Source: Chloroflexota bacterium
Lineage (GTDB): Bacteria > Chloroflexota > Dormibacteria > CF-121
Length of the DNA: 33,683 nt
Direction of reading: 5' to 3'
Assembly (NCBI GenBank): GCA_005889345.1
Contig: VBFR01000193.1
Span: 1 to 33,683 of the forward strand
Shown here: positions 1 through 33,683 of the stretch, in pieces
Position numbering within the stretch: the first letter of the stretch is position 1
Layout of the letters: every line of letters begins with the position of its first letter
Made by a program: the position numbers and the translations under genes
Notes under the pieces: model-generated
The model's database searches: none
What the model was told of the DNA's origin: nothing
The model's input: the letters and a program-made list of their open reading frames with translations, nothing else

Positions 1-1917
<1,917 letters not shown>

Positions 1918-1926
1918 CGGTCGCCC

Positions 1927-1934
1927 TAAACTTA
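1927..1934. promoter_or_regulatory. Overlapping divergent -10 elements between fmdB-like and phasin-like genes
   Basis: Only 21 bases separate the two divergent start codons. On the plus strand TAAACT (1927-1932) lies 6 bases before the phasin ATG, the geometry of a leaderless promoter. On the minus strand TAAGTT (1934-1929) lies 11 bases before the fmdB-like ATG. The two hexamers share bases, so one polymerase would exclude the other. No convincing -35 was found on either side, so this rests on -10 spacing alone. Confidence 0.5.
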
Positions 1935-1938
1935 GCGC

Positions 1939-2325
1939 ATGGCAGAAGAGCATCCGCATTCCGAAGGCACCGAACGCGTCCGCGAGGCGATCCGCGACGG
2001 CTTCACCATCATGCTGGGCGCAGCCAGCTGGGCATTCGAGCAGGGCGACCGCCTGGTCGACACCTGGTTTCACCAGGGGCAGATCAGCCGCGAGGAAGGC
2101 CGCCGGCGGTTCGAGGAGTTCGCGTCCACCACCCGACGCCGCGGCGAGGATCTTGGCCGCCGTGTCTCCGAAGGCATGCGGTCATCGATGCCCGTGGCGA
2201 CCCGCGATCAAGTCGCCAGCCTGGAACGGCAGGTGGCCGAGCTCAAGCGGCAGATCGAATCGATGAAGAGCGCCGGCGCGACGCCGCCCTCCTCAGGACC
2301 TGGCCCGAAGCGCGAACAGAGCTAA
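1939..2325 (+). CDS. Phasin-like / polyhydroxyalkanoate granule-associated family protein
   Basis: A 128-residue, charged, helix-forming protein. The middle (about residues 20-55) reads like the phasin-type helical domain (DGFTIMLGAASWAFEQGDRLVDTW), followed by an arginine-rich helix and a C-terminal heptad-like coiled coil (VASLERQVAELKRQIESM), then a proline-rich tail. This layout matches the poly(hydroxyalkanoate) granule-associated/phasin-like (COG3937) family. The ATG at 1939 directly follows a leaderless-type -10. It ends overlapping the convergent PBP gene by 4 bases. No PHA synthase is visible nearby, so a storage-granule role is not supported by context; it may be a general coiled-coil protein. 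Confidence 0.6.
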   Translation: MAEEHPHSEGTERVREAIRDGFTIMLGAASWAFEQGDRLVDTWFHQGQISREEGRRRFEEFASTTRRRGEDLGRRVSEGMRSSMPVATRDQVASLERQVAELKRQIESMKSAGATPPSSGPGPKREQS

Positions 2326-4340
2326 CCGTGCTTTTTGTGCCGGCCCTGCCCCTGGCCACCGCCCCCACCCGCGCCGCAATCCTCGTCACAGCCGGGTGGG
2401 GCCGGCGGCGGTTGCTGCGACTGCGCCACCGGCTCAGTTCCCGGCAGTAAGTACGCGGTATAGCCGTTCACGTTCACGGCGTGCAGTCCATCGGGCACGG
2501 CAAACGAGCTGTCGGGTCGGCCGTTGAGCGCTTCGGTCATGAAGCCGTGGAAGATGGGCGCCGCACCGACGATGCCACTAACGTTGCGCATCGGCGTGTG
2601 ATCCGCGTTCCCCACCCAGACGGCGACCGCCAGATCGGGCGTGAAGCCGACGGTCAGGTTGTCGCGGAAGTCGTTCGTCGTCCCCGTCTTGGCGGCGACG
2701 TGATGTCCGGGAATCACGAGATCGCTGTTCCTACCGAACGCGAGCGACCGGTTGCGGTCATCGGACAGCATCTGCGACATGATGAAGCTGACCTGCGGGC
2801 TGAGCGCCGGCTTGCCGTTGTTGCTTGGATCAAAACGGTAGAGGGTACTGCCGTCGTGTGCCACGATCTTCAGGATCGGCTGCGGGTGCTCGTAGGTGCC
2901 CTGCGCGGCCAGCGTGCTGGCGCCGGCGGCCATCTCGATCAGTGGCACTTCGTAACCGCCCAGCGTCAGGCTCGGCTGGTAGCTGCTGGCCGGCTGATTG
3001 AGCGTCGCCAGGCCCATGCGGCGGGCGACGTCGACGACCCGATCGGTGCCCGTGCCCAGTTCGACTTTGACAGCCGGAATGTTGAAGGAGTTGCCTAGGG
3101 CGAAGGGCAGGGGCTGCCAGCCGTGATACCAGCCGTCGTAGTTGTGCGGCGTGTAGCTGCTGCCGTCCGGCATCCGGACGTTGATTGGCTCGTCCAGCAC
3201 CCAGGAGCCCATCGTGAACTTCTGCGACTCGACGGCGGCGGTGTAGGTGAAGATCTTGAAGGCCGAGCCCGGCTGGCGCGGGGTGATCGCCATGTTGTAC
3301 TGCCCGCCCGGCACGTCCGGGCCAGCTGACCCGACCATCGCCAGCACCGCACCGGTCTTCGGGTCGAGGGCGACCAGCGCGCCGTCGGTAACGTGCTGGG
3401 CCTGCAAGGCCATGACTTTCTCCCGCACCTGACGCTCGGCGATCGACTGCAGGTTCCAGTCGAGCGACGTGATGACGGTCAATCCGCCGTTCTTGACCAG
3501 CTCCCCACCGTAGGTCTTCTCCAACTGCGCGGCGACCCAGTGGACGAAGCCAGGCGCCTTGACGTCGTCCGCCGTCGAGGCCTTCTGCGGACTCAGCTTT
3601 TGCGCGTAGGCGGCATCCGCCTGGGACGGCGTGATCGCGTGGTTGCGCACCATCGCGTCCAGCACTACGCGCTGCCGTGCCTTGGCCCCATTGAAGTTGG
3701 TGATGGGATCGAGTTCGGTCGGCGCCTGTGGCAGGCCGGCGAGGAAGCTGGCCTCAGCCAACGACAGCTGGCTGGCGGGCTTGCCGAAGTAGGCCAGCGC
3801 CGCCGCCTCCACACCATACGACCGATTGCCGTAATAGATCCGATTCAGATACGCCTCGAGGATTTGGGCCTTCGAGTACTGATGCTCGATCTCGACCGCG
3901 AGGATCGCCTCGTCCAGCTTGCGCAGCACGGAGCGGTCTTCCGAGAGGTAGATGTTCTTGACGAGCTGCTGGGTGATCGTGCTGCCGCCCTGGTTGAAGC
4001 GAAAGTGGAGCAGGTCGTCGAGGCCGGCCTGGCCCGTGCGCAGCAGGTTCAGACCGCCGTGCTGGTAAAAGCTGCGGTCCTCGACAGCGATGGTCGCCTG
4101 CTGCATCGCCGGCGCGACCTGCTTCAGCGGTACGATGTGGCGCCGCTCCGAGCCCTGGTGGATCTCCGCCAGCAGGACCGTCCCGGTCCGGTCGTAGATG
4201 CGGGTCGAGAGGGGCAGGCGCGCGGTGCTGAGATTGGAGGTGGAGGGCAGGCCGGCCCACACGTAGAGCAGGCCCGGAAGAAGGACGAGGAGGATGGCGA
4301 GCAAGACAGCCGGCGCTAGCATCCAGGGTCGGAAGCGCAC
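2322..4340 (-). CDS. Class A penicillin-binding protein (bifunctional glycosyltransferase/transpeptidase)
   Basis: Polymerises and cross-links peptidoglycan at the outer face of the membrane. From the GTG at 4340 the product has 672 residues: a membrane anchor at about 10-30; a GT51 glycosyltransferase with catalytic E87 in EDRSFYQHGG and GGSTITQQLVKN (118-129); then a transpeptidase with SxxK nucleophile S359-K362 (SAFK), SxN at S418-N420 and KTGT at 551-554. The tail (about 640-672) is rich in proline, glycine and charged residues, with a CDEDCG motif. An in-frame zinc ribbon lies directly upstream and may be the true N-terminus (see the separate entry), which makes the annotated GTG doubtful. 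A promoter lies at 4450-4478. Confidence 0.95.
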   Translation of the reverse strand: MRFRPWMLAPAVLLAILLVLLPGLLYVWAGLPSTSNLSTARLPLSTRIYDRTGTVLLAEIHQGSERRHIVPLKQVAPAMQQATIAVEDRSFYQHGGLNLLRTGQAGLDDLLHFRFNQGGSTITQQLVKNIYLSEDRSVLRKLDEAILAVEIEHQYSKAQILEAYLNRIYYGNRSYGVEAAALAYFGKPASQLSLAEASFLAGLPQAPTELDPITNFNGAKARQRVVLDAMVRNHAITPSQADAAYAQKLSPQKASTADDVKAPGFVHWVAAQLEKTYGGELVKNGGLTVITSLDWNLQSIAERQVREKVMALQAQHVTDGALVALDPKTGAVLAMVGSAGPDVPGGQYNMAITPRQPGSAFKIFTYTAAVESQKFTMGSWVLDEPINVRMPDGSSYTPHNYDGWYHGWQPLPFALGNSFNIPAVKVELGTGTDRVVDVARRMGLATLNQPASSYQPSLTLGGYEVPLIEMAAGASTLAAQGTYEHPQPILKIVAHDGSTLYRFDPSNNGKPALSPQVSFIMSQMLSDDRNRSLAFGRNSDLVIPGHHVAAKTGTTNDFRDNLTVGFTPDLAVAVWVGNADHTPMRNVSGIVGAAPIFHGFMTEALNGRPDSSFAVPDGLHAVNVNGYTAYLLPGTEPVAQSQQPPPAPPGCDEDCGAGGGGGQGQGRHKKHG

Positions 4341-4445
4341 GCGCCTCCTGGGTGTGACGGCCCGACCGCAACCCGAGCAGAACCGGCTGTCGGGCTTGAG
4401 CGCGTTGCCGCAATCCGGGCAGAACGAACCAGTAGGATTGACGGG
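4341..4445 (-). other. In-frame zinc-ribbon extension of the PBP gene lacking a standard start codon
   Basis: Reading the PBP frame upstream of its GTG gives 35 further sense codons back to a TAA at 4446-4448. They encode CPDCGNALKPDSRFCSGCG, a textbook double-CxxC zinc ribbon, then a basic linker leading into the membrane anchor. No ATG, GTG or TTG occurs in this extension. The codon at the predicted transcription start is GTC (4440-4442), followed by AATCCTACT. Zinc ribbons before a membrane anchor are common in Gram-positive proteins, so this is probably translated, from a non-standard leaderless start or after a base error. The coding signal is strong; the initiation mechanism is unknown. 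Confidence 0.65.
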
Positions 4446-4449
4446 TTAT

Positions 4450-4478
4450 ATTATACTAAGAGGCTCAGGAACTGATAA
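4450..4478 (-). promoter_or_regulatory. Sigma-70-type promoter for the PBP gene
   Basis: On the minus strand TTATCA (4478-4473), a 17-base spacer and a perfect TATAAT (4455-4450). The -10 lies just past the pncA-like stop codon and the -35 overlaps the end of that gene. Transcription would begin around 4442-4444, at or just before the GTC codon of the zinc-ribbon extension, leaving no room for a Shine-Dalgarno sequence. Confidence 0.7.
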
Positions 4479-5004
4479 TGCGTGCGCCCAGGACCCCCCT
4501 GAGATGGGCGAGCGCCCAGCGCTGCACCTCGTCGCCAGGGTGCCCGGGGCCGTCGAACGTCTCCACGGCCGAGGCCGGGACCACCACCCGGTAGTCGCGG
4601 TTGCGCAGGTCGGCGACGGTGTGCAGCACACAGATGTCGGTGCACACCCCGACGACGGTGACCTGTTCAGGTTGCGCGGCGCGCAGCCGCGCCTCGAGGT
4701 CGGTCTCGAAGAAACCGGAGTAGCGGCGCTTGCGGATCAGCGTCGCCTCCTTGAGCAGGGGCTGGAGCTCGGGAACCACCTCGGACTCGACCGTCCCACG
4801 CACGCAGTGCACGGGAAAGACTTCGAACTCCCGGTCGTTTACGTCGTGCGTGTCCGCCAGGAAGATGAGCTGGTCGCCCGCCCGCCGGCGCTCTTCGATG
4901 GCCTCGCGAATCTTTGGGATGGCCGCGTCGCAGCGGGGAGAGGCGAGGTTCCCCTGCTTGCAGAAGCCGTTGAGCACGTCGACCACGATGGTCACGTTCG
5001 GCAT
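4465..5004 (-). CDS. Nicotinamidase-like cysteine hydrolase (isochorismatase superfamily)
   Basis: A 179-residue cysteine hydrolase likely to convert nicotinamide to nicotinate. The catalytic triad is visible: D9 (VVDVLNGF), K92 (RKRRYSGF) and C125 in VGVCTDICVLHT. A metal site is suggested by D51 and H53 (LADTHD) and H66 (FPVHCVRG). These features and the length match PncA-type nicotinamidases rather than isochorismatase proper. It lies 2 bases after a nicotinate phosphoribosyltransferase-like gene, so the pair would form a nicotinamide salvage route to NAD. The related activity N-carbamoylsarcosine amidase cannot be excluded from sequence alone, but the neighbour argues for PncA. Confidence 0.85.
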   Translation of the reverse strand: MPNVTIVVDVLNGFCKQGNLASPRCDAAIPKIREAIEERRRAGDQLIFLADTHDVNDREFEVFPVHCVRGTVESEVVPELQPLLKEATLIRKRRYSGFFETDLEARLRAAQPEQVTVVGVCTDICVLHTVADLRNRDYRVVVPASAVETFDGPGHPGDEVQRWALAHLRGVLGARIISS

Positions 5005-5006
5005 GG

Positions 5007-6095
5007 TCAGGTCACCGGCTCAAGACGCGGGTTCGGGCGGTACCGCCTCCCGGCTTTGGCATTGGGCCGGCCCTCGACCATGACGACGTCCGCGGTGAAG
5101 TCATAGGTGCCCTGGAAGAAGGCGCTGCCGACCCCGTAGGCGTCGACGGGAACCCGCTCCCGCTCGAAGCGCTCGATCTTATCGACGTTGAAGCCGCCAC
5201 TGGCGACGATCTTGACGTGCTCGAAGCCCTCGCGGTCGAGGGCCTGCCGAACCAGGTGGCAGAGTTGCGGGTTGACGCCGCGCGGGTCGAAGTCACCCAT
5301 CAGGTTCTGGACGCTGACGTCGACCATCGTCTCCGAGGTGTCGAGGCGCACGCCCCAGAGCCGGTCCTTGAGCGCCCGCGCGACCTCGAGCGAGGTCCGC
5401 ACGCAATCGTTCTCCCAATCGACGAGGACCACCAGGTTCGCCGTCGGCTCCATGTATTCGGCATATTTGCGCGCAGCCAGCACGGTGTCCCCGTTGTAGG
5501 CGGCGATCAATCCGTGTGGCACCGTTCCAATGCCCCGGCCACCCCACCAGGATGCCTGCGCGTCGGTGGAGACGCCGATCGCCCCCGAGACGTGGGCCGC
5601 GTAGCCGTCGCCCGTTTGCACCAGGTGGTGGTCGTGACGAGCCGGGAAGAACATGATCTGTTTGCCGTTGGCCGCCTCCACGACACGCCGCACGTTGGTC
5701 GCGACCTTGGTCCGGCGCGAGAGGACACCGAGGTAGACGGTCTCCAGCCGGGCGAACAGTGAGTAGTCGCCCTCGATCGTCATCGTCGTCTCCCAGGGGG
5801 CCGCCTCGTCGCCGTCGTAGAGCGCGTGGACCCGGAGTTGCGAGAAGTCTTCGGAACACAGCTTGACGATGGCGATCGCCTCATCCATGCCGCCCACGAC
5901 CGCCCGGTTCTTCTGGAAGACCTGCATCAGGACGTGCGGGTGGCGGTTGTCCGCGTCGAGGACGTCGACGGTTCGGTTGAAGTAGACGTCGCTGTAATAG
6001 CCTTCGCGGATCCGCTCGACCGGCAACCGAAAAACGGATGGGTCGAGCCGCTCGCGTCGGCGGGTCGGCGCTTGGGTCACCGCTTCCGTGGCCAC
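5007..6095 (-). CDS. Nicotinate phosphoribosyltransferase-like protein
   Basis: Predicted to join nicotinate to PRPP in the Preiss-Handler route to NAD. The 362-residue product starts at GTG and has the family's GYYSDVYF substrate loop near residue 33, the H-rich RHDHHLVQTG stretch, LVDWENDC, WGVRLDTSET and IVASGGFNVDKI in the type II PRTase barrel, and VDAYGVGSAFF near the C-terminus. It is shorter than enterobacterial PncB (about 400) and resembles the compact archaeal/Gram-positive type. It follows accA by 16 bases and precedes the nicotinamidase by 2, which suggests one transcript with the fatty-acid genes. Confidence in family is high; the exact substrate rests on the pncA-like neighbour. 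Confidence 0.88.
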   Translation of the reverse strand: MATEAVTQAPTRRRERLDPSVFRLPVERIREGYYSDVYFNRTVDVLDADNRHPHVLMQVFQKNRAVVGGMDEAIAIVKLCSEDFSQLRVHALYDGDEAAPWETTMTIEGDYSLFARLETVYLGVLSRRTKVATNVRRVVEAANGKQIMFFPARHDHHLVQTGDGYAAHVSGAIGVSTDAQASWWGGRGIGTVPHGLIAAYNGDTVLAARKYAEYMEPTANLVVLVDWENDCVRTSLEVARALKDRLWGVRLDTSETMVDVSVQNLMGDFDPRGVNPQLCHLVRQALDREGFEHVKIVASGGFNVDKIERFERERVPVDAYGVGSAFFQGTYDFTADVVMVEGRPNAKAGRRYRPNPRLEPVT

Positions 6096-6111
6096 GGCAG
6101 TGGTTCAGATA

Positions 6112-6921
6112 TTAGGCGCCGATCTTCCGATATCGCTGGTAGCGCTCCTCGACCAGGCGGTCGATGGCGATCGCCTCGAGCGCACCGAGATGGCGTCGCA
6201 ACGCCGCGCCGGCCGCGTCGGTCGCCACGCCGTAGTCGTTGTGGGCGCCGCCCGGCGGCTCGGGCACGATCTCATCCGCCAGTCCGAGCCCTTTCAAATC
6301 GGCGGCGGTCAGCTTGAGCGCGTCGGCCGCTTCGACCTTGCGGGCGATATCGCGCCAGAGGATCGAGGCGCAGGCCTCCGGCATGGCCACGCTGTAGATG
6401 GAGTGCTCCATCATCAGCAGGCGGTCGCCCACCCCGATGCCGAGCGCCCCGCCGCTGCCGCCCTCGCCGATCACCAGCGTCACGATCGGAACGCGCGCCT
6501 GGGCAAGCGCTACGAGGTTGTCCGCGATCGCCCAGGCAATGCCTCGTTCCTCAGCCCCGGCGCCGGGGAAGGCCCCCGAGGTATCGACGAACGCCACGAT
6601 TGGAAACTGGAAGCGTTCCGCCTGCCGGATCAGGCGGAGGGCCTTGCGGTAGCCCTCGGGGTTGGCCATGCCGAAATTGCGCATGGCCCGTTCCGCCGTG
6701 GTGCGTCCTTTCTGCTGCGCAATCACCATGACCGTCTGCTTGTCGAGGGCGGCCGGCCCGCCGATGATCGCGTGGTCGTCGCCGAAGACGCGATCACCGT
6801 GCAGCTCGAAGAAATCACTGAAGATCGCGTGGATGTAGTCGAGCGCGTAGGGCCGGTCCGGATGCCGGGCGAGCTCGACCTGCTCCCAGGTGGCGGCCGC
6901 GACCGATCCGTTGTCGCTCAC
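6112..6921 (-). CDS. accA: Acetyl-CoA carboxylase carboxyltransferase subunit alpha
   Basis: Alpha half of the carboxyltransferase that transfers CO2 from carboxybiotin to acetyl-CoA, giving malonyl-CoA for fatty-acid synthesis. At 269 residues it is shorter than the E. coli protein, mainly at the N-terminus. Recognisable segments are RPYALDYIHAIFSDFFELHGDR, the oxyanion-hole glycines in VDTSGAFPGAGAEERG and IGEGGSGGALGIG, and the YSVAMPEACASILWRD region. Its ATG overlaps the accD stop by 4 bases, so alpha and beta subunits are translationally coupled, consistent with their equimolar A2B2 assembly. AccB and AccC are not in the window. Confidence 0.97.
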   Translation of the reverse strand: MSDNGSVAAATWEQVELARHPDRPYALDYIHAIFSDFFELHGDRVFGDDHAIIGGPAALDKQTVMVIAQQKGRTTAERAMRNFGMANPEGYRKALRLIRQAERFQFPIVAFVDTSGAFPGAGAEERGIAWAIADNLVALAQARVPIVTLVIGEGGSGGALGIGVGDRLLMMEHSIYSVAMPEACASILWRDIARKVEAADALKLTAADLKGLGLADEIVPEPPGGAHNDYGVATDAAGAALRRHLGALEAIAIDRLVEERYQRYRKIGA

Positions 6922-7829
6922 CGGGGGGTAACGGACGCGGGCGCGGGCGTCTTCGCCTGGCGCTGCAGCTCGAAGTCGCCGGCCACGCCGTTCCTCGCGT
7001 AGAGATCGAGCAATTGGCGCAACACGGCCGGCAGCTCGGGGCGCGGCACCACGAGATCGATCATGCCGTGCTGCCAGAGGAACTCCGCCGTCTGGAATCC
7101 CTCGGGAAGTGTTTCGTAGGTCGCCTGCTGAATGACCCGCGCGCCGGCAAAGCCGATCATGGCGCCCGGTTCGGCGATGATCAGGTCGCCCAGGGAGGCG
7201 AAGCTAGCCGTCACTCCGCCCATCGTCGGATCGGTCAACAGCGAGATGTAGGGAACGCCGGCCGCCGCGAGCCGACCGAGGGCGGCCGACGTCTTCGCCA
7301 GCTGCATCAGGGAGAGCATGCCCTCTTGCATACGGGCGCCCCCCGAGGCGGAGATGATGAGCAGCGGCAGACGGCTTTTGAGGGCGCGCTCGATGCCGTT
7401 CGTGATCTTTTCACCCGTGGCCGCGCCCATGCTGCCGCCCATGAAGGCGAAGTCGAGGCAGACGATGACGAGGCGATGGCCCGCGAGCAGGGCCTCGCCC
7501 CAGATGACTGCCTCGTTGGCACCGGTGGCGGCGCGGCTCTGTTCGATCCGCTTGGTGTAGGGCTGCGAGTCTTTGAAGCCGAGGACGTCCTTCGCCACGA
7601 TGGCCTGGTCCTCTTCCCGGAAGGAACCCGGCTCGACCAGCATCGACACGCGCTCGGGAGCGCGCAGCCGGAAGTGGTAGCCGCAGCGATAGCACACACC
7701 CAGAGCCGCGGTCAGCCGGGCCGGCTCGAGCGAGGTATCGCACTTGGGGCAGGTAAGCCGATCGACCTCCTCGCCGACGCCGGCGCGCGGCGACGGCAGA
7801 GCGACGTACCGCGTTTTGGGACGAAACAT
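6918..7829 (-). CDS. accD: Acetyl-CoA carboxylase carboxyltransferase subunit beta
   Basis: Beta subunit of the malonyl-CoA-forming carboxyltransferase. The 303-residue protein has the family's N-terminal four-cysteine zinc ribbon (C27, C30, C46, C49: CPKC...CYRC), then the crotonase-like core with SASGGARMQEGMLSLMQLAKT, LLTDPTMGGVTASFASLGD and IGFAGARVI. It lies 3 bases after fabH and overlaps accA by 4. Known bacterial AccD zinc ribbons bind nucleic acid and may autoregulate translation; whether this one does is not visible. Confidence 0.97.
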   Translation of the reverse strand: MFRPKTRYVALPSPRAGVGEEVDRLTCPKCDTSLEPARLTAALGVCYRCGYHFRLRAPERVSMLVEPGSFREEDQAIVAKDVLGFKDSQPYTKRIEQSRAATGANEAVIWGEALLAGHRLVIVCLDFAFMGGSMGAATGEKITNGIERALKSRLPLLIISASGGARMQEGMLSLMQLAKTSAALGRLAAAGVPYISLLTDPTMGGVTASFASLGDLIIAEPGAMIGFAGARVIQQATYETLPEGFQTAEFLWQHGMIDLVVPRPELPAVLRQLLDLYARNGVAGDFELQRQAKTPAPASVTPR

Positions 7830-7832
7830 GGG

Positions 7833-8816
7833 TTAAGCCGCGGCCCTAACGGGCGCGCCTTCCCACTTGATGACGCAAGCACCCCAGGTCAGCCCGGCGC
7901 CGAACCCGACAAGGACGAGATGGTCGCCGGATTTGAGCCGGCCGGCGGCCAGCGCATCCTTGAGCGCGAGGGGAATCGACGCGGTCGAGGTGTTGCCGTA
8001 GTTGGCGATCTCGTTGACCATGACGTCGGCACCCACGCCCAGCCGCTTGCCGGCGGCCTCGATGATGCGGGCATTGGCCTGGTGCGGGACGATCAGCTTG
8101 ACGTCCTCGAGGGGGACGTTGGCCTTCTCCAGCGCCTGGAGGGTGGCCTGGGCGAGGATTTCGGTGGCGAAGCGGAAGACTTTGCGACCGTCCATGCGGA
8201 TTTCGGGACGGCCGCGGCCTTCCGGGCCGTCGGCACCGGGCGCGACATAGATAAGGTCGCCGCCGGAACCGTCCGATCCCAATACCGATGACTTGATGCC
8301 GGCGCCGTTGCTGCTCGGCCCCAACACGACAGCGCCCGCGCCGTCACCGAAGACGACGCAGGTGCCGCGATCTTTGAAGTTGAGGATCTTCGTGAGCGTC
8401 TCGCTGCCGATCACGATCGCCTGTTTGGACTCACCCCCACTCACGAAGCGGTCGGCAATGCTCATCGCGTAAAGGAAACCGGTGCAGGCCGCCTGCACAT
8501 CGAACGCGGGTCCGTGCGCACCCAGCCGTTCCTGAACGCGAGACGCGACCGACGGGAACATCGAGTCGGGCGTCGACGTGCTGCACACGATGAGGTCGGT
8601 GTCCTGCGGGCGCAAGCCGGCTACGCGCAGCGCGTCCCGGGCGGCTTCCGCGGCCAGGTCGGTGGCCGTCTCGTTGACGGCCGCGATCCGTCGCTCGTGG
8701 ATACCGGTCCGCTCGCGGATCCACGTATCGGATGTCTCGACCATCTTCTCGAGGTCAGCGTTGGTCAGGATGCCGGACGGAACATAGCTGCCGACCGACT
8801 TGATGCTGGTAAGCAT
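7833..8816 (-). CDS. fabH: 3-oxoacyl-[acyl-carrier-protein] synthase III (KAS III)
   Basis: Starts fatty-acid chains by condensing acyl-CoA with malonyl-ACP. The chosen start is the ATG at 8816 (327 residues), which gives the family N-terminus MLTSIKSVGSYVP and follows GGGAGAGG; an ATG at 8861 would place the predicted -10 TATACT inside the coding region and is rejected. The catalytic triad is clear: C111 (AACTGFLYA), H245 (PHQANARI) and N275 (NYGNTSTASIP). It heads the run fabH-accD-accA-pncB-pncA, so initiation substrate supply and chain initiation are co-expressed. No acp, fabD, fabF or fapR homologue is present. Confidence 0.96.
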   Translation of the reverse strand: MLTSIKSVGSYVPSGILTNADLEKMVETSDTWIRERTGIHERRIAAVNETATDLAAEAARDALRVAGLRPQDTDLIVCSTSTPDSMFPSVASRVQERLGAHGPAFDVQAACTGFLYAMSIADRFVSGGESKQAIVIGSETLTKILNFKDRGTCVVFGDGAGAVVLGPSSNGAGIKSSVLGSDGSGGDLIYVAPGADGPEGRGRPEIRMDGRKVFRFATEILAQATLQALEKANVPLEDVKLIVPHQANARIIEAAGKRLGVGADVMVNEIANYGNTSTASIPLALKDALAAGRLKSGDHLVLVGFGAGLTWGACVIKWEGAPVRAAA

Positions 8817-8846
8817 GCCTCTCCCGGCTAAAGAATCTGGCTGACC

Positions 8847-8875
8847 AGTATATACCGGCATCTGCAGACTGGTTA
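8847..8875 (-). promoter_or_regulatory. Candidate promoter for the fabH operon
   Basis: On the minus strand a good -10 (TATACT, 8852-8847) is preceded at 17 bases by a poor -35 (TAACCA, 8875-8870; 3 of 6 matches). The predicted start near 8840 would leave a 24-base leader carrying GGGAGAGG before the ATG at 8816. Confidence 0.45.
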
Positions 8876-8923
8876 CGCCTTTTCACTGAGCGTCAACAGG
8901 ACGTTTCGGGCTCCGCTCCGGCG

Positions 8924-8952
8924 TTTAAAAGCCGCCGGGCCCGGGGTATATC
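8924..8952 (+). promoter_or_regulatory. Candidate promoter for hsp20
   Basis: TTTAAA (8924-8929), a 17-base GC-rich spacer containing the palindrome CCGGGCCCGG, and TATATC (8947-8952). The transcript would start near 8959, leaving a 30-base leader with a near-perfect AAGGAGGT Shine-Dalgarno at 8976-8983. No CIRCE, HAIR or ROSE-type heat-shock element was recognised. Confidence 0.45.
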
Positions 8953-8988
8953 GGCGACCGAAAAAGTAAATCTGAAGGAGGTCATGTC

Positions 8989-9501
8989 ATGAGCAGCGTG
9001 ATTCGTTGGTCACCAATCAGTGACCTGATGTCTCTCCATAACGCCATGGATCGCCTCTTCGGCGATACCTTCGGCGTTCCCGGATCGTCGCGGTCGGTCG
9101 GGGCGGTCGGTGAGGGGTACCTACCCCTGGACATCTACCAGACCGACAAAGCGTGGGTGATCCGGGCCGCCGTGCCCGGGGTCGACCCCAGCGCGGTGGA
9201 GGTTACGTTCGACGGCGGCCAGATCACCATCAAGGGCGAGATCAAGCCGCCGGCCGATACGCCGCCCGAGGAGTACTGGCTACGCGAGAACTACGCCGGC
9301 AAGTTCAGCCGCCAGGTCACGCTTCCCGACGACACCGTCGGGGAGCAGGCGAGGGCGCAGTTCGTGAACGGCATGCTGATCCTGACCGTGCCCAGAGCGC
9401 AGCCGACAAAGCCGAAGTCGGTGAAGATCCCGATTTCGGGTGGGTCAGCGAGCGGCAACGGCGAACAGGCGCAGCTCGGCGTCGCTTCCGCGAAGAAATA
9501 G
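8989..9501 (+). CDS. Hsp20 / alpha-crystallin family small heat-shock protein
   Basis: An ATP-independent holdase chaperone that binds unfolding proteins in the cytosol. The 170-residue product has a short N-terminal arm (SDLMSLHNAMDRLFGD), an alpha-crystallin domain from about residue 44 (YLPLDIYQTDKAWVIRAAVPGV) through the conserved FVNGMLILTVPRA end strand, and a C-terminal extension with the I-x-I anchor KIPISG. The ATG follows an unusually strong ribosome binding site. It is monocistronic: tandem hairpins and a T-run follow immediately. Confidence 0.95.
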   Translation: MSSVIRWSPISDLMSLHNAMDRLFGDTFGVPGSSRSVGAVGEGYLPLDIYQTDKAWVIRAAVPGVDPSAVEVTFDGGQITIKGEIKPPADTPPEEYWLRENYAGKFSRQVTLPDDTVGEQARAQFVNGMLILTVPRAQPTKPKSVKIPISGGSASGNGEQAQLGVASAKK

Positions 9502-9543
9502 GTTCGGCCCCGAACCGAAAAGGCCGCCTGCGGGCGGCTTTTT
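9501..9543. terminator. Tandem hairpin, probably bidirectional terminator between hsp20 and yjbQ-like gene
   Basis: Two stem-loops follow the hsp20 stop. The first is GGTTCG-GCCC-CGAACC (9501-9516). The second is GCCGCC-TGCG-GGCGGC (9523-9538) followed by TTTTT on the plus strand and preceded by AAAA, which serves as a T-run for the minus strand. The convergent gene's stop codon lies inside the T-run, so the element could end both transcripts. Confidence 0.8.
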
Positions 9544-9962
9544 CATGCCAGGACGGTGACCTGGAAGTGTCGTTCGCGCGGCCCGTCGAAGTCGGCGAAG
9601 AAGATCCCCTGCCAGCGTCCGAGCGCCAGGCGCCCCTGGCGCACCGGCACGGATTGCGAGCTGCCCACCAGGGTGGCTTTGATGTGCGCCGCGGCGTTCC
9701 CCTCGGCGTGGCGGTAGCCGTTCTCCCAGGGGACGAGCGCCTCGAGCCTCTGAAGGATGTCGGACAAGGCGTCTGGATCCGCGTTCTCGTTGATGAAGAC
9801 CCCCGCCGTGGTGTGCGGCACGTACACCTGGCAGAGACCGGTCTCGATGCCGCTCTCGCGGACCACCTGTTGCACCCGATCGGTGATGTTGATCGCATCA
9901 GCGCGCTTGCCCGACCGGACCGCCAGGACGTCGGTTTTCACCGCGCTCGCCATCATCGACAT
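9543..9962 (-). CDS. YjbQ / UPF0047 family protein
   Basis: A 139-residue protein with the family signature YVPHTTAGVFINENADPD and the later HAEGNAAAHIKATLVG and LGRWQGIFFADFDGPR motifs, covering the whole domain. UPF0047/YjbQ proteins are small trimers; one reported activity is weak thiamine-phosphate synthase activity, and the physiological role is unclear. Several starts are possible (ATG at 9962, 9956 or 9953); upstream in-frame starts would cross into the divergent GH15 gene. The 9962 start is chosen for a GAAGGA 12 bases upstream, which is long spacing, so the start is uncertain by a few codons. Confidence 0.88.
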   Translation of the reverse strand: MSMMASAVKTDVLAVRSGKRADAINITDRVQQVVRESGIETGLCQVYVPHTTAGVFINENADPDALSDILQRLEALVPWENGYRHAEGNAAAHIKATLVGSSQSVPVRQGRLALGRWQGIFFADFDGPRERHFQVTVLA

Positions 9963-10011
9963 CGTAACAACGGATCCTTCGATCTCCCAAGCGGGAGACC
10001 GGGACCCCATA

Positions 10012-11988
10012 ATGGCCGACGTGCGCGACCTGCCGATTGGCAACGGGTCCCTGCTGGTCAACTTCGATCGCAATTACCAGCTGCGCGACATCTATTACCC
10101 GCGTGTCGGCCAGGAGAACCACACCAGCGGCGAGCCCTGCCGCTTCGGGATCTGGGTGGATGGTCGGTTCAGCTGGCTCGATGACCCGGCCTGGTCGCGC
10201 AACCTCGTCTATCTCCCCGACACGCTGGTTACGAACGTCACCCTTCGTCATCCGGATCTCACGGTCACGCTGACCTTCAACGACACGGTCGACCTCGGCC
10301 GCGACATGTTCCTTCGACGGGTCAAGGTCTTGAACGAGGGCTCCGAGCGGGAAGTTCGCCTCTTCTTCCACTACGACTGGCACATCTACGGCACGGAGGT
10401 CGGCGACACCGTGATGTACTACCCGGCCGTCAAAGGGCTGGTCGCCTATAAGGGTCAGCGTTGCTTCGCCGCCTGCGGCCAGGTCGGCGATCGCATCGGG
10501 CTTGATGGGTACGCCTGCGGTAAGAAAGACGTCGGCGGCGCGCAGGGGACCTGGCGGGACGCCGAAGATGGGGAGCTTGGGAACAACCCCATCGAGCAAG
10601 GCTCGGTCGACATGACGCTCGCGCTCAACCTCGGCCGCATCGCCCAGGGGCAGGAGGGCACCGCCTACCAGTGGCTGATCGCCGCGCGCAACTTTGCCGA
10701 GATGCAGGCGGTCGCGGACGTCGTCACCCTGCGCGGACCAGAAGCCTTCCTCGTGCGCACGCGCTCGTACTGGACCGCGTGGGTCAACAAGGAGGAGCGA
10801 GAGTTCGCGGACCTCTCGCCCCAGGTCGCTGCCCTCTTTCGCCGATGCTTGCTGGTGGTCCGCACCCAGATCGACAGCGGAGGCGCCGTGCTCGCCGCCA
10901 ACGACGCCGACGTCGTCAAGTTCGCGCGCGATACCTATAGCTACATGTGGCCGCGGGACGCCGCGCTGGCGGTCTACGCCATGGACCAGGCCGGTTACGT
11001 CGACGTTCCCCGGCGGTTCTTCGAGCTCTGCGCTCGCATTGTCACCAAGGAGGGCTACTTCCGGCACAAGTACACGCCGGCCGGTGACCCAGGAAGCAGC
11101 TGGCACCCCTGGGTCGATGCCACCGGAAAGCCGCAATACCCGATCCAGGAGGACGAGACCGGCCTGGTCCTGTTCGCCCTCTGGCAGCACTACGACCGTC
11201 ATAAGGACTTCGAGTTCTTCAAGGCGTACTACCGGCCCCTGATCATCCTGGTCGGCGATTTCCTGGCCAGCTACATCGACCCGCTCACCGGGCTGCCACA
11301 GCCCAGCTATGACCTCTGGGAGGAGCGGCGCGGCGTGATGAGTTTCACGGTAGCTGCCGTCTGGGTCGGCTTGCGGGCCGCCGCCAACTTCGCCGCGCTC
11401 TACGGCGAGATGACCCTGGCTGACCGCTACCGGGGCGTGGCGGACGGCATCCGGCAGGGCACACTGCGCTTCCTCTTCGATCCGGAGCTGAACCGCTTCA
11501 TCCGCCGCATCTACGTCAAGCCCGATGGGACGACGGCGCGCGACCTGACGATCGACTCCAGCGTCTACGGGCTCTGGTACTTCGGCATGTTCGCCGCCGA
11601 CGATCCGCAGATCGTCAGCACCATGAAGGCGGTCTACGAACGGCTCTGGTGCAAGACTGCGGTTGGCGGCATCGCCCGCTATGAAAACGACTGGTACTAC
11701 CAGGTGAGCCAGGACATCGGCAATGTCCCCGGCAACCCCTGGTTCATCTGCACGATGTGGTATGGGCAGTGGCTGGTGAGCCAGGCGCGCTCGCCGGACG
11801 ACCTCAAGAAGGCGCACGAGATCCTGGAATGGGTTGCGCAGGCCGCCTTGCCCAGCGGGGTGCTCTCCGAGCAGCTCGACCCCTACACCAAGGCGCCCAT
11901 CTCGGTCTCACCGCTGACCTGGAGCCATGCCACGCTGGTGTCCCTGGTCAACGAGTACGTTCGCAAACGGAAGGCGCTGACGGCCTAG
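10012..11988 (+). CDS. Glycoside hydrolase family 15 protein (glucoamylase/trehalase-like)
   Basis: A 658-residue cytosolic-type GH15 enzyme; no signal peptide is visible. The N-terminal beta-sandwich (about 1-260) is followed by the (alpha/alpha)6 barrel containing YMWPRDAALAVYAMDQAGY (311-329), the catalytic-acid region YDLWEERRG (E437/E438) and the catalytic-base region GVLSEQLDP (E620). GH15 enzymes invert alpha-glucosidic bonds in starch fragments, glucodextran or trehalose; substrate cannot be decided here. The ATG at 10012 begins the family N-terminus (LPIGNGSLLVNFDRNYQLRDIYYPRVG); longer in-frame starts run antisense through the yjbQ-like gene. A small hairpin TCTCCC-AAGC-GGGAGA (9983-9998) lies just upstream and contains the likely GGGAG ribosome site. 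Confidence 0.93.
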   Translation: MADVRDLPIGNGSLLVNFDRNYQLRDIYYPRVGQENHTSGEPCRFGIWVDGRFSWLDDPAWSRNLVYLPDTLVTNVTLRHPDLTVTLTFNDTVDLGRDMFLRRVKVLNEGSEREVRLFFHYDWHIYGTEVGDTVMYYPAVKGLVAYKGQRCFAACGQVGDRIGLDGYACGKKDVGGAQGTWRDAEDGELGNNPIEQGSVDMTLALNLGRIAQGQEGTAYQWLIAARNFAEMQAVADVVTLRGPEAFLVRTRSYWTAWVNKEEREFADLSPQVAALFRRCLLVVRTQIDSGGAVLAANDADVVKFARDTYSYMWPRDAALAVYAMDQAGYVDVPRRFFELCARIVTKEGYFRHKYTPAGDPGSSWHPWVDATGKPQYPIQEDETGLVLFALWQHYDRHKDFEFFKAYYRPLIILVGDFLASYIDPLTGLPQPSYDLWEERRGVMSFTVAAVWVGLRAAANFAALYGEMTLADRYRGVADGIRQGTLRFLFDPELNRFIRRIYVKPDGTTARDLTIDSSVYGLWYFGMFAADDPQIVSTMKAVYERLWCKTAVGGIARYENDWYYQVSQDIGNVPGNPWFICTMWYGQWLVSQARSPDDLKKAHEILEWVAQAALPSGVLSEQLDPYTKAPISVSPLTWSHATLVSLVNEYVRKRKALTA

Positions 11989-12037
11989 GGCCAAGACCCG
12001 ATGTTTTGCTTCGGCTCGCTTTGCTATTCTCGACTGC

Positions 12038-12172
12038 GTGCACGGCGTGCTGGCGGCGCTCAAGGCGGATTTCGGCTGCCTGCTCGTCGCCGTGCTCTTC
12101 ATCATCATCATGGCGTCGACGATCATCTTCGCGACGATCCTTACGCCACCAGCCCATAACCCCTTCGTGTGA
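12038..12172 (+). CDS. Small single-pass membrane protein ahead of the Rieske gene
   Basis: A 44-codon gene starting at GTG 12038. It encodes a short amphipathic N-terminus (HGVLAALKADFG), one hydrophobic segment (about residues 14-36, CLLVAVLFIIIMASTIIFATI) and a short tail. Its TGA overlaps the Rieske ATG (TGATG), which indicates translational coupling. A TATTCT at 12025-12030 lies 7 bases before the GTG, the leaderless-promoter spacing, so this would be the first gene of the respiratory cluster. No homologue is recognised; a small subunit or assembly factor of the bc complex is a reasonable guess from position. Confidence 0.7.
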   Translation: MHGVLAALKADFGCLLVAVLFIIIMASTIIFATILTPPAHNPFV

Positions 12173-12744
12173 TGTCTGCCTCCTTCAAACGTCTCATGGA
12201 GGACAGCCGCGAGATGTCGCGGCGGAGCTTTCTCGCCATCGCCGGCTGGGTCGGTTTCACCGCCGCGTCGGCGATCGCTCTCTACCAGAGCCTCAAGTTT
12301 GTCTACCCGAACGCAACCTACGAGGACCCGCCGGCCTTCAAGGCGGACGCACCCGGCACCTACGGGGTCGGGTCGACCACGGTCCTCATCGACAAGCGCG
12401 TCGTCATCAACCACGATCCCAATGGGTTCTACGCGATCAGCTTGATCTGCACCCACCTGGGCTGCACGCCCCGCTACTTCCAGGACGTCACCAGCGACCT
12501 GGTCGACGCCGGCACCTCGATTTCCAAGGATCCCGATACCGGGCAGCAGGCGACCAAGGCCAGCCCGGCGCTCCCCGGCTTCAAGTGCCCCTGCCATGGC
12601 AGCCGCTACTTCCGCGACGCGATCAACTTCTTCGGGCCGGCGCCCCGGCCGATGGACCGGGTCCACCTCGAGGTGGCCCCGGATGGGAAACTCTTGATCG
12701 ACCGCTCCGTCATCGTGGATCGCGCGTTCCGCCTGAAAGTCTGA
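12172..12744 (+). CDS. Rieske [2Fe-2S] subunit of a cytochrome bc complex
   Basis: Accepts electrons from quinol at the Qo site and passes them to cytochrome c. The 190-residue protein has a twin-arginine N-terminus (SRRSFLAIAGWVGF, 16-29) with one membrane helix, then the Rieske fold: box I CTHLGC (93-98) and box II CPCHGS (139-144). By family analogy C93, H95, C139 and H142 bind the cluster and C98-C141 form the disulfide. Between the boxes is an insertion of about 20 residues (105-130) compared with minimal Rieske proteins. A GTG 3 bases upstream is an alternative start. It leads the set Rieske - cyt b - subunit IV - cyt c. Confidence 0.95.
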   Translation: MSASFKRLMEDSREMSRRSFLAIAGWVGFTAASAIALYQSLKFVYPNATYEDPPAFKADAPGTYGVGSTTVLIDKRVVINHDPNGFYAISLICTHLGCTPRYFQDVTSDLVDAGTSISKDPDTGQQATKASPALPGFKCPCHGSRYFRDAINFFGPAPRPMDRVHLEVAPDGKLLIDRSVIVDRAFRLKV

Positions 12745-12764
12745 TCGGCTAACCAGGAGGGTTC

Positions 12765-13496
12765 ATGACCGTTATCCGTGCGGCGCTGGATGAGATGTTC
12801 GCCGTCATCGGGCAGATGGTCGGCTCGGTCTTCCGTCACGGCCTTCCGCTCACCGACAAGATCGCGGCCCGCACAGCGCTCACGAACTTTTTCCTTCACA
12901 TCCACCCGGTTCGGGTGCGACGCTCCTGGATCCGGATGTCGTACACCCTCTGCCTCGGCGGACTGTCCTTCTTCCTCTTCATCGTGTTGACCGTCACCGG
13001 GCTCTTCCTGATGTTCTATTACGTGCCTTCGACCAGTCACGCCTACCAGGACATGCGTGATCTGCAATTCGTCGTCACCTTCGGCGGCGTCATCCGCAAC
13101 ATGCACCGCTGGGCGGCGCACGCGATGGTGATCACAGTCTGGCTGCACATGGCGCGCGTCTTCTTGACGGGGTCCTACAAGAAGCCGCGCGAGTTCAACT
13201 GGGGCGTCGGCACCCTGCTGCTGCTGATCACGCTGCTGCTCAGCTTCACCGGCTACCTGCTGCCCTGGGACCAACTCTCCATCTGGGCGGTGACGGTGGG
13301 GACCAACATGGCGAAGTACGCCCCCATCGCGGGGCCCTATACCCGCTACCTGCTGATTGGTGGGCGGGTGGTCGGTGACAATGCGCTGCTGCGCTTCTAT
13401 GTGCTGCATGTCGTGGGCTTACCGCTGGCGGCGTTCCTCCTGATGGTCGTCCACTTCTGGCGAGTCCGAAAAGATGGCTTCAGCGGGGGCCTGTAG
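12765..13496 (+). CDS. Cytochrome b6-like subunit (N-terminal cytochrome b)
   Basis: A 243-residue four-helix diheme cytochrome b. The heme ligands are H114 and H128 ([19 protein letters not shown]), with H215 and H230 in the fourth helix. The second pair has 14 intervening residues, as in cytochrome b6, rather than 13 as in mitochondrial cytochrome b. [13 protein letters not shown] carries the Qo-side loop. With the separate subunit-IV-like gene 6 bases downstream, the complex is of split b6f/menaquinol type. A ribosome site (AGGAGG) precedes the ATG. Confidence 0.95.
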
Positions 13497-13502
13497 TTAG
13501 GC

Positions 13503-14042
13503 ATGGCCACCGAAACACGCGACCGTATCGCGGCCCGCGACCGGGTGGAACAGCGCCGCCGCCAGGAAGCTCCGTCGACCGTTCGCGACGACAGCGAGGA
13601 CGAGATGGTCGTGTCCTTCCCCGAGTTCGTCTTCAAGGAGTTCATCGCCGCGGTCGCCATGACCGTCTTTTTGATCCTGGTCTCGATCTGGTTGCAGGCG
13701 CCCTTGCTGGGCAAGGCGAACCCGGGCATGACGCCCAACCCGTCGAAGGCGCCCTGGTACTTCCTCGGGCTGCAGGAGCTGCTCTCGCGTTTCCCGCCGC
13801 TGATGGCGGGCGTCGCCTTTCCGACTTTCGTGATCGTGCTCATGATCCTGGTGCCGTTTCTGGATCGCAACCCGAGCCGGCGGCCGTCGGAGCGGAAAGT
13901 CGCCATCATCCTCTTTGCGCTCTACACCGCGATCGTGGTCGCACTCGTCATCATCGGCACCTTCTTCCGCGGCCATGAGTTCGTCTGGGACTGGGGCTGG
14001 GTGCTGGGCAATCCCCAGACCTGCGGAGGAAAGCCGTGCTAG
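13503..14042 (+). CDS. Subunit IV-like (C-terminal cytochrome b) protein of the bc complex
   Basis: A 179-residue protein equivalent to PetD or the C-terminal half of cytochrome b. After a charged N-terminus of about 38 residues come three predicted membrane helices (about 45-68, 100-121 and 133-156). The Qo-site region reads TPNPSKAPWYFLGLQELL, where APWY replaces the canonical PEWY; variants of this loop are typical of menaquinol-oxidising complexes. The acidic residue normally used for proton release is therefore absent from this motif. It overlaps the cytochrome c gene by 7 bases. Confidence 0.93.
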   Translation: MATETRDRIAARDRVEQRRRQEAPSTVRDDSEDEMVVSFPEFVFKEFIAAVAMTVFLILVSIWLQAPLLGKANPGMTPNPSKAPWYFLGLQELLSRFPPLMAGVAFPTFVIVLMILVPFLDRNPSRRPSERKVAIILFALYTAIVVALVIIGTFFRGHEFVWDWGWVLGNPQTCGGKPC

Positions 14043-15052
14043 GGCGCGCCTTCCTGGCGGTGAGCGTGGCCTTTCTGCTGTTGCTCGGCTTTGCCTTCTA
14101 CCAGGACCTGAGCCGGCCGTGGGCGCCGATCCAGGAGAAGTACGCATCACAGTACGGGCAGGACTTTCCCATCCAGGTCCAGCAGCTCTTTCCCAAGGTC
14201 CAGGTCAACGGCCAGTTCATGGTGGAGCGCTGCATCACCTGCCACGTCCCCGACATCGCAAAGATCGGGCCGCAACAGGCGGCCGGGCGACTCGGTCCCA
14301 ACCATCCATCGGTGATCACGGACGCGGTCTTCGCGAAGTACGGCCAGGAGACCCTGATCTGCCGCCCGGCCACGGCCGCTGCCAGTCCCTCGCCGAGCGC
14401 CTCACCGAAGCCGTCAGCGTCGGCCGCACCATCGTCATCGGCGGCGCCGGCCACCGCCGCTTCACCCGGTCCGGCGGCGTCACCGGCGGCGTCACCGGCG
14501 GCATCGCCTTCCGCGGCGGCGGCCCCCGCCACCCGTTGCCTCGACCCACGCGCCCAGCCCTACTACGTGCTCGACGCCAACGGCAAGGTGGTGAACGACC
14601 CGTCGACGAACAAACCCGTTGTCGCGCAGCTCACCGGCTTCATCCCGAACGCCTACAAAGGGTTGGGCATCGACGAGAGCGGCTGCATCATCTGCCACAA
14701 CGGCAACCGCCAGGCGACCGACCAGGCGGGCGCCCACCAGAATCTGGTCGCCAACCCATTTGGGACCTTCGACAGGGCGCCGCAGCTGTATGAGAACAAC
14801 TGCGCGCAGTGTCACGGAGCCACGGGTGAGGGCGGTAAGGGTCCGCCCTTGAACGACCAGAACCGGCTGGGCTTCTTCAACGACGATTATTACTACCGCT
14901 GCATCTACCTGGGCAACACGGGCGAGGAACACAAGGGCACGATCATGCCGGCGTGGGGCGCCAACAAACTGCTCCCGCAGCCGATCAACGACAACATCAA
15001 CCTGCTGGTGCACTGGATCCGAATGTGGCAGCAATACACGAGTCAGCCATGA
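14036..15052 (+). CDS. Membrane-anchored triheme cytochrome c of the bc complex
   Basis: A 338-residue protein with an uncleaved signal/anchor helix (3-23) and three covalent heme sites: CITCH (66-70), CIICH (217-221) and CAQCH (256-260). The last heme lies in a regular class I cytochrome c domain with likely axial methionine M304 (IMPAWG). Between residues 111 and 167 lies an Ala/Ser/Pro-rich insertion bounded by cysteines C110 and C168, presumably a flexible linker in the extracytoplasmic space. It probably takes electrons from the Rieske protein and hands them to the oxidase encoded downstream. Starts at GTG inside the end of the subunit IV gene. Confidence 0.92.
   Translation: MLGRAFLAVSVAFLLLLGFAFYQDLSRPWAPIQEKYASQYGQDFPIQVQQLFPKVQVNGQFMVERCITCHVPDIAKIGPQQAAGRLGPNHPSVITDAVFAKYGQETLICRPATAAASPSPSASPKPSASAAPSSSAAPATAASPGPAASPAASPAASPSAAAAPATRCLDPRAQPYYVLDANGKVVNDPSTNKPVVAQLTGFIPNAYKGLGIDESGCIICHNGNRQATDQAGAHQNLVANPFGTFDRAPQLYENNCAQCHGATGEGGKGPPLNDQNRLGFFNDDYYYRCIYLGNTGEEHKGTIMPAWGANKLLPQPINDNINLLVHWIRMWQQYTSQP
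14473..14508 (+). repeat. 12-bp tandem repeat in the cytochrome c linker
   Basis: Two identical copies of GGCGGCGTCACC (14473-14484, 14485-14496) and a third with two changes (14497-14508) lie in frame in the Ala/Ser/Pro linker. In-frame gain or loss of units would change linker length only. Confidence 0.85.
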
Positions 15053-15089
15053 ATCACCCCGTCGAATCTGCGACTCTCCGGGGACCCCG

Positions 15090-15221
15090 ATGAGACGCCA
15101 ACAGCTCAAGAACTTGATCGGGACCGTCTTCGCCTTCGCCGTGATCGTGGGGTTGACCGCGCTCGTGATCGTGGCGGAGAACCTGCTCGACGTCACCAAG
15201 GCGCACAAGGCGGGCGGCTGA
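15090..15221 (+). CDS. Small single-pass membrane protein in the respiratory cluster (43 aa)
   Basis: ATG at 15090, just after GGGGA. The product has a basic N-terminus (MRRQQLKN), one membrane helix (about 9-32) and a short charged tail (DVTKAHKAGG). Its TGA overlaps the next ATG (TGATG). Position between the bc complex and the oxidase suggests a small structural subunit of either complex or of a supercomplex. No family was recognised, and the gene is short enough to be missed by automatic annotation. Confidence 0.65.
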   Translation: MRRQQLKNLIGTVFAFAVIVGLTALVIVAENLLDVTKAHKAGG

Positions 15222-15355
15222 TGGTCCCGGCGCTCGTCCATTTGCTCAACCTCGCGCGCGACCCGGGAGCCGGCGATTTCTTCTTCGTCCTGGTCTGGGC
15301 CGTGTGCACGCTTCTGCTGGTGGCCTTCTACTGCTACCGGATGTTCCAGCGGTAG
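15221..15355 (+). CDS. Small single-pass membrane protein in the respiratory cluster (44 aa)
   Basis: ATG at 15221 is coupled to the preceding stop. The product has a soluble N-terminus (VPALVHLLNLARDPGAGD), one aromatic-rich membrane helix (about 20-39, with two cysteines) and a basic end (YRMFQR), implying an N-out, C-in orientation by the positive-inside rule. Not recognised. The paired arrangement with the preceding small gene supports both being real. Confidence 0.65.
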   Translation: MVPALVHLLNLARDPGAGDFFFVLVWAVCTLLLVAFYCYRMFQR

Positions 15356-15369
15356 CTGTCCCAGCCCCC

Positions 15370-15768
15370 GTGGTCGAGCTGCATCCTACCCCGGTCGTGC
15401 GCCCGCCTCGGCGCCGCGCGAGTGTCCGGCTGGCGACCTGGCTGTCGATCGTGCCTGGGCTGGGCCAGTTGTACAACCGTCAACCGAAAAAGGCGGTCAT
15501 CTTCCTCTTCGGTGTGGTCCTGCTCTTCCTGGTGACGCTGAACATCCCGGGCGCGACCGCTGAGCTCCTGGCGTTCTGGAGGCCGCGCGGCAGCGCGATG
15601 GTGCTGCTGTCACTGCTGGCGGAGATGGTGTCGCTGCTGATCTTCATCAGCACCTTCCTGCTGGCGCTGACCTTCTGGTACGACGCCATGCACGACGCCC
15701 GCCGGACGGCGCAGGAGCGGAACGGCGAGCGGCAACCCGGCGGCCGCTGGTGGCTGTTTCACCGATGA
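15370..15768 (+). CDS. Small membrane protein with PGLGQLY (TM2/DUF5683-like) motif
   Basis: Chosen start GTG 15370 gives 132 residues; the longer GTG start at 15304 would overlap the preceding small gene by 52 bases. After an arginine-rich N-terminus comes a re-entrant-like helix with SIVPGLGQLYNRQPKKA (about 27-43), then a membrane helix (44-60) and another (about 77-99) and a basic tail. The PGxGQxYN..KG/A motif is shared by TM2-domain and DUF5683-type proteins of unknown function. Its stop overlaps the coxB start (ATGA), so it is part of the oxidase operon, possibly an assembly factor. Confidence 0.7.
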   Translation: MVELHPTPVVRPPRRRASVRLATWLSIVPGLGQLYNRQPKKAVIFLFGVVLLFLVTLNIPGATAELLAFWRPRGSAMVLLSLLAEMVSLLIFISTFLLALTFWYDAMHDARRTAQERNGERQPGGRWWLFHR

Positions 15769-16730
15769 TGACGCCGCTGGTCGCTACACTCGTGGGCGTG
15801 CCTGCGGTCAGTGTCACGCCGCTGGACTGTGCCGGCCCGAATGCCTGCGACATCGTCAGCGTCTACACCAGCGTCTTCTGGATCGCGATGGCGGTGCTCG
15901 TCATCGTGGGTGGCCTCCTCGTCTACGCGGCGCTGCGCTTCCGCCGCACGGATGATCGCGAGCCGGCCCAGGTGCACGGCAACCCTCGCCTGGAGATCCT
16001 CTGGACGGCGGTCCCGCTGGTGATCGTGTCGTTTCTGTTCGTCCGGACCACGCTGCGGATGGATTACGTGCGAAACGGGCCGCCGCCGCAACAGACCATC
16101 CAGGTGACGGGCATCCAGTGGGCCTGGTCATTCAAGTACCCGAACGGCAAGACCAGTATCACCAGGCTGACGATCCCGGTGGGCCAGGTCGTCCGCCTGC
16201 AGGTCACGAGCAAAGACGTGCTCCACTCCTTCTGGGTGCCGCGCTTGGGCGGGCAGATCTACGCCAAGCCCGGTTATCAGAACAGCGGCTGGATCGAGGC
16301 TAGCCAGCCAGGCCAATACCTGGGCCAATGCAATGAGCTCTGCGGGCTCTATCACTACTCCATGCTCCTGGAAGTGGACGCCGTGTCGGACGCGGATTAC
16401 CAGGCTTTCTTGAGCGGCGCAGCCGCACCTGGCGCGGCGGCCGAGAAGGTGACCGGCGCGCCTGCCACAGTCAATGTCGGGGAGACCGACGCCTTGAAGT
16501 TCGATCCGGCCAGTACGACGGCAAAGGTCGGTGATGTCATCGAGTGGAAGAACAACGGGTCGCTCGTCCACAACGTGGTCTTCGACAACCAGGGCCTGCC
16601 GAGCTCGGATCCCATGAACCAGGGTGACGCCTTCGAGGTCAAATTTACAAAGGCCGGTACGTACACCTATGTCTGCAAATTCCACGAAGCGAACAACATG
16701 CGGGGAACCATCACGGTGACCGGAGGATGA
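15765..16730 (+). CDS. coxB: Cytochrome c oxidase subunit II fused to a C-terminal cupredoxin domain
   Basis: Binds CuA and receives electrons for the oxidase. From ATG 15765 the product has 321 residues: an N-terminal hydrophobic leader, two membrane helices (about 33-58 and 77-95) and a CuA domain with H154 (VLHSFW), C189, E191, C193, H197 and M200 (GQCNELCGLYHYSM). After an Ala-rich linker (218-232) a second blue-copper domain occupies 235-321, with H269 (LVHNVVF), C304, H307 and M312 (YVCKFHEANNM), a complete type 1 copper set. In caa3 oxidases this position is held by a cytochrome c domain. A GTG at 15750 is a less likely start. Confidence 0.93.
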   Translation: MMTPLVATLVGVPAVSVTPLDCAGPNACDIVSVYTSVFWIAMAVLVIVGGLLVYAALRFRRTDDREPAQVHGNPRLEILWTAVPLVIVSFLFVRTTLRMDYVRNGPPPQQTIQVTGIQWAWSFKYPNGKTSITRLTIPVGQVVRLQVTSKDVLHSFWVPRLGGQIYAKPGYQNSGWIEASQPGQYLGQCNELCGLYHYSMLLEVDAVSDADYQAFLSGAAAPGAAAEKVTGAPATVNVGETDALKFDPASTTAKVGDVIEWKNNGSLVHNVVFDNQGLPSSDPMNQGDAFEVKFTKAGTYTYVCKFHEANNMRGTITVTGG

Positions 16731-16739
16731 AGGAGGCAC

Positions 16740-18377
16740 ATGGCTAGCATCGCCCTGCCGCGGACCGAGACCCGCCCCGCCGGCGGCATCATGTCGTGGC
16801 TGACCACGGTCGACCACAAGAAGATCGGCATCCTGTACCTGTACACGACGTTCGCCTTCTTCCTGGTCGGCGGCCTCTTCGCGCTGCTGATGCGAACCCA
16901 GCTCGCCGTGGGGAACAACCACTTCCTCGCGCCCCAGACCTACAACGAGATCATGACCCTCCACGGGACGACCATGATCTTCCTCTGGATCATCCCGGTC
17001 TTCTCGGGCTTCGGCAACTACTTCGTGCCGCTGATGATCGGAGCCCGCGACATGGCCTTTCCGCGCATCAACGCCCTCTCCTACTGGCTGATCCCGCTCG
17101 GCGGCCTGACGATGTACAGTGGGCTGCTGACCAAGACCGGGGCCGCCGCCGCCGGCTGGACCGGCTACGTGCCGCTGACCGAGAAGGCCTACGCGATCGG
17201 CATCGGCCAGGACCTCTGGATCCTCGGGCTGCACATCCTCGGGATCTCTTCGATCATGGGCTCGATTAACTTCCTGGTGACGATCCATAACATGCGGGCT
17301 CCCGGCATGACCTGGTTCCGGCTACCCCTGTTCGTCTGGTCGATGGAAATCACGGCCGCGCTGACGCTGCTTGCCAGTCCCTTCCTCGCCGGCGTGCTGG
17401 GCATGGTGCTCATGGACCGCCAGCTCGGGACCCATTTCTTCACCCACGGATCGGATCCGCTGCTATACCAGTTCATCTTCTGGTTCTACTCGCACCCGGC
17501 GGTCTACATCATGATCCTGCCCGCATTCGGGATCGTGTCGGAGGTCATCCCCGTGTTCAGCCGAAAGCCGATCTTCGGCTACCGCGCGATGGCCTTCTCC
17601 ATGGCGGCCATCGGCGTGCTTGGCTTCATGGTCTTTGCCCACCACATGTTCACCACCGGGCTCCCGCTGCAGCTGCAGGAATTCTTCATGGCAACCACCG
17701 CCCTGATCGCCGTGCCCTCGGGCGTGAAGGTGCTGAACTGGCTGGCCACACTGTGGGGCGGCTCGATCAAGTACACGTCCGCGATGCTCTTTGCCGTCGC
17801 CTTCGTCCTGATGTTCTTGATGGGCGGGGTGGATGGGGTCTTCATGGCGTCGCTGGCCGTCGATTACCAGATCCATGCCACCTACTGGGTGGTGTCGCAC
17901 ATCCACTACGTGCTCTTCGGTGGAAGCGTCTTCGGCGTGTTCGCCGCCTTCTATTACTGGTTCCCGAAGATGACCGGCCGCTACCTGAACGAAACGCTTG
18001 GCAAGATCCAGTTCTGGCTGCAACTGCTCGGCTTCAACCTGACCTTCATGCCGATGCACTTCCTGGGGCTCGAAGGCATGCCGCGCCGCATCGCGATGTG
18101 GTACTCAAACCGGACCGATTGGGCACCATGGAACCTGCTGGCGACGTTTGGCGCGTTCATGATCGCCCTCGCCATCCTCGTTTTCATCGCGAATTTCGCG
18201 CTCAGCATTCGAGGTGGCCGGCGGGCCCCCACTGACCCCTGGGAAGGGAACACGCTGGAGTGGGCGACGACGTCGCCGCCACCGGCTTACAACTTCGACA
18301 GCGTGCCGCCGGTTCGCAGTGGACGTCCGGTTCGCGACCTGCGCCGCGGCGTGACGGCGGCCGCCGAACATAGCTAG
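16740..18377 (+). CDS. coxA: Cytochrome c oxidase subunit I, A2-type heme-copper oxidase
   Basis: The catalytic subunit reducing O2 to water and pumping protons. The 545-residue protein has about 12 helices and every redox ligand: H75 and H389 for low-spin heme a, H387 for heme a3, and H252, H301 and H302 for CuB, with the cross-linked tyrosine Y256. The helix VI motif is YSHPAVY (250-256): the glutamate of type A1 (GHPEVY) is absent and the YS pair of type A2 oxidases is present. Length rules out a fused subunit III. A strong ribosome site (AAGGAGG) lies 5 bases before the ATG. Confidence 0.97.
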   Translation: MASIALPRTETRPAGGIMSWLTTVDHKKIGILYLYTTFAFFLVGGLFALLMRTQLAVGNNHFLAPQTYNEIMTLHGTTMIFLWIIPVFSGFGNYFVPLMIGARDMAFPRINALSYWLIPLGGLTMYSGLLTKTGAAAAGWTGYVPLTEKAYAIGIGQDLWILGLHILGISSIMGSINFLVTIHNMRAPGMTWFRLPLFVWSMEITAALTLLASPFLAGVLGMVLMDRQLGTHFFTHGSDPLLYQFIFWFYSHPAVYIMILPAFGIVSEVIPVFSRKPIFGYRAMAFSMAAIGVLGFMVFAHHMFTTGLPLQLQEFFMATTALIAVPSGVKVLNWLATLWGGSIKYTSAMLFAVAFVLMFLMGGVDGVFMASLAVDYQIHATYWVVSHIHYVLFGGSVFGVFAAFYYWFPKMTGRYLNETLGKIQFWLQLLGFNLTFMPMHFLGLEGMPRRIAMWYSNRTDWAPWNLLATFGAFMIALAILVFIANFALSIRGGRRAPTDPWEGNTLEWATTSPPPAYNFDSVPPVRSGRPVRDLRRGVTAAAEHS

Positions 18378-18386
18378 CACTCCACC

Positions 18387-20174
18387 ATGAAAGCCTTTCG
18401 GGCGCTGAGCGTCGCGACCGCGCTCGTGACCTACGCCCTGGTCGTCCTCGGTGGCGTCGTTCGGGTCTCGGGCTCGGGCCTTGGCTGCCCCGACTGGCCA
18501 CTCTGTCACGGCCGCGTGCTACCGCCCCTCGACCTGCACGCCATCATCGAGTACTCCCACCGGACCACCGCCTCGCTGGCCAGTGTCCTGATCGTGCTCA
18601 CGGCGGTGGTCGCCTGGCTCGCCTGGCGGAAGCGGCGCGACATCGTGATTCCCGCGATGGTCGCTCTCGGCCTGCTCGTGGTCCAGGTGGTGCTGGGCGC
18701 GATCACGGTCCGCCTCGAACTGCCGCCGATGATCGTGCTGGCCCACCTCGCGACCGCGATGGCGCTCCTGGCAGCCGTCTGCGTGACCGCAGTTGCCGCC
18801 ATGGTTCCGCGCTCTGCTCCGGCGGATCGATCCCCGGTTCGCCTAGCCCGTTTTGCTGCTGCCGGCACCTTCGTGCTGATCCTCAGCGGCTCCCTGGTGG
18901 TGGGCAGTGGCGCGAGCGCTAGCTGCGCTGCCTGGCCGCTCTGTGGTGGCGGCTTCAGCCTGACCTTCGATGGCTTCCCCGCGATCCAGCTCCTCCATCG
19001 CGGGCTGGCGGCCGCGATCGGAGTACTGATCATCGTGAGTCTTTTCGCGCTGCTGAACAGGTACCGCGTGGATCGCGCGGTGCGCGCCACGGTCGCGCTG
19101 ACCCTGGCGGCACTCGCCTTCCAGGTTGCGGTCGGCGCCGCGGTCGTCACCCTGCAGCTGCCGGCGGCGCTGCGAGGCCTCCACCTGGCCCTGGCCAGCG
19201 CCGTCTGGGCCGGCACCGTCGTGCTCGCCGTGCTCGCCGACCGGCTGCCCGCCGCCGGCGCGCCGGTTGGCGTCGATGACCATGCGCTCCGGCCTCCCCG
19301 GGCGGCGCGGGAGGTGGTGCTCGACTATGTCAGCCTCGCCAAGCCGCGCATCATTCCCCTGCTGCTGGTCACGGCGCTTGGCGGGATGATGATGGCGCAG
19401 CGCGGTTGGCCATCGACGGGGCTGGTGCTGCTGACCCTGCTTGGCGGGGCCCTGGCCGCCGCTGGCGCCGGCGCCATCAATTGCTGGATCGACCGCGACC
19501 TCGATGGGGTAATGCTCCGCACCCGGCGGCGTCCGTTGCCCGACGGACGGATCGCTCCCGGTCACGCCCTGCTCTTCGGCATCGCGTTCGGCCTGGCCGC
19601 CTTCCTGCTGCTGGCCTTTTGGGTCAATGTGCTGGCCGCGACGCTGGCGATCAGCGGCCTGCTCTTTTACGTCTTCGTCTACACGCTGTGGTTGAAGCGC
19701 TGGACGGTCCAGAACATCGTGATCGGTGGCGCCGCCGGTGCGGTCCCGCCGGTGGTGGGATGGGCAGCCGTCACGCACCGCGTCGACCTGACCGCGATCT
19801 ATCTCTTCGCCGTCATCTTCCTCTGGACGCCGCCGCACTTCTGGGCGCTGGCGCTTCGGCTCAAGGGCGATTACGCACGGGCCCAGATCCCCATGTTGCC
19901 GGTGGTCCGCGGCGAGGCGGTTGCGCGTCGCCAGATCCTGGTTTACACGATGGTCCTGGTCGCCGTCACGCTCGTGGTCGTCGTCACGGGCGCGCTTGGC
20001 CTGCTCTACCTGGCCGGGGCGGTCCTCCTGGGGGCCGTGTTCATCGCGCTCGCGGTCGTCAACCTCCGCAACCAGCGGCAGCGGTGGTCGCGGTTACTCT
20101 TCGACTACTCGATCGCCTACCTCGGGCTGCTCTTCGCCGTGATGGTGGCCGATCGGATGATCGGGAGGCTATAG
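18387..20174 (+). CDS. Fused heme A synthase (CtaA) - heme O synthase (CtaB)
   Basis: A 595-residue polytopic protein making heme A for the oxidase. Residues 1 to about 290 are CtaA/COX15-like: GxVVRxSGSGLGCPDWPLC near residue 24, EYSHR with the expected Glu-His pair, and further histidines in LAHLATA, LLHRGLAA and GLHLALA. From about 310 onward the CtaB prenyltransferase follows (DYVSLAKPRIIPLLL), with the farnesyl-diphosphate motif NCWIDRDLDGVM and RTRRRPLPDGRI. CtaB normally acts before CtaA (heme B to O to A), so the fusion channels the product backwards along the chain. Similar CtaA-CtaB fusions are known in Thermus. Confidence 0.95.
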   Translation: MKAFRALSVATALVTYALVVLGGVVRVSGSGLGCPDWPLCHGRVLPPLDLHAIIEYSHRTTASLASVLIVLTAVVAWLAWRKRRDIVIPAMVALGLLVVQVVLGAITVRLELPPMIVLAHLATAMALLAAVCVTAVAAMVPRSAPADRSPVRLARFAAAGTFVLILSGSLVVGSGASASCAAWPLCGGGFSLTFDGFPAIQLLHRGLAAAIGVLIIVSLFALLNRYRVDRAVRATVALTLAALAFQVAVGAAVVTLQLPAALRGLHLALASAVWAGTVVLAVLADRLPAAGAPVGVDDHALRPPRAAREVVLDYVSLAKPRIIPLLLVTALGGMMMAQRGWPSTGLVLLTLLGGALAAAGAGAINCWIDRDLDGVMLRTRRRPLPDGRIAPGHALLFGIAFGLAAFLLLAFWVNVLAATLAISGLLFYVFVYTLWLKRWTVQNIVIGGAAGAVPPVVGWAAVTHRVDLTAIYLFAVIFLWTPPHFWALALRLKGDYARAQIPMLPVVRGEAVARRQILVYTMVLVAVTLVVVVTGALGLLYLAGAVLLGAVFIALAVVNLRNQRQRWSRLLFDYSIAYLGLLFAVMVADRMIGRL

Positions 20175-20190
20175 TTTCCGGTGGTCTTTG

Positions 20191-20310
20191 ATGCATAGAG
20201 AAGAAGCGCGCAAGAACGTTCGTCTCGGGATGCTGCTGTTCGTGACCGCCCTGATCATGTTCGGCCTGGCCTTCGCCTGGGCGCTGATCTACAACAACTT
20301 CGGCGCATGA
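20191..20310 (+). CDS. Small single-pass membrane protein after ctaAB (39 aa)
   Basis: ATG at 20191 encodes a charged N-terminus (HREEARKNVRLG), one membrane helix (about 14-34) and a short end (YNNFGA). The TGA overlaps the next ATG (ATGA). Its size and place resemble the single-helix subunit IIa/IV type peptides found in caa3 and ba3 oxidases, but no family match can be claimed. Confidence 0.7.
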   Translation: MHREEARKNVRLGMLLFVTALIMFGLAFAWALIYNNFGA

Positions 20311-20528
20311 CAGAACCGGAGCAGGCGTCGCACGCCGAAACCCACGACGCTATCCACTTGCCACCGCCGAGCATCTGGCCCGCCCTGCTTGCGCTGGGAA
20401 TTGCATTTCTCCTCACTGGACTGGTCCTCAACCTGGTCTTGCTGATCGCGGGCGTGATCATCTCGGTGAGCGCCACCGTCCTCTGGGTGCGCGCCGCGCG
20501 CCGCGAGTTCGACGCGCTGCCCGAGTAA
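20307..20528 (+). CDS. Cytochrome c oxidase subunit IV-like small membrane protein
   Basis: A 73-residue protein. A hydrophilic N-terminus containing IHLPPPSIWP leads into two closely spaced hydrophobic segments (about 24-60), ending with a charged helix (VRAARREFDALPE). The HLPxPSxxP motif before a membrane hairpin is typical of small subunits found beside bc and aa3 genes in Actinobacteria and Chloroflexota, usually annotated as oxidase subunit IV or CtaF-like. Translationally coupled to the 39-residue gene upstream. Confidence 0.75.
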   Translation: MTEPEQASHAETHDAIHLPPPSIWPALLALGIAFLLTGLVLNLVLLIAGVIISVSATVLWVRAARREFDALPE

Positions 20529-20637
20529 GTACGGTCGACACCTGATTCTCGGCCGCCGGGCGCGATTTCACGGCGAGGGCGCGCCATCGCCCCGTAGACT
20601 CAGCCGAGGGTTGAATCGCAGCGACAAGGAGGCACAC

Positions 20638-21036
20638 GTGGTCGTTTGGAAGATGGCAATCGTGGTAGCGGGGAGCGCCCTGGCGCTGGCCGCATGCGGC
20701 AGTTCGAGCGGTGATAATGGCGGCACCTCGGCCTGCACGCCCAAGGGCGGCACGGCGAGTGGCACGGCGTCGCAGGTCGTCAAGATCAATCCCGACCCGA
20801 ACACGGTCGGCAAATTCGACCCGGCGACGGTGACCGTCACCAAGGGTCAGACGGTCGAGTGGGACTGGATCGATAACGGCGCTCAGCACAGTGTCACCTC
20901 GGACGACACCACTACGTTTGACTCCGGTCTGTGCAGCGCGGGCACCAAGTTCTTCGTCACGTTCAGCACGGCGGGCGATTTCAAATATCACTGCACCATC
21001 CACGCGGCGATGACGGGAGACATCAAGGTTAGTTAG
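20638..21036 (+). CDS. Cupredoxin (plastocyanin-like) lipoprotein
   Basis: Predicted lipid-anchored blue-copper electron carrier. GTG at 20638 is chosen because AAGGAGG lies 5 bases upstream; it gives 132 residues. The signal peptide ends with lipobox LAAC, then GSSSGDNGG forms a flexible tether. The copper site is complete: a histidine in GAQHSVT, then C, H and M in YHCTIHAAM. It resembles the C-terminal cupredoxin domain of the CoxB protein nearby, so both may pass electrons from the bc complex to the oxidase. A TAGACT at 20595-20600 could provide a private promoter. Confidence 0.88.
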   Translation: MVVWKMAIVVAGSALALAACGSSSGDNGGTSACTPKGGTASGTASQVVKINPDPNTVGKFDPATVTVTKGQTVEWDWIDNGAQHSVTSDDTTTFDSGLCSAGTKFFVTFSTAGDFKYHCTIHAAMTGDIKVS

Positions 21037-21046
21037 GTCGCCAGCG

Positions 21047-21448
21047 ATTGCTCGCGTCGTAGCCGGCGGCCTCGCCCTGCTCTTAGCAGCGTGCGGGGGA
21101 TCGGCACAGCCGGATGACGCGGCGATCGCGACCGACTACCACAGCCACCAGTCAAACATCGAGGTGACCGCGACCGGAGACGTCGTGCGACTGCTGCCCG
21201 ACCGAACCAGCTCGACCGGGACACACGAGCAGTTCATCATCAAGCTCTCGTCGGGCGACCTCACCGTCGAAGTCGAGCACAACATCTCGATCGCGCCACG
21301 TGTCCCGGTCGCCCTGGGCGATCACGTCGTGGTACACGGCGAATACGTCTGGAACGCGCAGGGCGGACTGATCCACTTCACTCACCACGATCCGCAGGGT
21401 ACCCACGAGGGCGGCTACATCCAGGACAACGGGAAGACCTACGACTGA
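21047..21448 (+). CDS. DUF3465-family lipoprotein with an apparent AUU start codon
   Basis: The C-terminal 95 residues match the DUF3465 pattern: HEQFIIKLSSG, HNISIAPRVP, GEYVWNAQGGLIHFTHHDP and GGYIQDNGKTYD. The only standard start (GTG 21164) would remove the N-terminus. Reading upstream in frame there are no stops back to 21014 and the codons encode a perfect lipoprotein signal peptide, ARVVAGGLALLLAAC, directly after an ATT at 21047. No ATG, GTG, TTG or CTG occurs between the upstream stop (TGA 21011-21013) and this signal peptide. It is therefore annotated from ATT (133 residues). It lies 10 bases after the cupredoxin gene and overlaps birA by 10 bases at its 3' end. The function is unknown. 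Confidence 0.75.
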   Translation: MARVVAGGLALLLAACGGSAQPDDAAIATDYHSHQSNIEVTATGDVVRLLPDRTSSTGTHEQFIIKLSSGDLTVEVEHNISIAPRVPVALGDHVVVHGEYVWNAQGGLIHFTHHDPQGTHEGGYIQDNGKTYD

Positions 21449-22212
21449 GACGGTCGCACGCGCTCGACCTCGCCGGCGACGACGCTGATGCGCGAGCCGT
21501 CCGCCAGACGGACACGCAGGGCTCCATCCTCCGAGATGTCTTCGGCGATTCCCCGAATCTGCGCGCCGTCCCGATGGAAGGCGATCGGCTCGCCGAGCAT
21601 GGAGCTGCGACTGCGCCAGCCCGGAACGATCCAGCCGACACCTTCGCGATCCGCGCGCTCGTAGGCGTTGCCCAGGTCGTTGAGGATGGCGGCCAGCAGG
21701 GGCTCGCGCTCCAGCTCGTGACCCAGTTCGATCGCCAGGGAGGTCGCACCCTCGGGCAGGTCCCCGCGCGATTGATTGACGTTCAGGCCCACGCCGAGGA
21801 CGACGTCCGGCCCCCCGGAGCGTTCCAGCAGGATGCCCGCCAGCTTGTTGCCGTTGAGGAGGACGTCGTTTGGCCATTTGAGATCGGGCACGGCGCCGGT
21901 GGAGACCTCGATGCCGCCCGCCACGGCGAGCGCCGCCAGCAGCGGTAGCAAGGGGAGGACGTCGAGCGGCGGCCGGAGGATGGTGGAGAGGAGAATGGCC
22001 GTTTCCGGCGGGGCGACCCAGGACCGTCCCTGGCGCCCTCGGCCCTCGCCTTGCGCGTCAGTAACCACCGTCCAGCCCTCGCCGGCGCCGCGAGCGCTAG
22101 CAGCGCGAGCGAGGTCCTGCGTGCTGCCGCAGGAGGGCTCGTAGTGCAGCCTCCAGCTGACCTCGCCGGCGACCAGCCGGTCGCGAACCCGGTCGAGGAC
22201 CAGCGCCGTCAT
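21439..22212 (-). CDS. birA: Biotin--[acetyl-CoA carboxylase] ligase, monofunctional
   Basis: Attaches biotin to the carboxyl carrier protein of acetyl-CoA carboxylase. The 257-residue protein has the catalytic core (GSTQDLARAA, the biotinoyl-AMP loop EGRGRQGRSW, LKWPNDVLLNGNKLAGILLE, and GVGLNVNQ) and a C-terminal SH3-like domain (GIAEDISEDGALRVRLADG). The N-terminal DNA-binding domain of E. coli BirA is absent, so it is a ligase only. It overlaps the stop of the EamA transporter gene by 4 bases and functionally complements accA/accD in this window. Confidence 0.95.
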   Translation of the reverse strand: MTALVLDRVRDRLVAGEVSWRLHYEPSCGSTQDLARAASARGAGEGWTVVTDAQGEGRGRQGRSWVAPPETAILLSTILRPPLDVLPLLPLLAALAVAGGIEVSTGAVPDLKWPNDVLLNGNKLAGILLERSGGPDVVLGVGLNVNQSRGDLPEGATSLAIELGHELEREPLLAAILNDLGNAYERADREGVGWIVPGWRSRSSMLGEPIAFHRDGAQIRGIAEDISEDGALRVRLADGSRISVVAGEVERVRPSQS

Positions 22213-23117
22213 TGGATGGGCGGTGCCGTGACAGCTGCGTCGGCGCTACCCGCCTGGACGATGATGATCCCGGCGACGATCACGGCCGCGCCGGCAACCT
22301 GTAATGGCTGCAGCTGGTCGCCGAGGATGAGGAACGCGATCAAGCCGGCAAAGACCGGCTCAGCCGTGGATACGATGCCGGCCGACGACGGGCGGATGGT
22401 TCGAAGCGCCCACACGAAGAGGCCATGCGCGGTGAGCGTGCCGATCAGCCCCACGAGGGCCATGACGACCCAAATGCGCCAGCTCGGGGGGAGAGCGGTG
22501 CCACTGACCAGGTCGAACACCCCCCACATGATGCTGCCGGCGCCGAAGCCGTACACCAGCAATGTCCAGGTATTGAGCCGGCGCGTCAGCGTCGACGCCC
22601 GCAGGACATAGAAGGCGAAGAAACCGGCCGCCACGAGTCCCAGCATGACACCCGGAAGGTTCACCCGGAGGAGCGCCGGCTGGTAGGCGCCGACGGCGAA
22701 GAACGCGCCAGTCAGCACCATGGCGAGAGCGCCCCAGACCTGCGCCCGGACCGCCTGCTGGCGGTGAAAGCGTTCGAACGCCGTCACCGCGACCAGGCCG
22801 AGGTACTGGACGAGCAGCGCGACCGCGATGTTGATGCGGGCGATCGTCAGGTAGTAGCTGAGCTGGACCCCGGCCAGGCCGATGGTGCCGAAGACCGTCA
22901 GCGCCGGAAGCTCGCGGCGATCGACGCGAAGCAGCCTCGGCCGGACGGCAAGGAGGATAACGAAGAGCCAGGCAAAGGCGAACCCAATACGGAGTTGCGC
23001 CAGGACGAGCGGCGAGTAGCCCAGCCCGAACAGCACCTTGACGGCATTGCCGCCGGCGGCAAAGAGGAAGGCAGACAGGACCACCAGCAGGTAGCCGGCG
23101 CCTGAGTTCTTGACCAA
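22209..23117 (-). CDS. EamA/DMT-superfamily transporter
   Basis: A 302-residue integral membrane protein with about ten helices arranged as two EamA repeats: the first begins GYLLVVLSAFLFAAGGNAVKVLF, the second PGVMLGLVAAGFFAFYVLRA. The C-terminal repeat contains RTIRPSSAGIVSTAEPVFAGLIAFLILGDQL, the characteristic 'a..ep....l.a...lgE' element. Such proteins export or import metabolites; substrate is not predictable. Start TTG 23117 is chosen because the longer frame runs antisense through the neighbouring plus-strand gene. Translationally coupled to birA, which raises the possibility of a cofactor or precursor substrate, but this is speculation. Confidence 0.88.
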   Translation of the reverse strand: MVKNSGAGYLLVVLSAFLFAAGGNAVKVLFGLGYSPLVLAQLRIGFAFAWLFVILLAVRPRLLRVDRRELPALTVFGTIGLAGVQLSYYLTIARINIAVALLVQYLGLVAVTAFERFHRQQAVRAQVWGALAMVLTGAFFAVGAYQPALLRVNLPGVMLGLVAAGFFAFYVLRASTLTRRLNTWTLLVYGFGAGSIMWGVFDLVSGTALPPSWRIWVVMALVGLIGTLTAHGLFVWALRTIRPSSAGIVSTAEPVFAGLIAFLILGDQLQPLQVAGAAVIVAGIIIVQAGSADAAVTAPPIQ

Positions 23118-23138
23118 GCCGGTATTTGAAAGTACAGT
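23110..23138 (+). promoter_or_regulatory. Promoter for the 117-aa hypothetical gene
   Basis: TTGACC (23110-23115), a 17-base spacer and TACAGT (23133-23138). The predicted start near 23145 lies about 9 bases before the ATG. The -35 overlaps the TTG start codon of the divergent EamA gene. Confidence 0.65.
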
Positions 23139-23153
23139 AAACCCTCGGGAAGC

Positions 23154-23507
23154 ATGGCTCGGACCACCCTCGGAAGCGGGCGCATGATCGAGCAGACCTC
23201 GGTCCAGATCTCGGCGCAACGCGAGCGATGGCAAGCGGAGCGCGAGTTGCGCTATGCGCGCCGGAACCGGATCCGCCACATCGACCGGCTGCTGGATGAG
23301 CTCGAGATGCTCAACATCGCCGAGGAAACCCAGTTGCCCACAGACCTGGCCTTTCGCGTGCAGCGGCTCGCCGCCGAGATGGACCACCCCCTCGGCAATC
23401 GGGCACTCGAGGATATCTCCATCGGCGAATCGATGGATGCGCTCTACGACCTTCAGGACGGGCTGATGCTCACCCTCGAAGGCGTGCAGGACGACGAAGA
23501 AGTCTAA
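23154..23507 (+). CDS. Hypothetical protein, charged and helical (117 aa)
   Basis: Not recognised. The product is rich in Arg, Glu and Leu: an Arg-rich helix (QRERWQAERELRYARRNRIRHIDRLLDELEML, about 21-53) followed by an acidic C-terminal half ending VQDDEEV. No membrane segment, cysteine or catalytic motif is visible. Length, good codon use and a well-spaced promoter support it as real. An alternative ATG at 23184 would shorten it by 10 residues. It is divergent from the EamA-birA operon and alone on its transcript. Confidence 0.6.
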   Translation: MARTTLGSGRMIEQTSVQISAQRERWQAERELRYARRNRIRHIDRLLDELEMLNIAEETQLPTDLAFRVQRLAAEMDHPLGNRALEDISIGESMDALYDLQDGLMLTLEGVQDDEEV

Positions 23508-23538
23508 ACGGGGCTAACTCGCCCGACGCGAGCTCCAC

Positions 23539-24279
23539 CTACGGCTTGCCGTTGCCTTGCGGATGGTCGTTGTGGTTCTTGCCGGTTTTGTCTTTGCCCT
23601 TGGCCTTGTCGTCGCCGTGTTCTTTGGCGGCAATCGCAACCGTCGATTGACCCGCGTCGTTCAACGAGCCGGCCAAACCATCCGACGCAATGGTCACGGC
23701 GTTGATCTTCACCAGGAAGGCGCTGTCGCGGTTGGCGTTGTCGCCCCACAGGGCACTGAGGTCGCTGCTTCCCGCCAGGTCGCGCTCCGCGGCGGCCTGC
23801 TGCGACCGGTAATCCTTGAGCAGGGACTGCACGATATCCGTCGTCGAGCCACGGCCTTCCAGGTTGAGCAGCGCCTGATTGGCCCCGCTCAGCAGTGAGC
23901 CGACCGGAGCCTTCGCATTGGACCCCGTGATGAAGTTGTAGATGCCGGAGAGGAATGGGTCGATGACCGGGACCGGCTGGGGTCCGGAGCCGCTACGTTT
24001 CTGCTGCAACAGGGTGTAAGCGTTGAGCAGGTCCGCGTTGGCCTGAGCGAGCTCAGCCAGCCCGCGCTGGGTCGGATCGCTCGTGGCTCGCAGCATCCCA
24101 TCCCACCAGGACTGGACGACGTAGAAGGCGCTGTCGACGGCGACGCCCTGCGGCTGATTCCAGAGCGCGTCGACATCGGCCGAGCCCGCGGCCTGCGCCG
24201 TAAGTGGGGCAAGCCCGAGCGCCGCCACGAAACAGGCGGCGATCAGGCGGCGTTGTATGACACGACCAATAGGGAGCAC
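23539..24279 (-). CDS. Secreted hypothetical protein with basic, glycine/asparagine-rich tail
   Basis: Starts at GTG 24279 (GAGG 5 bases upstream) rather than the ATG at 24312, which lacks a ribosome site. The 246-residue product has a Sec signal peptide (RRLIAACFVAALGLAPLTAQAAG, predicted cleavage after AQA). The mature part is helical and Gln/Ala/Leu rich (YVVQSWWDGML; LAELAQANADLLNAYTLLQQKR), and ends in a hydrophilic tail (KGKDKTGKNHNDHPQGNGKP). The arrangement loosely recalls DUF5667-type proteins but I do not assign a family. Exported; function unknown. Confidence 0.7.
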   Translation of the reverse strand: MLPIGRVIQRRLIAACFVAALGLAPLTAQAAGSADVDALWNQPQGVAVDSAFYVVQSWWDGMLRATSDPTQRGLAELAQANADLLNAYTLLQQKRSGSGPQPVPVIDPFLSGIYNFITGSNAKAPVGSLLSGANQALLNLEGRGSTTDIVQSLLKDYRSQQAAAERDLAGSSDLSALWGDNANRDSAFLVKINAVTIASDGLAGSLNDAGQSTVAIAAKEHGDDKAKGKDKTGKNHNDHPQGNGKP

Positions 24280-24366
24280 GGCGGCCTCGCAACGATCATG
24301 CGCCGGCCGCATTGAGGAGCCGTAAACGTGCCCGTCGCAGAGCGTTGACAGGCCTGACGCGGGGCC

Positions 24367-25569
24367 CTAACGCTGGAGATTTTCGACGACGGTCGAGATG
24401 CCCTGGCCCACGCCGATGCACATGGTGGCGAGGCCGTAGCGAGCCTTACGGCGGACCAGCTCGTGAACCAGGGTGGCGATCAGGCGAGCCCCACTGGCTC
24501 CCAATGGATGACCAAGGGCGATAGCGCCGCCATTCGGATTGACGCGCTGCGGGTCGAGTTCGAGGTCGCGGATGCAGGCCAGCACCTGCGACGCGAAGGC
24601 CTCGTTCAGTTCCACGCAATCCAGGTCGGAAACCCGCAAGCCCGCCCGGGCGAGGGCTTTACGCGACGCCGGAATCGGTCCCAGGCCCATGACCGAGGGA
24701 TCGACGCCAGCGCTGGCTGCCGCCAGCACCCGCGCCAGGGGCCGGGCGCCGATCCGCTCCGCCTGCGATTCCGCCATCAAGACGAGACACGCGGCGCCAT
24801 CGTTGAGCGGCGATGAGTTGCCGGCGGTGACGGTGCCGTCCTTCTCGAAGGCCGGCTTGAGGCTTGCCAGTTTTTCGCGGCTGGTGTCCGGCCGGGGGCC
24901 TTCGTCCTTCTCGAGCGTGGAGCCGTCGGCCAAGGCGACCCCGACCGTCTCGTTGCGAAAGTGGCAGGCCTCTTGCGCCGCAATCGCCTTGCGATGGCTG
25001 CCCAGCGCCCACTCGTCCTGGGCCTCGCGGGTGATGCCATAGCGACGGGCCACGACCTCGGCGGTCTGCCCCAGGCTGATGGGCGGATACAACTCCGCCA
25101 TCCGGGGGTTGATCATGCGCCAGCCCAGGGTGCTGTCATGAAGCGTCTGGGCCCCGCGGGGGTACTCGCGCTGGGCTTTCTCCAGGATGAAGGGCGCGCG
25201 CGTCATGCTCTCGACGCCGCCGGCGAGGAAGCAGGCGCCGTTTTTTGTCTCGATCTCGCGCGTGGCCGACACCACCGCCTGCATCCCCGAGCCGCAGAGC
25301 CGGTTCATCGTGGCAGCCGGGATCTCGACCGGCAGCCCGGCCAGCAGCACCGCCATGCGGGCGACATTGCGGTTGTCCTCTCCTGCCTGGTTGGCGTCAC
25401 CGAAGTAGACGTCTTCGATGCTCGCCGGGTCGAGCTGGGTGCGGTGCACCGCCTCCTTGAGGACCAGCGCGGCGAGGTCGTCCGGGCGGACATCCTTGAG
25501 CGCGCCGCCGTAGCGCCCGATAGGGGTGCGAATCGCGTCGATGATCACCGCTTTCTCCATCGAGGTCAT
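24367..25569 (-). CDS. Acetyl-CoA acetyltransferase / beta-ketoadipyl-CoA-type thiolase
   Basis: A 400-residue thiolase that cleaves or forms 3-ketoacyl-CoA. Catalytic residues are visible: nucleophile C92 (NRLCGSGMQAV), NEAFA, the histidine in GGAIALGHPLGASGAR and the second cysteine in MCIGVGQG. Full length, and the PcaF/PaaJ-like NRLCGSGMQ and GGVESMTRAP segments suggest the degradative thiolase group, but acetoacetyl-CoA, 3-ketoadipyl-CoA or longer substrates cannot be separated by eye. A second ATG 9 bases in (25560) is an equally possible start. No other beta-oxidation gene is adjacent. Confidence 0.93.
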   Translation of the reverse strand: MTSMEKAVIIDAIRTPIGRYGGALKDVRPDDLAALVLKEAVHRTQLDPASIEDVYFGDANQAGEDNRNVARMAVLLAGLPVEIPAATMNRLCGSGMQAVVSATREIETKNGACFLAGGVESMTRAPFILEKAQREYPRGAQTLHDSTLGWRMINPRMAELYPPISLGQTAEVVARRYGITREAQDEWALGSHRKAIAAQEACHFRNETVGVALADGSTLEKDEGPRPDTSREKLASLKPAFEKDGTVTAGNSSPLNDGAACLVLMAESQAERIGARPLARVLAAASAGVDPSVMGLGPIPASRKALARAGLRVSDLDCVELNEAFASQVLACIRDLELDPQRVNPNGGAIALGHPLGASGARLIATLVHELVRRKARYGLATMCIGVGQGISTVVENLQR

Positions 25570-25582
25570 GCTACACGCGGAA

Positions 25583-25609
25583 TTGCACGGCCCCGCGCCA
25601 CACTAAAAT
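25583..25609 (+). promoter_or_regulatory. Candidate promoter for the HD-domain gene
   Basis: TTGCAC (25583-25588), a short 15-base spacer and TAAAAT (25604-25609), 11 bases before the ATG at 25621. The implied leader is about five bases with no ribosome binding site. Confidence 0.5.
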
Positions 25610-25620
25610 GTTGCCGACTC

Positions 25621-27021
25621 ATGCCTGATCTCGCTCGCCAATACGAGGCAGTGAACCTGATGGCCGATCCGTTGCTTGGCTACATCAAGATCACGAAGCG
25701 CGTCCGCGGCGAGAGCGTCGCCGCGGAGCAGGACCTGCTCGATCACCCGTGGCTGCAGCGACTGCGCCGCATCCACCAGCTCCAGTCGGCCTGGTGGGTC
25801 TTCCCCGGCGGAGAGCACTCTCGCTTTCAGCACGCGCTGGGCGCCATGCACCTGAGCGGCGAATGGGCCCGCCGGCTCTATCCCAATCTGACCGCTGTGG
25901 TGGGCGATGTGCCGTCCCTCGCCTGTGTGGAGGAAACGTTGCGCGTGGCGGGGCTGCTGCATGACGTGGGCCATGGCCCTTTCGGTCATTTCTTCGACCA
26001 GAACTACCTCGATCGCTTTTCGATCGACCACGAGGTGATCGGTCGCGCCCTGATCGGCGGCGAGCTGGCCTCCATCATCGGCGCCATGGACGCCAGTCCC
26101 TCTGGCCCGTTCACCCCTGGTGAGCGTATCGATCCGCGCTGGATCGCGGACCTGATCGCCGGGCCCGACCTTCCAGGCCTATCGGCCCCGGCCTGGGTGC
26201 GCGCGCTCAAGCCCGTCCTCAACGGCATGTACACGGCGGACAACCTCGACTATGTCCCGCGGGATGCCTACATGTGCGGCGTCAAGGTGGGGCCCGTCGA
26301 TATCGAGCGGCTGATGCACTACTCCTTTCTCGGGCCCGAGGGGATGCTGCTCCACCAGCACGGAACCCAGGCCCTGCTCCTCTTTCTGAACGCCCGCCTC
26401 TACCTCTACAACAACATCTATTACCACCGCACGGTGCGCCGCATCGACCTCCATATGCGCGAGATCTTTCGGGAGACGATCGACCGCATCCTTCCGGGCA
26501 ACCCACTCGACCACCTCGACCACTATCGCGAGCTGACCGATTGGTCGCTGATCGATACCGTCGACCGCTGGCGCCACGAGGGTGGCCGCGCCGCCGAGCT
26601 CTCCCACGAGTGGGGCCGGATCGTCCGGCGCGAGCTCAAATGGCGGCTGATCTTCGAGGACTACTACGAGTTCTCCAACCTGCCTGAGGCCTTCCTCTAC
26701 CCGCAACCGTCCGACTACGTGCGCCGCATTCGCGAGGCGCTTCCCGCCTCGCTCAAGGAGGCCTCATTCGAGGTGGACCTGGCGTCGGTCGATCCGCGGC
26801 CGCAGAACCCGTTTACGGATCCGTTCCCCGTCAACATCTACAACCCGGTGAGTCGCGCGGTGGAGCGGAGCGCCGTCGCCGAATTGTTCCGGCGTCTGCC
26901 TATCCGCACCACGCTGGTACGGGTTTTCACCGACGACACGCGGCAGGTTGAGGCGCTGCGCGGGGCGGTGGAGCGCGCCCTCTACCGCCGCGACTCGGAT
27001 CTGGCGGAGGTGGCTCCCTGA
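25621..27021 (+). CDS. HD-domain phosphohydrolase (SAMHD1/YwfO-like, COG1078)
   Basis: A 466-residue metal-dependent phosphohydrolase, probably a dNTP triphosphohydrolase. The N-terminal part reads YIKITKRV....LLDHPWLQRLRRIHQLQSAWWVFPGGEHSRFQHALGAMHL, the conserved COG1078 start, followed by the metal site H114-D115 (GLLHDVGHGPFGHFF) and DHEVIG. DNLDYVPRDAYMCGV supplies the distal aspartate region. The first ATG after the promoter (25621) fits the family start; the frame is open much further upstream but that stretch is antisense to the thiolase. It overlaps xseA by one base (TGATG). Confidence 0.92.
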   Translation: MPDLARQYEAVNLMADPLLGYIKITKRVRGESVAAEQDLLDHPWLQRLRRIHQLQSAWWVFPGGEHSRFQHALGAMHLSGEWARRLYPNLTAVVGDVPSLACVEETLRVAGLLHDVGHGPFGHFFDQNYLDRFSIDHEVIGRALIGGELASIIGAMDASPSGPFTPGERIDPRWIADLIAGPDLPGLSAPAWVRALKPVLNGMYTADNLDYVPRDAYMCGVKVGPVDIERLMHYSFLGPEGMLLHQHGTQALLLFLNARLYLYNNIYYHRTVRRIDLHMREIFRETIDRILPGNPLDHLDHYRELTDWSLIDTVDRWRHEGGRAAELSHEWGRIVRRELKWRLIFEDYYEFSNLPEAFLYPQPSDYVRRIREALPASLKEASFEVDLASVDPRPQNPFTDPFPVNIYNPVSRAVERSAVAELFRRLPIRTTLVRVFTDDTRQVEALRGAVERALYRRDSDLAEVAP

Positions 27022-28376
27022 TGGCGGTCCAGCCCCAGGACGCGATCAAGCCGCTCACCGTGCTCGAGCTCAACACCCGCATCCACGACCTGCTGGCGGC
27101 GCGCTTTCAGAGTGTGGTCGTCAAGGGTGAGGTTAGCGGCATGACGTTGCGCGGCGGCCACGTGTGGTTCACGCTCAAAGACGCGACCGCCGCCGTGGGC
27201 GCGGTGATCTTCAGCAGCACGGCCCGCCGCCTCCCGTTTCTGCCGGAAAACGGGCAGGAGCTGCTGGTGACCTGCCAGGTCGACTATCACGCCCAGTACG
27301 GGCGTGTGAACCTGGTGGTCAGCCGCCTCGATTACGACGGGGCGGGCAAGCTGCGGGCCGCGATCGAGCAGCTCAAGCGCCGCCTCGAAGCGGAGGGCGC
27401 CTTTTTGCCCGAGCGCAAGCGGGCCCTCCCGTTTCTGCCGCGCTGCATCGCCTTGATCACCTCGCCGAGTGGCGCGGTCATTCATGACTTGCAGCAGACG
27501 ATCTGGGAGCGGTTTCCCAACACTCGGCTGGCGCTATACCCGGCGCGTGTGCAGGGGATGGCGTCGCAGCGCAGCCTGGTCGCCGCCTTGCGGCAATGCG
27601 ACGAGGACCAGCTAGCGGACGTCGTCATCGTCGCCCGCGGTGGCGGCAGCTTCGAGGAGCTGATGGCCTTCAACCAGGAGGCCGTGGTGCGCGCCATCCA
27701 GGCGATGCGGATCCCGGTGGTCACGGCCCTTGGCCACACCTCCGACCGAACCCTCGCCGACCTGGTCGCGGACCGCGAGGCCCGGACCCCCACCGCGGCC
27801 GCCGAGATCGTGGTGCCCAACAAGCGGGACTTGCTCCGGCAACTCGGCGAGCGCGCGCAGCGGCTGCAGCGTGCCGGGCTCACCGCCCTGATCGCCCCCT
27901 CGCACCAGCTTCAGCGGCGCCAGCAGTCGCTCGACCGCCTCACCCTTGATCTCCTTGCGCGGCGGCGCGAACGCGTGGACCACCTGGAGGGGATGCTGCG
28001 CCAGCGCGATCCGCGCGAGATACTCCGGCAGCGGGAACGAGCCCTGGAGGAAGGCCGCCGGCGGCTGCTGCGGAGCCGGCAGATGATCGCAAGCCGCATC
28101 GAGACCGGTCGCCTGGGGAACGGCAGTCTGCGGGAGCGGCTTGTCGCGCTGGCGGTTCGGGGACTGCGGGAACGAACCAGCGGCCTGCAGAGTCGCGGGA
28201 CACGGCTTAGCTCGCTCGCCCCCGAGCAGACGCTCAAGCGTGGCTACAGCATCACGATGGACGCCCTCGGCGGTGGCATCATCCACAGCGCGCAAGAGGC
28301 CCAGAAGGGTCAGCCCGTCAAGGTGCTGCTCTCCGCCGGCCGCCTCGAGGCCACCGTGGACGAGACCGTGCCATGA
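27021..28376 (+). CDS. xseA: Exodeoxyribonuclease VII large subunit
   Basis: Catalytic subunit of the single-strand-specific exonuclease. The 451-residue product has an N-terminal OB-fold (SVVVKGEVSGMTLRGGHVWFTLKD), the catalytic domain (ITSPSGAVIHDLQQTIWERFP; VVIVARGGGSFEELMAFNQEAVVRAI; VVTALGHTSDRTLADLVADREARTPTAAAE), and a long Arg-rich coiled-coil region before the C-terminal RGYSITM strand. Starts at ATG overlapping the HD-gene stop and overlaps xseB by 4 bases. Co-expression with a dNTPase-type HD protein suggests a nucleotide/DNA-metabolism transcript. Confidence 0.97.
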   Translation: MAVQPQDAIKPLTVLELNTRIHDLLAARFQSVVVKGEVSGMTLRGGHVWFTLKDATAAVGAVIFSSTARRLPFLPENGQELLVTCQVDYHAQYGRVNLVVSRLDYDGAGKLRAAIEQLKRRLEAEGAFLPERKRALPFLPRCIALITSPSGAVIHDLQQTIWERFPNTRLALYPARVQGMASQRSLVAALRQCDEDQLADVVIVARGGGSFEELMAFNQEAVVRAIQAMRIPVVTALGHTSDRTLADLVADREARTPTAAAEIVVPNKRDLLRQLGERAQRLQRAGLTALIAPSHQLQRRQQSLDRLTLDLLARRRERVDHLEGMLRQRDPREILRQRERALEEGRRRLLRSRQMIASRIETGRLGNGSLRERLVALAVRGLRERTSGLQSRGTRLSSLAPEQTLKRGYSITMDALGGGIIHSAQEAQKGQPVKVLLSAGRLEATVDETVP

Positions 28377-28669
28377 GCCTCGACGAATCGCTGACCTACG
28401 AGCAGGCGCTCGCGCAACTCGATGCGACGCTGCACGCGCTCGAAGAAGGCAAGTTGAGCCTGGAGGAGGCGATCGCGGCGGTTGCCCGCGGGCGCGACTA
28501 CTTGCAGCTCTGCGAGCGAAAACTGGAGGAAGCCCGGCAGCGGATCGAGAGCCTGCCGGTCAGAGAGGAGCCGGACGTCGAGGAGCCGCCGCACCCGGCG
28601 ACCGTCGCGGAACTACGCGCGGAGCGCGGCGGACCTCCCGGGACACCCCAGGGCGAGATCCCTTTCTAG
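28373..28669 (+). CDS. xseB: Exodeoxyribonuclease VII small subunit
   Basis: A 98-residue partner of XseA. LTYEQALAQLDATLHALEEGKLSLEEAIAAVARGRDYLQLCERKLEEARQRIE is the complete two-helix XseB domain (about 7-62). The C-terminal extension of 35 residues is Pro/Glu-rich and not conserved. ATGA coupling to xseA. It converges on the BldD-like gene with only 2 bases between the stops; no terminator hairpin is obvious. Confidence 0.95.
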   Translation: MSLDESLTYEQALAQLDATLHALEEGKLSLEEAIAAVARGRDYLQLCERKLEEARQRIESLPVREEPDVEEPPHPATVAELRAERGGPPGTPQGEIPF

Positions 28670-28671
28670 CG

Positions 28672-29199
28672 TTATTCCTCCGCCTCGGCGGGAGGCTGGC
28701 GCTCCACCTCCGGGCGTTCGGCCGGTGCCTGCCCGGAGCGGAAGACGCCCCACTCGTGCAACGAGCGGCGCAGCATCTCCGGGGTCGTCTTGTAGGCCGC
28801 CGCCAGTTGCTCCAGGTCGTCGGCGCGGAAAGTCACGACCGGCGTGTTGAAATCCTGTCGTTGCTGCTGCAGCCGTGCCACGTGGCGGGAAAGGATGGAC
28901 CCCTGACGCTCGGGGAGCCCCTGCAATTGGCCGAGATCGATGGCAAGCTTGGGCGGGAGCGCGGGCTCGCCCACGCCTTCGATCTCTTCCGGCAGCAGCT
29001 GGTTGACGGGGACGCTGTAGAGAGTCGCGATCTGGTGCAGGCGGGTGACCGAGATGTTGCGGTCGCCGCGCTCGTAGGCGGCGAGCAACGACCCCTTGAG
29101 CCGCTTATTCGAAAGGACTTCGACCTGCTGGAGCGTTAGACCACGCTGCTTTCGCAAACTGCGCAGTCTGGCTCCAACTTTTCGCGAGTACCCGTCCAA
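28672..29199 (-). CDS. BldD-like transcriptional regulator with intact c-di-GMP-binding signature
   Basis: From TTG 29199, preceded by AAGGGGG at 5 bases, the product has 175 residues. The XRE helix-turn-helix (about 4-70: VGARLRSLRKQRGLTLQQVE...LAAYERGDRNISVTRLHQIATLYSVPVNQLLP) closely follows Streptomyces BldD. The C-terminal domain reads PPKLAIDLGQL and LQQQRQDFNTPVVTFRADDLEQLA, with R114, D116, R125 and D128 forming the RxD-x8-RxxD signature that binds tetrameric c-di-GMP in BldD, at the same residue numbers. A Glu/Pro-rich tail follows residue 155. Starts further upstream (to 29313) would cross the promoter and are rejected. Probably a c-di-GMP-responsive repressor. Confidence 0.88.
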   Translation of the reverse strand: MDGYSRKVGARLRSLRKQRGLTLQQVEVLSNKRLKGSLLAAYERGDRNISVTRLHQIATLYSVPVNQLLPEEIEGVGEPALPPKLAIDLGQLQGLPERQGSILSRHVARLQQQRQDFNTPVVTFRADDLEQLAAAYKTTPEMLRRSLHEWGVFRSGQAPAERPEVERQPPAEAEE

Positions 29200-29210
29200 T
29201 GGATCCCCCT

Positions 29211-29223
29211 TGACTGTGTGTGA
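29211..29223. promoter_or_regulatory. BldD-box-like operator over the BldD-like gene's transcription start
   Basis: Minus-strand TCACACACAGTCA fits the BldD consensus TNAC-N5-GTNA exactly in both half-sites. It sits between the predicted -10 and the ribosome site, covering the expected start near 29218. This placement suggests autorepression, as known for BldD. A second near-match (TCAC-N5-GTGG, one mismatch) lies at 29310-29322. Confidence 0.6.
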
Positions 29224-29225
29224 CC

Positions 29226-29253
29226 AGTCTATCGCAGAACGCGATGCGGACAA
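29226..29253 (-). promoter_or_regulatory. Promoter of the BldD-like gene
   Basis: TTGTCC (29253-29248), a 16-base spacer and TAGACT (29231-29226) on the minus strand. Transcription would begin about 20 bases before the TTG start codon, within the BldD-box-like site. Confidence 0.6.
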
Positions 29254-29367
29254 AACTTTTGACGTGTTCTTTTCGGAGGGTGGTGGGGGATCGTTCTCGA
29301 GGAACGACGTCACCTTCCGTGGCCGTCATTATGGGACAAACTCCCAGGCCTGTCAAGTGGAGCTTAC

Positions 29368-30729
29368 TCAAGCGTCGAGCTCACTTACAGCGCTGGGGCG
29401 GCTGCCATCGGCGCGGCCGGCCTCGTAGGCCTGGCGAAAACGGAGCGCCGCCTGCGCGCTGTCGCCTTCGGCCTCGAGCACGCGCGCAAAATCGTAGGTG
29501 ACGCGCGCCCGCAGGTCGGGGTTCTCAATGGTCAAGGCGACCTCGAGCGCGCGCTCGAAGTGACGGTGCGCCGAGTCCCGGCGTCCGCGCTCGTGCGCAA
29601 CCCGCCCCGCCACGCGGTGAACCGCGACCGTTGCCAGGGGATCGCTCGAGCGGGTGGACAGGTCGATAGCCCCTTCGATGAGTTCGCTTGCGCGCTCCCC
29701 CTGCCCCGCTTCAAGAGCGGACTCAGCCATACCCGCGACCAGGTGCGGGACCAGCTCGCGGTCGCCGATCCGCTGGAGGTGCTCGGCGCCCTCGCTGAAG
29801 AGCCGCTCGGCTTCCGCCACGCGGCCCTGCTGCAGCAGCATGTCGCCCATGTTGAGGCGGAGCTGTCCGGCCATACGGACGTCTCGGAGCGTCTCGAAGA
29901 TACGCAGGCCCTTCTGCGCGTAGGACAGCGCCCGGGCGTACTGGCCGGTCTGCTGGAACGAGAGAGCGAGGCCCTCGTAGATGCCGGCGAGCGCCGGCAT
30001 GTCAAGAACCTGCGCCGCTGCCGCGATCGCGGATTCATAGGCGGCGATCGCTTCGATCGGCTGGCCCGCCACATAGTGGAGGTTGGCCCGGTGGCCGAGC
30101 ACGCGCGCCTTTAATACGGGATCGGCAACTCCGGCCGACTCGTAGCGCTCCAGGGCCTGGTCGAAACACTGGCCGGCGGCGTGCGCCCGGCGGAGCAAGT
30201 AGTGGACACTGCCGAGGCGGTCGTAGAGCTCGACCAAGAGCTGATGCCACTGCGCCCGTTGGGCTGCGAAGATCGCCTCCTCGAGGACCGGCCTGGCATC
30301 GTGGGGTCGCCCCTGCTTCATCAGCGCGACCGCCAGCGTGAGCTGCGCGCGTGTCCGCAACTCGATCGGAATCGTCCTCGCCAGCATCCGGGTAATCAGC
30401 GATTCGGCGCGAGCTCCCTCGCCGTGGAGCAGACTCATCTCGGCCTCTGCCAGGGCAAGCTCGAGCGCGGCAGCCGAGTCTCCTGGCTCTTCGAGGAAAT
30501 AGTCGATGGGCCGCTGCAGGCGGCGGGCGATGATGCGCAGGTTTTGTGTCGAGGGTTGGGCGCGGCCTAGCTCGACCTGGTTGAGGAAGGCTCGGCTGAA
30601 GTCGCTGCCGGCCACCGCGGCAAGGCTGAGCCCCAGCTCCTGCCGCGCCTGTCGAATCCGACGCCCGAGCGGACTCGGCGTCCCGGGGTCATCCGCTGCC
30701 GGACGCCCCGGGCGCCGCTTGGTAAGCAC
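29368..30729 (-). CDS. HTH (XRE) - TPR transcriptional regulator, RRNPP-like architecture
   Basis: A 453-residue protein: an XRE helix-turn-helix at about 20-80 (LGRRIRQARQELGLSLAAVAG...FLNQVELGRAQPSTQNLRIIARRL) followed by a long array of TPR-like helical repeats to the C-terminus (for example GIYEGLALSFQQTGQYARALSYAQKGLRIFE and AGQLRLNMGDMLLQQGRVAEAERLFSEG). This is the layout of peptide-sensing regulators such as Rgg, PlcR and NprR, though TPR-XRE proteins of other function exist. The GTG start lies 7 bases after TAGACT, so the mRNA is probably leaderless. A perfect inverted repeat overlaps the promoter. A short secreted-peptide gene lies immediately upstream on the same strand. Confidence 0.85.
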   Translation of the reverse strand: MLTKRRPGRPAADDPGTPSPLGRRIRQARQELGLSLAAVAGSDFSRAFLNQVELGRAQPSTQNLRIIARRLQRPIDYFLEEPGDSAAALELALAEAEMSLLHGEGARAESLITRMLARTIPIELRTRAQLTLAVALMKQGRPHDARPVLEEAIFAAQRAQWHQLLVELYDRLGSVHYLLRRAHAAGQCFDQALERYESAGVADPVLKARVLGHRANLHYVAGQPIEAIAAYESAIAAAAQVLDMPALAGIYEGLALSFQQTGQYARALSYAQKGLRIFETLRDVRMAGQLRLNMGDMLLQQGRVAEAERLFSEGAEHLQRIGDRELVPHLVAGMAESALEAGQGERASELIEGAIDLSTRSSDPLATVAVHRVAGRVAHERGRRDSAHRHFERALEVALTIENPDLRARVTYDFARVLEAEGDSAQAALRFRQAYEAGRADGSRPSAVSELDA

Positions 30730-30736
30730 AACCTAC

Positions 30737-30764
30737 AGTCTAGCAATCTAGACTTGACAGTGAA
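30737..30764 (-). promoter_or_regulatory. Promoter with inverted-repeat operator for the HTH-TPR gene
   Basis: On the minus strand TTCACT (30764-30759), a 16-base spacer and TAGACT (30742-30737), 7 bases from the GTG. The perfect inverted repeat AGTCTAG-N4-CTAGACT (30737-30754) covers the -10 and most of the spacer, where a bound dimer would block polymerase. Autoregulation by the HTH-TPR protein is the simplest reading. Confidence 0.7.
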
Positions 30765-30773
30765 TCGACCGGC

Positions 30774-30860
30774 TTACAGGGGGTTCGGCCAGACTTCGGC
30801 GCAGGAAAGCACGGCCGACGCGATAACTAACAGAATCCAGGGCGTGAGAAATCGCCGCAC
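30774..30860 (-). CDS. Short secreted/lipoprotein-type peptide gene upstream of the HTH-TPR regulator (28 aa)
   Basis: GTG at 30860 is preceded by AGGAGGT with 6-base spacing, among the best ribosome sites in the window. The peptide has an Arg-Arg N-terminus, a hydrophobic core (about residues 7-18, PWILLVIASAVL), a lipobox-like VLSC (17-20) and ends CAEVWPNPL (20-28). It resembles a signal peptide with nine residues left after cleavage. It ends 44 bases before the regulator's GTG, on the same strand. This size and context match pheromone precursors of Rgg/PlcR-type systems, but no family match exists; it could also be a tiny lipoprotein or a chance frame. Confidence 0.55.
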   Translation of the reverse strand: MRRFLTPWILLVIASAVLSCAEVWPNPL

Positions 30861-30950
30861 GGTCCCACCTCCTGAACAGGCGGCTCGCTCAAGATCGGCC
30901 TGTCCTGCTGCCAGCTTATGGACGGCCCTCAATCAAGGGGGTCACGCCTG

Positions 30951-30965
30951 TAACGGAATCCGTAA
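30951..30965. promoter_or_regulatory. Inverted repeat between peptide gene and tRNA-Arg
   Basis: TAACGGAATCCGTAA has a perfect ACGGA-A-TCCGT core and one outer mismatch. It lies about 90 bases upstream of the peptide gene and 56 bases upstream of the tRNA -10. No -35/-10 pair could be fitted around it, so an operator role is only possible. Confidence 0.3.
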
Positions 30966-31006
30966 GGTGGGTCGCGAACCGCTGACTGCCGAGATCCCAG
31001 CGTCCC

Positions 31007-31012
31007 TATAAT
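31007..31012 (+). promoter_or_regulatory. -10 element of the tRNA-Arg promoter
   Basis: A perfect TATAAT 13 bases before the mature tRNA 5' end. The best -35 is CTGACT (30982-30987) with a long 19-base spacer. Confidence 0.6.
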
Positions 31013-31025
31013 CGGGGTCCGCTGT

Positions 31026-31102
31026 GTCCCCGTAGCTCAGCCTGGATAGAGCACTGGCCTCCGGAGCCAGGAGCACAGGTTCAAATCCTGTCGGGGACAC
31101 CA
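31026..31102 (+). tRNA. tRNA-Arg (anticodon CCG), CCA encoded
   Basis: A complete cloverleaf: acceptor GTCCCCG pairs with CGGGGAC (31092-31098), the D stem is GCTC/GAGC, the anticodon stem CTGGC/GCCAG encloses loop CTCCGGA giving anticodon CCG, and the T arm is CAGGTTCAAATCCTG. The discriminator is A, followed by an encoded CCA. It reads CGG arginine codons, frequent in a GC-rich genome. It borders the accessory-looking region to its right, and tRNA 3' ends are common integration sites, but no duplicated 3' end was found in the window. Confidence 0.97.
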
Positions 31103-31201
31103 ACCTCCCTGATCATCGGCCGCCGTTCGAAGTCGCCCGGGGTGCGCGTGTAAGTCGGCTTCATGGTCCGACTCCCGCGTGAGCACCAGCATGTCGGTTC
31201 G

Positions 31202-31915
31202 CTAGTCGAGCTCGGTCCTCACCCGCGCTACTGCATCCTCGAATGGTTCGGCCCGAAGGGCGACTTCAATGCTTGGCGCGAGGCACTCGAAGAGATGCTC
31301 TTTGAACTCGAAGACAAAGTGGCGAATTGAGGCGTATTCCCTGGCGGGTTCGAGCCGCGGAAAAGACAGGCGGTTGCGGATTCGCAAAGTCTTCAGCCAT
31401 TCCGAGTTGTGGACCTCACCGACACCATCCGCTCTGACCAAGCCTTTCGGATAGAGAGCATGACCCATCAGAGCTTCATCGTTTGGCCAGCCGTAGCAAG
31501 TTGCAAGGTAGTGGCGAAAGAAGACAGTCGCAACGCCAGCGTCGTCGTACATGCGTGTCGTCGCATTAAACCGCGAGCAAAGAAAGATCAGAGCAGCATC
31601 TGTCTCACCCTGTAGCAAAAACCCGTCAGGCCCGCTGAGCAAAGGGCGACATCCGATGTCGAGAGGGACAACCCGCTCGGACCGCTCGTCTGGCCAGTCG
31701 GGAGGGTCCTCCTCGATACGATGAACGTGATCACCGAACGCTCGGAATACGGAAACCTCCCCAGGGAGCAGCGGGTGCCGGTCGATGAACACCCACCAGC
31801 CATCGGTCGCTGATTTCGGTTTGCTGGGTTGTGCCGAGTGAAACTCGCCTCGTGCAGCCTCTACAGACACCGGCGGTAAAGCCAGATCGAGCTTGTGAGT
31901 GATCTTGAATCGCAT
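31202..31915 (-). CDS. Hypothetical protein (237 aa), family not recognised
   Basis: A soluble protein with no signal peptide or membrane helix. Notable stretches are GWWVFIDRHPLLPGEVSVF, ATVFFRHYLATCYGWPNDEALMGHALYPKGL, NSEWLKTLRIRNRL and, near the C-terminus, ASIRHFVFEFKEHLFECLAPSIEVALR. The last resembles a 'H..F.F.....FECIA' motif seen in uncharacterised accessory proteins, so it may belong to a defence- or toxin-associated family; that is a weak impression. The ATG lies 11 bases after TAAACT on the minus strand. Base composition is less GC-extreme than the core genes, consistent with transfer. Confidence 0.65.
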   Translation of the reverse strand: MRFKITHKLDLALPPVSVEAARGEFHSAQPSKPKSATDGWWVFIDRHPLLPGEVSVFRAFGDHVHRIEEDPPDWPDERSERVVPLDIGCRPLLSGPDGFLLQGETDAALIFLCSRFNATTRMYDDAGVATVFFRHYLATCYGWPNDEALMGHALYPKGLVRADGVGEVHNSEWLKTLRIRNRLSFPRLEPAREYASIRHFVFEFKEHLFECLAPSIEVALRAEPFEDAVARVRTELD

Positions 31916-32294
31916 GCGACCGTATCAGTTTATGTGCACGGGATTTGCGAGCAGCCTGACCCTGGCTTATCGCCTGATTGGGCCGCCATGGCGTTCGAGT
32001 GCGACTCCCAGGAAGTGTGCGCCGGAGGGCGCGGTCCCTGTCCTGCGGAGATGTGCGATTGGCGGAGCCGGAGACAGATTCCGGCATCGTCGGTTGCCAC
32101 GTACTGCTCGCCAACGCCAAGGGCGAACCGATAGGTCAGTGTGAACAGTTGGGACAGGGGCTTGAAAACGTATACCGGGATGCGTTTCTCCCCTTCGGCA
32201 GGCTTGGGTCGATCCGCTTTCGATCCGTTCGGTGCAGAGTGATCGCCCGTGATGATGCGTCTCGTGCGGTTCCGACCTCTAACCTTGCAACCGA
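31916..32294 (+). other. 379-base stretch without a supported gene
   Basis: Several overlapping open frames exist on both strands (for example plus 31978-32400), but none has recognisable domains, a ribosome site or plausible composition. The only structure noted is TAACCT just before the HigB-type gene, a possible -10. It may be decayed or genuinely non-coding. Confidence 0.4.
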
Positions 32295-32681
32295 ATGGTT
32301 GCGCCCCGCTTCACGCTCGAGTTCTACAAAGATGCGACAGGTCGTAAGCCGGTCCTCGAATGGCTCCGCAATAAGGCGTCGGTCTCAACTCGCCGTGTAG
32401 CCGGCACTGCCCTTCGCGAGATTCTCCAGGAACAGGGCATAGGCGTCTGCGGAACCGCGTTCGGGCGCCAGCTCGGCGGTGGCCTCTTCGAATTCCGTCT
32501 CCGTGAGAGCGATTTGCTGCTGCGGGCGTTCTGCCACGCCTACGGCGAGAAGGTGATCGTGCTCCTCGCCGCGTACGACAAAAGCGAGGACCCATCAGCT
32601 AAACGTCAAAAGAAGGAGATCGAGCTGGCACGTCGCCGCCTGACGGACTGGCAGCAGCGGCAGCGACAACGGCGATCTTGA
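32295..32681 (+). CDS. HigB/Gp49-like (RelE superfamily) toxin
   Basis: A 128-residue protein. PRFTLEFYKDATGRKPVLEWL at the start and FEFRLRESDLLLRAFCHAYGEKVIVLLAAYDKSEDPSAKRQKKEIELARRRLTDW in the second half match phage-derived Gp49-like/HigB toxins, ribosome-dependent mRNA interferases of the RelE fold. The toxin-first order, with an XRE antitoxin directly downstream, is the higBA arrangement. The ATG at 32295 has no clear ribosome site; a TAACCT 9 bases upstream could be a -10 of a near-leaderless transcript. Confidence 0.85.
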   Translation: MVAPRFTLEFYKDATGRKPVLEWLRNKASVSTRRVAGTALREILQEQGIGVCGTAFGRQLGGGLFEFRLRESDLLLRAFCHAYGEKVIVLLAAYDKSEDPSAKRQKKEIELARRRLTDWQQRQRQRRS

Positions 32682-32706
32682 CAATATGGCTTTTAAGCCA
32701 TATCAT
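32678..32706 (+). promoter_or_regulatory. Internal promoter with palindromic operator for the HigA-type antitoxin
   Basis: Consensus TTGACA (32678-32683), exactly 17 bases, then TATCAT (32701-32706). The whole spacer lies within the perfect palindrome ATATGGCTTTTAAGCCATAT (32684-32703; 9-base arms). The -35 overlaps the toxin's TGA. A protein bound to the palindrome would occlude both hexamers, the expected design for antitoxin autorepression. Confidence 0.8.
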
Positions 32707-32715
32707 GCTGAGGGC

Positions 32716-33045
32716 ATGGGAACGAAAGCCAAGACCCACGACTTCGACGCTCTGCTTGAGCAGATCGACCGCGAGGCAAGAGCCGAGGGTCCGCAGGCGG
32801 TCGCCGAGCTGCACGCGCTGCAGGTCAAATACCGGATGCTCAACCAGATCATCCAGGCACGCCGTGCGCTTCAGCTCACCCAAAAAGACCTTGCAGAAAA
32901 GGCTGGTCTCGGGCAGGCCGAGGTGAGCAAGATCGAACGAGGCCGTAAAAGTCCGACCCTGGACACGTATAGCCGCCTCGCGGCCGCACTGGATCTAGAG
33001 GTACCTCGGCTAGCGCGACGGCGGCATCCTCGCAAGGCCGCTTAG
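32716..33045 (+). CDS. HigA-type XRE-family antitoxin
   Basis: Start ATG 32716 gives 109 residues. The ATG at 32686 is rejected because it lies inside the palindrome and upstream of the -10. After an acidic helical N-terminus (DFDALLEQIDREARAEG) comes an XRE helix-turn-helix (about 43-98): LNQIIQARRALQLTQKDLAEKAGLGQAEVSKIERGRKSPTLDTYSRLAAALDLEV. It should neutralise the upstream toxin and repress its own promoter. The basic tail ends ARRRHPRKAA. The predicted leader is about 3 bases, so translation is near-leaderless. Confidence 0.87.
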   Translation: MGTKAKTHDFDALLEQIDREARAEGPQAVAELHALQVKYRMLNQIIQARRALQLTQKDLAEKAGLGQAEVSKIERGRKSPTLDTYSRLAAALDLEVPRLARRRHPRKAA

Positions 33046-33228
33046 AGCCGCTATACGGTCGCCCCGGCAAGGGCGCTCCAGTACCGCGCACTCAGCTCGG
33101 CAGCCAGCTGGAGTTCATAACTTGTACGGTTGGGGACACCATCCTTTCAGGCTGCGCCTTTGCGTCGATTTTTTGGACCTAAACTTTGACTTGTACCGCG
33201 TGTATGGCGTCAGAGCATACTCGCTGGC

Positions 33229-33585
33229 GTGGCGCACGTTGTTCTCGATGAGGGGCCGATCCAATACGCGAATCTGGAGCGGTATCACGATTCTGACGTC
33301 GAGACCGGGCTGGAGCGGTCAGGTCATAACGCCGGGACCACCACCTTTCGGCTGATCGAGATCGACTTGGCCGACGTGGAGGACACACGCTGGTTCCCAG
33401 GCCCCCGACCCTGGGGGACTCAGATGGTGGAGGAACTCCGCCGTGGAGAGCGACTGCCCCCGATCGTCGTCCTGAAGACTGTCAGAGGCAAAGGCTTTGG
33501 CCTGATCGACGGACTGAACCGCACTTATGCCCATTGGGCGCTTGGTCTCCCGACTATCCGTGCCTACGAGCTAATCGCCAAGTGA
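33229..33585 (+). CDS. Small ParB/Srx-like domain protein
   Basis: A 118-residue protein from GTG 33229. The second half, RRGERLPPIVVLKTVRGKGFGLIDGLNRTYAHWALGLPTIRAYEL, follows the ParB N-terminal/sulfiredoxin-like fold pattern ('lppi.v....g....l.DG..R..A...lG...i.a'), with DGLNRT at the usual DGxHR position. No DNA-binding helix-turn-helix follows, so it is a stand-alone domain, as in many accessory or phage-related loci, not a chromosome-partitioning ParB. CATACT 7 bases before the GTG may be a leaderless -10. Function unknown. Confidence 0.7.
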   Translation: MAHVVLDEGPIQYANLERYHDSDVETGLERSGHNAGTTTFRLIEIDLADVEDTRWFPGPRPWGTQMVEELRRGERLPPIVVLKTVRGKGFGLIDGLNRTYAHWALGLPTIRAYELIAK

Positions 33586-33683
33586 CGTTGCGAAGCCGCC
33601 TATCGTACGCCGGAGGTCGAACTCGATCGCGCGGTCATACCTTTTTCGCTTTGTCGAGGGGGCTGGACTTGAACTCTGAGCCT

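Follow-up and report, generated by a model that had tools for sequence, protein, structure and literature searches.

The window, i.e., the whole analysed stretch of 33,683 nucleotides, carries on its reverse strand a very short gene, which is directly followed by the gene for a regulator with an HTH domain of the XRE type and TPRs. The stop codon of the short gene and the GTG start of the regulator gene are 44 nt apart; a tRNA-Arg(CCG) gene is situated upstream of the pair on the opposite strand. The following features were distinguished:

30950..30965, minus strand: candidate palindromic operator TTACGGATTCCGTTAC, conserved, about 90 nt 5' of the propeptide start
30867..30873, minus strand: Shine-Dalgarno sequence AGGAGGT, 6 nt 5' of the propeptide GTG
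30774..30860, minus strand: propeptide gene, 28 codons with GTG start, encoding VRRFLTPWILLVIASAVLSCAEVWPNPL and a stop; found in 16/16 orthologous loci
30798..30860, minus strand: predicted signal peptide, residues 1-21, from sequence and homologue comparison
30777..30797, minus strand: predicted mature peptide EVWPNPL, 7 residues
30737..30742, minus strand: candidate -10 element TAGACT, in conserved columns of the upstream alignment
29368..30729, minus strand: regulator of 453 aa with HTH-XRE domain and about 9 TPRs, predicted to bind DNA and to act as receptor of a peptide inside the cell (Pfam, AlphaFold2, Foldseek)
28672..29313, minus strand: BldD-like regulator, start codon uncertain (Pfam BldD-like_C; NCBIfam BldD below its cut-off)

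A sequence-only reading had described a GTG-initiated frame at 30860-30774 with a well-spaced AGGAGGT, ending 44 nt before an HTH-TPR gene, and this was confirmed. The frame is a real gene and not a chance ORF, since it is conserved in 16/16 loci, its dN/dS is 0.25, and it possesses a Shine-Dalgarno site. A lack of conservation or of synonymous bias, which the same reading had named as grounds against its proposal, was looked for, and the opposite was found. The short frame was present 5' of all 16 orthologues of the window regulator with upstream DNA (a 17th, which sits at a contig end, was excluded), and all 16 frames retained a signal-peptide-like form in the alignment. The GGAGGTG Shine-Dalgarno sequence was retained in the orthologues which were checked. 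For 13 aligned sequences pS was 0.367 and pN 0.115 over the whole frame, the tail CAEVWPNP had a dN/dS of 0.13, and both alternative reading frames showed pN > pS; Trp24, Pro25, Asn26 and Pro27 were invariant. Tail variants among the orthologues were EVWPNP(L/M/T/S), EAWPNPL, DVWPNPT and GVWPNPT, furthermore EVVWPNP, EGAWPNPL, EVLWP and GIWPAPF. In EVVWPNP the extra Val is offset by a missing last residue, and the length of 7 residues is retained.

An ORF with signal peptide and Shine-Dalgarno site was detected in 61/128 real upstream regions of relatives, compared to 9/5120 dinucleotide shuffles; many of the loci are close relatives, and the counts of precursors are not independent events. 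Shuffles were used instead of random windows, whose false-positive rate (61/4000) was inflated because they were drawn from these same loci. Signal-peptide ORFs preceded 28/290 long ORFs of the examined loci, and 28/28 of these belonged to this regulator family. Nearly all loci come from metagenome assemblies; soil assemblies named 'Chloroflexi bacterium CF_*' contain near-identical ones. Candidatus Dormiibacterota is the name given in the records of genomes from the class of the window, and NCBI lists it as a phylum containing the class Dormibacteria; "phylum" denotes here the genome-search grouping that puts the class of the window together with other families.

The predicted signal peptide of the window precursor consists of a basic n-region, a hydrophobic core and the cleavage site S-C-A; the corresponding sites of homologues lie between SFA and G, GTA and G, and VLA and D. 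Following the last A-x-A-like site, tails of 7 or 8 residues were present in 53/64 precursors (7 residues in 39). Processing would probably be carried out by signal peptidase I at this A-x-A site and yield a 7-mer such as EVWPNPL.

The regulator gave Pfam matches to HTH_3 (E 1.9e-8), TPR_12 and other TPR families, and its AlphaFold2 model (mean pLDDT 88.7) shows a confident HTH domain and a TPR superhelix of about 9 repeats. In the Foldseek ranking LGN came first, then RapI (TM 0.82 by target), PlcR-PapR7-DNA, NprR and Rap-pheromone complexes. By profile search PlcR was matched with E 6.7e-8 over HTH and TPRs, NprR and Rap were also matched, and generic TPRs scored higher; matches to NCBIfam NsdA and AfsR were far under their cut-offs. 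In sequence as in fold, the TPR part is most similar to general peptide-binding TPRs (those of LGN and kinesin light chain), and its resemblance to the RRNPP receptors (see below) is therefore unspecific. Conserved polar residues cluster in the A-helices of the TPRs (R209, H213, N216, E252, R285, N293, E336), where mean entropy is 0.69 vs 1.02 in the B-helices; this clustering is as expected of a ligand groove and suggests one. The GTG of the regulator starts 7 nt past TAGACT, and its mRNA may therefore be leaderless, with a putative promoter of its own.

Sister regulators, which are 55% identical to that of the window, are likewise preceded by a putatively exported precursor of their own, in which a [DE]xWPN unit is present 2 or 3 times; one example contains ...AEIWPNGVEVVADIIWPNAAIIDDVIWPNGAVLDDGSGN. 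Single-tail precursors comprise 26-36 aa, multi-copy precursors about 60-76 aa. In one locus (L063, frame 1942-2841) a putatively exported protein, in which GWPNQL and GWPNPL are followed by a long Pro/Thr/Ala repeat, is encoded directly 5' of the sister regulator; it might be a pheromone precursor that spans the wall. A search of 18 family genomes showed that all [DE]xWPN ORFs with a signal peptide adjoin regulators, and no orphan WPN peptide with a signal peptide was found away from regulators in these genomes. In genome G013 the sister regulator is broken, and no WPN frame was left on its contig.

Palindromes are present in front of the peptide genes. The motif TNACGNANTCCGTTACNG occurred 17 times in the 18 family genomes (reversed control pattern, 0 matches), and its sites were restricted to the two kinds of peptide-regulator locus. 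The gene which they precede is either the peptide gene of the window type or, as in four genomes, one encoding a secreted protein whose core is that of a glycosyl hydrolase (PF11790, above its cut-off):

L062:1091-2530 (G002:C172): secreted glycosidase-like gene, headed by the window-type palindrome; counterparts in L067, L068 and L071

The glycosidase-like gene is the first of an operon and is followed by the WPN precursor and the sister regulator; its product is a candidate output of the signalling. The recognition regions of window and sister regulators are nearly alike (SRAFLNQVELG vs SRAFL[NS]QIELG), which fits one operator common to both, to which the two proteins would bind. In the IGPT clade another palindrome, TGAGTTGAC-N6/7-GTCAACTCA, is located just 5' of the peptide gene and nowhere else in 7 genomes. 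The window palindrome was also considered as a broad regulon motif and rejected, since with 2 mismatches its matches were near control level; this version was dropped and the stricter motif adopted.

The sequence-only reading had proposed a single pair of peptide gene and regulator. The pairing is real, and it is that of a large family with dozens of pairs. In another family of Dormibacteria (f3) about 40 regulators, ~29% identical to that of the window, are preceded by precursors of 31-36 aa with Shine-Dalgarno sites and the layout MRK/MRR, hydrophobic core, A-x-A and short tail; most f3 regulators outside one subclade have such a precursor. Their tails include DSTGPHI, SEIGPTP, DGIGPTPK, GSWPPGT, GPVPHCC and DGWPPHI. 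A third clade has a divergently oriented precursor of 26-30 aa in 11/11 loci, with tails such as DTLPGPR, DIMPGWK, EIWPGWK and similar. Two pairs of this clade are found in the window's own genome (G000:C43, L045; G000:C120, L046), where the precursors end in EIWPGWK and DSLPGGK after the Ala of the presumed cleavage site. This clade, the MNSVG paralogues, had been intended as a clean negative control, which was wrong, as all of its loci carry a divergent precursor. In other families of the phylum divergent precursors were found in 13/40 loci (shuffles 0.8%) and forward ones in 4/40 (shuffles 0.4%), 17/40 in all (shuffles about 1%), with tails such as DGAGGSFPH, EGGPVPYPK, VTNGNGWPH and GSGGPPFPR, and VDPGYPQ twice in one precursor. 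The divergent-strand precursors overturned a previous statement, based on the forward strand only, that precursors were absent outside the class. Longer divergent precursors, one with the tandem VDPGYPQ, belong to L303 and L304, and forward precursors of L301, L305 and L306 have tails with two Cys (e.g., ACDPETQGFC), possibly joined to a ring by a disulfide bond.

No precursor was found in the examined stretches near about 22 regulators of the f3 subclade, nor in those by short HTH-only relatives, and thus the receptor fold does not always bring a peptide with it. The precursor-less subclade includes L103, L106, L109, L113, L115-L119, L132, L133 and L135; a ligand gene for it may lie at another place or be missing. 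The short HTH relatives (L122-L131, L137-L141; compare L086-L096), with about 45% identity over the HTH, have a conserved neighbourhood including a single-strand-binding-like gene. With the pattern applied to viral contigs, no phage-borne relatives were detected.

The classes of tails, named WPN, IGPTP, STGPG, PPCC, [FWY]P[HRK] and others, follow the tree of the regulators. For 117 regulators 18 changes of class were required, compared to 63.6 in shuffles, and 0/200 shuffles were as low; IGPT (8/8), STGP (5/5) and WPN (7) each formed one clade. The tree resulted from a quick search with SH-aLRT support, has long branches and is unsure in its deep joins; the clade with divergent precursors was labelled 'none', as its peptides were found later. 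One genome (G039) contains four pairs with the different tails STGPHI, SIGPTGR, ETIGPTPK and DGWPPHI, and therefore it is the receptor that the tails follow, not the genome. Such a match of tails and tree would also result from linked inheritance alone.

RRNPP systems are defined by five features, i.e., a small propeptide, a Sec-type signal, a receptor of 250-500 aa, TPRs and adjacency of the genes (Bernard et al. 2023, PMC10075063); the propeptide comprises a basic n-region, a hydrophobic core and, at its C-terminus, a short tail (PMC10075063). Four of these features were found here; a Sec-type signal is predicted by a rule-based signal-peptide test. The window propeptide is 28 aa long (within the range of 10-100 aa) and has n-region, core and tail; the receptor, with 453 aa, is within the range, its relatives being mostly of 430-480 aa; it has the C-terminal TPR superhelix and the N-terminal XRE HTH, which is common to all RRNPP receptors but Rap; and the genes adjoin each other in the window, in 16/16 orthologues and in many paralogues. 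The RRNPP(A) systems PlcR/PapR, NprR/NprX, Rgg/SHP, PrgX/cCF10, Rap/Phr and AimR/AimP share this signature, with tails of 4-10 residues, and PlcR, NprR, Rgg and PrgX contain an XRE domain like that of the window regulator. Differences exist in the hosts (Bacillota and their phages for RRNPP; for the present systems Ca. Dormibacterota and further families of that phylum), in the position of the precursor gene, which here either precedes the receptor gene or diverges from it, in the tails, which are rich in Pro, Trp and Cys (WPNP, IGPTP, PPCC, FPR), and in the sequence matches, where generic TPRs outrank PlcR, NprR and Rap.

PlcR-PapR7 of the Bacillus cereus group is similar in having a receptor with HTH and TPRs and a 7-residue tail, and the profile match covers both domains; the fold also matches the PapR7-DNA complex, but the TM-score normalised to the query is low (0.38). 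PlcR contains about 290 aa, and the window receptor has more repeats. Tandem copies of pheromones in one propeptide were described for Phr3T and Phr105 (PMC11343458). The sister precursors resemble these in carrying several putative pheromone copies; they differ in their units, [DE]xWPN in two or three copies, and in ranging up to a Pro/Thr-repeat protein with an export signal, and the receptors here carry an HTH, which the Raps do not. The XRE or TPR architecture also recalls regulators of the NsdA/AfsR/BldD type from Actinomycetota, for which no adjoining exported peptide is known. The present systems would work like RRNPP; their receptors may share descent with those of RRNPP or may have originated in parallel from a common HTH-TPR stock.

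The most probable explanation, to which we assign a probability of roughly 0.8, would appear to be an autocrine or quorum-sensing system of the RRNPP kind in Ca. Dormibacterota and relatives, in which the short gene encodes the pheromone precursor and the TPR regulator is the intracellular receptor. From comparison of the sequences, the following course can be proposed. The 28-aa precursor would be exported by Sec, and signal peptidase I could cut after S-C-A, which would free about 7 residues, EVWPNPL in the window, GVWPNPT, EVVWPNP or GIWPAPF in related genomes, and, at the sister locus, several copies of [DE]xWPN per precursor. An Opp-type importer might bring the peptide back into the cytoplasm, where it would bind in the groove on the concave side of the TPR superhelix. 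The XRE domain would then act at the palindrome before the propeptide gene, so that the circuit would be autoregulatory, and in the sister locus also at that before the glycosidase-like gene. Opp-type proteins are common in bacteria; the genome of the window has 12 matches to SBP_bac_5 (oligopeptide-binding protein), which would permit re-import of a peptide. The proposal of peptide signalling outside Firmicutes, made in the sequence-only reading, has thus gained strong support of a circumstantial kind from the paired genes, the clade-tracking tails, the multi-copy precursors, the operators and the oligopeptide-binding proteins.

Other explanations have to be weighed against such a system. The sequence L-S-C at residues 18-20 suits a lipobox in most orthologues, and the precursor could be a small lipoprotein cut between LS and C, with its lipidated 9-residue end held in the membrane, or with a fragment of the signal peptide serving as pheromone, as with cCF10. 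The lipobox-like site VLSC, which had been pointed out previously, is not conserved, and the lipobox reading was rejected: Cys is replaced by Phe in L005 and by Thr in L016, where the tails are intact, and A-x-A-like sites are kept there (S-F-A and G-T-A). A conserved lipobox Cys, as in lipoprotein pheromones of the cCF10/cAD1 type, is thus lacking; the f3 precursors have no Cys at this position and retain the A-x-A site, and the strongest selection falls after the cut site, not in the signal peptide. A signal peptidase I site of the A-x-A type fits every member better, and a lipoprotein is, owing to the loss of the Cys, very unlikely. Arrest peptides typically have Pro-rich C-termini, and the short frame, with its Pro-rich end 44 nt 5' of the regulator, could likewise be thought of as a cis-acting leader peptide, where stalling of ribosomes at the Trp/Pro-rich end controls the regulator and no signal is exported. 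However, a candidate -10 element of the regulator lies between the genes, with a probably leaderless start; the precursors of the third clade and of other families are divergent, which excludes attenuation there; the tails are repeated inside longer exported precursors, and their classes differ strongly from clade to clade. Rfam matched only the tRNA, which also led to the rejection of a riboswitch or RNA leader. Divergent gene order, multi-copy precursors and the separate candidate promoter make attenuation very unlikely.

A bacteriocin or small-toxin locus could likewise consist of genes for small, hydrophobic, exported peptides beside that of an XRE regulator, with a common operator; in this case the short genes could encode small membrane or secreted peptides of an antimicrobial or toxin-like nature and the HTH-TPR protein could be an ordinary regulator which binds no peptide. 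Against this, tails of about 7 residues behind A-x-A sites are short for antimicrobials, their sequence tracks the clade of the TPR receptor, and multi-copy acidic WPN units are unlike pore formers. Among the neighbours looked at, toxin-like or transport genes did not recur; those conserved in the window group are the BldD-like regulator and exonuclease VII. An antimicrobial or toxin function is therefore improbable.

Peptide signals which are read by intracellular TPRs have been described for Bacillota and their phages, whereas the signals of other well-studied phyla are described as being small molecules in the main (PMC10075063), and the survey of Bernard et al. (2023) spanned Firmicutes and viruses only (PMC10075063). 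A text search of the literature yielded no report of such systems in Dormibacterota/Chloroflexota; most subscription papers and all preprints were out of its scope, and novelty is unproven. The recurring pairing of small peptide and regulator suggests that these bacteria may communicate by peptides in the manner of Bacillus and Streptococcus. We lean slightly towards a still wider view, namely that a phylum-wide peptide language could exist in Dormibacterota/Chloroflexota, in which each genome would contain many parallel, mutually insulated pairs of precursor and receptor, with operators specific to their loci and with precursors of the multi-copy kind. It would have evolved in parallel to the RRNPP systems of Bacillota or independently of them and would control secreted enzymes in uncultured soil bacteria. 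The loci point to a large and diverse set of TPR-read peptide systems in abundant, hardly cultured soil bacteria. With peptides which can be synthesised (e.g., EVWPNPL), the receptor and the candidate operator of 16 bases, testing in vitro should be feasible without growing the organism, and about 60 receptor-peptide pairs are on offer for studying the evolution of specificity.

With respect to the neighbourhood of the pair, the exonuclease VII gene is also located downstream of it in the window. The BldD-like gene adjoins the regulator in 9 syntenic loci and has its own promoter-like sequence, TTGACA-N17-CATAAT. BldD controls development in Streptomyces, and a developmental role is conceivable for this neighbour.
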